Source of the DNA: Thiogranum longum
Lineage (GTDB): Bacteria; Pseudomonadota; Gammaproteobacteria; DSM-19610
Length of the DNA: 64,000 bases
Assembly (NCBI RefSeq): GCF_004339085.1
Contig: NZ_SMFX01000001.1
Coordinates: 757,227-821,226 of the forward strand
Direction of reading: 5' to 3'
The translations under genes were made by a program, and so were the position numbers. Within the stretch, counting starts at the first letter, position 1. Every line of letters begins with the position of its first letter. Shown here one piece after another: positions 1-64,000 of this stretch. The notes beneath the pieces are model-generated. The model saw nothing but the letters and a program-made list of their open reading frames with translations, did not search any database and was not told the DNA's origin.

Positions 1-1
1 C

Positions 2-379
2 GCGCAGACTGAAGCGCTGATGCGTGGAAGAACTGCCGCAGAGGCGCGTGCCGAACTGGAAGCGCAGGGGCTTTCCGAAGATGAGATCAGCAGGCTGCTA
101 CCGCATAAGATATTCCCGGGAAATGAGCCGACCAATTCGATTATCTACCCAAAGTTGACGCCGGGAGTGCTGGGAATGCTGGTTGCCATGTACGAGCACA
201 AGGTGTTTGTGCAGGGTATTGTCTGGCAGATCAATTCTTTTGATCAGTGGGGTGTAGAGCTGGGCAAACAGCTTGCGCAAGTTGTACAGAAGGAGCTGGA
301 CGAGGCCAGTATTGCAGGTCATCATGACAGTTCTACTCAGGGGCTACTGAATTTTTACCTGCATCGTGGAAAGGGGTAA
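2..379 (+). CDS. pgi: Glucose-6-phosphate isomerase, C-terminal part (5' end outside window)
   Basis: This is the last ~125 residues of phosphoglucose isomerase, which interconverts glucose-6-phosphate and fructose-6-phosphate in the cytoplasm. The reading frame is open from base 2, so the gene begins before the window. Diagnostic stretches are the PTNSI segment, the YEHKVFVQG segment, and [12 protein letters not shown], which contains the conserved C-terminal lysine region of the family. The HDSST near the end is also typical. The ATG at base 20 is internal, because the residues before it (AQTEAL) still match the family. The protein ends normally with TAA. Confidence 0.95.
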
Positions 380-429
380 CGGGGGTTGGCGAAGGAATCG
401 CCGGAAATTGAGACCAACAAGGAGACGTT

Positions 430-927
430 ATGGCAATTTCATCATCTATATCAAAGACGCGGGAGCGCCGTGCTCGCGACGAATACCAGCTGGGTATTGC
501 ATTTTTTCATAAAAAGCAGTGGCGTACCGCAACACGACATTTTTCACAGGCGGAACACAAGTGCAGCCGCGATGATGTACACCTTCAGTGCTATAAGGCG
601 TGGCACGGTGTGTCACTGGTATACAGCGGTGATGTCAGTGGCCTGAACCTGTGCCGTCATGCGGCAGCGAATGAAAATATAGATGCCACGGTATTCCAGA
701 ATCTCGCACTTGCCGAGCTTAAGTTACGCCATCGCAAGCGTGCCTGTGGGGCTGTGAAGCGTGGTCTTATGATAGATCCGAAACATCGCGGCCTGCTCAA
801 GCTGCATAAAAATATGGGCGCGCGCCGTCAACCTTGCCTGGTATTCCTTGACCGCAATAACCCGCTCAACAAATGGCTGGGCAAGGTGACTTACCGCCGG
901 GCAAAGAATGCCGTTGCAAGGCGTTAA
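430..927 (+). CDS. Small basic protein with TPR-like helices, function unknown
   Basis: The gene encodes 165 residues and starts at an ATG preceded by a good Shine-Dalgarno sequence (AAGGAG). I do not recognise the family. The sequence looks like two or three tetratricopeptide-type helical pairs: a YQLGIAFFHKKQW helix, a central alanine-rich segment with FQNLALAELKL, and GLMIDPKHRGLLKLHK. There is no signal peptide or membrane segment. It is rich in Arg, Lys and His with several scattered Cys residues, and the C-terminus is strongly basic. It lies between pgi and rnpB, about 50 bp after pgi, and could be cotranscribed with it. A scaffold or RNA-binding role is possible but is only a guess. 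Confidence 0.7.
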   Translation: MAISSSISKTRERRARDEYQLGIAFFHKKQWRTATRHFSQAEHKCSRDDVHLQCYKAWHGVSLVYSGDVSGLNLCRHAAANENIDATVFQNLALAELKLRHRKRACGAVKRGLMIDPKHRGLLKLHKNMGARRQPCLVFLDRNNPLNKWLGKVTYRRAKNAVARR

Positions 928-1085
928 CCGGTAAAGCTGCCTTCCAGGCTGCCGGGTATACGAAATTCAGCAAAAAATTTGCAGATATGTGCCCAATGAG
1001 GCCGAAGATGCGCGATATGCAGGACGGGTGCGGGTGTTTCCCGCTGGATTGGCCGGTTTTTTCTGCGACTTTCGCCCATATCACC

Positions 1086-1091
1086 TATAAT
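1086..1091 (+). promoter_or_regulatory. -10 box of the rnpB promoter
   Basis: A perfect TATAAT lies seven bases upstream of the predicted 5' end of RNase P RNA, the expected spacing for a sigma-70 promoter. The matching -35 region, around 1063-1068 (CTGCGA), is poor, so the promoter may depend on the -10 element and upstream contacts. The 170-bp gap between the preceding gene and rnpB contains nothing else that I recognise. Confidence 0.7.
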
Positions 1092-1097
1092 CGCCCC

Positions 1098-1445
1098 GAA
1101 GCCGGCCGGACAATCGCTGTGGTGTTTCGCCAGAGAGGAAAGTCCGGGCTCCACAGGGCAGGGTGCCAGGTAACGCCTGGGAGGCGCAAGCCTACGGAAA
1201 GTGCCGCAGAAAACATACCGCCGATGGCCTTCGGGCACAGGCAAGGGTGAAAAGGTGCGGTAAGAGCGCACCGCGCGGCTGGTAACAGTCGTGGCAGGGT
1301 AAACCCCACCCGGAGCAAGACCAAATAGGGGAACATTGGCGCGGCCCGCGTCGTTCCCGGGTAGGTCGCTTGAGGTGCACGGTGACGTGTGGCCCAGATG
1401 AATGATTGTCCTCGACAGAACCCGGCTTACAGGCCGGCTTCATTT
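1098..1445 (+). ncRNA. rnpB: RNase P RNA (M1 RNA, bacterial type A)
   Basis: This is the catalytic RNA of RNase P, which matures tRNA 5' ends. The conserved core is readable: GAGGAAAGTCCGGGCTCC near 1135, GCAGGGTGCCAGGTAACGCC, GGTGCGGTAAGAGCGCACCG, CAAATAGGGG, GATGAATG and ACAGAACCCGGCTTA near the 3' end. The terminal P1 helix forms between GCCGGCC at 1101-1107 and GGCCGGC at 1432-1438. At about 348 nt it is shorter than the E. coli RNA. The saving is mostly in the P3 region, reduced here to a small hairpin (roughly TGGTG-TTT-CGCCA). A T-rich stretch follows at 1446-1453. Confidence 0.97.
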
Positions 1446-1459
1446 AATTTTTTGAATTC

Positions 1460-1485
1460 GTCATTCCGGCCTGCGCCGGCATGAC
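1460..1485 (+). repeat. REP-like palindrome, copy 1
   Basis: Inverted repeat with 11-bp arms (GTCATTCCGGC and GCCGGCATGAC, one mismatch) and the four-base loop CTGC, placed between rnpB and miaB. Its reverse complement shares the core CCGGCGCAGGCCGG with the palindrome at 14798-14821. The two are therefore copies of one dispersed element in opposite orientation. It may also stabilise or define the 3' end of the rnpB transcript. Confidence 0.65.
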
Positions 1486-1506
1486 GGAAAATGAAACGAT
1501 GAGTGC

Positions 1507-2874
1507 ATGAGCGGAAAAGTATTTATAAAGACCCACGGTTGTCAGATGAACGAGTACGATTCGTCGAAAATGGCGGATGTGCTGGCTGACGCTCATGGTC
1601 TGGAGCTGGCCGCTTCGGCCGAGGAAGCCGATGTGTTGTTGTTGAACACCTGCTCGATCCGCGAAAAAGCGCAGGAGAAGGTGTTTTCCCAGCTCGGCCA
1701 GTGGCGTGAGCTGAAAGAACAACGTCCGGATATTCTGATTGGTGTCGGTGGCTGCGTGGCCAGCCAGGAAGGCGAGGCCATTCGCAAGCGAGCGCCCTTT
1801 GTAGACCTGGTGTTTGGCCCGCAGACCCTGCACCGTCTGCCGGCCATGATCACTGAAGTGCGTTCACGGCACAGTGCCGTGGTGGATGTATCCTTCCCCG
1901 AAATCGAGAAGTTTGACTGCATGCCGGAGCCGCGTGTAGATGGCCCCACGGCCTTCCTGTCCGTTATGGAAGGTTGCAGCAAATACTGCACGTTTTGTGT
2001 TGTGCCCTATACGCGCGGTGAAGAAGTCAGTCGCCCCTTTGACGATATTCTTGCAGAAGCCGTGGCGCTGGCCAGCAAGGGTGTGCGCGAGGTCAATCTG
2101 CTGGGCCAGAATGTCAATGCCTACCGGGGGAGTATGGACGACGGTTCGCTTGCCGACCTTGCGTTACTGATCACCTATATAGCCGCTATCGAGGGTATTG
2201 ATCGTATTCGCTATACAACATCCCATCCCCAGGAAATGAGCGATAGTCTGATTGCTGTGTACGGTGAAGTGCCGGAACTGGTCAGTCACCTCCACCTGCC
2301 GGTACAAAGTGGTTCTGATCGCATACTTGCTGCCATGAAGCGCAACCATACGGCCCTGGAATACAAGTCGAAAATACGCGGCCTGCGTGAAGCGCGCCCC
2401 GGCATCAGCATGTCTTCGGATTTTATTATCGGTTTCCCCGGGGAGAGCGATGCTGATTTCGAGGCAACCATGAACCTGATTGCAGAAATCGGCTTCGATA
2501 ATTCCTACAGCTTTATCTATAGCCGGCGCCCCGGCACTCTGGCCGCCGAATTTCCTGATGATGTGTCTCACCAGGTCAAAAAGCAGCGTCTTGCGCGCCT
2601 GCAGGCGCGCATTGCCGGCATGGCTGCGGATATCAGTACAGCCATGGTCGGAAGCGAACAACGTATCCTGGTAGAGGGTCCGTCACGCAAGAATGCTGCG
2701 CAGATGGCCGGTCGTACCGAAAACAACCGGGTGGTAAACTTCGATGGTGGTAGCGAGCTGATTGGTCGCTTTGTGCGTGTACGCATTGTTGAGGCGTTGC
2801 CCAATTCCCTGCAAGGCGAATTCCTGGCTGTGGATGACCCGCTCGCTGCCGATAATCTGGTTAACTGGGGCTGA
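1507..2874 (+). CDS. miaB: tRNA-2-methylthio-N6-dimethylallyladenosine synthase MiaB
   Basis: MiaB is a radical-SAM methylthiotransferase. It adds the 2-methylthio group to i6A37 of tRNAs reading UNN codons. The 455-residue protein has the expected three parts. The N-terminal UPF0004 domain holds the auxiliary-cluster cysteines C12, C49 and C83. The radical-SAM core has the CxxxCxxC motif at C157, C161 and C164. A C-terminal TRAM domain covers roughly residues 380-445. Length is normal for the family. It heads the conserved miaB-ybeZ-ybeY-ybeX-lnt series. The Shine-Dalgarno sequence is weak. Confidence 0.97.
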
Positions 2875-2897
2875 AGCCTCGCAACATACAACGACTC

Positions 2898-3878
2898 TTG
2901 GATCCTGAACCCTCTTCCTATTCGCTGACACTCGAACCCGCTGATAATCAGCGGCTGGCTTCCCTGTGCGGCCAGTTCGATGAGCACCTGCGTCAGCTTG
3001 AACGTCGCCTGCACGTCGAGATCAGCAACCGTGGCAATCGCTTTCATATCGTAGGTATCGACCAGGCGCCGCATCTTGCGGGTAATGTGCTCCAGGATCT
3101 CTACGATGCAACGCGCGAAATGCCGTTGACGCCGGAGCGTGTGCACCTCTACCTGCAACAGGCCGGGCTTGACGTGCGTGATATCACGCCGGGTGATGAT
3201 GAGCCGCAGGACATGCTGATTCACACTCGCCGCTGCACCATAAAGCCCCGTGGCGGCCACCAGCAGGATTATATTCGCAATATTATCGAGTACGACGTTA
3301 ACTTTGGTATTGGTCCTGCCGGTACCGGAAAAACCTACCTTGCCGTGGCTTGTGCCGTACAGGCGCTGGAACATGAAACTGTGCGGCGCCTGGTACTGGT
3401 GCGTCCTGCTGTCGAAGCCGGAGAGCGACTTGGTTTCCTGCCCGGCGACCTGACCCAGAAGGTCGATCCCTACCTGCGTCCACTATATGACGCGCTGTAC
3501 GAAATGCTTGGCTTTGAGCGTGTGGCAAAACTCATTGAGCGCAATATTATCGAAATTGCACCACTGGCATTCATGCGCGGACGAACACTCAACGATTCCT
3601 TCGTTATCCTCGACGAGGCGCAGAACACCACGACGCAGCAAATGAAAATGTTCCTGACTCGTATCGGTTTTGGTTCTACAGCGGTGATCACAGGTGATGT
3701 GACACAGATTGATTTGCCCGGCCATGTAAAGTCCGGTCTGCACCATGCCAGTGAAGTACTGGAAGGGGTGTCAGCTATCGGCTTTACCCGTTTCGATACC
3801 CGGGATGTCGTGCGGCATCCACTGGTGCAGAAGATACTCAATGCCTATCACCGTTTTGAAAAAGAGTCAGGGCAATGA
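2898..3878 (+). CDS. ybeZ: PhoH-family ATPase (YbeZ)
   Basis: A 326-residue PhoH-like P-loop ATPase, the partner of the YbeY endoribonuclease in rRNA maturation and ribosome quality control. The Walker A motif GPAGTGKT is at residues 139-146. The Walker B-type VILDEAQN follows later, with the conserved ITGDVTQIDLP segment after it. The N-terminal region (LTLEPADNQRLASLCGQFD) aligns with E. coli YbeZ and supports the chosen start, which is a TTG codon without a clear ribosome binding site. It lies 23 bp after miaB and overlaps ybeY by four bases, so translation is probably coupled. Confidence 0.93.
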   Translation: MDPEPSSYSLTLEPADNQRLASLCGQFDEHLRQLERRLHVEISNRGNRFHIVGIDQAPHLAGNVLQDLYDATREMPLTPERVHLYLQQAGLDVRDITPGDDEPQDMLIHTRRCTIKPRGGHQQDYIRNIIEYDVNFGIGPAGTGKTYLAVACAVQALEHETVRRLVLVRPAVEAGERLGFLPGDLTQKVDPYLRPLYDALYEMLGFERVAKLIERNIIEIAPLAFMRGRTLNDSFVILDEAQNTTTQQMKMFLTRIGFGSTAVITGDVTQIDLPGHVKSGLHHASEVLEGVSAIGFTRFDTRDVVRHPLVQKILNAYHRFEKESGQ

Positions 3879-4357
3879 CTGACTCCCCGGTTATGCTTGA
3901 GATCCAGCGGGCAAGCGATGATACGGCCTTGCCGGAAGCAGCGGATCTTGAGCGTTGGGTGCGGGCTGCACTGGACGATATCGGGCAGCCGGTGGAACTC
4001 GTCATCCGTATTGTCGACGAGGAAGAGGGTCGTGAACTGAACGACCGTTACCGTGGCAAGAATAAACCGACCAATGTATTGTCCTTTCCTTTTGAGGCAC
4101 CACCTGAAGTCGAGAGCCATCACCTTGGTGACCTGGTGATCTGCGCATCGGTTGTGTCACGTGAGGCCGGGGAGCAGCGCAAGGTGCTGAATGACCACTG
4201 GGCACACCTGGTGGTACACGGTCTTTTGCATTTACGCGGTTATGATCACCAGACTGAAGAAGAAGCGCAATTGATGGAGTCACGTGAAAGAACTATTTTG
4301 CAGGAGCTGGGTATCGAAGATCCGTATCGTCAAATTGACGAAGTGGAGCAGGGATAG
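3875..4357 (+). CDS. ybeY: Endoribonuclease YbeY
   Basis: YbeY is a metal-dependent single-strand endoribonuclease needed for 16S rRNA 3'-end maturation and 70S ribosome quality control. The family signature HGLLHLRGYDH supplies the three zinc ligands H115, H119 and H125. The NVLSFPFE segment at about residue 67 is also typical. The 160-residue length is normal. The start codon overlaps the ybeZ stop (ATGA), as is common for this gene pair. Confidence 0.96.
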   Translation: MTDSPVMLEIQRASDDTALPEAADLERWVRAALDDIGQPVELVIRIVDEEEGRELNDRYRGKNKPTNVLSFPFEAPPEVESHHLGDLVICASVVSREAGEQRKVLNDHWAHLVVHGLLHLRGYDHQTEEEAQLMESRERTILQELGIEDPYRQIDEVEQG

Positions 4358-4360
4358 TCC

Positions 4361-5233
4361 ATGAGTGAAAAAACGTCTAACGGTAACAAGCTTTCCTGGT
4401 TCGAGCGGATCGGGCAGCTATTGAAAGGAGAGCCCCGGGACCGGGACCATCTGATCCAGTTGTTGCGTGAGGCCCAGGTGCGTGGCCTGTTCGATGCCGA
4501 TGCGCAAAGCATGATCGAGGGTGTGCTGGCTGTGTCCGATATGCAGGTGCGGGATATCCTCATCCCGCGCTCGCAAATGGTGGTGGTCAACCGTAATGAC
4601 AGCCCGGAGGACATCATCCCTGTAGCAGTCGAATCCGGGCATTCACGTTTTCCTGTTATTGGCGATGACCGTGACGATGTCATCGGGGTGCTGCTCGCAA
4701 AGGATTTGCTGCGTTACACCTCAAGGAATGGCGGTGAACAGTTTTCCCTTCGCGATATTTTGCGCAAGCCGGTGTTCGTGCCGGAGAGCAAGCGGCTGAA
4801 TGTTCTGCTAAAAGAGTTTCGTGCCAGCCGTAATCACCTGGCGATTGTTGTCGATGAGTACGGTAGCGTTGCCGGGATGGTGACGATTGAAGATGTGCTG
4901 GAACAGATCGTCGGAGAGATCGAGGATGAGCACGATATCGATGAAGATACGTTTATTCGCAAGCACAGTGATGTCAGTTATACGGTCAAGGCACTGACAC
5001 CCATTGATGACTTCAATGAATATTTCGGTACTGACTTCAGCGGGGAGGAGTTCGACACGATAGGCGGCCTGATCACCCACGAGTTCGGACACCTGCCCAA
5101 ACGTGGAGAAACCATCATCCTGGGCAACCAGAGTTTCCAGGTAACCAATGCCGATAACCGGCGTATCAACCTGCTGAAAGTCACCCTGCTGCTCAACCCC
5201 AACGCAACCGGCGCAGCGTCTTCCGCCGACTGA
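4361..5233 (+). CDS. ybeX: CBS-domain protein of the CorC/YbeX family
   Basis: A 290-residue cytoplasmic protein with two CBS domains (about residues 65-185) followed by a CorC/HlyC transporter-associated domain (about 205-280). Family members have been linked to magnesium/cobalt efflux and, more recently, to ribosome metabolism; the operon with ybeY and ybeZ favours the second. The AGMVTIEDVLEQIVGEIEDEHD stretch (about residues 166-187) is diagnostic. It has no membrane segments. It starts three bases after ybeY and its stop overlaps the lnt start by one base. Confidence 0.93.
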   Translation: MSEKTSNGNKLSWFERIGQLLKGEPRDRDHLIQLLREAQVRGLFDADAQSMIEGVLAVSDMQVRDILIPRSQMVVVNRNDSPEDIIPVAVESGHSRFPVIGDDRDDVIGVLLAKDLLRYTSRNGGEQFSLRDILRKPVFVPESKRLNVLLKEFRASRNHLAIVVDEYGSVAGMVTIEDVLEQIVGEIEDEHDIDEDTFIRKHSDVSYTVKALTPIDDFNEYFGTDFSGEEFDTIGGLITHEFGHLPKRGETIILGNQSFQVTNADNRRINLLKVTLLLNPNATGAASSAD

Positions 5234-6735
5234 TGGCGATAGCGGCAAAACTGCGGGTCGTGTTCGCTGCTTTTCTGTGCGGCGCAGTGATGCCGCTGGG
5301 GTTTGCACCCTATGGCCTGTATTTTGTGCCGATCCTGGCGCTTGCCGCTTTTGCCTTGCTGCTGTTTCCTCTGCGGCCCAAAGAGGCGTTTCTGGCCGGT
5401 TGGAGCTTTGGTCTCGGCCAGTTTGGCGTCGGTGTTTCCTGGGTCTATATCAGCATTTATCTCTACGGCAATGCCGGTCTTCCGCTGTCGCTTGCCGTAA
5501 TGCTCTTGCTTGTGGCGTTTCTGGCGCTCTACCCGGCGCTCATGTCGTGGCTGCTTGCGAAAGCACAGGCAGGTTCTGCCGCCCTGTTTTATATTGGTTT
5601 GTTCCCGGCTGCCTGGGTTTTGTCGGAGTGGTTGCGTTCCTGGCTATTCACCGGGTTTCCCTGGCTGAACCTCGGGTACAGTCAGATCGACAGTTTGCTG
5701 GCCGCCTTCGCCCCTGTGTTTGGCGTCTATGGCGTGGGCTGGATAACAGCATTATTCGCCGGATTGCTGGCGGCGTTGCTGCGGGCGCCGGGCTGGCCGA
5801 GGTTTGTCACGCTGCCGGCAATGGCCCTGATTGTACTCGCTGGCCTGGGGCTGAAACATCAGGACTGGACGGATCTCGGCACCGACTCGCTACACGTTAC
5901 CCTGGTGCAGGGCAATATCCCCCAGGATATGAAATGGAGGCCGGAACAACAGGCCGCTACGCTCGAAACCTATGTCGACCTGACTCGCGCCCACTATGAC
6001 AGTGACCTGGTGGTATGGCCGGAAACTGCAATCCCGGCCTTCTATGATGAGGTTGCAGAAACTTTCATCAAGCCGCTGTCGGAACAACTCCGTGCGAATG
6101 ATGTGTCACTGATTACCGGTATCCCGGTGCTGGACCGTGATCACTGGAAATATTACAACGCCGTCCTTAGCCTGGATGCACCGGACCACTTTTACTACAA
6201 GGTGCACCTGGTACCATTTGGCGAATATCTTCCATTACGAGACTGGCTGGCCGGTATTCTTGGCTTCCTGCCTGTCCCCGAGTCCGACTTCAGTGCAGGC
6301 AGCCCCGATCAGCGGCCGTTACAGGCTGCAGGGTTCCCCGTGGGAGTTTCTATCTGTTACGAGATCGCTTTCGGCGAACAGTTGATCAAGGCATTGCCGG
6401 AAGCTTCCCTGCTCGTGAACGTCAGCAATGATGCATGGTTCGGTGATTCACTGGCGCCACACCAGCACCTTGAAATGGCGCGTATGCGTGCCCGTGAAAC
6501 GGAGCGTTATGTGTTACGCGCCACCAATACGGGTATCTCCGCGATTATTTCACCTGATGGAAAACTGAAGGCACGCAGCCGGCAGTTTGAAACAGAAACT
6601 ATCAGCGCGGAGGTCGAGCCACGCCATGGTGCTACCCCCTATGTTCGCTGGGGTAACTGGCCAGTGGTCAGTGGTGCGTTATTGCTGATTGGTGTGTTGT
6701 TGTGGCGGATCAGGGTTGCTGCGGTGAGAGGCTGA
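5233..6735 (+). CDS. lnt: Apolipoprotein N-acyltransferase
   Basis: Lnt transfers the third acyl chain onto the N-terminal cysteine of lipoproteins in the inner membrane. The 500-residue protein has six or so N-terminal membrane segments (residues 1-205), a periplasmic nitrilase-type domain and a C-terminal membrane helix. The catalytic triad is visible as E264 (in VWPE), K323 (in YYKVHLVPFGEY) and C375 (in SICYE). Its 3' end overlaps the convergent kinase gene by 26 bases. Confidence 0.96.
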   Translation: MAIAAKLRVVFAAFLCGAVMPLGFAPYGLYFVPILALAAFALLLFPLRPKEAFLAGWSFGLGQFGVGVSWVYISIYLYGNAGLPLSLAVMLLLVAFLALYPALMSWLLAKAQAGSAALFYIGLFPAAWVLSEWLRSWLFTGFPWLNLGYSQIDSLLAAFAPVFGVYGVGWITALFAGLLAALLRAPGWPRFVTLPAMALIVLAGLGLKHQDWTDLGTDSLHVTLVQGNIPQDMKWRPEQQAATLETYVDLTRAHYDSDLVVWPETAIPAFYDEVAETFIKPLSEQLRANDVSLITGIPVLDRDHWKYYNAVLSLDAPDHFYYKVHLVPFGEYLPLRDWLAGILGFLPVPESDFSAGSPDQRPLQAAGFPVGVSICYEIAFGEQLIKALPEASLLVNVSNDAWFGDSLAPHQHLEMARMRARETERYVLRATNTGISAIISPDGKLKARSRQFETETISAEVEPRHGATPYVRWGNWPVVSGALLLIGVLLWRIRVAAVRG

Positions 6736-8284
6736 CAAGAAGCTGGTTTATCGCCGATGCATCACTATGTGTAACAACAACCTCTGCTCCGGCGAATGAA
6801 GTACCCAGCGGGTGGTAATTGCGCAGCTGGCTCTCCAGTACTTCGATATCAGCTTCCGAGGCCTCTTTCTGGTCGCTCTCGCGAGCGATTACCCGCTCAC
6901 GCAGTTCCTGCACCGGTGCCTGACAATCGATAATCAAACAGCGAGCCGATCGGCTTTTGGCCAGATCAATAAATGGCACGAGTCGCGTTTGTTGAAGAAA
7001 GCTGGCATCAATAATGACATGGTGTCCGGCATCCAGCAGTACGGCAGCCAGTGATTTCAGGTGCCGGTAGGTTAGTTCACTGCCTGTGCGGTTATAAATA
7101 CCCTGGTCGATCCCTGAGCTGCTACGGCTATCTGTTGCCAGTCCGTGCAAACGTTTTCGCTCAATATCAGACCGCAGGCGAATGGCGGGCAGGCTTTCCA
7201 GAAGTGCCTGGCTGACACGGGTTTTCCCCGACCCCGAGAGTCCGTGCATCAGTATTAGCATGGGAGATGGTGGTTTGGTATAGCGTTCGGCCAGCGCAAG
7301 ATAGGCACGGTACTCCTTGAGCATGGATGCCTTTGATGTGCTATCTATACCTGCCTGGTATGCCCGCAGGCAATCAACCTTGGCGCGTACCATGGCGCGA
7401 TAGACAAGGTAATACCGCAACAGTGTGATGCCGGCATAATCCCCGGTTTGTTCCAGCCAGGTATTGAGGAAACGGCTTGCCAGGCCGGGTTGTTCGCGAT
7501 GGTCCAGATCCATGACCAGGAAAGCCACCTCGCTGATAATATCGATCCAGCGCAGGTTGTCGTTGAACTCGATACAGTCGAATGCGACAGGTGTCTCGTT
7601 TACCAGTGCGATATTGCGCAGGTGCAGGTCTCCATGGCATTCGCGGATAAAACCCGTATTCTTTCGGGTCTGTAATATTGTCTGAAGTTTACGGAATGTT
7701 TCACGCGACCCGTTGCGCAGGGATGACAGTCGTGATTGCTCGCCGGTTTCTTGTCTGCAATCCTGGATCTGGCTGAAATTCTCCTCCACCGGTGCCTGTA
7801 TCGCTGCAGGTGTACCATAGTGTGAATCCGGAGTGGCGACAGCGGCATTCATGTGAAACCTCGCGATGCGCAAGCCAAGTGCGTCCATGTGAGCAGATCC
7901 CAGCTGGCCTGCATCAAGCAAACGATCGAATTGCGACGCCTGATCGAATTCGCGCATACGTACGGCATACTCAATGACCTTGCCCTCACCACCCAGCTCC
8001 GGTCCTGCGGTGACGGGGACAACTTCGAGGTATAACTCCGGTGCCAGCCGACGATTGAGGCGTAATTCCTCTTCACAAAAGTGCTTGCGTTTTTCCAGTG
8101 TGGAAAAATCCAGGAAGCCGAAATTGACCGGCTTCTTGAATTTATAGGCGAACATCCCGGTCAGCAGGACGATAGAAATATGCGTCTCGATAGTCTCGAA
8201 ACGCGTCACCGGGTGTGGAAACAACGCCGGTTGTTGCAGTGTCTGGACGAGTTCGTGGAGCCTGTCGCTGATTCTGTCGGTCAT
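6710..8284 (-). CDS. Bifunctional aminoglycoside-phosphotransferase-like / P-loop kinase protein
   Basis: A 524-residue two-domain protein. Residues 1-330 resemble the aminoglycoside phosphotransferase (APH/choline kinase) fold, with a catalytic-loop motif CHGDLHLRN at about 216-224 and a DFG-like position at FDCIEF (D236). Residues 340-524 form a nucleotide-kinase-like P-loop domain with Walker A GLSGSGKT at 348-355. This fusion is widespread in proteobacteria, but its substrate is not established. The name should not be read as antibiotic resistance. It stands alone on the minus strand, convergent with lnt and divergent from leuS. Confidence 0.85.
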   Translation of the reverse strand: MTDRISDRLHELVQTLQQPALFPHPVTRFETIETHISIVLLTGMFAYKFKKPVNFGFLDFSTLEKRKHFCEEELRLNRRLAPELYLEVVPVTAGPELGGEGKVIEYAVRMREFDQASQFDRLLDAGQLGSAHMDALGLRIARFHMNAAVATPDSHYGTPAAIQAPVEENFSQIQDCRQETGEQSRLSSLRNGSRETFRKLQTILQTRKNTGFIRECHGDLHLRNIALVNETPVAFDCIEFNDNLRWIDIISEVAFLVMDLDHREQPGLASRFLNTWLEQTGDYAGITLLRYYLVYRAMVRAKVDCLRAYQAGIDSTSKASMLKEYRAYLALAERYTKPPSPMLILMHGLSGSGKTRVSQALLESLPAIRLRSDIERKRLHGLATDSRSSSGIDQGIYNRTGSELTYRHLKSLAAVLLDAGHHVIIDASFLQQTRLVPFIDLAKSRSARCLIIDCQAPVQELRERVIARESDQKEASEADIEVLESQLRNYHPLGTSFAGAEVVVTHSDASAINQLLVSLSPQQP

Positions 8285-8397
8285 CCTGGCTGTTTTCCTG
8301 TCCGGTCGGGTGGTGTGGATACGAGTCTAGTCCTCCTTTATCGCCCTGTTTATGACCGGGATCAATGGAATAAACCGGCCAGGGTCGGTGAGTTGTG

Positions 8398-8427
8398 TTG
8401 TTTGCCGGCCACCCGGTACGGTATTCT
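8398..8427 (+). promoter_or_regulatory. Candidate sigma-70 promoter for leuS
   Basis: TTGTTT (8398-8403) and TATTCT (8422-8427) are separated by 18 bp, about 35 bp before the leuS start and in the divergent gap between the kinase gene and leuS. The match is moderate. This 176-bp gap must hold the promoters for both genes. Confidence 0.35.
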
Positions 8428-8439
8428 TCCCGCCTTTGA

Positions 8440-10920
<2,481 letters not shown>

Positions 10921-10924
10921 TGCC

Positions 10925-11458
10925 ATGTTGATGAATCGCCTTTTATCCATCACCGTTCCTGCGCTGGTGGCTTTATTGCTGGTGCAATTATCGGCATGCG
11001 GCTTTCAACTGCGTGGTAGTGTCGAATTACCACCCGTACTCAAATCCACCTTGCTGCAAGCCAAAGACCCCTGGGAGGGTGTTGCCGCTGCATTGCGTGT
11101 TGAACTGGAATCCTCTGGTTCCCGTATTACAACAAACGCTGACGAAGCGACAGCCATACTGCGGCTGGAAAATGAGCGCTCACAGCGAAGAGTATTGTCG
11201 GTAGGACGAGGTGGCAAGGCCAGCGAATATGAACTGTTTGAGGAGGTGACATTCTCGCTACAGGATAACAAGGGGCAAGTGCTCCTTGAGCCCCAGACTT
11301 TGCGCCTGACCCGCGACCTGGTTTTCGATGAAAACCAGTTGCTCGGCAAAGTGTCGGAAATCGACGAGCTGCGCAAACAGATGCGTCGTTCCCTTGCGCG
11401 TCAGATTATCACTCGTATCCGCACCAGTCTGCAGGCGCATGAGCCAGCTGCGCCCTGA
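10925..11458 (+). CDS. lptE: LPS-assembly lipoprotein LptE
   Basis: LptE is the outer-membrane lipoprotein that plugs the LptD barrel and completes LPS delivery to the cell surface. The start chosen is the ATG at 10925 (177 aa), directly after leuS. It is followed by a hydrophobic signal peptide and a lipobox LSAC with the lipidated Cys at about residue 25. An upstream in-frame start would lie inside leuS and would bury the signal peptide. The CGFQLRGSVELP stretch is typical of the family. The 3' end overlaps holA by 20 bases. Confidence 0.93.
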   Translation: MLMNRLLSITVPALVALLLVQLSACGFQLRGSVELPPVLKSTLLQAKDPWEGVAAALRVELESSGSRITTNADEATAILRLENERSQRRVLSVGRGGKASEYELFEEVTFSLQDNKGQVLLEPQTLRLTRDLVFDENQLLGKVSEIDELRKQMRRSLARQIITRIRTSLQAHEPAAP

Positions 11459-12482
11459 GCAGTTGGCGGCCGGGCTTGGCAAGAGGCTGGCACCGGTTTA
11501 CTTCATCTATGGTGATGAAACGCTGCTGGTCAACGAGTGTGCCGATGCAGTACGTACGGCAACCCGGGACCAGGGCTATGCCGACCGCCAGGTGTTCAGT
11601 GTTGAGACCGGCTTTGACTGGGACTGCCTGCTGGCAGCCGCCGACAGCCTCTCGTTGTTTTCCGAGCAGCGCCTGATGGAATTGCGCCTGCCAACCGGCA
11701 AGCCGGGACGGCAGGGCGCGCAGGTATTGCGCGATTATGCAGAACGCCCTCCGGAAGACACCGTACTGCTGATTGTCTCCGGCAAGCTGGAGCCGGCCGC
11801 ACGCCGAAGCAAGTGGGTGCAGGCACTGGAAAAAGCGGGAGTGAGTGTGCCGGTATGGCCGGTAGGCTTACGTGAATTACCGGGCTGGATCGATGCGCGC
11901 ATGCGCCGTCATGACATGCACGCCGGACGTGAGGCCTTGCAACTGCTGGCTGATCGCGTGGAAGGTAATCTGCTTGCCGCTGACCAGGAAATCGAGAAAC
12001 TGTTTCTCCTGCATGGGCCCGGAGAGGTTTCGCTGGAGGATATCGAATCACTGGTGACAGACAGTGCCCGCTACGACATTTATGGCCTGGTGGATATGGC
12101 CATGGCCGGAGATGCGGCGCACACCCAACGCATACTGGGCGGGCTGCGCGCCGAGGGTGTGGATCCGGTGCTGGTATTATGGGCGCTGACACGCGAGATT
12201 CGTTCACTGGCGGGTATGGCGCGCGATATCCAGACCGGTACCCCGCCAGGTCAGGCCATGGCAGCGCGACGTGTCTGGGACAAACGAAAACCCCTTGTCA
12301 GCGGGGTTTTGCAGCGCATCCGTGGTCGCCAGTGGTGGGCCATGCTGCAACGTTGTGCCCTGATCGACCGGGTGATCAAGGGCCGTGCGGCGGGCAGTGC
12401 ATGGGATGAGCTGTTACAATTGGCACTTCGACTGGCGGGTCGTGCGCCGATCCGTCCTGCAGAGATACCGGGTTATGACTGA
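11439..12482 (+). CDS. holA: DNA polymerase III subunit delta
   Basis: The delta subunit opens the sliding clamp as part of the clamp-loader complex. The 347-residue product begins MSQLRPEQL at the ATG within the end of lptE; longer in-frame starts would overlap lptE much more. The [15 protein letters not shown] start is characteristic of HolA, as is the C-terminal region around [13 protein letters not shown]. It follows lptE as in most gammaproteobacteria and overlaps proA by eight bases. Confidence 0.94.
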
Positions 12483-13758
12483 AACTGCGCAAACTGAACA
12501 ATTTGATGTTGCCACCTATATGCAAACGCTTGGCCGTCAGGCGCGTGTCGCTGCACGTGCGCTCAGCCGTGCCGAAACCGGTGCGAGGAATACAGCGCTG
12601 CACGCCATTGCCGACGCCATACTGGCCAGTCGCGAAGTGCTGAAAAGCGAAAACCGGAAGGACATGGATGCCGGTCGTAAACACGGGCTGGACGCTGCCT
12701 TGCTGGATCGCCTGGAACTGACAGACGCACGTATCGACGCCATGGCCGAAGGTTTGCACCAGGTTGCTGCATTACCGGACCCGGTCGGTGCCATCAGTGA
12801 TCTCGACTATCGACCCAGTGGTATCCAGGTCGGACGCATGCGCGTACCGCTGGGTGTCATCGGTATTATTTACGAGTCCCGTCCCAACGTTACAGCGGAC
12901 GCCGCGGCACTGTGCCTGAAAGCGGGAAATGCCTGCATACTGCGTGGTGGCTCAGAGGCGCTGCACGCCAACCAGGCGATTGCGCGTTGTATAGAGCAGG
13001 GGCTGGAGAAAGCCGGCTTGCCGGTGACGGCTGTGCAGGTGGTTGCAACCACTGATCGCGCGGCTGTGGGTGAATTATTAAGACTGGAAGGTAGCGTGGA
13101 TGTCATTGTGCCGCGCGGTGGCAAAGGTCTTATCGAGCGCGTGATGCAGGAATCACGTATCCCGGTGATCAAACACCTGCACGGTGTTTGCCATACCTAT
13201 ATTGATGACCAGGCGGATATCGACAAGGCAGTGAAAGTCGCGTTCAACGCCAAGACCCAGCGCTATGGCACCTGTAATACCATGGAAACCCTGTTGGTGG
13301 CCGATGGCATTGCCGGGCGCGTGTTACCGGTGCTGGGCAAGATGTACCAGGACGAGGGTGTGGAACTGCGCGGTTGCGAAAAAACCTGCCAGATACTCCC
13401 TGGTATCAAGCCTGCAACAGAAGCCGACTGGGATGAAGAGTATCTTGCCCCTGTTCTGTCGATCCGGGTGGTCCATGATATGGACGCTGCCATGGACCAT
13501 ATCGATCGTTACGGTTCGCAGCATACCGATGTCATTGTTACCGAGAACGTAACCCGTGCGCGTCGTTTCCTGCGTGAAGTGGATTCCAGTTCTGTCATGG
13601 TCAACGCCTCATCGCGTTTCGCCGACGGCTTTGAATACGGGTTGGGTGCGGAAATCGGTATCAGCACCGACAAGCTGCACGCACGCGGACCGGTCGGTCT
13701 GGAAGGGCTGACGACACTCAAGTTTATTGTGCTGGGTGATGGTCACATTCGTACATAA
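12475..13758 (+). CDS. proA: Gamma-glutamyl phosphate reductase
   Basis: ProA makes glutamate-5-semialdehyde, the second step of proline synthesis. The 427-residue product begins [10 protein letters not shown], overlapping holA. The catalytic cysteine is C267 in [12 protein letters not shown]; the [14 protein letters not shown] segment at about residues 127-140 is family-specific. Its partner proB (glutamate kinase) is not in the window. proA sits between holA and nadD, an order also seen in several other gammaproteobacteria. Confidence 0.97.
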
Positions 13759-13782
13759 CACACCGCATACCCACGGCAGCCC

Positions 13783-14415
13783 ATGATTTGCATTCTTGGC
13801 GGCACGTTTGATCCCGTCCATTTCGGTCATCTGCGAACTGCGCTTGATGTACAGCAGGCGCTGGCTATTCCCCGACTTCACCTGTTGCCCTGCCGGATAC
13901 CGCCGCACCGACCTGAGCCACAGTTGTCGGCCGCCATGCGGCTGGAACTTCTGCAGCTGGGTATACAGAATGAGCCGGCTTTGCAGGTCGATACGCGGGA
14001 ACTCAAACGCGAAGGCCCGTCCTGGATGGTCGACACACTGCACTCATTGCGTGATGATATCGGTACTGACGAGCCTCTTTGCCTGGCATTGGGAATGGAT
14101 GCGCTGCATGGACTTTCCGGCTGGCATCGCTGGCATGATATTACCGGGCTTTGCCACCTGGTGGTTATGCAGCGACCCGGCAATGACTGGCCGGTTAGCG
14201 GTGAAATTGCAGACTGGCTGCAAGGCGCACGTGTAAATGATGTGGCAGCATTGCACGGTACATCGGCCGGTCGGGTGGCTGCCGTGGCGGTGAGGCAGCT
14301 GGAAATTTCATCAACCGACATCCGGGCCTTGCTGGCAGCAGGGAAAAATGCACGCTACCTTCTGCCGGAAGCCGTGCTGGAACGTATTACACAAGAGAAC
14401 TGGTATGCAAACTGA
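13783..14415 (+). CDS. nadD: Nicotinate-nucleotide adenylyltransferase
   Basis: NadD adenylates nicotinate mononucleotide in NAD synthesis. The 210-residue protein carries the nucleotidyltransferase signature [11 protein letters not shown] near its N-terminus and the second motif ISSTDIR near residue 180, both needed for ATP binding. It starts 24 bp after proA and overlaps rsfS by 11 bases, so the two are probably translated together. Confidence 0.96.
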
Positions 14416-14770
14416 AGCACTGAAAAAGACTGCGCTCAATGCACTTGAAGACCTCAAGGGTATCGATATCACCGAATTTGATGTGCGCGAAATGACCTCT
14501 GTTACAGATGTGATGATTATCGCCAGCGGTACCTCGGACCGGCATGTGAAATCTCTCGCCGACGCCGTTGTGATGGCTTGCAAAAAAGGCGGTGTTGCGC
14601 CACTCGGCGTAGAAGGTGAACGCGAGGGGGAGTGGGTGCTGGTGGACCTGGGTGACGTGGTCGTACATGTCATGCAACCGCGTATCCGTGAATTCTATGC
14701 ACTGGAGAAACTCTGGTCAGTGACAGAAGAAAGCCGCGAACGGGAAAGTGGCGGTCAGGACTCTCTTTAA
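14405..14770 (+). CDS. rsfS: Ribosomal silencing factor RsfS
   Basis: RsfS binds ribosomal protein L14 and blocks subunit joining when nutrients are scarce. The product is 121 residues, starting MQTEALKK inside the end of nadD. The conserved [28 protein letters not shown] core lies at residues 23-50, with the terminal [19 protein letters not shown] segment (19 residues) typical of the DUF143 family. Upstream in-frame starts would intrude further into nadD and add unconserved residues. Confidence 0.96.
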
Positions 14771-14797
14771 CCAACACAGACCGGGTTTTTACTGTAC

Positions 14798-14821
14798 GCA
14801 TCCCGGCGCAGGCCGGGATGC
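14798..14821 (+). repeat. REP-like palindrome, copy 2
   Basis: Perfect inverted repeat with 10-bp arms (GCATCCCGGC and GCCGGGATGC) and loop GCAG, lying in the 95-bp gap between rsfS and rlmH. The loop is the reverse complement of the CTGC loop in the copy at 1460-1485, and the core CCGGCGCAGGCCGG is shared, so this is the same element inverted. Confidence 0.65.
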
Positions 14822-14865
14822 AGGGCTGACTTGGCAATCCAGACGTCACGTTATACGATCTTTGC

Positions 14866-15336
14866 ATGCAAATTCACCTTATTGCCGTCGGTACCCGTAT
14901 GCCGGGCTGGGTCAACGATGGCTATGCTGAATACGCCCGCCGCCTGCCCCGCGAATGCAGCCTGAAACTCAACGAAATACCGCTGGCAAAGCGCAGTAAA
15001 TCACAGCCGCTGTCGCGCGCCATCGAAGACGAGGGCAGGCGCATGCAGGCGGTCATTGGCAAAAATCACCAGGTGATCGCGCTGGACGTCAAGGGCCACG
15101 GCTGGTCGACCGACCAGCTGGCCGGGGCGCTTCGGGACTGGATGCGCGACGGTCGTGACGTCAGCCTGCTGGTAGGTGGGCCGGATGGACTGGCTGATGA
15201 TTGCCTGCAGGCCGCTTCGCAGCGCTGGTCCCTGTCCCCCCTGACCCTGCCCCACCCGCTGGTACGGGTCATCCTCGCCGAGCAGCTGTACCGGGCCTGG
15301 TCACTGAATAGCGGTCATCCCTACCACCGGGGCTGA
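14866..15336 (+). CDS. rlmH: 23S rRNA pseudouridine1915 N3-methyltransferase
   Basis: RlmH is a SPOUT methyltransferase that modifies pseudouridine 1915 in helix 69 of assembled ribosomes. The 156-residue length is usual. The GGPDGL SAM-binding loop at about residues 104-109 is visible. The C-terminal [19 protein letters not shown] and the final HPYHRG are the family hallmark. It follows rsfS as in most bacteria, separated by the REP-like palindrome. Confidence 0.97.
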
Positions 15337-15337
15337 G

Positions 15338-15928
15338 ATGGAAAAAATCATTCTGGCCTCAGCTTCGCCACGCCGGCAGGAACTTTTACACCAGATTGGT
15401 GTTCAGTTTGATCAGCAGGTCGCGGAAATCGATGAAACACCGCGGGAAAATGAACCTCCCGAAGCTTATGTCACGCGCCTGGCGGTGGAGAAAGCCCGTG
15501 CGGTCAAGGCCCGATTGGGCGATGATGAAGCCCCGGTACTGGGCGCCGATACGGCGGTTGTGGTCGATGAAGAAATTCTCGGCAAGCCACGTGATGAGGC
15601 GCACGCTGCCGCCATGTTGCGGCAGCTTTCCGGACGTGAGCACCGGGTGCTCAGCGCAGTCGCCCTGGTAGGGCGGCATGAGGCCTGTCGCGTCAGCGAG
15701 AGCCGGGTATGGTTTCGCACGCTGAGTGAAGACGAGATCGCCGCCTACTGGCGTAGCGGCGAACCGGCCGGCAAGGCTGGTGGCTACGCCGTGCAGGGCA
15801 TGGGCGCAATATTTATTGAGCAGCTGCAGGGCAGTCACTCCGGTGTGATGGGTCTGCCGGTGTTTGAAACTGCGCAGCTGCTACAGGAATTTGGTATCAG
15901 GCTTCCGGGAAATCGGTATGACAGTTGA
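15338..15928 (+). CDS. maf: Maf family nucleotide pyrophosphatase (dTTP/UTPase type)
   Basis: Maf proteins hydrolyse non-canonical or excess nucleoside triphosphates. The 196-residue product has the SASPRR motif at residues 8-13, the GADTAVVVD catalytic segment near 69-77 and the YAVQGMGA segment near 149. Together these fit the YhdE-type dTTP/UTP pyrophosphatase subgroup. It begins one base after rlmH and overlaps rng by 11 bases. The maf-rng-yhdP order is conserved in gammaproteobacteria. Confidence 0.92.
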
Positions 15929-17381
15929 ACTGCTGGTAAACGTGACGCCGCAGGAAACGCGCGTTGCGGTGGTTGAGAATGGCATGTTGCAGGAGGTGTT
16001 TATTGAGCGTGCGCGCTGCCGCGGGCTGGTCGGTAACATCTACAAGGGTATCGTGAGTCGTGTGCTGCCAGGTATGCAGGCTGCATTCATTGACATCGGT
16101 CTGGACCGTGCAGCTTTCCTGCACGCTTCGGATATCACCTCCGCGGAAGAGAGTGAGAAGGCCGAGCAAAATGCTGAGGACAGCATCACGCGCCTGCTGC
16201 AGGAAGGGCAGGAAATCCTGGTGCAGGTGATCAAGGATCCCCTCGGCACCAAAGGTGCTCGTCTTACAACCCGTATTACGATCCCATCACGATACCTGGT
16301 GTTTATGCCGGGCGCGGGCAATGTCGGCGTGTCACAGCGTATCGAGGATGAGGATGAGCGCCAGCGCCTTCGCGAGGCAGTGCTGGGCGCCCGTGGAGAA
16401 CAGGGAGGGGGTTATATTTTGCGTACCGCGGCGGAAGATGCAACATCAGAAGCTGTCGCTTCTGATCTTGAGTTCCTGCAGCGACTGTGGGCATCGATCC
16501 AGGAAGGTATTGGCAAGGTCGGCCCCGGTGGTGTGGTTCATGAAGACCTGCCTCTGGCTTTACGCGTGTTGCGAGATATATCCGATGCCGAAGTTGAGAA
16601 GCTGCGCATTGATTCGCGTGAAACTTTCCAGCGTGTGGAAAAATTCGTCGCACAGTTTACACCCGCCCTCAAGGACAAGCTTGAGTACTACCCGGGGGAG
16701 CGTCCTATTTTTGACCTGTATGGCATTGATGATGAAATCCAGAAGGCCCTCGAGCGCAAGGTGCAGCTCAAGTCCGGTGGCCACCTCGTTATTGACCAGA
16801 CAGAAGCGATGACTACCATCGATGTGAATACCGGTGCCTATGTCGGTCACCGTAACCTGGAAGAAACAATTTTCAAGACCAACCTGGAGGCGGCGCAGGC
16901 TATTGTCCGTCAGTTGCGGTTGCGTAACCTCGGCGGGATTATCATCGTTGATTTTATCGACATGCAAAATGAAGATCACAAGCGTCAGGTTATCAGGGCG
17001 CTGGAAAAACACATCGAGCGTGACCAGGCGAATTGCCATATCAGCGAAATCTCCAGTCTTGGCCTGGTACAGATGACACGTAAACGCACCCGTGAAAGCC
17101 TGGAGCATATTCTCTGCGAAACCTGTCCAACCTGTAGTGGACGTGCATCGATCAAGTCGGCCGAGACAGTCTGTTACGAAATATTCCGTGAAATCCTGCG
17201 TGAGGCGCGCCAGTTTGATGTTGAGCAATTGCTGGTGCTGGCATCGCAGGAAGTGGTGGACCTGTTGCTGGACGAGGAGTCCACCAGTCTTGCCGAGCTG
17301 GAAGCGTTCATTGGCAAGCCGATCAAGTTCCAGGTCGAGGCACTGTATTCCCAGGAGCTGTTCGACGTTGTCTTGTTGTAG
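15918..17381 (+). CDS. rng: Ribonuclease G
   Basis: RNase G is a 5'-end-dependent endoribonuclease for 16S rRNA 5' maturation and mRNA decay. The 487-residue product begins [20 protein letters not shown], overlapping maf. It has an S1 RNA-binding domain (about residues 35-125), an RNase H-like/DNase I-like catalytic core with [11 protein letters not shown] and IIIVDFIDM, and the zinc-link CETCPTCSG near 404. The absence of a long C-terminal extension separates it from RNase E. Confidence 0.96.
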
Positions 17382-17444
17382 TCGCATGGTGCTTTTCTTT
17401 CTTTTCCTCGCGGTATTGCCCGTGCGGCATCAGGGTCCCGGCTG

Positions 17445-20400
17445 ATGCCCCTGCGCCGCCTTGGACGTATGCTGTGGTGGGTGGCTGCCAGCGTTATTGT
17501 CGGGCTTGCGGTTGCGCTGAGTGCGGCACGTTTGTTACTGCCCGGCATGGCCGAGTACCGTGGACAGGTGGAAACGCTGGTTGAGGAGGTTCTCGACAGG
17601 CCGGTGGAAATCGGTTCGATGAATGCAGCATGGCACCGACTTTCACCGGTGCTGAGACTGCAACAGGTTGTTGTACATGACGACAGGTTTCCCGGGGGGC
17701 GGCTGGATATCGGTGAAGTCCAGGTCGGGCTGAATATTGTCGATTCGCTGTTACGGCAAAAATGGCTGACATCAGGTATTCGTATTATTGGCGTGCAATT
17801 GGCTTTGCAAACCGATCTTTCTGCGGAGCAGGACAAGAATGCGAGCCTGGATGCCTTTTACTGGCTAATGCATCAGGAAAGCGTATCGCTGGAGCAAATA
17901 ACACTCGACTGGCAGGATCCAGGCCTGTTTGCTCAACCCGTGCACCTCACTGATTTGTCGGCACAGCTGAAAAGCGATGGTTGGCGACACCAGTTACTGG
18001 TCCAGACAGATATTAACGAAGCGTATGGCAAGCGGATTGAGCTGGCGGCTGATCTTTCCGGTCCGCTTAAATGGCCGCAGGACTGGACTGGCCAGCTTTA
18101 TTTAAAGACAGAAGACTTTCATGTGTCATCCGTGGCTGAATGGATAAAGCCACTCGGCTATATTGCGAAAGGTGATGTCGATTTTGAAGTGTGGGCCAAC
18201 ATCCGCAACCGCAAACTGCTGTGGAGTGCAGGCTCGATTGATGTGGCGCATCCCATGTTGTCACGGCCTGAAGAACCGGAAGCCCTTTATACGGCTGATG
18301 AGTTGTCCAGCCGTTTCAGCCTGCGCGCAAAAAAGCAGGGCTGGACGCTGGAGTTGCAGAAGTTCAGCCTGATGCGTGACCAGGTGGAGGCATGGCCGGA
18401 ATCCAGTTTGCGCGCGACAGTCAGAAATGATGCATCCCTGTCTGTCCAGGGCAGGGCCAGTCATGTTGTTGTGTCAGAAGTCAGCCGGATCTTGCCACTG
18501 TTACCATGGGTCGGTGCTGAAATGCGGCAGCGTATTAAACGTATAAAGCCACGTGGTGAGTTGAAGGACACGGAGTTCGAGCTTTACCTGCACGATAACG
18601 CGCCACCGGATATGTCACTGCGTTCAAGCTTTGATAATCTCGGCATGATGGCTGATGACAGGCTGCCCGGGGCGACAGGTCTTTCGGGTAGGCTGGAAGG
18701 CAACTTGCAGGCCGGCCGTATTGATTTCGACAGTGAAGCTGTCAATTTGCAGTTCCCGAGGATTTTCTCCGAGGTACCAACCATTTCCCGTTTGTCAGGT
18801 CGGTTGGAATGGCAGCACCTGACAGACCGTTTTCGTGTCAATTCAGATCGCTTGTTACTTGTGTCAGGCCCGCTTCGTACATGGACGCGCCTGCAGCTCG
18901 ACTGGGTGCCGGGGCAGGCGGTTCCATGGATTGATATGCAGCTGCAGGCTGATGATGTTGCTGTCACAGATATCAGGCCTTATTTCCCTGACAAGGTGTT
19001 GCGGCCAAAGGCGATGAAATGGCTGGGTAGTGCTTTCAGGCGAGGGAATGTGCATGATGTCCGTTTTCTGCTGCAGGGGCCGCTGGATCATGTGCCATTT
19101 GACCAGGGAGATGGGCGTCTTGAGGTGCGTTTTGATTTTGATGATGTGCTGCTCGACTACCACCCTTTGTGGGGGCAGCTGGATGCATTAAGAGGTTCGG
19201 CCCTGTTTTCCGGGCGCTCCATGCGTATCACTGCCGATTCCGCCACCATCCTGGATGCCAATGTAGACCGTGCGGTTGCCAGTATTGATGATTTTTCCAA
19301 ACCGGTCCTGGATATAGACGGCACAGTCAGTGGAACGCTGGAAAGTCTGCTGGCGTATATCAACTACAGTCCTTTACGAGACCGCTTTGGGCAGCTGGTG
19401 GATCGCACCACGACACGTGGCGATGCAGACCTGCAACTCGGCCTGCGCATTCCGTTACACAGGAAACCGGTCCATGTAGAAGTGGAGGGCACGGTCGGGT
19501 TTCACGGTGATACGTTAAAAGTGGTTGATAGTGATATTGCACTGGAACAGGTAAATGGATTCCTGAAGTTCTCGGATAAAGGTGTGACAGCCAGGGACGT
19601 GAGAGCGAAGTTGTTTGGTCACCCGGTCAAGGTTTCTGTTTACCCGGAGGGCTCGGCGGATACACAACGTACAACTGTCGATATCGAGGGAAATCTTGGC
19701 CTGGAAGGGATGCTGGAAAAGGAGTTCCCGCGTATTGCCCCCTACGTAGACGGCGCAGCGTACTGGCATGCACTGTTGCAGATACCTGCGGGCAGGGATA
19801 TTTCGGGTCGCTCTGTAGTACTGAAATTGCGCTCGGACCTTAAAGGTGTAGCAACGAGCTTGCCGCATCCGTTTTCCAAGCTTGCCGATGATGCCCGTTC
19901 GCTGTCAGTTGCCTGGGTGCCTGGTCAGCTGTCGAAAGAACCGCTTGAAGTTACGCTGGACGAGGATGTGTTGCTAAGTCTGCTGCTACGTGAAAATGGT
20001 GGCGGACTGCGCAAGGCGGGCATTCACTTTGGCGAAGGTAGTGTGACGTTACCACTTTCCGATACTGTGCATATTGATGGCTCGCTGGATGCACTGGATC
20101 TTGACGCATGGATAGACCTTCTGCGAGATATTGTAAAACCCGGGGTGGAGGGTGCCACGCCGGCCCCGGCAGTATCGACAGAATTGCATATAGAGCGGGC
20201 AACCTTTCTCGGCTATACGGCGCAGGTACTGAATGTTTCCAGTCTTGCAGCGAATCCCTGGCATTTTACCGTCAGTGGACGTGATATGGCCGGACAAGTT
20301 GAATGGACTCCACCAACAGGCGCTGCCGCCCCGTTACTTGCCCTGCGGCTGGAAAAGCTGACGGCAGAAAAGGTAGAGGACAGTGCTGTACCGGAATCGC

Positions 20401-21281
20401 GTACTGCGCCGACACCTGAACGCTTGCCAGATCTGGACATAGAAGTCGGGCAGTTGCAGGTTGGCGCACGTGACTTTGGCAGGATTGTCGTACGTGGCCA
20501 GCGGGGAACAGAGGGTATGACATTCCCGGTGCTGGAGGTTGACTCCCGGGCCATTGTTTTCAAGGGTGATGGTGCCTGGTTGCAGTCAGGTGCGCAGCAG
20601 AGCACGCGTTTCCGTGCGGATATCACAGGTGGAGAGCTTGGCAAGCTGGTGAAGATGTTTGGTGATCGTGGTTCGATCAAGGGCGGTGAAATGCAGGGCC
20701 ATGCTTCACTCAACTGGCCAGGTAACCCGGCCGATATCAGCCTCACGTCCATGGAGGGCGAGGTCGGACTGGAAACCGGCAAAGGCCGCCTGGTCGAGGT
20801 AAAGGAGGGAGCAGGCAAGCTGCTCAACCTGTTCAATCTCAATTCGTTGCAGCGACGCCTTTCCCTGGATTTTACTGACTTGACCAAAGAGGGATTCAGT
20901 TTCGACAAGATGAAGGGTACTTTTGTTATCGGTGATGGAAACGCCTACACGGAAGATTTTGTGATAGAAGGGTCATCGGCCATTATCATAATATCGGGGC
21001 GGACAGGCCTGGCCAGCCGGGATTATGATCAGCTGGTCCAGGTGATACCGCAGGTGAGTTCCAGTCTTCCATTGGCCGGGGCCATAGCAGGTGGCCCTGC
21101 AGTTGGTGCGGCCGTATTTCTTGCAGAGCGGCTGGTCGGCAAGAATTTTAACCGCATGGCACAGGTGAGCTACAAAGTTACGGGAAGCTGGGATGATCCG
21201 GTTTATACACGTCTGAAAACGGAATCTGATGCTGAATCCGAACCTCAAGCGGATCCGTCGGTGGAGGAAAAGAACCCCTGA
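17445..21281 (+). CDS. yhdP: YhdP/AsmA-like intermembrane lipid transport protein
   Basis: A 1278-residue AsmA-like protein with one N-terminal membrane anchor (about residues 8-30) and a very long periplasmic beta-rich region, as in E. coli YhdP (1266 aa). YhdP, with TamB and YdbH, moves phospholipids to the outer membrane as a bridge-like groove. The C-terminal AsmA-like segment GKGRLVEVKEGAGKLLNLFN near residue 1115 is characteristic. It starts 63 bp after rng and precedes nit, the usual order. Confidence 0.93.
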   Translation: MPLRRLGRMLWWVAASVIVGLAVALSAARLLLPGMAEYRGQVETLVEEVLDRPVEIGSMNAAWHRLSPVLRLQQVVVHDDRFPGGRLDIGEVQVGLNIVDSLLRQKWLTSGIRIIGVQLALQTDLSAEQDKNASLDAFYWLMHQESVSLEQITLDWQDPGLFAQPVHLTDLSAQLKSDGWRHQLLVQTDINEAYGKRIELAADLSGPLKWPQDWTGQLYLKTEDFHVSSVAEWIKPLGYIAKGDVDFEVWANIRNRKLLWSAGSIDVAHPMLSRPEEPEALYTADELSSRFSLRAKKQGWTLELQKFSLMRDQVEAWPESSLRATVRNDASLSVQGRASHVVVSEVSRILPLLPWVGAEMRQRIKRIKPRGELKDTEFELYLHDNAPPDMSLRSSFDNLGMMADDRLPGATGLSGRLEGNLQAGRIDFDSEAVNLQFPRIFSEVPTISRLSGRLEWQHLTDRFRVNSDRLLLVSGPLRTWTRLQLDWVPGQAVPWIDMQLQADDVAVTDIRPYFPDKVLRPKAMKWLGSAFRRGNVHDVRFLLQGPLDHVPFDQGDGRLEVRFDFDDVLLDYHPLWGQLDALRGSALFSGRSMRITADSATILDANVDRAVASIDDFSKPVLDIDGTVSGTLESLLAYINYSPLRDRFGQLVDRTTTRGDADLQLGLRIPLHRKPVHVEVEGTVGFHGDTLKVVDSDIALEQVNGFLKFSDKGVTARDVRAKLFGHPVKVSVYPEGSADTQRTTVDIEGNLGLEGMLEKEFPRIAPYVDGAAYWHALLQIPAGRDISGRSVVLKLRSDLKGVATSLPHPFSKLADDARSLSVAWVPGQLSKEPLEVTLDEDVLLSLLLRENGGGLRKAGIHFGEGSVTLPLSDTVHIDGSLDALDLDAWIDLLRDIVKPGVEGATPAPAVSTELHIERATFLGYTAQVLNVSSLAANPWHFTVSGRDMAGQVEWTPPTGAAAPLLALRLEKLTAEKVEDSAVPESRTAPTPERLPDLDIEVGQLQVGARDFGRIVVRGQRGTEGMTFPVLEVDSRAIVFKGDGAWLQSGAQQSTRFRADITGGELGKLVKMFGDRGSIKGGEMQGHASLNWPGNPADISLTSMEGEVGLETGKGRLVEVKEGAGKLLNLFNLNSLQRRLSLDFTDLTKEGFSFDKMKGTFVIGDGNAYTEDFVIEGSSAIIIISGRTGLASRDYDQLVQVIPQVSSSLPLAGAIAGGPAVGAAVFLAERLVGKNFNRMAQVSYKVTGSWDDPVYTRLKTESDAESEPQADPSVEEKNP

Positions 21282-21330
21282 TCCGTCATGGGGTGGCAGG
21301 CCTGCCCGGGCCTTGTGTTATGCTTTGCCG

Positions 21331-21669
21331 ATGTATTTTCTGCGTATCATCATAGTCGCGGCTACCGGTATTGTGGCATGCGGGGTGTCTGCCGCCGGAC
21401 AGGTCTGGCTACTGGGTGCGGATGAGTGGGCGCGGCCGCGAGATGGTGCGGTCATGGTGCAGATGCCGCCGCTTCCGGACGTTGTCGAAGCATGGAAGGG
21501 GAAGCCTGATCTGCACCTGGTGATACGCTACCCGGGCGGAGAAGAGGGTCTGCTGTGGGCTAACGAGTTGCGCTCCTGGCTGGTCGCCCTCGGGATCCCT
21601 TCCGGACAGCAGGAGCTGGTGGCAGGCAGTAGCCAGCCGGATCAAATCGAACTGGAATTGACGAGGTAG
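21331..21669 (+). CDS. Small secreted or membrane-anchored protein, function unknown
   Basis: The product is 112 residues, starting at the ATG at 21331 (MYFLRIII) so that a hydrophobic signal-like segment comes first. An upstream in-frame start would overlap yhdP. The mature part has a WLLGADEWARPRDGA segment and a later IRYPGGEEGLLWANELRSWL segment. I do not recognise a catalytic motif. It lies between yhdP and nit, seven bases before nit, so it is likely in the same transcript. A periplasmic role beside YhdP is possible but unsupported. Confidence 0.65.
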   Translation: MYFLRIIIVAATGIVACGVSAAGQVWLLGADEWARPRDGAVMVQMPPLPDVVEAWKGKPDLHLVIRYPGGEEGLLWANELRSWLVALGIPSGQQELVAGSSQPDQIELELTR

Positions 21670-21676
21670 TGGAGTC

Positions 21677-22498
21677 GTGACAATAGCAGCCTGTATTCAG
21701 ATGGCCTCAGGGCCCAATGTTGGCGCCAATCTGCTTGAGGCCGAAAGGCTGATTGGTCTGGCGGCGGATAAAGACGCCAGGCTGGTGGTGTTGCCGGAAA
21801 ATTTTGCCATTATGGGCAAGGAAGAGAGTGACAAGGTTGCCGTGCGCGAGTCGGATGAAGGTGGGCCGATCCAGGACTTCCTTTCCCAGCAGGCGGCGAA
21901 GCACGGGATCTGGCTGGTGGGCGGAACGGTACCCATGCAGGCTTCGGTCGATGACAAGATTCGCGCCGCATGTCTGTTATATGACGACAAGGGAAAGCGT
22001 GTTGCGCGCTACGATAAAATTCACCTGTTTGATGTTTCGGTCATGGATAACGGCGAGCGCTATACCGAGTCCGATACCATTGAAGCCGGTGATGAGGCAG
22101 TTGTTGTCGATACACCGTTTGGTCGCCTCGGACTGGCCGTCTGTTACGACCTGCGTTTTCCCGAGCTGTTCCGCACCATGCTGGATCAGGGTATGGAGAT
22201 TATCGCCTTGCCTTCCGCGTTTACCGCCATTACCGGCAAGGCGCACTGGGAAACGCTGGTACGCGCACGTGCTATCGAGAACCTGTGTTTCGTGCTGGCG
22301 GCAGGCCAGGGCGGGTATCACGTTAATGGGCGTGAGACCTATGGACACAGCATGATCGTCGATCCCTGGGGTAACATCATGAATGAACTGGCCAATGGTT
22401 CGGGGCTGGTGTGTGCTGAGATGGATCTGGATCGGCTGAACAGCATACGTCGCAGCTTCCCCTGCCTGGAGCATCGCAATATCGTTTGCCGGGTCTGA
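21677..22498 (+). CDS. nit: Carbon-nitrogen hydrolase, Nit family (deaminated glutathione amidase-like)
   Basis: A 273-residue nitrilase-superfamily amidase. The catalytic triad is visible: E41 in VVLPENFA, K114 in YDKIHLFD, and C156 in LAVCYDLRFPELFR. These flanking residues match the Nit1/NIT2 branch, which repairs deaminated glutathione or hydrolyses omega-amides. The start is GTG at 21677, since MTIAACIQMASG is the conserved N-terminus. The gene follows yhdP as usual, but tldD, often the next gene, is absent. Confidence 0.93.
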   Translation: MTIAACIQMASGPNVGANLLEAERLIGLAADKDARLVVLPENFAIMGKEESDKVAVRESDEGGPIQDFLSQQAAKHGIWLVGGTVPMQASVDDKIRAACLLYDDKGKRVARYDKIHLFDVSVMDNGERYTESDTIEAGDEAVVVDTPFGRLGLAVCYDLRFPELFRTMLDQGMEIIALPSAFTAITGKAHWETLVRARAIENLCFVLAAGQGGYHVNGRETYGHSMIVDPWGNIMNELANGSGLVCAEMDLDRLNSIRRSFPCLEHRNIVCRV

Positions 22499-22510
22499 TT
22501 GTTGCCTGTG

Positions 22511-23014
22511 CTACTTTGCCATCTCACGGAGGTAGCGAAACAGCGCACGCGCAGACTTTGGCGGTTTACTCTGGTCGCGTTCTTTACGCGCCTGGCGCAC
22601 CAGCTGTCGCAGGTGCTGACGGTCGGCGTTGCCATACTCCTGCAAATACGCCTCGACCACTGAATCGTCTTCCCCGATCATACGGTCACGCCACTCCTCC
22701 AGTGCGTGATGTGCCTGTACCTGCTGGCGGGTCTTCTGGCGCAGTTGCTCGAAGTGTTGCTGGACAGGTTCAGGGTCGACATCGCGCATCAGGCGCCCGA
22801 TAAACTGGCGTTGACGCTTGAGGGCGCTGCGCGAGTGGATTCGTTTCATTTCGCGCAGGGCATCGATCAACGAATCGGGTAGCGACAGTTTCACCCAGTC
22901 CGTTTCAGGTAATTCAAGCAGGTCGGTGCCAAGCTGTTGCAGCGCATCGGCATCTTTTTTTCGCCGGGTCTTGCTTGGCGGCAGGTCGGCAGGGTCAAAT
23001 TCGTCTTGTTCCAC
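22511..23014 (-). CDS. darP: Ribosome-associated protein DarP (YjgA, DUF615)
   Basis: DarP helps late assembly of the 50S subunit. The 167-residue, highly charged helical product has the family pattern: an acidic N-terminus with PPSKTRRKK, then the LQQLGTDLLELP segment and a C-terminal SARALFRYLREM. It is convergent with nit and divergent from the 2OG oxygenase gene. In many gammaproteobacteria yjgA sits beside pmbA; no pmbA is found here. Confidence 0.93.
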   Translation of the reverse strand: MEQDEFDPADLPPSKTRRKKDADALQQLGTDLLELPETDWVKLSLPDSLIDALREMKRIHSRSALKRQRQFIGRLMRDVDPEPVQQHFEQLRQKTRQQVQAHHALEEWRDRMIGEDDSVVEAYLQEYGNADRQHLRQLVRQARKERDQSKPPKSARALFRYLREMAK

Positions 23015-23088
23015 AATCGGCTCAATATTCAGCTTGTCACATTCATTGCGTATTATGGGGCAGTGTAACGCGGGTGGCTAATGCAATT

Positions 23089-23619
23089 ATGAGCAAACAA
23101 CAGAATCTCGATATTCACTATGGTCTTGTCCAGCTGGCTGACAGCGTGCGGCTCAATGAGGCGGTCCGGGCCCAGTACAGGGCATTAAAACAAGCGAATT
23201 CAGCAGCTATTACCCATAGCCATTATTTTGAAGGCCGCTATGAAAACACCTATGTACCAGCCTCGGTGCTGACCGGTATCCAGCCTGTGCTTGATATTGC
23301 TCGCCGTGAGGCGGCAGCCTTTCTGAAAACAGAAGTATTGCCGGAACCAGGGTTCTGGCTAAACGAAATGGCCCCCGGTCACGTCACGCTGGCGCACCGC
23401 CACGATGAGGATGACGAACTGCTGTCGGGGGTGTACTACATTGATGTACCGGAAAATTCCGGCGACCTGGTGCTTGAGCAGGGGTGTGTTACCACACGAA
23501 TTCGTCCGCAAGCCGGTATGCTGGTGCTGTTCCCGCCCGATGTGCTGCATCATGTGACACAGAACCTTGGTAAGGAAATCCGCCTCTCAGTCGGGATGAA
23601 TTTCGGTATACGCGATTAG
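23089..23619 (+). CDS. 2OG-Fe(II) oxygenase family protein
   Basis: The 176-residue product (start MSKQQNLD; longer starts run into darP) resembles small putative 2-oxoglutarate/Fe(II) dioxygenases. The double-stranded beta-helix motifs are seen as HRHDEDDE at residues 103-110 (candidate ligands H103/H105/D106), SGVYYIDVPENSGDL, a second histidine in LHHVTQ (H154/H155) and R165 before the final SVGMNFG, the expected 2OG anchor. The substrate is unknown. It is convergent with mgtE, overlapping by four bases. Confidence 0.8.
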   Translation: MSKQQNLDIHYGLVQLADSVRLNEAVRAQYRALKQANSAAITHSHYFEGRYENTYVPASVLTGIQPVLDIARREAAAFLKTEVLPEPGFWLNEMAPGHVTLAHRHDEDDELLSGVYYIDVPENSGDLVLEQGCVTTRIRPQAGMLVLFPPDVLHHVTQNLGKEIRLSVGMNFGIRD

Positions 23620-24971
23620 GTCAGGTACCAGGTTCCCAGACCGAGGAAGGCAACAAACCCGACTACGTCGGTTACTGTGGTGAGCAGTACCGTCCCCGCC
23701 AGTGCAGGGTCTACACCGACACGTTTGAGAATCAGCGGAATAGTGAAGCCCGCTACGGCTGCGAAAATCAGGTTTATGATCAACGCAGCGCCGATAATCA
23801 GGCCGAGATCCATGTTCTGGAACCAGGCCATTGCAATAACGGCCACCACCAGCGACCAGATCAGGGCATTCATGATACTGACCTGGATTTCCTTGAGCAT
23901 AAGAGAGCGTGCGTTACTGGAGCCGACCTGGCCCAGGGCGAGTCCACGGATCATGATGGTCAGTGTCTGGCTGCCGGCAATACCGCCCATACTGGCGACA
24001 ATCGGCATCAGAACGGCCAGCGCTACGACCTTGTCAAGCGTGGACTCGAACAGGCCTATGACCCATGAAGCGAGGAAAGCTGTGGCGAGATTGACGCCCA
24101 GCCATACAGCACGGCGTCGTGCGCTGGTAACCACCGGTGCGAAGATATCGTCTTCTTCATCCAGGCCGGCCATACTCATGATGTTATGTTCGGCTTCATC
24201 GCGAATGACATCCACGACATCATCAACTGTTATACGACCGAGCAGTTTGTTGTTTTCGTCAATGACCGGTGCGGATACGAGGTTACGATCCTGGAACAGG
24301 CGCGCAACGTCGATACTTTTCATGGTCGCGGGAATACCTTCGACATCGCGGTTCATGACTTCCGCCACGCTGGCTTCTGGGTCATTGGTCAGCAGTGTGC
24401 TGAGGGGCAGCAGGCCCTGAAGATGGTCAAAGCGGTTGACTACGAACAGGCTGTCGGTCAGCTCCGGGATCTCGCCCCGCAGGCGCAGGTAGCGTAATAC
24501 CACGTCCAGCGAAACATTGGCGCGCACCGTGACCACGTCGAGATCCATGAGGCCGCCGGCGGTATCTTCCGGGTAAGAGAGTGCCGCTTCCAGGCGCTGG
24601 CGGTTCTGCTTGTCCATGGACAGCAGGAGTTCATGGATGACTGCGCCCGGCAGGTCGTGCAGCAGGTCGGCAAGGTCATCGGTGTCCAGTCCGCCGGTGG
24701 CCTGAACCAGTTCATGGGTCTCCATTTCATCGATCAGTCCGGAACGCACCTCGTCGTTGACTTCGACGAGGACTTCACCCTGCTCTTCACTGGGAACCAG
24801 TTCCCAGAGCAATTCACGTGGGCCGTGCGGGAGTGACTCGAGCAAATCGCCGATTTCTGCCGGGTGCAGGACCGACAGCAGTTGCCGCACTTTATCTGCC
24901 GCACCGCTGTGCAAGGCATCCGTAAGCGCTTCCAGGCGCTGTTGGGTGTTTTTCTGTTCGGCAGATTCCAC
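23616..24971 (-). CDS. mgtE: Magnesium transporter MgtE
   Basis: MgtE is a homodimeric Mg2+ channel gated by cytoplasmic Mg2+. The 451-residue product has an N-terminal MgtE_N domain (about 30-135), two CBS domains (about 135-260) and five membrane helices in the last third, including the conserved MPIVASMGGIAGSQT pore region. It starts with GTG. It is the last gene of the minus-strand run that includes ptsI, but it is separated by 105 bp with its own candidate promoter. Confidence 0.96.
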   Translation of the reverse strand: MESAEQKNTQQRLEALTDALHSGAADKVRQLLSVLHPAEIGDLLESLPHGPRELLWELVPSEEQGEVLVEVNDEVRSGLIDEMETHELVQATGGLDTDDLADLLHDLPGAVIHELLLSMDKQNRQRLEAALSYPEDTAGGLMDLDVVTVRANVSLDVVLRYLRLRGEIPELTDSLFVVNRFDHLQGLLPLSTLLTNDPEASVAEVMNRDVEGIPATMKSIDVARLFQDRNLVSAPVIDENNKLLGRITVDDVVDVIRDEAEHNIMSMAGLDEEDDIFAPVVTSARRRAVWLGVNLATAFLASWVIGLFESTLDKVVALAVLMPIVASMGGIAGSQTLTIMIRGLALGQVGSSNARSLMLKEIQVSIMNALIWSLVVAVIAMAWFQNMDLGLIIGAALIINLIFAAVAGFTIPLILKRVGVDPALAGTVLLTTVTDVVGFVAFLGLGTWYLT

Positions 24972-25012
24972 GTGTAGGGCCTCACAAGCGGTTCAACGGA
25001 TAATCGCTGCGC

Positions 25013-25041
25013 AGTGTAACAGGGTGCTTGCCGGCGCAAAA
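25013..25041 (-). promoter_or_regulatory. Candidate extended -10 promoter for mgtE
   Basis: Read on the minus strand: TTTTGC, a 17-bp spacer, then TACACT preceded by TGT (extended -10). It lies about 40 bases upstream of the mgtE GTG codon in the gap after ptsI. The short leader (roughly 35 nt) leaves no room for an M-box riboswitch. Confidence 0.45.
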
Positions 25042-25076
25042 CCGCAGCTGCCGACTTTTATCGGTGGTACCGGCTG

Positions 25077-26813
25077 TTAGTGGAGGGTGTTCAGGTCATC
25101 GACAGCAGCGTGAATTTGCTGCGGATCGTCGCTGGCGAGGATTTTATCGATGTGCACGGACAGTAGTCGGGTGTCGCAGCGGCGAATTGCGTCCTTGACC
25201 TCGAACAGTGACGTTGGCGGCACCGAGAACTGGCGCAGCCCCATGCCCAGCAGCAGGCGGGTGTAGCGCGGGTCACCGGCCATTTCACCGCACATGGCAA
25301 CCGGGGTCAGGTGCTGCTGACAGGCATCGATAACCATGCGGACAAGTTTCAGGACACCGGGATGAAGTGGATCGTACAGGTAGGTGACACTGTCATCGGT
25401 GCGATCGATGGCGAGGGCATACTGAATCAGGTCGTTGGTGCCAATTGACAGGAAATCCAGTTTGCGCGCAAACAGGCTGGCGGAAAGTGCAGCAGCCGGT
25501 ACCTCGATCATGCCGCCGACCGGCAGGTTCCTGTCAAATGCCAGCCCATCATCCTGGAGTTGTTGCTTGACCTCTTCGATGAGCTCAATGACGCGGTCCA
25601 GTTCGCTGGAACTGGACAGCATCGGAATCATCATTTGCACAGGTCCCTTTGCCGAGGCGCGCAGAATGGCACGTAGTTGTGGGCGGAAAAGTTCAATATT
25701 GTTCAGGCACAGACGTATGGCGCGCAGTCCGAGCGCCGGGTTGGGGCAGTTACGCTTTTCCGAGGCGCCGCATTCCTTGTCTGCACCGAGGTCAAGGGTG
25801 CGAATGATGACGGGTAGCCCCCTCATGGATCTGATTAGCGCCAGATAGTGTTTCAGCTGTTCTTCCTCGTCCGGGATATCATTACGATTCATGAACAGAA
25901 ATTCGGTCCGGAACAGGCCGATTCCATCGGCACCGGACTGGCGTGCAGCGCGTATATCCTCAAGTAGTTCAACGTTGGCAAAGAGGTTGACCGGGATGTT
26001 GTCTGCCGTTACTGCCGGCTCGTTTTTAAGCCGCTTAAGCTCGACCTGGTGTTTCTTCTGTTGTCGCTGCTGACGATGATAGTCTTTCAGGGTATCTTCA
26101 TCGATATCGGCAAGCAACAGGCCACGGCTGCCATCAAGGATGACAGTATCGCCATCGCGTATGTGTTGCGGGGTGATATGTGTGCCGACGATGGCTGGCA
26201 TACCCAGGCTGCGAGCGAGTATTGCTGTATGTGACAGCGGGCCGCCTGATTCAGTGACAAAGCCGGCTATACCCTGGTGTTGCAGCAGGGCTGCTTCGGC
26301 CGGGTTGAGATCATGGGCAAGGACGATGGTGCCCTCCAGTGTATGCTTTTCATCAGCTGCACCAGCTGCCTTCTCCCCGATCAGAATGCGCTGGATACGT
26401 GTGACAACGTGATCAATATCATCCTTTCGGGTGCGCAGGTAAGGGTCATCCATTTCATCAAAAACCTGCGCCAGTTCGTCGCGCTGTGATTTAAGTGCCC
26501 ATTCTGCGCAGCAGTGCTCATGGCGAATTCGCTCAATAGGCGCGGCGGTCAGCATGCTGTCCTCCATCATCAGCAGGTGGGTGTCGATAAAGTCGGTAAT
26601 ATCTGCGGATGTGGCTTCGGGGATGCTGTTGCGAATTGCCTTGAGTTGCTGGCGAGCTGTGTGAACAGCACGGCGGAAGCGTGCCACTTCGTCTTCGATC
26701 AGTTCTTTCGGGATAGCTGCTTCATAGATTTCCAGCTCACCATCATCCAGCCGTTGCGCGCGGCCAATAGCGATACCGCGTGAAATTCCCGTACCGGAGA
26801 TGGTGATGGTCAT
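25077..26813 (-). CDS. ptsI: Phosphoenolpyruvate-protein phosphotransferase (PTS enzyme I)
   Basis: Enzyme I takes phosphate from PEP and passes it to HPr. The 578-residue product has the N-terminal HPr-binding/phosphohistidine domain with active-site H195 in GGPLSHTAILAR. The C-terminal PEP-binding barrel has GIGLFRTEFLFM near 300 and the conserved MCGEMAGDP near 503. It has no N-terminal GAF domain, so it is not the PtsP (EI-Ntr) form, although its neighbours are regulatory PTS components. Its start overlaps the ptsH stop (ATGA). Confidence 0.97.
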   Translation of the reverse strand: MTITISGTGISRGIAIGRAQRLDDGELEIYEAAIPKELIEDEVARFRRAVHTARQQLKAIRNSIPEATSADITDFIDTHLLMMEDSMLTAAPIERIRHEHCCAEWALKSQRDELAQVFDEMDDPYLRTRKDDIDHVVTRIQRILIGEKAAGAADEKHTLEGTIVLAHDLNPAEAALLQHQGIAGFVTESGGPLSHTAILARSLGMPAIVGTHITPQHIRDGDTVILDGSRGLLLADIDEDTLKDYHRQQRQQKKHQVELKRLKNEPAVTADNIPVNLFANVELLEDIRAARQSGADGIGLFRTEFLFMNRNDIPDEEEQLKHYLALIRSMRGLPVIIRTLDLGADKECGASEKRNCPNPALGLRAIRLCLNNIELFRPQLRAILRASAKGPVQMMIPMLSSSSELDRVIELIEEVKQQLQDDGLAFDRNLPVGGMIEVPAAALSASLFARKLDFLSIGTNDLIQYALAIDRTDDSVTYLYDPLHPGVLKLVRMVIDACQQHLTPVAMCGEMAGDPRYTRLLLGMGLRQFSVPPTSLFEVKDAIRRCDTRLLSVHIDKILASDDPQQIHAAVDDLNTLH

Positions 26814-27079
26814 TCTTCCTCACCAAAGCGATTTTCGATCAGTTCGGTCAGTTTCCTGATTGCCTCATGCTCATCATCGCCATCAGCAATGAGTCGTATC
26901 TCAGTGCCTTTTGACGCTGCCAGCATCATGACGCCCATAATACTTTTGCCATTGACCTCTTGTCCGTTGCGGGCAAGTTTTATGTCACTGGCAAAGGATG
27001 ATGCAAGGGTGACCAGTTTCGCAGCGGCGCGTGCATGCAGTCCAAGTTTGTTGACGATGGTTATGTTTTTATCCAGCAT
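26810..27079 (-). CDS. ptsH: HPr phosphocarrier protein
   Basis: An 89-residue HPr/NPr-type phosphocarrier. The phosphorylated histidine is H15 in LGLHARAA. A regulatory serine, S46 in NGKSIMGVM, is also present, matching the substrate site of the HPr kinase encoded three genes away. No PTS permease (EIIB/EIIC) gene is nearby, so it probably works in signalling rather than sugar uptake. It overlaps the EIIA(Man) gene by 11 bases and ptsI by four. Confidence 0.96.
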   Translation of the reverse strand: MLDKNITIVNKLGLHARAAAKLVTLASSFASDIKLARNGQEVNGKSIMGVMMLAASKGTEIRLIADGDDEHEAIRKLTELIENRFGEEE

Positions 27080-27479
27080 GCAGCGGACCTTCCAGGTTGC
27101 AGGTTAGAACGCCGTCCCGGCCGCCGGTTACTGCCTTGTGTGTCAACTCGTCAAGGTCCATGCCGGGGTAATTCAGTACCCGTATCAGCATGGGGAGATT
27201 GACGCCGGAAACTACGCGAACGGCGTGCTGTTCCTGCAGGCGGCAGGCAATGTTGCTGGGCGTCGATCCATACAGATCAGTCAGTACCAGCACACCATCC
27301 CCGCTGTCGAGCCGGTTTGCCATGGTGACGGCTTCTGCAAGCACCCGTTCCGGATCGCAGTCCGTAGGTGCAGACAGGGTGGATGTTTGCAGCGGGCAGA
27401 CGCCCAGTACATCAATCGCGGATTGCAACAGTACCGCACCAATATTGCCATGCGTGATAAGCAGGATTCCGACGTTCAC
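27069..27479 (-). CDS. PTS EIIA component, mannose/fructose family
   Basis: The 136-residue product (GTG start, NVGILLITHGNIG) is a stand-alone EIIA of the mannose class. The active-site histidine is H10 in ITHGNIG. The TDLYGSTPSNIA segment near residue 67 is typical. No EIIB/C/D partners are encoded here, as in other proteobacteria where this protein receives phosphate from HPr for regulation. The GTG start overlaps the rapZ stop (GTGA), which supports this start over longer in-frame ones inside rapZ. Confidence 0.92.
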   Translation of the reverse strand: MNVGILLITHGNIGAVLLQSAIDVLGVCPLQTSTLSAPTDCDPERVLAEAVTMANRLDSGDGVLVLTDLYGSTPSNIACRLQEQHAVRVVSGVNLPMLIRVLNYPGMDLDELTHKAVTGGRDGVLTCNLEGPLHAG

Positions 27480-28330
27480 GGTAACTCCCGGTGGCGGGTG
27501 GTGACGTTGGGGTAACGCGTCCTGAAGTAATGCTGCAGTTGTTCGACAAGATAGACAGAACGGTGCTGGCCACCGGTGCAACCAATGGCCACAGTCAGGT
27601 AGCTGCGGTTGTCGGCTTCAAAAGCCGGAATCCAGGTGTCGAGAAATGCAGTCAGGTTATCCACCATTGCAGTAACCTGCGCTTCATTGCCCAGGTATTG
27701 TGCAACAGCTTCGTCACGTCCGGTAAGTGGGCGTAACTCGGGGCGCCAGTGCGGATTCGGCAGGCAGCGTGCGTCAAAGACAAAATCTGCATCGCCGGGT
27801 ATACCGTGCTTGAAGCCAAAGGACTGGAACATCAGGGAAAGATGGTTGTCTTCGCGGCGTTCCACGCGCTGCTGGACCATGTCGCGTAACTGGTGAACAG
27901 TAGTCTGGCTGGTGTCGATGAACAGGTCGGCGCGCCGGGCAATGGGCTCAAGTAGCTGGCGTTCCAGCTCGATGGCTTCGGCCAGTGATATATGTGTGTC
28001 ACTTAACGGGTGGCGGCGTCTGGTTTCACTGAAGCGTTTGATCAATGTTGCAGGATCACAGGTAATAAACAGGATTTCGTTACTGATGCCCCGGGATTTG
28101 AGTTTGTCCAGTATGTCATTGAATTGTTGCAGCGACTGGGGGAGATTCCGCGCGTCAATACCTACGGCAACTTTTTCGACGGGTTTGGCAGCCTGCTCGA
28201 GTTCGAGCGCAAGGGCGCTCAGCAACCCGGCTGGCAGGTTGTCGATGCAGTAATAGCCGAGGTCTTCGAGCGTGTGCAACGCCACACTTTTCCCCGAGCC
28301 GGAGAGTCCGCTGACAATGATCAGTTTCAC
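27476..28330 (-). CDS. rapZ: RNase adapter protein RapZ
   Basis: RapZ is an RNA-binding P-loop protein; in enterics it guides RNase E to the GlmZ sRNA and so tunes glucosamine-6-phosphate synthesis. The 284-residue product has Walker A GLSGSGKS at residues 8-15 and the family C-terminal domain with FGFKHG near 168 and the CTGGQHRSVYL signature near 250. It sits between hprK and the EIIA gene, overlapping both by four bases. Confidence 0.96.
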   Translation of the reverse strand: MKLIIVSGLSGSGKSVALHTLEDLGYYCIDNLPAGLLSALALELEQAAKPVEKVAVGIDARNLPQSLQQFNDILDKLKSRGISNEILFITCDPATLIKRFSETRRRHPLSDTHISLAEAIELERQLLEPIARRADLFIDTSQTTVHQLRDMVQQRVERREDNHLSLMFQSFGFKHGIPGDADFVFDARCLPNPHWRPELRPLTGRDEAVAQYLGNEAQVTAMVDNLTAFLDTWIPAFEADNRSYLTVAIGCTGGQHRSVYLVEQLQHYFRTRYPNVTTRHRELP

Positions 28331-29277
28331 GGAGTGTTATTTTCCATGAAACGCGTCTGGCGTTCCACAAACAGCTGCGCAGAGTCGAAACCTTTTAACA
28401 ACAGGGTATGGTTACGTGCAGCGGCCTCGGCCAGTACGGCGAGGTTGCGACCTGGTGCCACCGGCAAAGTGATTTCCGGGATCTCGACACCAAGGATGGT
28501 CTGGGTGGAGCGGGCGCCATGCAGACGGTCGATGGTGTGCATCTGCGCTTCGTTCATTGGCACCAGCCTCAGGATAAGCCGAAGGTTACGGCTTTGCTTG
28601 ATCGCACTGTCACCAAACATGGCGCGTACATTAAGAACGCCGATGCCGCGTACCTCAAGGAAATCGCGCAGGACCTCCGGGCAGCGTCCGTTTAGCGTGT
28701 CAGGCGATGTGCGGGCGAATTCCGGTGCGTCGTCGGCAACCAGCCGGTGCCCGCGGGCGACCAGTTCCAGCGCCAGTTCACTCTTGCCGACACTGGGGTC
28801 ACCGGTGAGCAACAGCCCGAGACTGAAAACTTCCATAAACACCCCGTGCAGGGTAATTTTCTCGGCAAACAGGTTAGTCAGGTAATACTGCAGGTAGTTG
28901 ACCAGTTGCGCAGTCGGGCGGGGTGAGGTGATCAACGGTATGGAGCTGGCCTCTGCGCGTTGATGGATATCAGCGGGTACGGCTTGCCCGTTACCGACGA
29001 TGACAAGGTCTGTATTACCGTCGAATAGCTGATCGACAAGGTCTCGCCGTGAATTCTCGTTGAGCCGGTCAAGGTATTGAATTTCTGTGGCGCCAAGCAC
29101 CTGGATACGGTTGGGGTGTATCAGGTTGAGGTGGCCGACAAGTGATGTTTTGGCGTTGTCCGGTTCAATATTTTGTATTTCACGGTTTTCGCCCAGCCGG
29201 TTGCCAGCCCATTCAAGCTCCAGCTTGTCACTCAGTGTGTCAAACAGGGTGCCGACCGAGGTATCAGTGACTTTCAT
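28327..29277 (-). CDS. hprK: HPr kinase/phosphorylase
   Basis: HprK phosphorylates or dephosphorylates the serine of HPr (S46 here) in response to metabolite levels. The 316-residue product has the Walker A motif GDPSVGKS at residues 159-166, preceded by the conserved LHGVFMEVFSLG stretch (H144). The signature EVRGIGVLNVRAMFG follows near residue 209. In proteobacteria this enzyme usually serves a regulatory PTS. It overlaps ptsN and rapZ by four bases each, so the genes are tightly coupled. Confidence 0.96.
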   Translation of the reverse strand: MKVTDTSVGTLFDTLSDKLELEWAGNRLGENREIQNIEPDNAKTSLVGHLNLIHPNRIQVLGATEIQYLDRLNENSRRDLVDQLFDGNTDLVIVGNGQAVPADIHQRAEASSIPLITSPRPTAQLVNYLQYYLTNLFAEKITLHGVFMEVFSLGLLLTGDPSVGKSELALELVARGHRLVADDAPEFARTSPDTLNGRCPEVLRDFLEVRGIGVLNVRAMFGDSAIKQSRNLRLILRLVPMNEAQMHTIDRLHGARSTQTILGVEIPEITLPVAPGRNLAVLAEAAARNHTLLLKGFDSAQLFVERQTRFMENNTP

Positions 29278-29747
29278 GCAGAAAGTTGCTGGTTCGTGTT
29301 CCAGTGGTTGATCAGGTCAAGGCAGTCTTTTGCATTGCTGCTTTTGCGCAACTGGCTGCAGAAGTCGGCATTACTGAACATTTCTGCAAGCAGGGCGAGT
29401 ATTTTCAGGTGTTCATCTGTCGATTCTTCGGGTACCAGCAGGGCAAACAGCAGGTCAACCGGCTGGTTGTCTATGGCGTCATAGTCAATGCCCTTCTCAA
29501 GGGTCAGCAGTGCCGCTATCGGGGTATCCAGCCCGCTCATGCGTCCATGTGGCAAGGCGACACCCTTGCCGAGTCCGGTACTGCCGAGCCGTTCACGCCC
29601 GATCAGGCTGTCGAAGATCTCTCCGTCCGTAAAGTCCGGCAGACCGCTTGCCAGCAGTTTACTAAGTGTTTCCAGTGCACGTTTCTTGCTGGAGCCTTCT
29701 TGCTGGCAGGCGATACGTTCTGGATCAAGGAGTTTGGCAATATGCAT
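29274..29747 (-). CDS. ptsN: PTS EIIA-Ntr regulatory protein
   Basis: PtsN is the phosphate end-acceptor of the nitrogen PTS and regulates K+ transport and stress responses. The 157-residue product has the active-site histidine H67 in VALPHGRM, plus the LERIGSTGLGKG-like segment RERLGSTGLGKG before it. The gene is in its classic place after hpf and rpoN. It is separated from hpf by 48 bp containing a hairpin. Confidence 0.96.
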   Translation of the reverse strand: MHIAKLLDPERIACQQEGSSKKRALETLSKLLASGLPDFTDGEIFDSLIGRERLGSTGLGKGVALPHGRMSGLDTPIAALLTLEKGIDYDAIDNQPVDLLFALLVPEESTDEHLKILALLAEMFSNADFCSQLRKSSNAKDCLDLINHWNTNQQLSA

Positions 29748-29759
29748 GGTTATTAACTC

Positions 29760-29783
29760 CGGGAGGCGTGTTTGCGTCTCCCG
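29760..29783 (-). promoter_or_regulatory. Intercistronic hairpin between hpf and ptsN
   Basis: CGGGAGGCG (29760-29768) and CGTCTCCCG (29775-29783) form a nine-pair stem with one G-T/A-C position and a six-base loop. No U-run follows on the minus strand, so it is not a simple terminator. It may act as an RNA-processing or partial-attenuation site in the rpoN-hpf-ptsN transcript. Confidence 0.4.
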
Positions 29784-29795
29784 TATGGATCAGTA

Positions 29796-30122
29796 CTACA
29801 GGGCCTGCTTTTTGTTCTCTGCACCTTCCGAGCGGTGGTGGTCGGTGAGCTTTTCCTTGTGTTTCTTGATCTGGCGGTCCAGCTTGTCCGTCAGGCCATC
29901 GATTGCGGCATACATGTTTTCTTCAGTATCCTCGGCAAACAGCTTGCCACCGGTAATGTGGATGGTCGCCTCGGCAGTATGGCGCAGCTTCTCTACACTG
30001 AGTACCACGTGTACATCGGTGACGTGGTCAAAATGACGCTCCAGTCGCTGAAACTTTTCAGCGACATAGGCGCGCATGGGTTCGGTTATTTCTACGTGGT
30101 GTCCAGTAATATCGATTTGCAT
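29796..30122 (-). CDS. hpf: Ribosome hibernation promoting factor, short form
   Basis: HPF binds the 30S decoding region in stationary phase and protects idle ribosomes. The 108-residue product (start MQIDITGHHVEIT, with GAGGAG upstream) is the short form that lacks a dimerising C-terminal domain. The DVHVVLSVEK and EDTEENMYAAIDGLTDKLDRQ segments are typical of the HPF/YfiA fold. A longer in-frame start adds only unconserved residues. Confidence 0.95.
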   Translation of the reverse strand: MQIDITGHHVEITEPMRAYVAEKFQRLERHFDHVTDVHVVLSVEKLRHTAEATIHITGGKLFAEDTEENMYAAIDGLTDKLDRQIKKHKEKLTDHHRSEGAENKKQAL

Positions 30123-30145
30123 GGAGGTACTCCTCGTCCATGGCC

Positions 30146-31643
30146 TCAAGCGAGGCGTTTGCGTTCATTGGAAGGTGGTATGTTCATTGCTTCGCGATAT
30201 TTGGCGATAGTGCGTCGAGCGACATTTATACCCTGGTCGGCGAGCAGGGCGGCGATTTTGCTGTCGCTGAGAGGCTTGTTGGCCTTTTCCGCCGCGACCA
30301 GTTTCTTGATGATGGCGCGTATGGCGGTAGCCGAGCATTCACCGCCGTCGGCGGTGCCAACATGACTTGAAAAGAAATACTTGAATTCGAATATGCCGCG
30401 CGGGGTGTGCATGTACTTCTGTGTGGTGACGCGGGAGATGGTGGATTCGTGCATCTCTACCGTTTCTGCAATGTCACGCAGGACCAGGGGTTTCATGGCT
30501 TCGTCGCCGTACTCGAAGAAGTTGCGTTGCCGATCGACGATGCAACGCGCCACCTTGAGCAGGGTTTCATGGCGACTTTGCAGACTCTTGAGAAACCAGC
30601 GAGCTTCCTGCAGGTGATTGCGCAGATAGGTATTGTCATCACTGTTGTCAGCGCGCCGCACCATACTGGCGTACTGGCTGTTGATGCGGATTTTGGGCGT
30701 TGCTTCTATGTTCAGATCCACCTGCCACTTGCCCTTTCTTTTGACGACGAATACATCGGGCACCACATACTGCGGCGTCGCGCTGGTGATCTGGGAACCT
30801 GGCCGCGGGTTGAGCGACTGAACCAGCTTTAGCACATCCTGAAGCTCGGACTCGGTGAGCTTCATGCGCCGCATAATCTGATTATAGTCCCGATTTCCTA
30901 ACAGAGTGACGTGTTCCTGCACCAATTGCAGCGCCTGTTTACGCCACGCCGTCTCGGGTTCCAGTGCAAGCAGCTGGATCAGCAGGCATTCTGCCGGGTC
31001 ACGGGCGCCCACGCCAACCGGGTCAAAATGCTGGATACGGCGCAGAACAGCCTGGATTTCCTCGATGCCGATTTCCAGTTCCGGGGCCATATCCAGGCTT
31101 TCACACAGCTCCTCGAGTGAAATATTCAGGTAACCGTCATCATTGATTGAATCGATGACAGCTTCTGCAATGGTGCGGTCAACATCACTGAATGGGCGTC
31201 AGGTCGAGCTGCCAGTACAGGTGTTCGTGCAGGCTTTCACTGCTGCCCAGGTGGGTTTCAAAGAAGTCACGATCATTGTCCCCGCCGGGGGCACTGAAGC
31301 TGGTGGCGCCCATGTCGTAGGTGTCTTCCCAGTTGGTATCGCCGGGCAGTTCGTCGGGCATGGTTTCGGTACTGCTGGTGACTTCGGCATCGACAGCTTC
31401 ATTTTTTGCTGCAGCCGGGTCGGCATCTGCGGCGCTGGCCTGGTCCGGTGCGGACTCTGCTGCTGTTTCGGTTTTGGTGTCCTGGTCATTCTCGTCACGC
31501 TCCAGCATCAGATTGGAGTCGAGAACGGTTTGTACTTCGAGTTGCAGTTCGAGCGTCGATAGTTGCAGAAGACGAATCGCCTGCTGCAACTGGGGCGTCA
31601 TAGTCAGGTGTTGGCCAAGCCGGAGCTGAATGGACTGCTTCAT
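30146..31643 (-). pseudogene. rpoN: RNA polymerase sigma-54 factor, interrupted by a frameshift
   Basis: Two reading frames together make a full sigma-54 protein (about 498 aa if joined). The first (31643 down to 31185) encodes the glutamine-rich activator-interacting region, [20 protein letters not shown], and an acidic region, ending in WQLDLTPIQ then a stop. The second continues with [20 protein letters not shown] and carries the core-binding region, the helix-turn-helix and the RpoN box [10 protein letters not shown]. Deleting one base near 31193 gives TPFSDV, the family consensus. It is either a real loss-of-function or a sequencing error. Everything else in the gene is intact, which favours an error or a very recent change. 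Confidence 0.9.
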
Positions 31644-31717
31644 AGGTCTATGTGTCACCGGTCTCTGTTGTGCAGCGGCTGAAGGGTGTGACAGCCGGTT
31701 ACAGAGTGATATTCTAC

Positions 31718-31733
31718 TGCATTTATTGTGCCA
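31718..31733 (-). promoter_or_regulatory. Candidate sigma-54 (-24/-12) promoter upstream of rpoN
   Basis: On the minus strand the sequence TGGCACAATAAATGCA matches the -24/-12 consensus TGGCACG-N4-TTGCW at all but two core positions, with the required GG and GC ten bases apart. It lies 75 bases upstream of the rpoN start, in the AT-rich 120-bp gap after lptB. A sigma-70-like TAGAAT overlaps just downstream, with a poor -35. Confidence 0.5.
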
Positions 31734-31763
31734 TTGTAGTGTTTTGTTAAATTATTTTCCCGA

Positions 31764-32489
31764 TCACATACGGAAGTGGTCGCCAAGGTAAACATCACGC
31801 ACTTTCTGGTTCTGCAGGATGTCGTCCGGCGAGCCCTCGGCCAGCGTGTGGCCGTTACCAATGATATAGGCCCGTGAGCAAATGCCCAGTGTTTCACGTA
31901 CGTTGTGGTCGGTGATGAGGATGCCAATATTCCGCTCGGTCAGGTGTTCAACAATGCGCTGGATGTCGATAACCGAAATCGGGTCGACACCGGCAAAAGG
32001 TTCGTCCAGCAGGATAAAGCGAGGCTCCATGGCCAGGGCGCGTGCAATCTCCACGCGCCGGCGTTCTCCACCGGACAGGCTCACGCCTTTTTGTTCCCGC
32101 AGGTGTTCTATGTGCAGTTCCTGCAGGAGGTTTTCCATTTTATCGGCACGTTCCCGCCGACTTAAATCTTTTCGTAATTCCAGGACCGCGAGCAGGTTGT
32201 CGGCAACGCTTAACTTGCGGAACACCGAGGCTTCCTGTGGGAGGTAGCCGACGCCCTTGCGAGCACGTACGTGCATGGGGAAGGGTGTCAGGTCCTGGTC
32301 GTCCAGCCATACGCTGCCGCCATCACTGGGCACCAGGCCTACTATCATGTAAAAACAGGTGGTTTTGCCTGCACCGTTGGGGCCGAGCAGTCCTACGACT
32401 TCGCCACTGTCGACATGGAGCGATACAGACTCGATGACCTTGCGCCCCGAATAGCTCTTGCCAAGTTCCCGGGCTTCCAGTCGACTCAT
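31764..32489 (-). CDS. lptB: LPS export ABC transporter ATPase LptB
   Basis: LptB powers extraction of LPS from the inner membrane together with LptF and LptG. The 241-residue ABC protein has Walker A GPNGAGKT near residue 36, signature [15 protein letters not shown] near 139, Walker [14 protein letters not shown] near 160 and the family C-terminus. It overlaps the lptA stop by four bases. Downstream, 120 bp separate it from rpoN. Confidence 0.97.
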
Positions 32490-33004
32490 GGTGCAGGCGT
32501 GGCCTTGTTTTCTTTTTTGGGCTTTGGCTGAATGGTGATGATGACGCGGTCGTCCGGCTTGTCGGTGCCTGCATTGACCTGGTCTTTTACCACGTCATAG
32601 ACAATACGTTCACTGCGCAGCACATCACCGGCCTGGTTGACCTCGGCTTGCTGCAGCAGAATGATATGCTCCGGGTTGGTGTAGTACTCCATACGCCTGG
32701 ATTGTGCGTGGACATCGTGCTCCTTGCCGTCCGGACGCTGCTTGTAGGTGGCAGGGTTGCCGTCCATCAGGACTTTATCGATGTCGTTGCCCTTGTTATG
32801 GACGACCATGCGGTCACCGGTCAGCACCAGTGTGCCCTGGGTGACCTTGACGTTACCGGTGTAAATGCTGACGCCTTTTGTATCATCGAGTTCAACGCGG
32901 TCTGCCTCGATCATCATCGGCTGGTCACGGTCGCTGGAAAGGGCGTGGCTCCAGGAAGGTATAGCCAGTAAAGTGGCGAGAATGAGATGAATGATGCGCG
33001 TCAT
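32486..33004 (-). CDS. lptA: LPS transport periplasmic protein LptA
   Basis: LptA monomers form the beta-jellyroll bridge that carries LPS across the periplasm. The 172-residue product has a signal peptide ending about residue 22 (SWSHA-LSS). An OstA-type domain follows, with [20 protein letters not shown] and [10 protein letters not shown]. The C-terminus is lysine/proline-rich. It directly follows kdsC (19 bp); the usual intervening lptC is missing. Confidence 0.94.
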
Positions 33005-33023
33005 GCGTATACGTTACCTGTAA

Positions 33024-33551
33024 TCAGAGGTAACTTTCCAGTTCCTGTTGTAAAACGCCGTGTGCTTCCATCAGCATTTCGCAGACATCGCGTGCCGCTC
33101 CGCGGCCGCCTGCGCGTGGTGTTTGCCAGTGACTGTGTTTCAGCACAAAGGCGTGGGCATCCTCGACTGCAATGGCCAGGCCGACTTTCTGCATGACGGG
33201 GAGGTCGACTACGTCATCGCCAAGATAGGCAATTTCGTCCGCCTGCAGGCCGGTTTGCTTCAGCAACTCGGCAAAGCCCTGCAGCTTGTCGTGCTGACCT
33301 TGCCAGACCAGTTCCGGCGCTATACCCAGGTTGCGTATGCGGTGTTCCACGACTTTCGAGGTGCGTCCGGTAATTATGGCGCAGCGAACACCGTACTTCT
33401 GCAGCATCTTGATGCCGTGGCCATCCTGGGAATGAAAGGCCTTGTATTCCTGGCCATCATCACCGATGAACAGACTGCCGTCGGTCAATACACCATCGAC
33501 ATCGAATATCAGCAGCTTGATGCGGGCGGCTTTTTCCAGGATGTCTTTCAT
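33024..33551 (-). CDS. kdsC: 3-deoxy-D-manno-octulosonate 8-phosphate phosphatase
   Basis: KdsC removes phosphate from Kdo-8-phosphate in the LPS core pathway. The 175-residue HAD-family protein lacks a cap domain. Motif I is IFDVDGVLTDG near residues 16-26, motif II is AIITGRTS and the acidic motif is YLGDDVVDLPVM. It is next to kdsD, its pathway partner, nine bases away. An inverted repeat (GTTACC...GGTAAC, 33013-33034) overlaps its stop codon. Confidence 0.96.
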   Translation of the reverse strand: MKDILEKAARIKLLIFDVDGVLTDGSLFIGDDGQEYKAFHSQDGHGIKMLQKYGVRCAIITGRTSKVVEHRIRNLGIAPELVWQGQHDKLQGFAELLKQTGLQADEIAYLGDDVVDLPVMQKVGLAIAVEDAHAFVLKHSHWQTPRAGGRGAARDVCEMLMEAHGVLQQELESYL

Positions 33552-33560
33552 GTTGTGGGC

Positions 33561-34532
33561 CTATACCACGCCTGCGCGCAGCAGGTCGTGCATATTGAGC
33601 GCGCCGATCAGGTGATTATCATTATCGACCACCAGCAGGGCGTTGAATTTCCCGTCCTCCATGATCTTCAGGGCTTCTGCCGCCAGCAGACCGGGGGAAA
33701 TCAGGGTGCAGTTACGGGTCATGACCTCGTCGATGGGGGTTTTATGAAGGTCGATGTCGTTATCCAGTGCGCGGCGTAAATCACCGTCGGTGAAAATGCC
33801 TTCGACCCGGTTTTCGTCATTTACCACGGCAGTCGCGCCCAGACCTTTCTGGGTCATTTCCAGCAGTGCATCACATATAATCGTGCCTTTAGGCACGTAG
33901 GGAACGCGGTCGCCGGTGTGGATCAGGTCATCGATCAGCAGCAGCAAACGTCTACCCAGTTTGCCGCCCGGGTGAGAGCGGGCAAAGTCATCGGCGGTGA
34001 AGCCGCGAACTTCCAGCAGTGATATCGCCAGGGCGTCCCCCATGGCCAGTGCTGCCGTGGTGCTGGCGGTCGGGGCAAGGTCCAGCGGGCAGGCTTCTTT
34101 CTCCACGCTGACGTCGAGATTGACACTGGCGGCACTGGCCAAAGGTGAATCCGGGTTTCCGGTCATCGAAATCAGCGGCACATCAAGGCGTTTGATGATA
34201 GGCAGAATAGTGAGTATTTCTTCTGTCGAGCCGGAGTTGGAGAGGGCAATGACGACATCTTTTGCCGTGATCATACCCAGGTCACCGTGACTGGCTTCTC
34301 CGGGGTGGACAAAAAAAGCCGGTGTACCGGTGCTGGCCAGGGTGGCGGCGATCTTGCTTCCGATATGCCCGGACTTACCCATGCCAATAACCACTACGCG
34401 GCCTTCACACTCGAGCATGTAATGGCAGGCACGCACGAAATCATCATCGACGCGGGATTTCAGTGCGTCGATGGCAGTGGCTTCGGTATCCAGCACTGCC
34501 AGGCCCAGTTTTTTCAGAGTTGCATCAGTCAT
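33561..34532 (-). CDS. kdsD: D-arabinose-5-phosphate isomerase
   Basis: KdsD makes arabinose-5-phosphate from ribulose-5-phosphate, the first step to Kdo. The 323-residue product has a SIS sugar-isomerase domain (about 30-180; GMGKSGHIGSKIAATLASTG, HPGEASHGDLGM) and two CBS domains (about 205-320). The length equals that of the E. coli enzyme, and the gene precedes kdsC as usual. Confidence 0.97.
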   Translation of the reverse strand: MTDATLKKLGLAVLDTEATAIDALKSRVDDDFVRACHYMLECEGRVVVIGMGKSGHIGSKIAATLASTGTPAFFVHPGEASHGDLGMITAKDVVIALSNSGSTEEILTILPIIKRLDVPLISMTGNPDSPLASAASVNLDVSVEKEACPLDLAPTASTTAALAMGDALAISLLEVRGFTADDFARSHPGGKLGRRLLLLIDDLIHTGDRVPYVPKGTIICDALLEMTQKGLGATAVVNDENRVEGIFTDGDLRRALDNDIDLHKTPIDEVMTRNCTLISPGLLAAEALKIMEDGKFNALLVVDNDNHLIGALNMHDLLRAGVV

Positions 34533-34565
34533 TGAATTTTCTGCTTGTGGTCGCGTATCCGCCGC

Positions 34566-35534
34566 TTAGCGAACGGTGGTGAAGTATAGCAGGCTCTGGT
34601 ACCCGATATAGCAGGCCAATAGCACAGTGCCTTCAAGGCGGTTGATGCGGCCTTCGCCGCGGAAGCCCCAGGCCATAATCAATAATGCGACGGTCAGGGC
34701 AACCATGACCGGCATATCCCGTGACAATACGGCGGCATCTACCGCATCAGGCCGGATGATGCCCGGAATGCCGAGTACCGCCAGCAAGTTGAACATATTG
34801 GACCCGATGACGTTGCCGATAGCGATGTCAGGCTCGTTTTTCAGCGCACTGGCTATCGAAGCTGCCAGTTCCGGCAGGCTGGTGCCAAGTGCGACAATTG
34901 TCAGGCCGATCACCAGGTCGCTTACGCCAAATGCCTCGGCAATCTCCACGGCACCCCAAACCAGCAACCGGGAACTGGCAACCAGAATCACAATACCGAA
35001 CAGTAACCAGAACAGCGACCGCCCCAGCGTCATGTTGGTGGGAATTTCAGCGGCGTACTCGGCCTCTATCGGGTCCTTGTCGCGAGAATGCAAGCCCAGC
35101 CAGATGACCCAGGTCAGCATGATGATCAGGCCGCTGAGCAGAATCAGTCCATCGGCAAAATCCAGCCGGCCGTCGATTAACAACAGCCAGGCGACGACCG
35201 TGGTACCCAGAAGGATAGGTAGCTCGCGATGTACGGTGCCTGAATGTACCGACAGGGGTACAAGAATCGCAGTGACGCCCAGGATAAGGGCGACGTTGGT
35301 GATATTCGAACCGATTGCGTTGCCGACGGCCAGACCGGGATTGTCGTTCAGTGAGGCCATCAACGAAACCAGGATTTCCGGCGCGGACGTACCAAAGCCG
35401 ACAATCGTCAGGCCGATTAGCAGCGGTGACACGCCAAGCAGTCTCGCAGTGCTGGCTGCGCCCATCACGAAACGTTCGGCGCCCCATACCAGAAGCGCAA
35501 ATCCGGCCAGCAGGGCCACAAGCTGAGTCCACAT
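34566..35534 (-). CDS. yrbG: Calcium/sodium antiporter YrbG
   Basis: A 322-residue inner-membrane Ca2+/Na+ exchanger-like protein with about ten membrane helices and the two alpha-repeat motifs: GFGTSAPEILVSLMASL near residue 45 and ALGTSLPELAASIASAL near 206. The start is the ATG at 35534 (MWTQLVALLAG), because upstream in-frame residues are not membrane-like. It is the first gene of the yrbG-kdsD-kdsC-lptA-lptB run. A TTGTCC/TACTAT pair with 17-bp spacing lies immediately upstream and would give a nearly leaderless transcript. Confidence 0.93.
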   Translation of the reverse strand: MWTQLVALLAGFALLVWGAERFVMGAASTARLLGVSPLLIGLTIVGFGTSAPEILVSLMASLNDNPGLAVGNAIGSNITNVALILGVTAILVPLSVHSGTVHRELPILLGTTVVAWLLLIDGRLDFADGLILLSGLIIMLTWVIWLGLHSRDKDPIEAEYAAEIPTNMTLGRSLFWLLFGIVILVASSRLLVWGAVEIAEAFGVSDLVIGLTIVALGTSLPELAASIASALKNEPDIAIGNVIGSNMFNLLAVLGIPGIIRPDAVDAAVLSRDMPVMVALTVALLIMAWGFRGEGRINRLEGTVLLACYIGYQSLLYFTTVR

Positions 35535-35598
35535 AGGTGGCGTATAGTAGGGATAAGGACCGGCGGGGACAAATCCGTTTGCATACGAGGAGCGGAGC

Positions 35599-35781
35599 AT
35601 GGGTGATATCGTTGATTTCAGGCGGCCAAAAGCCCCGAAGAAGCACAAGGGCAATACCCTGTGCCGGCGTGGATTTCATAAATGGGCTGTCATCAACAAG
35701 CCCTTTGACGTCAAACAGGGCAGGCTGGTCACCAGCTACCGCTGTGAGCGCTGTGGAAAGGAAAAAAACGAGTCGGTCTGA
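35599..35781 (+). CDS. Small zinc-ribbon-like protein, function unknown
   Basis: A 60-residue protein with a good ribosome binding site (GAGGAG-N6-ATG). The pattern CRRGFHKW (residues 22-29), followed by CERCGK (49-54), suggests a single zinc-binding site of the Cys/His...CxxC type, as in small prophage-like DUF1660 proteins. The N-terminus is basic (RRPKAPKKHKG), which could bind nucleic acid. It is divergent from yrbG and lies 86 bp upstream of mlaF. No function is known to me. Confidence 0.7.
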   Translation: MGDIVDFRRPKAPKKHKGNTLCRRGFHKWAVINKPFDVKQGRLVTSYRCERCGKEKNESV

Positions 35782-35823
35782 CAGGGATTCTGTATTGGAC
35801 GGGGACTATTGCGGCGGTTTCCG

Positions 35824-35829
35824 TATAAT
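35824..35829 (+). promoter_or_regulatory. -10 box upstream of mlaF
   Basis: A perfect TATAAT lies 38 bases before the mlaF start, in the gap after the zinc-ribbon gene. No good -35 hexamer is found at 16-18 bp spacing; the nearest candidate, GGGACT, is weak. Confidence 0.4.
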
Positions 35830-35867
35830 GCCCGCCAATCAACAGGGACAGAACTGACAATAAAGCC

Positions 35868-36701
35868 ATGGCGGAAGCAGCCAACCCATCACAATCCGAC
35901 ACACTGGTGCGTATACGTGACCTGCATTTTTCGCGTGGCGAGCACATGATTTTTGACGGTATCGATCTGGATATTCCGCGTGGCAAAATCACTGCCATCA
36001 TGGGACCGAGTGGTACCGGCAAGACTACCCTGCTGCGGCTGATCGGTGGGCAGTTATACCCGGACCAGGGCAGTGTGCAGGTGGATAATGAGGAAGTGCC
36101 ATCACTGCGGCGCGGCGAGCTTTATGAATTGCGCAAGCGTATGGGTATGTTGTTCCAGTCCGGGGCCCTGCTGACTGACCTTGATGTGTACGAAAATGTT
36201 GCCTTTCCGCTGCGCGAACATACCGGTTTGCCGGAGTCCATGATACGCGACCTGGTTCTGATGAAGCTTCAGGCTGTTGGTCTGCGCGGTGCCCGCCGGC
36301 TGATGCCAAGCGAACTGTCGGGCGGTATGGCAAGACGCGTTGCGCTGGCACGCGCCATTGCTCTGGACCCGATGATGATCATGTACGACGAGCCCTTCAC
36401 CGGTCAGGATCCCATTTCCATGGGCGCGCTGGTAAAGCTGATTCGTCTGCTCAATGATGCGCTGGGTCTGACCAGTATCATTGTTTCCCATGATGTGCAG
36501 GAAACGGCTGCGATCTCGGACTACATCTATGTCATTTCGCAAGGCAAGGTGGTAGGCCATGGCACTCCCGAGGCACTGGGGAAAACGGACTCGGAATGGG
36601 TGAAGCAGTTTATGCAAGGTCTGCCCGATGGCCCTGTGCCGTTCCACTACCCGGCGCCGGATTACCGGGAAGATCTTTTGCAGGGCGGAGAGGCTGGCTG
36701 A
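35868..36701 (+). CDS. mlaF: Phospholipid ABC transporter ATP-binding protein MlaF
   Basis: MlaF is the ATPase of the Mla system, which keeps outer-membrane lipid asymmetry. The 277-residue product has Walker A GPSGTGKT near residue 45, signature [14 protein letters not shown] near 147 and Walker [13 protein letters not shown] near 168. It heads an mlaF-E-D-B run; mlaC is missing. The next start, mlaE, lies two bases after its stop. Confidence 0.96.
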
Positions 36702-36703
36702 AA

Positions 36704-37486
36704 ATGTTTAAGTGGATTCAACGGTTGGGCGCTGATGGCAGTGCGTTTTTTGAAAAGCTCGGTCGTGGCAACCTGTTTCTTGTGAAGACACTGACCGGTG
36801 TACCGGAAGTGCTGGCGCGGCCCAGCCTGCTGATTGCACAACTGTCGTCTGTGGGTGTGTTGTCATTTGCGCTGATTGCCATCTCCGGTATGTTCGTCGG
36901 CATGGTGCTGGCCTTGCAGGGTTACAACACGCTGGTCGATTTCGGCGCAGAAGAATCGCTGGGTGTGGTGGTGGCACTGTCGATTGTGCGCGAACTGGGC
37001 CCGGTAGTAACGGCGTTGTTGTTTGCCGGTCGTGCCGGCTCCGCACTGACAGCGGAAATCGGACTGATGAAAGCGACCGAGCAGCTGTCGGGTATGGAAA
37101 TGATGGCAGTAGACCCCCTGCACCGGGTCATAGCACCACGTTTCCTTGCAGGTGTAATTTCCATGCCTTTGCTGGCAGCGGTTTTCAGCGCTGTAGGCAT
37201 CTGGGGTGGATATTTTGTCGGTGTCGGGCTACTGGGGGTCGATGAGGGCGCCTACTGGTCACAGATGCAGGACAAGGTGGACTTTTTCGATGACATTCTG
37301 AACGGTGTGATCAAGAGTGTTGTTTTTGGTGTGGTCACAACCTGGATTGCCGTGTTCGAGGGTTATGACGCAATACCGACTTCAGAAGGCGTCAGCCGCG
37401 CCACCACACGTACCGTTGTGCATTCGGCCTTTGCTGTGCTTGGGCTGGATTTTGTATTAACCGCATTAATGTTCGGAGATAGCTGA
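36704..37486 (+). CDS. mlaE: Phospholipid ABC transporter permease MlaE
   Basis: The 260-residue permease begins MFKWIQRLG, just after mlaF. About five membrane helices follow. The family loop [25 protein letters not shown] near residues 96-120 and the [13 protein letters not shown] coupling segment are clear. Longer in-frame starts would lie inside mlaF. Confidence 0.96.
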
Positions 37487-37488
37487 GC

Positions 37489-37959
37489 ATGAAACAGACC
37501 AAAACAACAGAAATGCTGGTGGGAATGTTTGTCGCAGCCGGTATAGCGGCTTTATTTGTACTGGCGATGCAAGTCAGTAATCTCAGCAGTTTTACCGAGG
37601 ACGGAACCTACACCCTGACAGCACGCTTCGATAATATCGGTGGGCTCAAGGTGCGTTCAGCCGTAAAAGCCGCCGGTGTGCTGGTGGGGCGGGTGGGAAG
37701 TGTGGACTTCGATAACGACAGCCAGGTCGCCGTGGTGAAGCTGCATATCAACCAGCGCTACAACCGTTTCAGTGATGACACTTCGGCGAGTATTTTCACA
37801 GCCGGCTTGCTGGGTGAGCAGTACATCGGTCTTGAATCCGGTGGTTCCGATGAGTACCTGGCGGATGGTTCCGAAATCGACGAGGGACTGACCCAGTCCG
37901 CGATTGTGCTGGAAAAACTGATCAGCAAATTTGTCATGGACAAGGCGAGCGGCAAGTAG
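37489..37959 (+). CDS. mlaD: MCE-domain substrate-binding protein MlaD
   Basis: A 156-residue protein with an N-terminal membrane anchor (about residues 10-28) and one MCE domain (about 40-115; NIGGLKVRSAVKAAGVLVGRV and the AGLLGEQYIGLE segment). It forms the periplasmic hexameric ring of the Mla transporter. It is followed after two bases by mlaB, where mlaC would be expected. Confidence 0.96.
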   Translation: MKQTKTTEMLVGMFVAAGIAALFVLAMQVSNLSSFTEDGTYTLTARFDNIGGLKVRSAVKAAGVLVGRVGSVDFDNDSQVAVVKLHINQRYNRFSDDTSASIFTAGLLGEQYIGLESGGSDEYLADGSEIDEGLTQSAIVLEKLISKFVMDKASGK

Positions 37960-37961
37960 GC

Positions 37962-38273
37962 GTGACCACTAACCCGCCAACCATACAACCAGGTCGTGAT
38001 GGACGGCTTGAAGTCCATGGCGAGTTGAGTTTCGACTCGGTACCCGGTCTGTGGCGCGACTGTCGGGAAACCTGCGTCGCCGGTGATGATGTCGATATCG
38101 ATCTTGGACAGGTGCAGCGCTCTGACAGCGCCGGACTGGCGTTGCTGATCGAGTGGTTACGTGAGGCCCAGCGCAGCGGCGCCCGGTTGCGTTTCTTCAA
38201 TATTCCACCACAAATGCTGGAAATGGCCCGTGCCAGTGGCCTGGACCGGATTCTGCCCCTGCACAGGGATTAG
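37962..38273 (+). CDS. mlaB: STAS-domain protein MlaB
   Basis: The 103-residue product (GTG start) is a lone STAS domain. It binds MlaF and stabilises the transporter. The conserved serine/threonine region is seen as QRSDSAGLALLIEWL near residue 50, and the C-terminal segment ARASGLDRILP is typical. Its place at the end of the mla run supports the call even though sequence conservation in the family is low. Confidence 0.88.
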   Translation: MTTNPPTIQPGRDGRLEVHGELSFDSVPGLWRDCRETCVAGDDVDIDLGQVQRSDSAGLALLIEWLREAQRSGARLRFFNIPPQMLEMARASGLDRILPLHRD

Positions 38274-38376
38274 ACAATCAAGGCCGGCAGGTCGCTACCG
38301 CAGGCTTTACAGGGAAGAGACCCCGCCGGACTTATAGTATGATCTGACATCTGAAGTGTTAAGGATGAGTGGAATC

Positions 38377-38613
38377 ATGCAGGCAGACGAACTGAAAAAA
38401 ATCATCGAAGATGGCATTCCTTCGGCACAGGTCACAGTGCAGGGCGATGGCGATCATTTTGAGGCGACAATTGTCAGCCCTGAATTCGAGGGCAGGAACA
38501 AGGTACAGCAACACCAGATAGTCTATGCGGCGCTGGGCGACCTGATGCAGGGTGCCGTACATGCGTTGTCATTCCGTACCTTCACGCCGGAAGACTGGAG
38601 CAAACAGCTCTGA
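38377..38613 (+). CDS. ibaG: BolA-family protein IbaG
   Basis: IbaG pairs with monothiol glutaredoxins and is linked to iron-sulfur handling and envelope stress. The 78-residue product (MQADELKKII) has the BolA pattern: VQGDGDHFEATIVSPEFEG and the final ALSFRTFTPEDW. An ATG 12 bases upstream is possible; an AAGGA lies near both. It follows mlaB by about 100 bp. murA, usually next, is missing, and hisG comes directly after. Confidence 0.9.
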   Translation: MQADELKKIIEDGIPSAQVTVQGDGDHFEATIVSPEFEGRNKVQQHQIVYAALGDLMQGAVHALSFRTFTPEDWSKQL

Positions 38614-38652
38614 TCCGGTAACACACTGACACTCTAACCCCAGGTCCGACCC

Positions 38653-39297
38653 ATGTCTGAACAGCTGACCATCGCCCTGTCCAAGGGACGTATTTTCAAG
38701 GAAACCCTGCCGCTGCTGGCGCACGCCGGTATTGAGCCGGTCGATGATCCGGAGACCAGCCGCAAGCTGATTCTCGATACCAACCAGGACGACGTAAAAC
38801 TGGTGATTATCCGTGCCTCGGATGTGCCGACCTACGTGCAATACGGTGCTGCTGACCTGGGTGTTGCCGGCAAGGATGTGTTGATGGAACACGGTGGTGC
38901 AGGATTGTACGAACCACTCGATCTGCGCATTGCACGTTGCCGGCTGATGGTGGCCGGTCGTGAAGCCTGGAAACCGCAGTCACGCCGTTTGCGTATCGCC
39001 AGCAAGTACGTCAACAGCACACGCCGGTACTTTGCTGAACAGGGCCAGCAGGTGGAGATCATCAAGCTGTATGGCTCCATGGAACTGGCACCGCTGGTCG
39101 GGTTGTCAGACCTGATCGTCGATGTGGTGGATACAGGCAATACGCTCAAGGCCAATGGCCTGAAACCGCTCGATCACATTGCGGATATCAGCTCACGGCT
39201 GGTAGTCAACAAGGCTTCCATGAAGCGTAAACACACACGAGTGCAGGCATTCATCGAACGGGTATCCGAAGCGGTAGAACGACAGCAGGCGGCTTGA
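38653..39297 (+). CDS. hisG: ATP phosphoribosyltransferase, short form
   Basis: HisG catalyses the first step of histidine synthesis. At 214 residues it is the short (HisG-S) form, which lacks the C-terminal regulatory domain and needs HisZ to work; no hisZ is in this window. The [18 protein letters not shown] start, the [13 protein letters not shown] segment and [17 protein letters not shown] near 155 are conserved. It leads hisG-hisD-hisC. Confidence 0.96.
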
Positions 39298-39299
39298 CC

Positions 39300-40607
39300 A
39301 TGACAGATATCAAACGACTCGACAGCCGTGAGGACGATTTTTATGCCGCACTCGACCAGGTGCTGGCCTGGGAAGCTTCCGCCGACGAAGCAGTAGAAAG
39401 CACTGTGCGCGAAATTATTGTGGCCATCCGCCAGCGTGGTGATGCGGCCCTGCTGGAATACACCACACAATTTGATTGCTTGCAGGCTGACAGTGTTGCG
39501 GAACTGGAAATTTCTACCGACCGTCTGAGACAGGCGCTGGCCACTATTCCCGCTGATCAGCGCGAGGCACTGGAACATGCTGCCACGCGCGTGCGCGCCT
39601 ATGCCGAACAACAGAAAATGGATTCCTGGTCTTATACCGAAGACGACGGCACGGTACTGGGGCAGCAGGTAACGCCACTGGATCGGGCCGGGCTGTATGT
39701 GCCGGGTGGCAAGGCCACCTACCCGTCATCCGTGTTGATGAATGCTGTGCCGGCAAAAGTGGCCGGCGTGAATGAATTGGTTATGGTGGTGCCGACGCCG
39801 GATGGTGTGATTAATGAGCTGGTGCTGGCAGCTGCGGCTGTGGCAGGTGTTGACCGGGTGTTTTCAATTGGCGGTGCGCAGGCCGTGGCGGCGCTTGCCT
39901 ATGGCACGGAAACCATCCCGGGAGTCGACAAGATTGTCGGCCCGGGTAATATTTACGTTGCCACAGCCAAGAGTATGGTATTCGGTCAGGTCGGTATCGA
40001 TATGATTGCCGGTCCGTCAGAGATCCTGGTGGTGTGCGACGGCAAGACGAATCCTGACTGGATTGCCATGGACCTGTTTTCGCAAGCCGAGCACGACGAG
40101 GATGCGCAGTCCATCCTGGTCAGTCCGGATGGAGTATTTCTCGATCGGGTCGCAGCCAGCATCGAAAAACTGCTGCCTGATATGCAGCGCAAGGACATTA
40201 TCCGTCAGTCTCTGCAGGGGCGCGGTGCACTAATCAAGGTAAAGGACCTGGCAGAGGCTGTCGAAGTTGCCAACCACATAGCACCCGAACACCTGGAGCT
40301 CTCCGTTGAAGACCCGCAGAGTATGGCGAAACGTATTCGTCATGCAGGCGCAATCTTTATGGGCCGCTACACGGCCGAGGCGCTGGGTGATTACTGTGCC
40401 GGTCCAAACCACGTGTTGCCGACCTCGCGCACCGCGCGCTTTTCCTCACCGCTGGGTGTGTATGATTTCCAGAAACGCTCCAGCATTATTCATTGCTCGG
40501 CAAAGGGCGCAAATGACCTGGGACGTACGGCATCAACGCTGGCCCGTGGTGAAGGACTGGAGGCGCACGCCCGCTCGGCAGAATACCGGGTGATGAAAGA
40601 CGCATGA
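39300..40607 (+). CDS. hisD: Histidinol dehydrogenase
   Basis: HisD performs the last two oxidations to histidine. The 435-residue product begins MTDIKRLDS at the ATG two bases after hisG. Conserved zinc and catalytic segments are seen: [47 protein letters not shown] and the C-terminal [12 protein letters not shown]. It overlaps hisC by four bases. Confidence 0.97.
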
Positions 40608-41698
40608 GCGCCAGGCTTAAATCACCACAGTTCTGGATACGCCCCGAAATCCAGGCGTTAAAGGCCTACCATGTACCTGACCCCGGCGACAGCATCAAGC
40701 TGGACGCCATGGAGAACCCCTATACCTGGCCGGAGCCGCTTGTCGATGAATGGCTCGAAGTCCTGCGTGATGTCGAACTGAACCGTTACCCGGATCCTGG
40801 CGCGCGTGCGCTGACCGAACGCCTGCGCGAAGCCATGCAGGTGCCGGACAATGCACAGATCGTGCTGGGTAATGGCTCTGACGAGCTGATCCAGATGCTC
40901 GCGCTGGCCGTGGCACAGCCGGATCGCGTGATCCTGTCGCCGGACCCGACCTTCGTTATGTACCGGATGATCGCGGACGTAGCGGGTCTGTGTTACGAGA
41001 GTGTAGCGCTGGCAGACGACTTTTCGCTGGACCTCGATGCCATGTTGCACGCCATTGATCTGCACCAGCCTGCCATTGTGTTTCTGGCCTATCCCAATAA
41101 CCCGACCGGCACGCTTTTCGACCATGCTGCCATCGAATCCATAATTGAACATTCCCCGGGCCTGGTGGTGGTCGACGAGGCCTATGCGCCGTTTACAGAC
41201 GCCAGCTTTATGCCAAGGCTTGATGAATTTCCCAACCTGCTGGTGTTGCGCACGGTATCCAAAATGGGCCTTGCCGGTCTGCGCCTTGGCCTGCTGGCCG
41301 GTTCGCGGGAATGGCTGAACGAAATCAACAAGACACGGTTGCCTTACAACATCAATGTACTGACCCAGGCCAGTGCCATGTTTGCGCTGGAGCACAAGGC
41401 GATGCTGGATGAGCAGGCCGGTTTGATCCGCAAGGAACGCCGCCGGATGCTCGATGTACTGTCAGCATTCGAAGAGCTGACGGTGTATCCGAGCGAGGCA
41501 AACTTTGTGCTGTTTCGTGTCGCGAAGGGTACGGCCGACGCCGTGTTCGGTGCGTTGTGCGAACAGGGTGTTTTGATCAAGAACCTGAATCCTGCCGGTG
41601 GCCGCATGCAGGATTGCCTGCGTGTGACCGTCGGTACAGCGGATGAAAATACCCGTTTTCTCGCTGCACTGGAAAAGGCACTGGGTGTATCGGGCTAG
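40604..41698 (+). CDS. hisC: Histidinol-phosphate aminotransferase
   Basis: HisC is a PLP-dependent class I/II aminotransferase. The 364-residue product shows [18 protein letters not shown] near residue 88, [13 protein letters not shown] near 164 and the PLP-lysine segment [14 protein letters not shown] near 218. It follows hisD and is convergent with nadB, overlapping by four bases. Confidence 0.96.
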
Positions 41699-43374
41699 GC
41701 ACGCCCTTGACGCGGTGCAATCTGTAGCTGTTCTACTTTCCCCACCGCGACATTATGGCCAGGTTCCCGACTGGCTTTTTGTGGTGCCAGTATGGTGTCG
41801 CGCGGCGGGTGCTGGTCGTCAGGTTTCGGATAGTCAAGCGTGTAGTGCAGACCGCGGCTTTCCTTGCGCATCTGGGCCGAGCGGATAATCAGTTCGGCGA
41901 CCTGCACCAGGTTGCGCAGTTCCAGCAGGTCGTTGGTGACGCGGAAGTTACCGTAGTATTCCTCGATTTCAAGCTGCAGTGTGGCGACACGGCGCAGTGC
42001 GCGTTCTAGCCGTTTGTCGGTACGTACGATGCCGACGTAGTCCCACATGAAGCGGCGCAATTCATCCCAGTTATGGCTGACCACCACCTCCTCGTCGGAA
42101 TCAGTGACTTTTGATTCATCCCACTCCGGCAGTTCGGGCGGCATCGGGTGGTTTGCAAGCCTTGCCTCGATATCCGCTGCGGCTGAGGTCGCGAATACCA
42201 GGCATTCCAGCAACGAGTTACTGGCCATGCGATTGGCGCCGTGCAGACCGGTACAGGCCGACTCGCCGACCACGTACAGGTTTTCGACGTCGCTGTGCCC
42301 CTTCATGTCGGTGGGGATGCCACCACAGGTGTAGTGGGCGGCCGGCACGACCGGGATAGGTTCGCGGGTGATGTCGATACCCAGTTCCAGGCAACGTTGT
42401 TGCACGGTAGGGAAGTGCTTGTGGATAAACTTTGCAGACTTGTGCGAGATATCCAGCAGTACGTGATCAATACCAAGGCGTTTCATCTCGTGGTCGATGG
42501 CACGCGCCACGATATCGCGTGGCGCCAGTTCGCAGCGTGTATCGAAACGTTGCATGAAAGGCTTGCCATCCGGCAGCAACAGTTTCCCGCCTTCACCGCG
42601 CACCGCTTCGGTGATCAGGAATGACTTGGCTTGCGGGTGGTACAGGCAGGTCGGGTGAAACTGGTTGAATTCCATGTTTGCCACCCGGCAGCCGGCGCGC
42701 CAGGCCATGGCGATACCGTCACCGGTGGAGGTGTCGGGGTTGCTGGTATACAGGTACACCTTACTGGCGCCGCCGGTCGCCAGGGTGACACATTTGGCCC
42801 GGAATACCTCGACGCGGCCGCTGCTGCGATCCAGTACGTAGGCCCCAAGGCAGCGGTTGGATGCTTCGCCGATACGCTCCGCCGTAATCAGATCCACGGC
42901 AATATGCTGTTCAAACAGGTCAATATTGTCGCGCGCTCTTACGGCCTCGATGAGGCTGGTTTCCACGGCCTTGCCGGTCGCGTCGGCGGCATGGATGATG
43001 CGGCGGTGCTGGTGGCCGCCTTCTCGTGTCAGGTGGAAGCCGTTCTCCGGGCTGCTATGTTCGCGGGTGAACGCCACGCCCATATCGACCAGCCACTGTA
43101 CGGCTTCCGGCCCGCTTTCGACGGTAAACCGCACCACGTCGGGGTCGCACAGGCCGGCACCGGCATCCATGGTGTCCTGTACATGCGATTCGATGGAATC
43201 GCGCTGATCCAGCACGGCAGAAATCCCGCCCTGCGCGTACCAGGTATTGCCCTCCTGCACCGGACCTTTCGACAGCACGGCCACACGTACAGGGACGGGC
43301 AGGCGCAGCGCCAACGTCAGGCCGGCGGCCCCGCTGCCGATAATAAGGACATCATACTGGTGCTGGGTATGCAT
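41695..43374 (-). CDS. nadB: L-aspartate oxidase
   Basis: NadB is an FAD enzyme that oxidises aspartate to iminoaspartate for NAD synthesis. The 559-residue product has the FAD-binding start [16 protein letters not shown], the active-site segment [11 protein letters not shown] near 240 and the [15 protein letters not shown] segment near 350. It is divergent from rpoE, the arrangement seen in Pseudomonas. Confidence 0.97.
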
Positions 43375-43478
43375 GGACGGTGGTCGCCTGTGCCGGAATC
43401 GGGTATGGTTGCCCAGGTTAACTCATTCAGATTAAAGCGCTTTGCACAGTTATTTTACCCCAAGCCCCGGTTTCTGGC

Positions 43479-43506
43479 GAACTCTTGTGAATTTCTCCGG
43501 TCTACA
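43479..43506 (+). promoter_or_regulatory. Candidate sigma-E promoter of rpoE
   Basis: GAACTC (43479-43484) and TCTACA (43501-43506) are separated by 16 bp, close to the sigma-E consensus GGAACTT-N15/16-TCTGA. It lies about 40 bases before the rpoE start, where autoregulated rpoE operons carry such a promoter. Confidence 0.6.
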
Positions 43507-43548
43507 GCAGCCATGCATGCTATCCAGGAAAAAGAGAGGGTAGCCCGA

Positions 43549-44148
43549 ATGGGCGACAAAAACCTCGACCAGGAACTGGTCAAACGGGTGCAGAACGGCG
43601 AAAAAGCGGCGTTCGACATCCTGGTGCGCAAATACGAGCACAAACTCGCCAATGTGATCGGCCGCTATATCCGTGATCCCAGTGAGGTGCTCGATGTGGC
43701 GCAGGAATCTTTCATCAAGGCCTACCGCGCGCTGCCGAACTTCCGTGGCGACAGCGCTTTTTATACCTGGCTTTACCGCATAGCGATCAATACGGCAAAG
43801 AACCACCTGGTGGCTTCCAACCGCAGACCGCCGAATGATGATATCGATGCCCAGGATGCGGAACAATTCGAGTCGGGTACGGGTCTTAAGGAGTACGCTA
43901 CACCGGAGCGCATGGCATTACAAAGTGAGTTGGCCAGTACGATCCAGGCCGCCATCGATGACTTGCCGGAGGAGTTGCGTACCGCGATCGTGCTGCGTGA
44001 ACTGGATGGTCTGAGTTATGAAGAGATTGCCTCTGCCATGGATTGTCCGATTGGCACGGTTCGATCAAGAATTTTCAGGGCGCGCGATGCCATCGATACA
44101 CGTATCCGTCCCCTGCTGACTGACAAAGATACAGGTGAAGAACGATGA
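43549..44148 (+). CDS. rpoE: RNA polymerase sigma-E factor (RpoE/AlgU)
   Basis: The 199-residue ECF sigma factor starts MGDKNLDQELVKRVQNG. Region 2 shows DVAQESFIKAYRALPNFRGDSAFYTWLYRIAINTAKN (about residues 49-85). Region 4 shows the DLPEELRTAIVLRELDGLSYEEIA helix-turn-helix. A more distal in-frame ATG (43513) lacks conservation, and the chosen one follows a purine-rich site (AGAGAGGG). It heads rpoE-rseA-rseB-rseC-mucD, the envelope-stress operon. Confidence 0.97.
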   Translation: MGDKNLDQELVKRVQNGEKAAFDILVRKYEHKLANVIGRYIRDPSEVLDVAQESFIKAYRALPNFRGDSAFYTWLYRIAINTAKNHLVASNRRPPNDDIDAQDAEQFESGTGLKEYATPERMALQSELASTIQAAIDDLPEELRTAIVLRELDGLSYEEIASAMDCPIGTVRSRIFRARDAIDTRIRPLLTDKDTGEER

Positions 44149-44681
44149 ACGACGAAATCCGCGAGCAACTGTCTGCACTGGCCGATGATGAGCTGAACGA
44201 GCTGGAGCGTCCCCTGTTGCTGGGACGGATGCAGCGTGACAGCCTGCTTCGTGAATGCCTTGGACGTTACCAGTTGATTGGTGAAGTGATGCGTGGTGCC
44301 GGTGCTTCGGCCGGACTGGGTGTCGCAAAGCGGGTTCAGCAGGCGATGGAAAGTGATACGCCGATGAAGGCGCCACACAAGACGTATTGGTGGAAGCCGT
44401 TTGCAGGCCTTGCGGTAGCGGCTTCGGTCGCGCTGGTTGCTGTGCTGGCGGTAACGACAGTACGTAACGATGATGCCGGCGAACCCGTGGTAGCGGTAAC
44501 AGAGACGACACCGGATACAACGCTGGCCAGTGAGGATCCGCAGTTGCGCTGGAATCGTATCGAACCCCAGGTTGAAAAACGCCTGTCGGGCTATCTGGTC
44601 AACCATAGCGAGTATGCAGCCAGCCGCGGTTTTCAGGGTGTTATGCCCTATGCGCGCGTCGTATCTGACACCCATCCGTGA
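44145..44681 (+). CDS. rseA: Anti-sigma-E factor RseA (MucA)
   Basis: RseA holds sigma-E at the inner membrane until it is cleaved by DegS and RseP. The 178-residue product has the cytoplasmic RseA_N domain (EQLSALADDELNELERPLLLGRM, residues 7-29), one membrane helix at about 84-106 and a periplasmic RseA_C-like tail. It overlaps rpoE by four bases. Confidence 0.94.
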   Translation: MNDEIREQLSALADDELNELERPLLLGRMQRDSLLRECLGRYQLIGEVMRGAGASAGLGVAKRVQQAMESDTPMKAPHKTYWWKPFAGLAVAASVALVAVLAVTTVRNDDAGEPVVAVTETTPDTTLASEDPQLRWNRIEPQVEKRLSGYLVNHSEYAASRGFQGVMPYARVVSDTHP

Positions 44682-45658
44682 TGAAGCGAATACCTGTCGC
44701 TTACCTGACAGTTCTTTTTGCAGCCCTTGTCGGAACAACACCGGCAAGGGCTGATTCAGATGCGCGTGACTTGCTTGAACGCATGTCCATGGCGGCCCGC
44801 ACCCTGAATTATTCAGGGACTTTTGTTTACCAGCATCAGGGGCAACTGGATGCCATGCGCATCATTCACTCGGGGGAAAGCGGTGGTGAGCGCGAACGCC
44901 TGATGTCTCTGACCGGGCCCAAGCGTGAAATATTGCGCGATAATCAGGTTGTCACCTGTATCCTGGGTGACAGCGAGTCGGTTTACGTGAATCGCAGCCG
45001 GCCACGTTCTCCATTTCCCGCCAGTTTCCCCAAGAGCCTCGCGGGGCTCGAGCAACTTTACAGTTTCAGGCTGGGCAGCGAGGACCGTGTTGCCGGTCTG
45101 ATGTGTCGTATGATTGAGATCAGGCCACGCGACACCTATCGCTATGGCAGGCGGCTTTGTGTGCATGGCGATAGCTATATGATGCTGAGGTCTGAACTCA
45201 CGGATTTTCAAAGTGACACGATCGAACAGATGATGTTCACTTCGGTAAACTTTCCGGAACATATCAGTGAGAAAGAGCTTCTGCCCGATCTCAGTGGCGC
45301 AGATTATACCTGGAAGCTTGAGCCGGAGGTCGCGCAGGCAGAACCCGGCAGCGACGAAAATGATACGCGCTGGGAAGTGATCCAGGTGCCGGAGGGTTTT
45401 GTACTGACCGATCATAACTGGCACCAGCTGTCTGCCCATGACCCGGGTGTAGAACACTGGGTATACAGTGATGGCCTTGCCAGCGTTTCGGTCTATATTG
45501 AAAAGGCTCCCCGTGAACACGGCAGTTACCAGGGAGTCACACACCGTGGTGCACTCAATGCCTATGGCACGATGATTGAGGGGCACTACGTTACCGTTGT
45601 GGGAGAAGTGCCGATGAAAACCGTCGAATTAATCGGTAATTCGGTACAAATCCGCTAA
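44681..45658 (+). CDS. rseB: Sigma-E regulator RseB (MucB)
   Basis: RseB binds the periplasmic tail of RseA and senses LPS and lipoprotein stress. The 325-residue product has a signal peptide ending near residue 25 (PARAD). The MucB/RseB lipid-binding domain follows, with the NYSGTFVYQHQGQLDAMRIIH segment (about residues 44-64). The ATG is one base after a GTG in frame; it overlaps the rseA stop. Confidence 0.94.
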   Translation: MKRIPVAYLTVLFAALVGTTPARADSDARDLLERMSMAARTLNYSGTFVYQHQGQLDAMRIIHSGESGGERERLMSLTGPKREILRDNQVVTCILGDSESVYVNRSRPRSPFPASFPKSLAGLEQLYSFRLGSEDRVAGLMCRMIEIRPRDTYRYGRRLCVHGDSYMMLRSELTDFQSDTIEQMMFTSVNFPEHISEKELLPDLSGADYTWKLEPEVAQAEPGSDENDTRWEVIQVPEGFVLTDHNWHQLSAHDPGVEHWVYSDGLASVSVYIEKAPREHGSYQGVTHRGALNAYGTMIEGHYVTVVGEVPMKTVELIGNSVQIR

Positions 45659-45664
45659 CCCGTT

Positions 45665-46144
45665 ATGCTGGAAGAAACAGCCCGTGTTGTTAATGTTGAT
45701 CACGACGCCATCTGGGTGGAGACGCAGCGTCGCTCGACCTGTGGTTCCTGTGCGGCCAGCAAGGGATGTGGGACAGCGGCGATTTCCCGCGTAGTGGGTA
45801 ACCGGCGCAGCCTGGTCAGGGTTCTTGCCAGCATGCCGCTGAAGATCGGGGATGAAGTCATTATCGGAATTCGTGAGCGGGCCCTCGTTAAGGGCTCATT
45901 GGCCGTCTATGCCGTTCCGATCATTCTGCTTTTGCTGGGTGCTCTGCTCGGTGAGTTAGGCGCACAACGCTTTCTGTGGCAAAGTGCCGAAGCGGGGAGC
46001 CTTGTGCTGGGTATTTCGGGGTTTGTAGCCGGGCTGTTCTGGTTGAGGCGGTTTACCCGTCATATTCGCCATGATGCGGATTACCAGCCGGTCGTGTTAC
46101 GCAAGCTGTCCGGGCATCCGGACATTAAAATTACGACACAGTGA
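45665..46144 (+). CDS. rseC: SoxR-reducing system protein RseC
   Basis: A 159-residue inner-membrane protein with two central membrane helices (about residues 78-100 and 108-128) and an N-terminal cysteine cluster C26, C29, C35 in STCGSCAASKGCG, typical of RseC. Family members affect SoxR reduction and envelope stress. It follows rseB by six bases. Confidence 0.92.
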   Translation: MLEETARVVNVDHDAIWVETQRRSTCGSCAASKGCGTAAISRVVGNRRSLVRVLASMPLKIGDEVIIGIRERALVKGSLAVYAVPIILLLLGALLGELGAQRFLWQSAEAGSLVLGISGFVAGLFWLRRFTRHIRHDADYQPVVLRKLSGHPDIKITTQ

Positions 46145-46157
46145 TTCAGGAGTAACT

Positions 46158-47591
46158 ATGTCTTTGTTGAAGAGAGCGGGATCGGTTTTTGTTCTGGTAT
46201 TGGCGTTTGCCGGCAGTTTGCAGGCAGGCGAGTTGCCGGACTTTACCGATCTGGTGGAAAACGCCAGTAAGGCTGTGGTCAACATCAGCACCACGCAGAA
46301 AGTGAAATCGGGTGGTATGCAGTTGCCGGAAGGTATCGAGATTCCCAACCTGCCCGAGGATTCCCCGTTTAATGACCTGTTCAAACATTTCTTTGGCGAG
46401 CAGGGCGGTAGTGGCGGTGGTGCACCACCCCCTCCAAGAGAAGCCAAGTCGCTCGGCTCGGGTTTCATTATTTCGAAAGACGGTTATGTGCTGACCAACA
46501 ACCACGTGGTCAAGGACGCGGATGAAGTCATTGTCAGGCTGGCTGACCGTCGTGAACTCAAGGCCGAGGTGGTCGGAACCGATGATCGCAGTGATGTCGC
46601 GCTGCTGAAGATCGATGCCGAGAATCTGCCAGTAGCGAAAATCGGCAAGTCGGAGGAGCTGAAAGTCGGCAAGTGGGTACTGGCCATCGGTTCGCCGTTT
46701 GGTTTTGATTACTCTGCAACAGCCGGAATCGTCAGCGCCCTGGGCCGTGCATTGCCGCGTGAGAATTACGTACCGTTTATCCAGACCGATGTGGCGATCA
46801 ACCCGGGTAATTCAGGTGGGCCGTTGTTTAACCTCGATGGTGAAGTGGTCGGTGTCAATTCACAGATATACAGTCGTACCGGCGGTTATATGGGGCTGTC
46901 GTTCTCCATCCCGATTGAAGTCGCCATGGATGTGGCCAACCAGCTCAAGGAGCACGGCAAGGTCAGTCGCGGCTGGCTGGGCGTTCTGATACAGGACGTC
47001 ACGCTGGACCTGGCCGAGTCATTTGGTATGAGCAAGCCGCAGGGCGCGCTGATTGCCAAGGTAATGCCGGACAGCCCGGCTCAGGAGGCAGGCCTCCAGG
47101 TCGGTGATGTTGTGCTGGCATTCAACGGCAAGGAAATCGATCGTTCATCGAGTCTGCCACCTGTGGTCGGCAGTACACCGGTAGGCAAGCGTGTACCGAT
47201 CAAGGTGATGCGTGACAAACGTACCCAGACGTTGTGGATCAAGCTTGGTGAACTGCCCGACAAGGACAAGAAGGTTGCCAAGGCGGCCGAGAGCAAGGTG
47301 GCCAGCGACAACCGCCTGGGTGTCCAGGTCGCTGATCTGACCGCCGACCAGCGTAAAGAGCTGGACCTGGAAGGTGGTGTGCTGGTGGACGGCATTGGTG
47401 AAGGTCCGGCAGCCGATGCAGGCGTTCGCCAGGGTGACATTATCGTGCGCATCAACAGCACCACCATCAAGGATGTCGAGCAGTTCGAGAAGGTGATCAA
47501 GGAATTGCCTGCCGGTAAATCAGTTCCGGTGCTGGTCCAGCGGCGTGGTGGCCCGATTTTCCTCGCCCTCAAGGTGCCCAGGGACGATTGA
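46158..47591 (+). CDS. mucD: Periplasmic serine protease MucD/DegP type
   Basis: A 477-residue HtrA-family protease and chaperone with a signal peptide (cut near residue 23, LQA-GEL), a trypsin-like domain and two PDZ domains (about 275-365 and 380-470). The catalytic triad is H116 in LTNNHVV, D146 in RSDVALLKID and S219 in NPGNSGGPLF. The start at 46158 follows CAGGAG; earlier starts lie in rseC. The last gene of the sigma-E operon proper. Confidence 0.96.
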   Translation: MSLLKRAGSVFVLVLAFAGSLQAGELPDFTDLVENASKAVVNISTTQKVKSGGMQLPEGIEIPNLPEDSPFNDLFKHFFGEQGGSGGGAPPPPREAKSLGSGFIISKDGYVLTNNHVVKDADEVIVRLADRRELKAEVVGTDDRSDVALLKIDAENLPVAKIGKSEELKVGKWVLAIGSPFGFDYSATAGIVSALGRALPRENYVPFIQTDVAINPGNSGGPLFNLDGEVVGVNSQIYSRTGGYMGLSFSIPIEVAMDVANQLKEHGKVSRGWLGVLIQDVTLDLAESFGMSKPQGALIAKVMPDSPAQEAGLQVGDVVLAFNGKEIDRSSSLPPVVGSTPVGKRVPIKVMRDKRTQTLWIKLGELPDKDKKVAKAAESKVASDNRLGVQVADLTADQRKELDLEGGVLVDGIGEGPAADAGVRQGDIIVRINSTTIKDVEQFEKVIKELPAGKSVPVLVQRRGGPIFLALKVPRDD

Positions 47592-47596
47592 CCCGG

Positions 47597-47866
47597 GTGC
47601 CTGAAAGACCGACGCTGACGCTGTATTACCGCGAAGGCTGTCACTTGTGTGAAACCATGTTGCAGGCCCTTCGGGGCCTGCAATTACGTCCGGGGTTTGA
47701 CATCCGCCTGGTCGATATCGACCGTGATCCTGACCTGCGCCGACGCTATGATGAGTGGGTGCCGGTGCTGCTGGGCGGGGATCAGGAGATATGCCATTAC
47801 CACCTTGACCAGGCGGCGCTGGAAGCTTTTCTGAACGTGCGCCACAGTGGGGTGTCCCGGGAATAG
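47597..47866 (+). CDS. Glutaredoxin-like protein (DUF836 family)
   Basis: About 89 residues with a thioredoxin fold start (PTLTLYYREGCHLCETML) and the redox motif CHLC, then VDIDRDPDLRRRYDEWVPVLLGG. The Val-Pro in the VPVLLGG stretch is the cis-Pro position. The start may be GTG at 47597 or TTG at 47588, which overlaps the mucD stop. It likely reads through from the sigma-E operon. Redox partner unknown. Confidence 0.88.
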   Translation: MPERPTLTLYYREGCHLCETMLQALRGLQLRPGFDIRLVDIDRDPDLRRRYDEWVPVLLGGDQEICHYHLDQAALEAFLNVRHSGVSRE

Positions 47867-47915
47867 CGTGTATACTGTCGCCCTCGAGAGTGACTCACTG
47901 TCCAGACTTTTCCGG

Positions 47916-47936
47916 ATGGCGCCGTTTTGGCGCCAT
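47916..47936 (+). terminator. Hairpin between the glutaredoxin gene and lepA
   Basis: Perfect 8-bp arms ATGGCGCC and GGCGCCAT around a GTTTT loop, followed by TCTGCTTT. The T-run is short, so termination after the mucD-glutaredoxin transcript may be partial. Confidence 0.5.
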
Positions 47937-47994
47937 TCTGCTTTATAAATCAGGTTGTTAAACGTGCCCACGAAACCCGTAGACAGGGATGAAA

Positions 47995-49797
<1,803 letters not shown>

Positions 49798-49798
49798 T

Positions 49799-50593
49799 AT
49801 GAACTTCGATTTTCCGGCCATACTGGTCGCGGCAACTTTCATCACGGGTTTTATCTGGCTGGCAGATGCACTTGTCTGGGCGCCGAAGCGACGAAAAAAA
49901 GCCGAACAGGAAGGAGGCATAGCATTCGCAGAGCCAACTGTTGTCGAATATGCGAAGTCTTTTTTCCCGGTCATCCTCGCCGTCCTGCTGCTACGATCAT
50001 TCCTGGTGGAGCCCTTCCGTATTCCATCCGGCTCCATGATGCCAACGCTGCTGGTCGGCGACTTCATCCTGGTCAATAAATATGCCTACGGTATTCGCCT
50101 GCCTGTACTGAACCGCAAGGTCGCTGATATGGGCGAGCCCGAGCGGGGTGACGTCATGGTGTTCCGTTTCCCCAGGGATCCGAGCGTTGATTACATCAAG
50201 CGCGTGGTTGGCCTGCCGGGCGATCACGTGGTCTATCGCAACAAAACCCTGTTTATCAATGACCAGAAGGTTGCGCAGATACCCGCAGGTACCTATATTG
50301 GCAAGGGCTCCGGCCTGTCGATGTCGGGTGCCAGTGTGCGTCGCGAAATACTGGGTGATGTTGAGCACGAGATCCTGGTTATGCCGCGCATCAAGGGTGT
50401 GACGGCTGACGTGGTGGTGCCCGAAGGGCACTATTTTGTCATGGGCGACAACCGGGACAACAGTAATGACAGTCGGTATTGGGGATTTGTGCCGGACCAG
50501 AACCTGGTCGGCAAGGCATTCATGATCTGGATGAACTGGGATTCTGCGGCGGGTGGTATTGCCTGGGATCGTATCGGGGACTCCATCAACTAG
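49799..50593 (+). CDS. lepB: Signal peptidase I
   Basis: LepB cleaves Sec and Tat signal peptides. The 264-residue product has two N-terminal membrane segments. The catalytic serine is S79 in PSGSMMPTL and the general-base lysine is K134 in DYIKRVVGLPGD. The box E segment GDNRDNSNDSRYWG is also present. It starts almost directly after lepA. Confidence 0.97.
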   Translation: MNFDFPAILVAATFITGFIWLADALVWAPKRRKKAEQEGGIAFAEPTVVEYAKSFFPVILAVLLLRSFLVEPFRIPSGSMMPTLLVGDFILVNKYAYGIRLPVLNRKVADMGEPERGDVMVFRFPRDPSVDYIKRVVGLPGDHVVYRNKTLFINDQKVAQIPAGTYIGKGSGLSMSGASVRREILGDVEHEILVMPRIKGVTADVVVPEGHYFVMGDNRDNSNDSRYWGFVPDQNLVGKAFMIWMNWDSAAGGIAWDRIGDSIN

Positions 50594-50609
50594 TCTGTGG
50601 AGAATAACG

Positions 50610-50984
50610 ATGAGGAAATGGCATCACCAACGTGGGATGACGGCAATCGGCTGGCTGCTGGTGCTGGGTCTGATTGCATTCTTTACCCTGATTACCCTTC
50701 GCCTGGTTCCAATATATCTCGAATACTCGAAAGTCGTATCCGTCCTTGAATCACTGGCCAACGAGCCGGGTATCGGTGCCAAGCCGCGCAGCGAAATTAT
50801 CAAGCTGGTCAACAAGCGCTTCGATATAAATGACGTGCGCAAGGTTTCCCCCAAACTGGTCAAGCTGAGCAAGGACAAGGGCATAACGCGGATATCCATC
50901 GACTACGAACGCCGTGAGCACCTGATGGCCAACCTCGATGTGGTCGCCAGTTTCAGCAAAGAGATCGAGGTGCCGAGTCGTTGA
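50610..50984 (+). CDS. DUF4845 membrane protein
   Basis: A 124-residue protein with one N-terminal helix after a MRKWHHQRGMTAIGWL start, resembling a type IV pilin-like leader but without a clear peptidase site. The remainder is a small soluble domain. Proteins of this family regularly lie between lepB and rnc in beta- and gammaproteobacteria; their role is unknown. The stop overlaps the rnc TTG start (TTGA). Confidence 0.88.
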   Translation: MRKWHHQRGMTAIGWLLVLGLIAFFTLITLRLVPIYLEYSKVVSVLESLANEPGIGAKPRSEIIKLVNKRFDINDVRKVSPKLVKLSKDKGITRISIDYERREHLMANLDVVASFSKEIEVPSR

Positions 50985-51661
50985 ACCGCCCGCTGGACGG
51001 CCTGGCCCGTTCACTCGAGTATGACTTCCGGCAACCGGAATTGCTGGAAGCGGCGCTTACCCATCGAAGTGCCGGCAGTCACAATAACGAACGCCTGGAA
51101 TTTCTGGGTGATGCCGCGCTCGGGTTTGTCATTGCCGAAGGGTTATACGAAAAGTTTCCCGAGGCCAGTGAAGGCCAGTTAAGCCGCCTGCGCGCCACGC
51201 TGGTCAAGCGTGAAACGCTGGCAGAGGTTGCCCGGGGTCTGGATATCGGCGACTACCTGAGACTGGGCTCCGGTGAGTTGAAAAGCGGCGGCTTTCGTCG
51301 CGACTCGATACTCGCCGATGCGCTGGAAGCCATCCTTGGCGCAATCCTGCTGGACCGCGGATACCCGCAAGTGCATGCCGCTATCCACCGGTTGTTTGCG
51401 GAAAAGATGGCCGGGTTGTCGTCCGCCGACGAGCTGAAAGATCCCAAGACCCTGCTGCAGGAGCTGCTCCAGTCCCGCAAACTCGGGCTGCCGGTTTACC
51501 ATGTCCTGTCAGTGAGTGGCAAGGCGCACAAGCAACATTTTGTCGTGGAGTGCCAGGTCGCAGACCTGGATATGTCCATCAGGGGTGAGGGTAGTAACCG
51601 GCGCGGTGCAGAACAGGCCGCAGCACAAAATATGTTAAATGCGGTGGGTTCCAGTGACTGA
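50981..51661 (+). CDS. rnc: Ribonuclease III
   Basis: RNase III cleaves double-stranded RNA in rRNA and mRNA processing. The 226-residue product uses a TTG start. The catalytic signature ERLEFLGDAALGFVIAEGLY is near residue 38, and the dsRNA-binding domain covers residues 150-225 (DPKTLLQELLQ). It overlaps DUF4845 by four bases and era by eight. Confidence 0.97.
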   Translation: MNRPLDGLARSLEYDFRQPELLEAALTHRSAGSHNNERLEFLGDAALGFVIAEGLYEKFPEASEGQLSRLRATLVKRETLAEVARGLDIGDYLRLGSGELKSGGFRRDSILADALEAILGAILLDRGYPQVHAAIHRLFAEKMAGLSSADELKDPKTLLQELLQSRKLGLPVYHVLSVSGKAHKQHFVVECQVADLDMSIRGEGSNRRGAEQAAAQNMLNAVGSSD

Positions 51662-52547
51662 ATTTCGTAGTGGCTACGTGGCCCTGGTTGGCCGCCCCAA
51701 TGTCGGCAAGTCGACCATCATGAACCACATGGTCGGTCAGAAAATCAGTATCACCTCGCGACGGCCGCAAACGACCCGTCACCGTATTCGCGGCATCAAG
51801 ACCGACGACAACGCACAGATTGTTTTCGTCGATACGCCAGGCCTGCATGCCAAACAGCCGCGTGCCATGAACCGCTACCTGAACCGCGCCGCCACCGACA
51901 GTCTGAAGGATGTTGATGTCGTGGTATTTGTCGTGGAAGGCACACGCTGGCACAAGGACGACGAATGGGTGCTGGAAAAACTCAAACACGTGCCCTGCCC
52001 GGTCATTGTCGCCATTAACAAGATCGACCGCCTGGAAGACAAGGAAGCCCTGCTCCCGTTCATGCAGGAGCTGGCGGGGCGGGGTGATTTCTCCGCCATC
52101 ATCCCGGTCTGTGCGCGACGCGGTGACCATCTCGATGAACTGGAAAAGGCCATTCACCAGCACCTGCCGGTGTCCGTGCCATTCTATCCCGAAGACCAGG
52201 TAACCGATCGCAGTGAGCGCTTTCTTGCGGCTGAGCTGGTGCGTGAAAAGTTGTTCCGTAAACTCGGTGAGGAAATCCCTTACGGTCTCACCGTGGAAAT
52301 CGAGAGCTTCAAGGAAGAAAAGAACCTGCTGACTATCCATGCGCTCATCTGGGTCGAGAAGAACAGTCAGAAACCGATCGTGATCGGACGCAAAGGTGCG
52401 CTGCTCAAGGCTGTCGGCAAGGAAGCGCGTGAAGACATGGAAAAAACCTTTGACCGGAAAGTCTTCCTGCAACTGTGGGTGAAGGTCAAGGAAGGCTGGG
52501 CGGATAACGACCGCGCCCTGCGCAGCCTGGGGTACCAGGACAACTGA
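51654..52547 (+). CDS. era: GTPase Era
   Basis: Era binds the 3' end of 16S rRNA and couples 30S maturation to growth. G1 GRPNVGKS, G3 DTPGLH and G4 NKID are visible, followed by a KH domain (about residues 200-290; FLQLWVKVKEGW). I chose the GTG at 51654 because a GGTGGG site precedes it; an ATG at 51639 adds five residues but lacks a site. Either way it overlaps the end of rnc. Confidence 0.96.
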   Translation: MTEFRSGYVALVGRPNVGKSTIMNHMVGQKISITSRRPQTTRHRIRGIKTDDNAQIVFVDTPGLHAKQPRAMNRYLNRAATDSLKDVDVVVFVVEGTRWHKDDEWVLEKLKHVPCPVIVAINKIDRLEDKEALLPFMQELAGRGDFSAIIPVCARRGDHLDELEKAIHQHLPVSVPFYPEDQVTDRSERFLAAELVREKLFRKLGEEIPYGLTVEIESFKEEKNLLTIHALIWVEKNSQKPIVIGRKGALLKAVGKEAREDMEKTFDRKVFLQLWVKVKEGWADNDRALRSLGYQDN

Positions 52548-52548
52548 T

Positions 52549-53271
52549 ATGCCGGTGGGGTCCGCATCGCGCGTCGAGCTGACGCCCGGCTTCGTGCTGC
52601 ACCAGCGGCCTTACCGGGAAACCAGTGCCTTGCTGGAAATCTTCACCCCGACACACGGCCGCGTCGGACTGGTGGCACGGGGTGTATATGCCCCAAAGTC
52701 ACGTCGGCGCGGTGAGTTACAGGCTTTCCGCGCCCTGCGCCTGTCCTGGAATGAACGTGGCGAACTGGGGACCCTGACCGGGGTTGAATCAGACGGACCG
52801 GGCGTCAGTCTGGCCGGCGCGGCACTCTACAGCGCCTTTTACCTGAATGAATTGCTGGTGCGCTTGTTGGTACGTCATGACCCCCACCCTCTATTGTATG
52901 AGCGATACCGGCAGGCACTGCAGGCACTGTCTGATCAGCCGGCCGGAATTGAGCTGACGCTACGATTGTTCGAAAAACAGTTGTTACAGGAAACCGGCTA
53001 CGGCCTGTTGCTGGACGTGGACTGTGAAACCGGTGAACCGGTGCAGGCCGACAGGTTCTACGATTATCACCTGGAAGCCGGGCCGGTGGCCTCGATCCCC
53101 GGATCGACAAAAGGTTTCCTGTTTCCGGGCTCCAGTCTCCTGGCGCTGGCACAGGAAAGTAACCTTGATGAGGTAGTACTGCGCGATGCCAAGCGACTGA
53201 TGCGGGCCGCCCTGTCCCTGTACCTTGGAGGGAAGCCTCTGAAATCACGTGAGTTATTTGTTAAAGCGTGA
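52549..53271 (+). CDS. recO: DNA repair protein RecO
   Basis: RecO anneals DNA and loads RecA with RecR in the RecF pathway. The 240-residue product has the OB-fold start (VELTPGFVLHQRPYRETSALLEIFT) at residues 9-33 and the helical C-terminal domain; no zinc-finger cysteines are present, as in other gammaproteobacterial RecO. It starts one base after era. The usual next gene, pdxJ, is displaced by the VPLPA gene. Confidence 0.95.
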   Translation: MPVGSASRVELTPGFVLHQRPYRETSALLEIFTPTHGRVGLVARGVYAPKSRRRGELQAFRALRLSWNERGELGTLTGVESDGPGVSLAGAALYSAFYLNELLVRLLVRHDPHPLLYERYRQALQALSDQPAGIELTLRLFEKQLLQETGYGLLLDVDCETGEPVQADRFYDYHLEAGPVASIPGSTKGFLFPGSSLLALAQESNLDEVVLRDAKRLMRAALSLYLGGKPLKSRELFVKA

Positions 53272-53412
53272 TGCCACGGGATGGTGGCTGTCGACATTAT
53301 TTACAATCCATATTATCCCAGCACCACCTGTAACTAATTGAAATAATTATAATTACTATCAAGTGCGGTCAAGATTTCCGTCGACCAACTTTACATACTG
53401 ATAAGTCATTTC

Positions 53413-53441
53413 TTGATTGTTAGTGCTTAACCTGTTGTTAT
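53413..53441 (+). promoter_or_regulatory. Candidate promoter of the VPLPA-CTERM gene
   Basis: TTGATT (53413-53418) and TGTTAT (53436-53441) with 17-bp spacing lie in the AT-rich 246-bp gap after recO. A weaker -24/-12-like element (GG at 53461-53462 and GC at 53473-53474) lies closer to the gene. The rest of the gap holds nothing that I recognise. Confidence 0.3.
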
Positions 53442-53517
53442 ATATATGAAATATATTTCGGGTATAGAATGTGCAATGAAACACACAAATAATGACCAAG
53501 GTGTGGGTGGAGAGAAC

Positions 53518-54081
53518 ATGAAAACGCTATTGAAGCTGGCTTTGGCCGGATTATTCTTTGGGGGAAGTGTTGCGAATGCGGCATTGGTGAATTTTACGAT
53601 TGACGGTACTGTTAACACTGATCCGTTAGTGTCCGACCCATCTTTTAACGGAACCGCGCTTGGTGATCTTACGCTATCTGCGTCTGGTCAATTTGACGAT
53701 AGCGCATTTACAGGCCCGGGCGAAGGCACCATCCTGTTTAACAATCTTTCCGGGAACAGCTTGACGATTTTGTTTGGTGGTCTGAGCTTTCTGAATTCTG
53801 CTGATGTTAATTACACCAGTACTGATCCATCGCTTGCGCCAAGATTATCACTTTCCGGTGGGGCGTTGACGGAACTGAATTATGGAGGAAATGCCGGTTC
53901 TAGCAGCTTAACTTCGGTGTTGCTTAATGTTGACGCCATCGACGACAGCTTTAATTTTGTGAATGCGACCTGGACCGGCATCACACTAACACCTACCGCA
54001 GTTCCGGTACCCGCCGCCGTCTGGCTGTTCGGTTCCGGTCTGCTGGGTCTGGTCGGTGTGGCGCGTCGCAAAGCGGCCTGA
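53518..54081 (+). CDS. Secreted protein with VPLPA/PEP-CTERM sorting signal
   Basis: A 187-residue protein with a signal peptide (cut near residue 21, VANA-ALV), a Ser/Gly/Asn-rich beta-type middle and a C-terminal sorting tag: VPVPAAVWLFGSGLLGLVGV followed by ARRKAA. This matches VPLPA-CTERM/PEP-CTERM proteins, which are cut and exported by an exosortase linked to exopolysaccharide. No exosortase is in this window. The start at 53518 follows GGAGAG. The gene has AT-rich flanks and its own terminator, so it looks inserted between recO and pdxJ. Confidence 0.85.
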   Translation: MKTLLKLALAGLFFGGSVANAALVNFTIDGTVNTDPLVSDPSFNGTALGDLTLSASGQFDDSAFTGPGEGTILFNNLSGNSLTILFGGLSFLNSADVNYTSTDPSLAPRLSLSGGALTELNYGGNAGSSSLTSVLLNVDAIDDSFNFVNATWTGITLTPTAVPVPAAVWLFGSGLLGLVGVARRKAA

Positions 54082-54102
54082 ACAGCTTTTCTGACAAGAC
54101 GC

Positions 54103-54129
54103 AAAAGGCGGCCAGTGGCCGCCTTTTTT
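54103..54129 (+). terminator. Rho-independent terminator after the VPLPA-CTERM gene
   Basis: AAAAGGCGGCC, a three-base loop AGT, GGCCGCC and a run of six Ts form a classical intrinsic terminator 22 bases after the stop codon. Confidence 0.9.
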
Positions 54130-54218
54130 GTTGCCCGGTTGCCAAATTCCTTCCAATTGCCGATCATGCGCGTCGTTTCCCGGCAGCACCGGCCATTGAC
54201 TGAACAAGGGGTTTTTCC

Positions 54219-54956
54219 ATGAGCAATATCCTGCTCGGCGTTAATATCGATCACGTCGCCACCCTGCGCCAGGCGCGCGGTACGCGCTACCCGGATCCCG
54301 TACAGGCCGCCATCGAGTCGGAGCAGGCAGGCGCCGACAGTATCACCCTGCACCTGCGCGAGGACCGTCGTCACATCCAGGACCGTGATGTGGAGATGCT
54401 GAAAGATATCCTGCAAACGCGCATGAACCTGGAAATGGCCGTGACGGACGAGATGCTGGCCATCGCTTCCCGTATCCGGCCGGCCGATTGTTGCCTGGTG
54501 CCGGAACGGCGTGAGGAACTGACGACCGAAGGCGGGCTGGATGTAGCCGGGCAGGTGGATCGTATGCAGGATGCCTGCACACAACTGGCCGAAGCCGGTG
54601 TGCGGGTGTCATTGTTTATCGATGCCGACCCGGTGCAGGTGGATGCAGCCAGGGTCGTAGGTGCACCCTGTATTGAGATACATACCGGACATTTTGCCGA
54701 TGCCACCACGCCGGAGGCCGCGGAGAAAGAGTTGGAGCGTATCCGTGCCGCTGTTCAGCTGGGTGAGAATACCGGCTTGCAGGTCAATGCCGGTCATGGC
54801 CTGCACTATCACAATGTGCGGCCAATAGCGGCGCTTCCCGCCATACGTGAGTTGAATATCGGTCACGCTATTATTGCGCGCGCGGTCTTTACCGGGCTGG
54901 GCAATGCGGTACGGGAAATGAAACAGCTGATGCTGCTGGCAGCACGGGAACGTTAG
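54219..54956 (+). CDS. pdxJ: Pyridoxine 5'-phosphate synthase
   Basis: PdxJ condenses 3-amino-2-oxopropyl phosphate with deoxyxylulose-5-phosphate to give PNP. The 245-residue barrel begins [18 protein letters not shown], the family start; [12 protein letters not shown] near residue 48 and [11 protein letters not shown] near 190 are conserved. It is convergent with the GGDEF gene, overlapping by four bases. acpS, usually next, is not here. Confidence 0.97.
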
Positions 54957-55921
54957 CGGAACAGCTGCGGGCCAAGGTGTGATGACTTGGAGGTGTACAT
55001 GGCTTCGTCCGAGCACCGCAGCAGGGTTGCCGGGTCGCTCCCGTGGTCAGGGTACAGGGAAATCCCGATACTGGCGGAGATATTGATTTTCTTTCCAAGC
55101 ACACTGAACGGTTGTCTCAGTGCGCTGTCCAGCTTGCCGGCGGCCGCGAGCGCATCCTCGGCACCCTTGATCTGTTCCAGCGAAACAATAAACTCGTCAC
55201 CACCGATCCTTGAAACCGTGTCCGACTGGCGCATGGTATCGCGCAGTCGTTTTGCGACGGCCTGTAACAGGCAGTCGCCGGTTTCATGTCCGTAGTGGTC
55301 GTTGATGGGTTTGAAGTCATCGAGGTCCAGGTACACCACTCCCAGTTTGCGCTGGTAACGTTCCGCGCGGGCGATACCTGCACTCAGCCGGTCATTTAGC
55401 AGCGTGCGATTTGGCAGATCGGTGAGTTCATCGTGGCGCGCGGCATGCGCCAGTTGTTCCTCGGCGCGTAATCGTTCGCTCAAATTGTGTGCGACGAGCG
55501 TGTACAGATGTTGTCCGGAAAAGGTGGTTTGTGACAGCGATACTTCAGCCGGGAAACGATCCCCGTTTTTACGCTTGCAGACAATGTTACCCGTGTTGAA
55601 ACCTATGTGGTTGTCGCGGGCGATTCGTGTCAGCACACTCAGGCGGTGTTTTTCCTTGCTACGGAAGCGTGGACACAGGAGGTGTTGTACCCGGGTGCCT
55701 GTAACTTCCTTCTGGTCATAGCCAAACATCCTCTCGGCGCCCTGGTTGAAAATGAGAATTCGGCAATCTTCATCGATGCAGATAATAGCTTCGTGGGTGA
55801 TATGCAGAAGACGTACATAGCGACCCGCCTGTCGAATCAGCCTTTCGGCGGCGGCACGTTCTTCCTTCCCTGTGGATGATTCGTCCTGATGACCAGCGTG
55901 CGGGTTATCTTTATCAATCAT
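54953..55921 (-). CDS. PAS domain-containing diguanylate cyclase
   Basis: The 322-residue product has a PAS sensor domain (about 38-150; [23 protein letters not shown]) and a GGDEF domain (about 155-315). The active site is intact as GGDEF at residues 230-234. An RxxD inhibitory site (RQSD, 221-224) lies exactly five residues before it, so product inhibition by c-di-GMP is expected. There are no membrane segments, so the signal is cytoplasmic. No partner gene is nearby. Confidence 0.93.
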
Positions 55922-55983
55922 TGACTTATCTTTTGTGCGTCACTGCCGCAGCAGCGCGCGTAAGGCCCGTCTACACTCAGACT

Positions 55984-55996
55984 AGCATAGTATGCT
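55984..55996. promoter_or_regulatory. Small perfect palindrome upstream of cysM and the GGDEF gene
   Basis: AGCATA-G-TATGCT lies in the 244-bp divergent gap between the GGDEF gene and cysM, about 170 bp before cysM. It has the form of a dimeric operator, but no regulator can be assigned. The rest of the gap shows nothing clear. Confidence 0.3.
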
Positions 55997-56165
55997 GTTA
56001 TGGCCAGTTATATTCGGGAGGTACGCGACCTGTTTACACCCTACTGTATCTACCGTTCAGGTGGTTGTGGACATATCGCTATTTTCACTACCCGCAAAAG
56101 CCCACTTTCAGCCATAATGCCCGCTTCATACGAGGTTGGCGGGTTCCGCCTGACAGGAAGTATTA

Positions 56166-57056
56166 ATGGATTTCCCCACCATAGAACAGTTTATCGGTGC
56201 TACGCCACTGGTGCAGTTACAGCGTCTGCCGGGAGCTACCCGTAACCGGATACTGGTGAAGCTGGAAGGTAACAACCCGGCTGGATCGGTCAAGGACCGG
56301 CCTGCGCTGAGCATGGTTCAGCAGGCCGAGGCGCGCGGCGAAATCAAGCCGGGCGACACCCTCATCGAGGCAACCAGTGGTAATACCGGTATCGCCCTTG
56401 CCATGGTGGCGGCCATGAAAGGTTACCGTATGGTACTGATTATGCCGGACAACATGAGTGTTGAACGCCGCAAGGTCATGAAGGCGTTTGGCGCCGAGAT
56501 TATTCCTGTTACGCGCGAACAAAGCATGGAAGGCGCGCGTGACCTTGCCAAGCAGATGGAAGCCGAAGGCAAGGGCAAGGTGCTCGACCAGTTTTCCAAC
56601 CCGGATAACCCGCGTGCCCATTATGAAACCACGGGGCCGGAAATCTGGAAAGACACACACGGCCGTATCACGCACTTCGTCAGCGCTATGGGTACCACGG
56701 GTACCATCATGGGCACCTCGCACTATCTCAAGGAGCAGAACCCTGATGTGCGCATTGTCGGCGTGCAACCCGTGGAAGGGGCCTCTATACCCGGTATCCG
56801 CCGTTGGCCAAAGGAATACTTGCCAAGTATTTTTGAAGCCAGTCGTGTGGACGAAACCATTGATGTAAGTCAGCAAGCAGCAGAACAGACAACACTGGCA
56901 CTGGCGGCGCAGGAGGGAATATTTTGCGGCATTTCTTCCGGCGGAGCGGTTGCAGCCGCGCTGCAACTCAGTGCACAGGTCGAAAACGCTGTCATTGTCG
57001 CTATTATCTGCGATCGTGGTGACAGGTACCTGTCGACAGGTGTGTTTCCTGAATGA
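56166..57056 (+). CDS. cysM: Cysteine synthase B
   Basis: CysM makes cysteine from O-acetylserine with sulfide or thiosulfate. The 296-residue PLP enzyme has the cofactor lysine K43 in NPAGSVKDR and the phosphate loop TSGNTG at 70-75. The SAMGTTGTIMG segment near 178 also matches. The length and the RRWPKEYLPSIF segment favour CysM over CysK. A good AGGAAG site precedes the ATG. Confidence 0.94.
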   Translation: MDFPTIEQFIGATPLVQLQRLPGATRNRILVKLEGNNPAGSVKDRPALSMVQQAEARGEIKPGDTLIEATSGNTGIALAMVAAMKGYRMVLIMPDNMSVERRKVMKAFGAEIIPVTREQSMEGARDLAKQMEAEGKGKVLDQFSNPDNPRAHYETTGPEIWKDTHGRITHFVSAMGTTGTIMGTSHYLKEQNPDVRIVGVQPVEGASIPGIRRWPKEYLPSIFEASRVDETIDVSQQAAEQTTLALAAQEGIFCGISSGGAVAAALQLSAQVENAVIVAIICDRGDRYLSTGVFPE

Positions 57057-57099
57057 GGCCTGTTGAGCATCAGAATGTTAAACCCGGACGCGTGGCGGT

Positions 57100-57822
57100 A
57101 TGAGTAATCGAATACAGCTGAGTGATCAAGCAAGGAACGACGCGCTGGTTTTCATGCGTGAGTCCATTCTGTTCCAGAAACTGGATGAAGGGCAACTGGA
57201 TACCATTGTACAAAGTACCCAGGCTGCATCACTGGATGAAGGTCAGGTACTGTTCGAGCAGGAGCGTCCGGCGAGTGAGATTTTTATGCTGGAGTCCGGT
57301 CAGATAAAGCTGGCGCGCCTGTCACCCGAAGGCCATGAGAAGGTGATTGATCTTATTACGCCCGGTAGTACTTTTGCTGAAGCGATTATGTTTTCACTGC
57401 AACCGCTGTACCCGGTAACGGCGACCGCGCTACAGGCCAGCCAGGTACTGTGCTTCGATGCCGGTATATACACCGATATCCTTCACCAGTCGACAGAGGC
57501 CTGTTTTTCCATCATGGCGCAGATGAGTCGCCGGCTGCACTGGCAGATTGCCGAGATCGATCGCCTGACGCTGCACAATGCGACCTTTCGTGTGGTGGCC
57601 TATCTGCTCGACCAGGTGCCCAGTACAGACCGTGGAGCATCGCGTGTTCAGCTGAATATTCCCAAGCACGTTATTGCCTCACGCCTGTCTATAACGCCGG
57701 AAACCCTGTCGCGCACGTTTTCGAAACTGAACCGTGACGGCCTGATTGATATTGATGATAGCGGGATGGTGCTGCGGGATGTTGGCCAGTTGCGGAATTA
57801 TGCCAGGGGAGGGAATGCGTAA
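57100..57822 (+). CDS. Crp/Fnr-family regulator, Dnr-like
   Basis: The 240-residue product has a cyclic-nucleotide-binding-like sensor domain (about residues 22-140) and a C-terminal winged helix-turn-helix. The recognition helix ETLSRTF has the E-xx-SR pattern of FNR-type regulators, which read TTGAT-N4-ATCAA. It lacks the FNR cysteine cluster, so it is not an oxygen-sensing Fe-S protein. That combination, next to nor genes, fits the Dnr group, which senses NO through heme. It is convergent with norD. Confidence 0.85.
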   Translation: MSNRIQLSDQARNDALVFMRESILFQKLDEGQLDTIVQSTQAASLDEGQVLFEQERPASEIFMLESGQIKLARLSPEGHEKVIDLITPGSTFAEAIMFSLQPLYPVTATALQASQVLCFDAGIYTDILHQSTEACFSIMAQMSRRLHWQIAEIDRLTLHNATFRVVAYLLDQVPSTDRGASRVQLNIPKHVIASRLSITPETLSRTFSKLNRDGLIDIDDSGMVLRDVGQLRNYARGGNA

Positions 57823-57828
57823 TTCATG

Positions 57829-59673
57829 CTATTCGCTGGTCAGGCGTGCATACAACAGCGGCAATTTTGACGGAAGTTCGCTGGCATTGCGCACCAGGAT
57901 ATAGGACGCGCTGCCAAACAGGTAAGGCAGGTAATCACCGGCCTTCTCGTCAATGGTGACACAGAAAGGGCGCACGCCACGCTCCAGTGCTTCGTGCACG
58001 GCCTTGCGTGTATCTTCCACGCCATAACGACCCTCATACTTGTCCAGGTCATTGGGTTTGCCATCCGTGAGCAACAGTAACAGCTTTTGCCGGGACGGCT
58101 CCCTGTCTATCAGGTTGGTGGCATGGCGAATGGCGGCACCCATGCGTGTGTAGTAGCCCGGTCGTATGGCCTGTATACGGCCACGAACCTGGTTGTCGTA
58201 GTGCGATGTAAAGTCTTTCAGTACATGGAAGCGGACGTGGTCACGTCGACGCGAGGAGAATCCATACAGGGCAAAGCGGTCACCGGTTGCCTGCAAGGCT
58301 TCGGAAAACAGGAACAGGCTGTCACGGATCACGTCGATGATACGTTGTTTATTATTGACATGTGCATCGGTCGACAGTGACAGGTCGGCGAGCAGCAGGC
58401 AGGAAAGATCGCGCTCGGCATTTTCAAAACGGCGGTAGAGGCTGGCCTCGGTGCTTTTAATGCCCCGCAAGCGGTCTGTTGCATGGTCGATCAGGGCATT
58501 AAGGTCCAGCTCACTGCCGTCGGCCTGGGCATTCAGCCACTGGCGTTTTGGTTTGAAGGCCTCGAATAGCCTGCGCAGGCGTCGTGCCTTGAGCTGGAGG
58601 TGTTGCGGCAGGGGGGATGGCTCCGCGTCACGTGCCTGCATGCGTTGCAGGCGGCAGTGATCCGGTTGCAGTATCTGTTTACGATAGTCCCATTCGGGCA
58701 GGGCAATACCCTCACCGAGGTAAAGATCGTCGTTGTCCTCCGGGGGCAGGTCGAGATCAAAGCGCAGGCGTGAAGCCACACGGCCACGGTCATGCGCTAC
58801 ACTGACCACCTCCATATCTTCCAGAGCCGAACCGGCGTCTTCATCCTCGTTTTCTTCCGTAGTGCGATCGACATTGACAAACTCAGCACGGGTAAACAGG
58901 CTTTCCAGCCGGAACGCCAGCAGGCCGCCTTTACCCTCCGGTGTATCGACACGTTCGCCGCGGCGGCGTTTACCGGAATCGACCTGTTCGCTGTGTTGTT
59001 GCTGTGTATCCTCATCGCTGTTGTCATCTTCCCGGGCCGGCGGAGATCCTGCAGCGGTAAGCGGTGGGTCGGGGTGTAGCCACAGGGGAACCGGCAGTGG
59101 TGAGACGGCCGCAGGAGGAAGTGGTGCGGTAACATCCTGCGGCTGTAGCAGGGCATGCCGGATCGCCCGTTCCTGTTCGGCTTCGTCATTTTTAAGCTTG
59201 CGGGGATCGGGCCGTTGTTCGAGGTGTGCCTCGACCAGTCGCTGGTAACGCTTTCTCAGCCCGGGGTGGGATACCAGCAGTGTGGTACTGGCCGCTGCAT
59301 TTTCCTGTAGCCATTCGCCGTGCTGTTGCGTGCTGCGTGCGGCCAGTGCCGCCAGCCACAGGTACAGCTCGCGATTGAGTGTGCGCTCGGGAAACCAGGC
59401 AATGCGTGCCGGCAGGCGCAGGGTGTCTTCATCGCGCCAGGCCAGTTCAGTGCGGTCGTTACTGCCCGCGATACGGCTGAGCAGGCTTCTGCGTGCGCCG
59501 GTTTCGGTTTGGTTAGCGGTTTCGATACGCAAGCCGCCATCACCGCCCAGCGCCCTGAACAGCATTGCAGCCGGGCGACGGATTTCATCGAGGCTGACAG
59601 CGGCTTGCGGGTATGTTTGCCGCGCCGCGCGGGTAATCATGTTGTGCCACAGCTGGCCGACCCATTCCTCCAT
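57829..59673 (-). CDS. norD: Nitric oxide reductase activation protein NorD
   Basis: NorD is a cytoplasmic VWA protein that works with the NorQ ATPase to activate NO reductase, probably in iron insertion. The 614-residue product (start MEEWVGQLWHNM, five bases after the upstream gene) has a variable acidic middle and a C-terminal VWA domain with the MIDAS motif DLSLST near residue 428, plus LLLLLTDGKPND. A longer in-frame start would overlap the upstream gene by 34 bases and adds unconserved residues. Confidence 0.95.
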   Translation of the reverse strand: MEEWVGQLWHNMITRAARQTYPQAAVSLDEIRRPAAMLFRALGGDGGLRIETANQTETGARRSLLSRIAGSNDRTELAWRDEDTLRLPARIAWFPERTLNRELYLWLAALAARSTQQHGEWLQENAAASTTLLVSHPGLRKRYQRLVEAHLEQRPDPRKLKNDEAEQERAIRHALLQPQDVTAPLPPAAVSPLPVPLWLHPDPPLTAAGSPPAREDDNSDEDTQQQHSEQVDSGKRRRGERVDTPEGKGGLLAFRLESLFTRAEFVNVDRTTEENEDEDAGSALEDMEVVSVAHDRGRVASRLRFDLDLPPEDNDDLYLGEGIALPEWDYRKQILQPDHCRLQRMQARDAEPSPLPQHLQLKARRLRRLFEAFKPKRQWLNAQADGSELDLNALIDHATDRLRGIKSTEASLYRRFENAERDLSCLLLADLSLSTDAHVNNKQRIIDVIRDSLFLFSEALQATGDRFALYGFSSRRRDHVRFHVLKDFTSHYDNQVRGRIQAIRPGYYTRMGAAIRHATNLIDREPSRQKLLLLLTDGKPNDLDKYEGRYGVEDTRKAVHEALERGVRPFCVTIDEKAGDYLPYLFGSASYILVRNASELPSKLPLLYARLTSE

Positions 59674-59678
59674 CGCGT

Positions 59679-60635
59679 TCAGCCGCCGTCCGTTGGTACT
59701 TTGGGGAAGCAACTGGCCGGCACATCGGGACGACGCCCGAAGTCACGCTCGGAAACGTCCAGCGCACACTGGCCGTCCAGCATGGTCAGCAGGCCAGGTT
59801 TCCCCTTTGGCAGGTTGACCCGCTCACAGGCCTGTACGCACTGCTGGCACTGGGTGCAGGTAAACATTTTTCGTTTGATCTGGCGTGGTTGCAGGCGCAT
59901 CGGGCAGGCATGCTCACAGGAAGCGTCGCAGCTCGCGCAGTCCGCGGCACGGGCGCGGTTAAAGCCGACCACCAGAGCTTTGTGGTTGGCCATCCACACC
60001 AGGCTCTGGAACAGGCCCACGGCGCAACCGTAGCGGCAGAACAGGTGGCGGGCAAAACTGAATTCAATCGTCAGCAGCAAGGTGGCAGCCGTGATAAAAA
60101 TAAACTGGTTGCGGGTCAGTTCACCGCGTACCAGATTCCCCCAGACTTCGTCCGGTGGCAGCAGGTATGTCAGAAAAGTCACCGCCCACAGTAACGAGAA
60201 GCCAGCGATCGCCAGCATAACCGCTACCCATGCCGTTTTACGCGGGTGAATTTCCGTACCATCCCGTTGCACCTCCGGCAACGGCTCGCGCTGCCACAGG
60301 GTCACTTTTCCGCTGGCACGTCGCATCAGGCTGTTAATGGCCTCGACCACGGAGAAGTGCGGGCATAGCCAGCCACAATAGAGTCGCCCGTAACGCCACG
60401 ACAGCCACAGGCCGAAACCGATCAGGGTCAGCAGTGGTACGAAGACACGCAATACAAGATTGACACTGGCCTGCACGGTGCCGGCATCATGCACGCCGAG
60501 TGTCCAGGGCATACCGAGGAAAATAAAGTGCCCCTGGTAGAGGTCCAGGCGAAAAAGATCCAGCGGTGGTGCCAGCACAAACAGGGCAAAGAAGGCGCTG
60601 CGCCAGAACAGCCTTTGTCGTTGTGTGCGGTTCAT
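59679..60635 (-). CDS. 4Fe-4S polyferredoxin, CcoG/NapH-like membrane protein
   Basis: A 318-residue protein with about five membrane helices and several cysteine motifs: CGWLCPHF (C87, C91), CRYGC (C200, C204) and a cytoplasmic ferredoxin region with C233, C236, C240, C244 and C260, C263, C266, C270. The last eight would hold two [4Fe-4S] clusters. The layout resembles CcoG/RdxA and NapH, which pass electrons or help copper/heme centres. Its place between norQ and norD suggests a role in NO reductase assembly or electron supply; this is inference. It overlaps the preceding gene by four bases. Confidence 0.88.
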   Translation of the reverse strand: MNRTQRQRLFWRSAFFALFVLAPPLDLFRLDLYQGHFIFLGMPWTLGVHDAGTVQASVNLVLRVFVPLLTLIGFGLWLSWRYGRLYCGWLCPHFSVVEAINSLMRRASGKVTLWQREPLPEVQRDGTEIHPRKTAWVAVMLAIAGFSLLWAVTFLTYLLPPDEVWGNLVRGELTRNQFIFITAATLLLTIEFSFARHLFCRYGCAVGLFQSLVWMANHKALVVGFNRARAADCASCDASCEHACPMRLQPRQIKRKMFTCTQCQQCVQACERVNLPKGKPGLLTMLDGQCALDVSERDFGRRPDVPASCFPKVPTDGG

Positions 60636-61012
60636 GCGCGGAAAAACCGGCCAATCAGCGGGTAGACATAGTGCTCGCCGGCCATGGCCTTCACCAGGCC
60701 CAGTACCCCCATGAAAATGAGGCTGCTGTGAATGAAAGTGAAATACAGCACGATAGTCATCAGGGTGTATCCCGACTCCATACCCCCCGTGTACAGGAAA
60801 ATACCAAAAGCGAGAATAATCAATGCCCCGCCTGTAACACTGACGCCAACGGTCTGTGACAGGTGGTTCACGGCCAGTGCATCGGCCTTGCCGCGGTTAA
60901 GCCAGTAAAGGCCAAGCAGCAGGAAAAACGCCAGTCCGGGTGCCAGCATCAGGTTGACGAGGTACAAGGCCTCGGCCTGTATCGCCAGTGATTTCCCGCG
61001 GTTGCTGTCCAC
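60632..61012 (-). CDS. Four-helix membrane protein, function unknown
   Basis: The 126-residue product (GTG start, one base after norQ) has about four hydrophobic helices. I do not recognise a named family; YLVNLMLAPGLAFFLLLGLYWLN and the C-terminal GEHYVYPLIGRFF are the most distinctive segments. No metal-binding motif is obvious. It lies between norQ and the polyferredoxin gene, with tight spacing and a four-base overlap, so it is very likely part of the nor transcript. Confidence 0.8.
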   Translation of the reverse strand: MDSNRGKSLAIQAEALYLVNLMLAPGLAFFLLLGLYWLNRGKADALAVNHLSQTVGVSVTGGALIILAFGIFLYTGGMESGYTLMTIVLYFTFIHSSLIFMGVLGLVKAMAGEHYVYPLIGRFFRA

Positions 61013-61013
61013 G

Positions 61014-61829
61014 TCAGTCTCCGAAACTGGCCTGTACCACATCCATCAGAGCTTCTACGGTGGCCTCGTCATCGGTGAGCGGTTCGATGAGGGCGGCGCG
61101 GCAGGCTTCCGTGGCTTCAAAACCGTCTCGTATCAGCTGTGCGGTATAGATCAGCAGGCGGGTAGAGGCTGATTCCTCGATATCGTGGTCTTTCAGGGCG
61201 CGCAGGCCGTGGGCGAGCTCGACCAGGCGCCTGGCAAGTTCCGGCCCGATACCGGTTTCACGCACCACGATCTCCTGCTCGGTTTGCGCGTCCGGGAAGT
61301 CGAAACGTGCAGAGACAAAGCGCTGGCGGGTGGATGGTTTCATACCCTTGAGCATGTTCTGGTAGCCGGGATTGTAGGAAACCACCAGCATGAACTCCGG
61401 GGGTGCGTGCAGCGTTTCACCGGTACGCTCGATAGGCAGGATGCGCCGGTTATCCGAGAGCGGGTGCAATACGACAGTTGTGTCCTTGCGCGCCTCGACA
61501 ACCTCGTCGAGATAGCAGATGGCTCCTTCACGCACGGCGCGGGTCAACGGGCCGTCATTCCAGTAGGTGGAACCGTCGCCAATCAGGTGGCGTCCGACCA
61601 GGTCCGCCGCGGTCAGGTCATCATGGCATGCAACCGTGTATAACGGACGCCCCAGTCGAGCCGCCATGTGCTCGACAAACCGTGTCTTGCCACAACCGGT
61701 CGGCCCCTTGAGCAGCATCGGCAGCTGGTTGCGCCAGGCGTAGCTAAACAGTTCCACCTCGCGATTCTGTGGCTGGTAGAAAGGCAGCTCCTCGCCAGAG
61801 GCCGGAAATTGAGTCACTTCGGTTACCAT
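61014..61829 (-). CDS. norQ: AAA ATPase NorQ (CbbQ/NirQ/NorQ family)
   Basis: NorQ is a MoxR-type AAA+ ATPase that works with NorD to activate NO reductase. The 271-residue product has Walker A GPTGCGKT at residues 42-49, Walker B ICYLDEVVEA near 112 and the VVSYNPGYQNMLKGMKPSTR segment, typical of the CbbQ/NirQ group. It starts one base after norF. Confidence 0.96.
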   Translation of the reverse strand: MVTEVTQFPASGEELPFYQPQNREVELFSYAWRNQLPMLLKGPTGCGKTRFVEHMAARLGRPLYTVACHDDLTAADLVGRHLIGDGSTYWNDGPLTRAVREGAICYLDEVVEARKDTTVVLHPLSDNRRILPIERTGETLHAPPEFMLVVSYNPGYQNMLKGMKPSTRQRFVSARFDFPDAQTEQEIVVRETGIGPELARRLVELAHGLRALKDHDIEESASTRLLIYTAQLIRDGFEATEACRAALIEPLTDDEATVEALMDVVQASFGD

Positions 61830-61830
61830 G

Positions 61831-62097
61831 TCAGCTTTCTCCCAGGGTAAAGGCTACACCGATCAACGTTACCACGACCAGCAGCCAGCCCGTTACGATC
61901 CAGCGCCAGGGGTTGCGTACGTCCCTCAGGCCCATAAAATGATCTGCAATCAACTGTCCTTTCACGACCACCGACAGCAGCAGTCCGGTAATCACCAGTC
62001 GACCACCCAGGCCGGCTCGTCCTGCGGCATAGGTCACCAGCGTTAGCGCCACCAGGATCAGCCATACCTGCAATCCCTTGTAAGCTATCCTGTCCAT
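61831..62097 (-). CDS. norF: NorF / cytochrome c oxidase subunit IV-like protein
   Basis: The 88-residue product has three membrane helices with the layout of the COX4/NorF group (VVVKGQLIADHFMGLRD in the middle). Such proteins accompany NorE in nor clusters and affect NO reductase activity. I chose the ATG at 62097 (MDRIAYKG), because the in-frame upstream residues overlap norE. Confidence 0.85.
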   Translation of the reverse strand: MDRIAYKGLQVWLILVALTLVTYAAGRAGLGGRLVITGLLLSVVVKGQLIADHFMGLRDVRNPWRWIVTGWLLVVVTLIGVAFTLGES

Positions 62098-62098
62098 T

Positions 62099-62688
62099 TC
62101 AGTGCAGGACATAGACCAGTGGAAACAGCACAATCCACACCAGGTCTACCATGTGCCAGTAGGATGCGCCCGTCTCGACACCGGTGTGTTGCTGCGCGCT
62201 GTAGTCGCCCCGGTAGGCTTTCACGGCGACCACTGACAGAATGACCATTCCCATTAACACGTGCATGAAATGAAAGAAGGTCAGTGACAGGTAGAACATG
62301 TAGAAGGTGTTGGTGCTGAGTGTCACGCCTTCTGCCTGTTTGGCGGAAAATTCGGCCAGTTTCAGGAAAACAAATACGCTCCCACTGAGTATAGCCAGTG
62401 TTAGCCACAGGCTGCAGCGACGTGCTGCGTTACGGCGTATGGCATTGACCGCCATTACCACAAAGTAACTGGAGGTGATCAGTACCAGGGTGTTAATAGC
62501 ACCGCTTTCACGATCCAGCGTCTGCTGAAAGGTATTGAAGAGTTCGACATGCCGCGCACGTGTGAAAGCATAGGCCAGAAAAAAAACGCCGAACACCAGC
62601 AGTTCGGCGTAGATAAATATCCAGATCGCGAAATCACCCGGCAGACTGCTTTTTTCCCGAACAGCCGGGTGACTGGCGATCGCTTCCA

Positions 62689-62689
<1 letters not shown>
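62099..62689 (-). CDS. norE: NorE / cytochrome c oxidase subunit III-like protein
   Basis: The 196-residue product has five membrane helices and resembles subunit III of heme-copper oxidases (DFAIWIFIYAELLVFG at the start, FFHFMHVLMGM later). In nor clusters this protein, NorE, is an accessory to NO reductase. The ATG overlaps the norB stop by one base and norF follows directly. Confidence 0.93.

Positions 62690-64000
<1,311 letters not shown>

Follow-up and report, generated by a model that had tools for sequence, protein, structure and literature searches.

A CcoG-like polyferredoxin beside norQD is tied to a single clade of cytochrome c-dependent NO reductases and may take part in FeB maturation

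The operon of the cytochrome c-dependent NO reductase (cNOR) is named norCBQDEF in the literature (PMC9976466), and NorQ and NorD are essential for the insertion of FeB into the enzyme (PMC9976466, PMC13036017). In the window, the 64,000-nucleotide stretch of the Thiogranum longum genome analysed here, two further genes stand between norQ and norD, one encoding a 318-aa polyferredoxin (PF) and the other a 126-aa membrane protein (TM). Do these genes belong to the NO reductase system and, if so, what might they contribute to it? The cluster reads norC-norB-norE-norF-norQ-TM-PF-norD on the minus strand, with norC just past the window end, beyond norB, on the same 2.92-Mb chromosome. The nearest named relatives suggest a Thiohalobacter-like gammaproteobacterium. 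The features within the window are:

62689..64000, minus strand: norB, truncated by the window end (COX1 Pfam, 246.9 bits)
62099..62689, minus strand: norE, COX3-like (Pfam COX3, 8.5e-16)
61831..62097, minus strand: norF, COX4_pro-like (Pfam COX4_pro, 7.3e-16)
61014..61829, minus strand: norQ, MoxR AAA+ ATPase (AAA_5, 1.5e-38; CbbQ_C, 3e-32)
60632..61012, minus strand: TM, 126 aa with four predicted helices and a GTG start, a distant DUF4870/Tic20-like relative
59679..60635, minus strand: PF, 318-aa CcoG-like polyferredoxin with four transmembrane helices and twelve invariant cysteines
57829..59673, minus strand: norD, VWA-domain partner of NorQ (Pfam VWA, 1.6e-9), ATG start at 59673
57100..57822, plus strand: Crp/Fnr-family regulator, DNR-like (Pfam cNMP_binding and HTH_Crp_2), convergent with norD

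The initial annotation had described two genes between norQ and norD, tightly spaced with the nor genes, and both open reading frames were recovered there: norQ and TM are separated by 1 nt (TGA-C-GTG), the TM stop overlaps the PF start at 60635 by 4 nt (ATGA), and 5 nt lie between the PF stop and the norD ATG. The marks of a cNOR operon were all found, namely the haem c site of NorC (CIGCH, a CxxCH motif), the FeB ligand motifs HLWVEG (H200, E204) and GTGHH (H251, H252) in the full 466-aa NorB, the CbbQ_C domain of NorQ and the VWA domain of NorD, and given the intact NorC and NorB motifs the cNOR of the window looks normal. A perfect FNR/DNR palindrome, TTGATATACATCAA, lies ~60 nt upstream of norC (L017:9827-9840, around position 64600 in window numbering); it is the sole exact match within 19 kb and counts in favour of the reading of PF as a cNOR accessory factor. 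A one-mismatch copy of the palindrome occurs at L017:17026-17039.

PF, labelled only "4Fe-4S binding protein" in RefSeq, contains the twelve motif cysteines initially ascribed to it (C87, C91, C200, C204, C233, C236, C240, C244, C260, C263, C266 and C270), arranged as follows:

60363..60377, minus strand: site 1, C87-GWL-C91, then P92-H93; H93 is invariant in PF and Gln in CcoG
60024..60038, minus strand: site 2, C200-RYG-C204, with Gly/Ala where most CcoG have Met
59904..59939, minus strand: first ferredoxin motif, CxxCxxxCxxxCP (C233, C236, C240, C244), one residue longer than that of CcoG
59826..59858, minus strand: second ferredoxin motif, CxxCxxCxxxC (C260, C263, C266, C270)

All twelve, together with H93 and H197, were invariant in an alignment of 76 diverse PF sequences, and the four motifs were kept in 128 of 131 PF members. 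Like CcoG/RdxA/FixG (TIGR02745), PF has CGWxCP and RHxxCRxxC sites where the membrane meets the cytosol, a pair of ferredoxin-type motifs and a gene position adjoining an enzyme of the haem-copper oxidase family and metal-insertion genes; with NapH/MauN (TIGR02163) and NosR it shares membrane helices bearing CX3C motifs, followed by ferredoxin motifs. The original description of PF as CcoG/NapH-like thus holds at the level of the superfamily but not of membership, the scores being far under the cut-offs of both families (51.5 bits, partial, against 316.7 for CcoG, and 33.1 against 213 for NapH/MauN). NosR gave 16.9 bits of 1000, through its C-terminal part only.

The differences from CcoG are of length and of motif. 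PF has 318 aa, compared with 434-537 in CcoG, stops ~50 residues past the last ferredoxin cysteine and lacks the C-terminal periplasmic Ig-like domain of CcoG. The first CX3C runs into CPH in 76 of 76 PF sequences and into CPQ in the 19 CcoG compared. At the second site PF has CR[YF][GA]C in place of CR[YF]MC, with Gly/Ala in 75 of the 76, and does not match the CcoG-type pattern RHxxCRxMC, while its first ferredoxin motif is CxxCxxxCxxxCP rather than CxxCxxCxxxC. Unlike CcoG, PF is linked to cNOR, an FeB enzyme. Compared with NapH and NosR, it has no flavin domain, no NapG partner and no proline at its second CX3C, and neither the periplasmic flavin-binding domain nor the full length (~680 aa) of NosR; no NapG, NapC-like, flavin or other periplasmic redox partner was found in the window cluster. 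A profile built from 14 PF sequences separated the family cleanly in 204 gammaproteobacterial genomes: full-length PF scored 400-610 bits and broken copies lower, whereas non-PF matches, CcoG of 434-537 aa and a few others, reached at most 99 bits. True CcoG proteins score 80-105 bits against the PF profile. In a maximum-likelihood tree the 76 PF formed one group apart from the 19 CcoG and the NapH-like proteins (94/98 support), although branches are long and the deep order is uncertain. Judged by sequence, PF forms a clade of its own beside CcoG.

In the AlphaFold2 model of PF (pLDDT 86), four long hydrophobic helices are followed by a ferredoxin region at the C-terminus; the model is weakest at the ferredoxin domain, with residues 248-259 below pLDDT 50. 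Mean counts of Lys plus Arg were 3.2 at the N-terminus, 0.9 in loop 33-56, 3.8 plus 4.8 in residues 80-134, 0.3 in loop 157-174, and 2.7 and 16 in the C-terminal part. By the positive-inside rule these counts place both ends and all twelve cysteines, those of both CX3C sites and both ferredoxin motifs, on the predicted cytosolic side. Foldseek with the model gave no significant structural match, and PDB sequence searches with the PF and TM profiles gave no match.

TM was confirmed as the four-helix protein of 126 residues first described, with a high-confidence AlphaFold2 model (pLDDT 92, pTM 0.85). Its nearly invariant residues are E14, N20, P25, H50, Q53 and Y90. A weak match to the Tic20-like DUF4870 (PF09685) was obtained for 28 of 66 TM homologues (best E 2.2e-7), and the window protein itself scored 14.6 bits, under the gathering score of 25. 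Foldseek with the TM model found no significant match; among the matches listed, the solved structure with the top TM-score was a chain of the Arabidopsis TIC complex (E 2.3, not significant). Some TM homologues lie away from nor genes: one upstream of mraZ-like cell-division genes (G135, one of the loci L194-L196), and the others of these loci near aromatic amino-acid genes (G106) and beside a threonine-synthase-like gene (G213).

We then asked how far the two genes accompany cNOR in other genomes. Our class sample of 204 gammaproteobacterial genomes comprises 39 with cNOR of this clade and 165 without cNOR. PF was found in 29 genomes spanning 25 families, all 29 among the 39 with cNOR, against 0 of the 165 cNOR-negative genomes (Fisher P ~5e-27, relatedness ignored; absences are perhaps slightly overcounted, as the search scored only some first-look candidates). 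TM was found in 25 genomes, 24 with cNOR and 1 without (Fisher P ~5e-20, relatedness likewise ignored). Co-occurrence with nor genes elsewhere, proposed as the check on the initial annotation, is thus seen in 29 of 29 genomes for PF and in 24 of 25 for TM. PF adjoins norB or norQ in 26 of its 29 genomes, and in the other three PF and the nor genes are on separate contigs of draft assemblies. Ten cNOR genomes lacked PF, and stayed negative when the search was repeated with the protein. In a phylum sample of 377 genomes, PF occurred in 12, all of them with cNOR and all nor-linked; it was present in 12 of 23 genomes with a near norB clade (at least 690 bits) and in 0 of 25 with a more distant norB type. 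PF is confined to a single norB clade. Paracoccus-type clusters lack it, and the Paracoccus norCBQDEF operon that has been studied has neither PF nor TM; among Pseudomonadota, many sulfur oxidisers and denitrifiers carry PF. Genome context gives the link of PF to the nor system good support.

The idea that the two genes form a single module fared less well. Both belong to the nor system by co-occurrence, but within the 39 cNOR genomes PF and TM were found together in 20, PF only in 9, TM only in 4 and neither in 6, an association with P = 0.11. A congener of the window genome (G016) has TM and no PF. PF and TM thus frequently occur without each other and do not form an obligate pair, and a strict two-protein module was rejected for that reason. 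In one nor cluster (L181:3573-6548) two TM copies follow norB and norQ, respectively, and the same cluster holds a second norE/norF-like pair and no PF.

PF stays in the cluster despite reordering, and the arrangements norQ-PF-norD, norB-PF-norE, PF-norQ and norD-PF were all observed. The order is norC-norB-PF-norE-norF-norQ-norD in Amphritea, norC-norB-norQ-PF-norD in Sphaerotilus and norCB...PF-NnrS in Thiothrix; the PF-bearing clusters of these three (L278, L279, L280) are on plasmids. PF is not always beside nor, as a sub-clade from Thiodiazotropha, Sedimenticola and Thiolapillus is standalone; being nested within nor-linked PF, it has most likely moved out of the nor cluster. We checked 23 PF genomes, mostly of the standalone sub-clade plus two Thiothrix, for norB and norD. 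norB was found in 16, and six of the other seven kept a true norD; one PF genome, a 2.7-Mb MAG, yielded neither. Two inspected Candidatus Thiodiazotropha genomes (G225 and G227; L225 and L226) have norE-norF-norQ(-TM)-norD with no norCB found, which reflects either assembly gaps or maturation genes retained without the enzyme. That norD, with norE, norF and norQ, is kept where norCB was not found indicates that PF follows the maturation genes.

Two Thiodiazotropha genomes (G233:C8, G234:C15) each have two norB copies ~24 kb apart with equal scores, and a Thiotrichaceae MAG carries two different PF genes in tandem (L029:7018-8954). A Thiodiazotropha locus (L227:7981-9393) with haem A synthase and Sco-like genes nearby encodes a divergent haem-copper oxidase subunit I, which scores ~47 bits to COX1 and matches nothing in NCBIfam.

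What, then, might PF do? CcoG, a cytosol-facing [4Fe-4S] metal reductase of the membrane with two metal sites, supports CuB assembly of the cbb3 oxidase, and the purified protein reduces Cu(II), not Fe(III) (PMC7558416). PF and TM share an operon with the FeB-insertion chaperones NorQ and NorD, whose genes flank them. The CcoG-type scaffold, the tie to norQD, the cytosolic cysteines and the altered metal sites together make a metal-redox or supply factor the simplest reading, and we see about an even chance that PF is an accessory factor of one cNOR clade, acting with NorQD in cytosol-side metal redox or supply for FeB. From analogy we infer the cluster content, metal, redox activity and NorQD contact of PF. 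Working alongside NorQD at the cytosolic membrane face, it would take electrons from a cytosolic donor and pass them through its two putative [4Fe-4S] clusters to a metal at the two CX3C sites of the membrane interface. It would keep or make that metal, most likely Fe(II), reduced and deliver it to the NorQD-NorB complex so that FeB can be inserted, and so would be for FeB the counterpart of CcoG for CuB of the homologous cbb3 oxidase. TM would be another membrane accessory, in part independent of PF, perhaps a subunit for docking or assembly. A sharper version, in which PF is a dedicated membrane ferric reductase or Fe(II) donor that arose from the CcoG scaffold through altered metal specificity and TM is a new assembly subunit, we put forward only tentatively, as somewhat less probable. 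The cNOR of P. denitrificans acquires FeB in E. coli from an operon with neither PF nor TM (PMC9976466). As this enzyme works without PF and ten cNOR genomes lack it, PF is not generally required, and may be most important under iron scarcity or in fluctuating redox conditions.

Three other readings were weighed against this one. Membership in the NapH/NosR/CcoG superfamily, two predicted Fe-S clusters and an operon location would also suit an electron-transfer subunit that feeds NO reductase from quinol or from a donor in the cytosol, like NapH and NosR for their enzymes. All PF cysteines are predicted to be cytosolic, however, the cluster has no NapG-, NapC- or flavin-domain partner, many close cNORs do without PF, and NorC keeps its CxxCH haem site, so that the normal periplasmic donor route is intact; we regard this role as unlikely. 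Of the two roles that the initial annotation had offered, maturation or electron transfer, maturation fits better. PF could instead be a CcoG-like cupric reductase for the copper sites of NosZ or cbb3 that is merely located in the nor cluster, CcoG being its nearest characterised family and one sub-clade being standalone. PF tracks cNOR and norQD closely, however, and is missing from all 165 cNOR-negative genomes of the class; the second CX3C site, moreover, has Gly/Ala for the Met common in CcoG, and CcoG itself occurs separately in the class, which leaves this reading improbable.

Fe-S proteins are sensitive to NO, and PF might protect or repair NOR maturation under nitric oxide or oxygen rather than supply metal, a role to which we assign a similarly low probability. 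An example would be a redox or NO-sensing Fe-S protein by which the NorB thiols or iron are kept reduced. The neighbouring NnrS gene in Thiothrix and the dispensability of PF in some lineages would fit such protection, but PF lacks sensor and regulatory domains, a Crp/Fnr regulator is already present in the operon, and the conserved CX3C-His sites suggest metal handling. A role in defence was dropped, PADLOC having given no match.

PF appears undescribed. A literature search covering few subscription papers found no description of PF or TM in a nor cluster. PF may have gone without one because it is absent from Paracoccus-type clusters, where cNOR maturation was studied. In an NO-enrichment paper (Nat Microbiol; PMC10390337), the locus tags listed for both organisms would accommodate one unnamed gene between norQ and norD. 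Term searches of PMC9976466 and PMC13036017 returned no passage on the source or redox state of the iron of NorQD. As a conserved membrane Fe-S protein specific to cNOR and encoded next to norQD, PF is a concrete candidate that opens this question to testing. If PF is indeed a ferric reductase or Fe(II) donor for FeB, the maturation of FeB would gain its first known iron-redox step. It would also carry over to FeB an idea drawn from CcoG and CuB, namely that the catalytic metal of a haem-copper oxidase has a reductase of its own.
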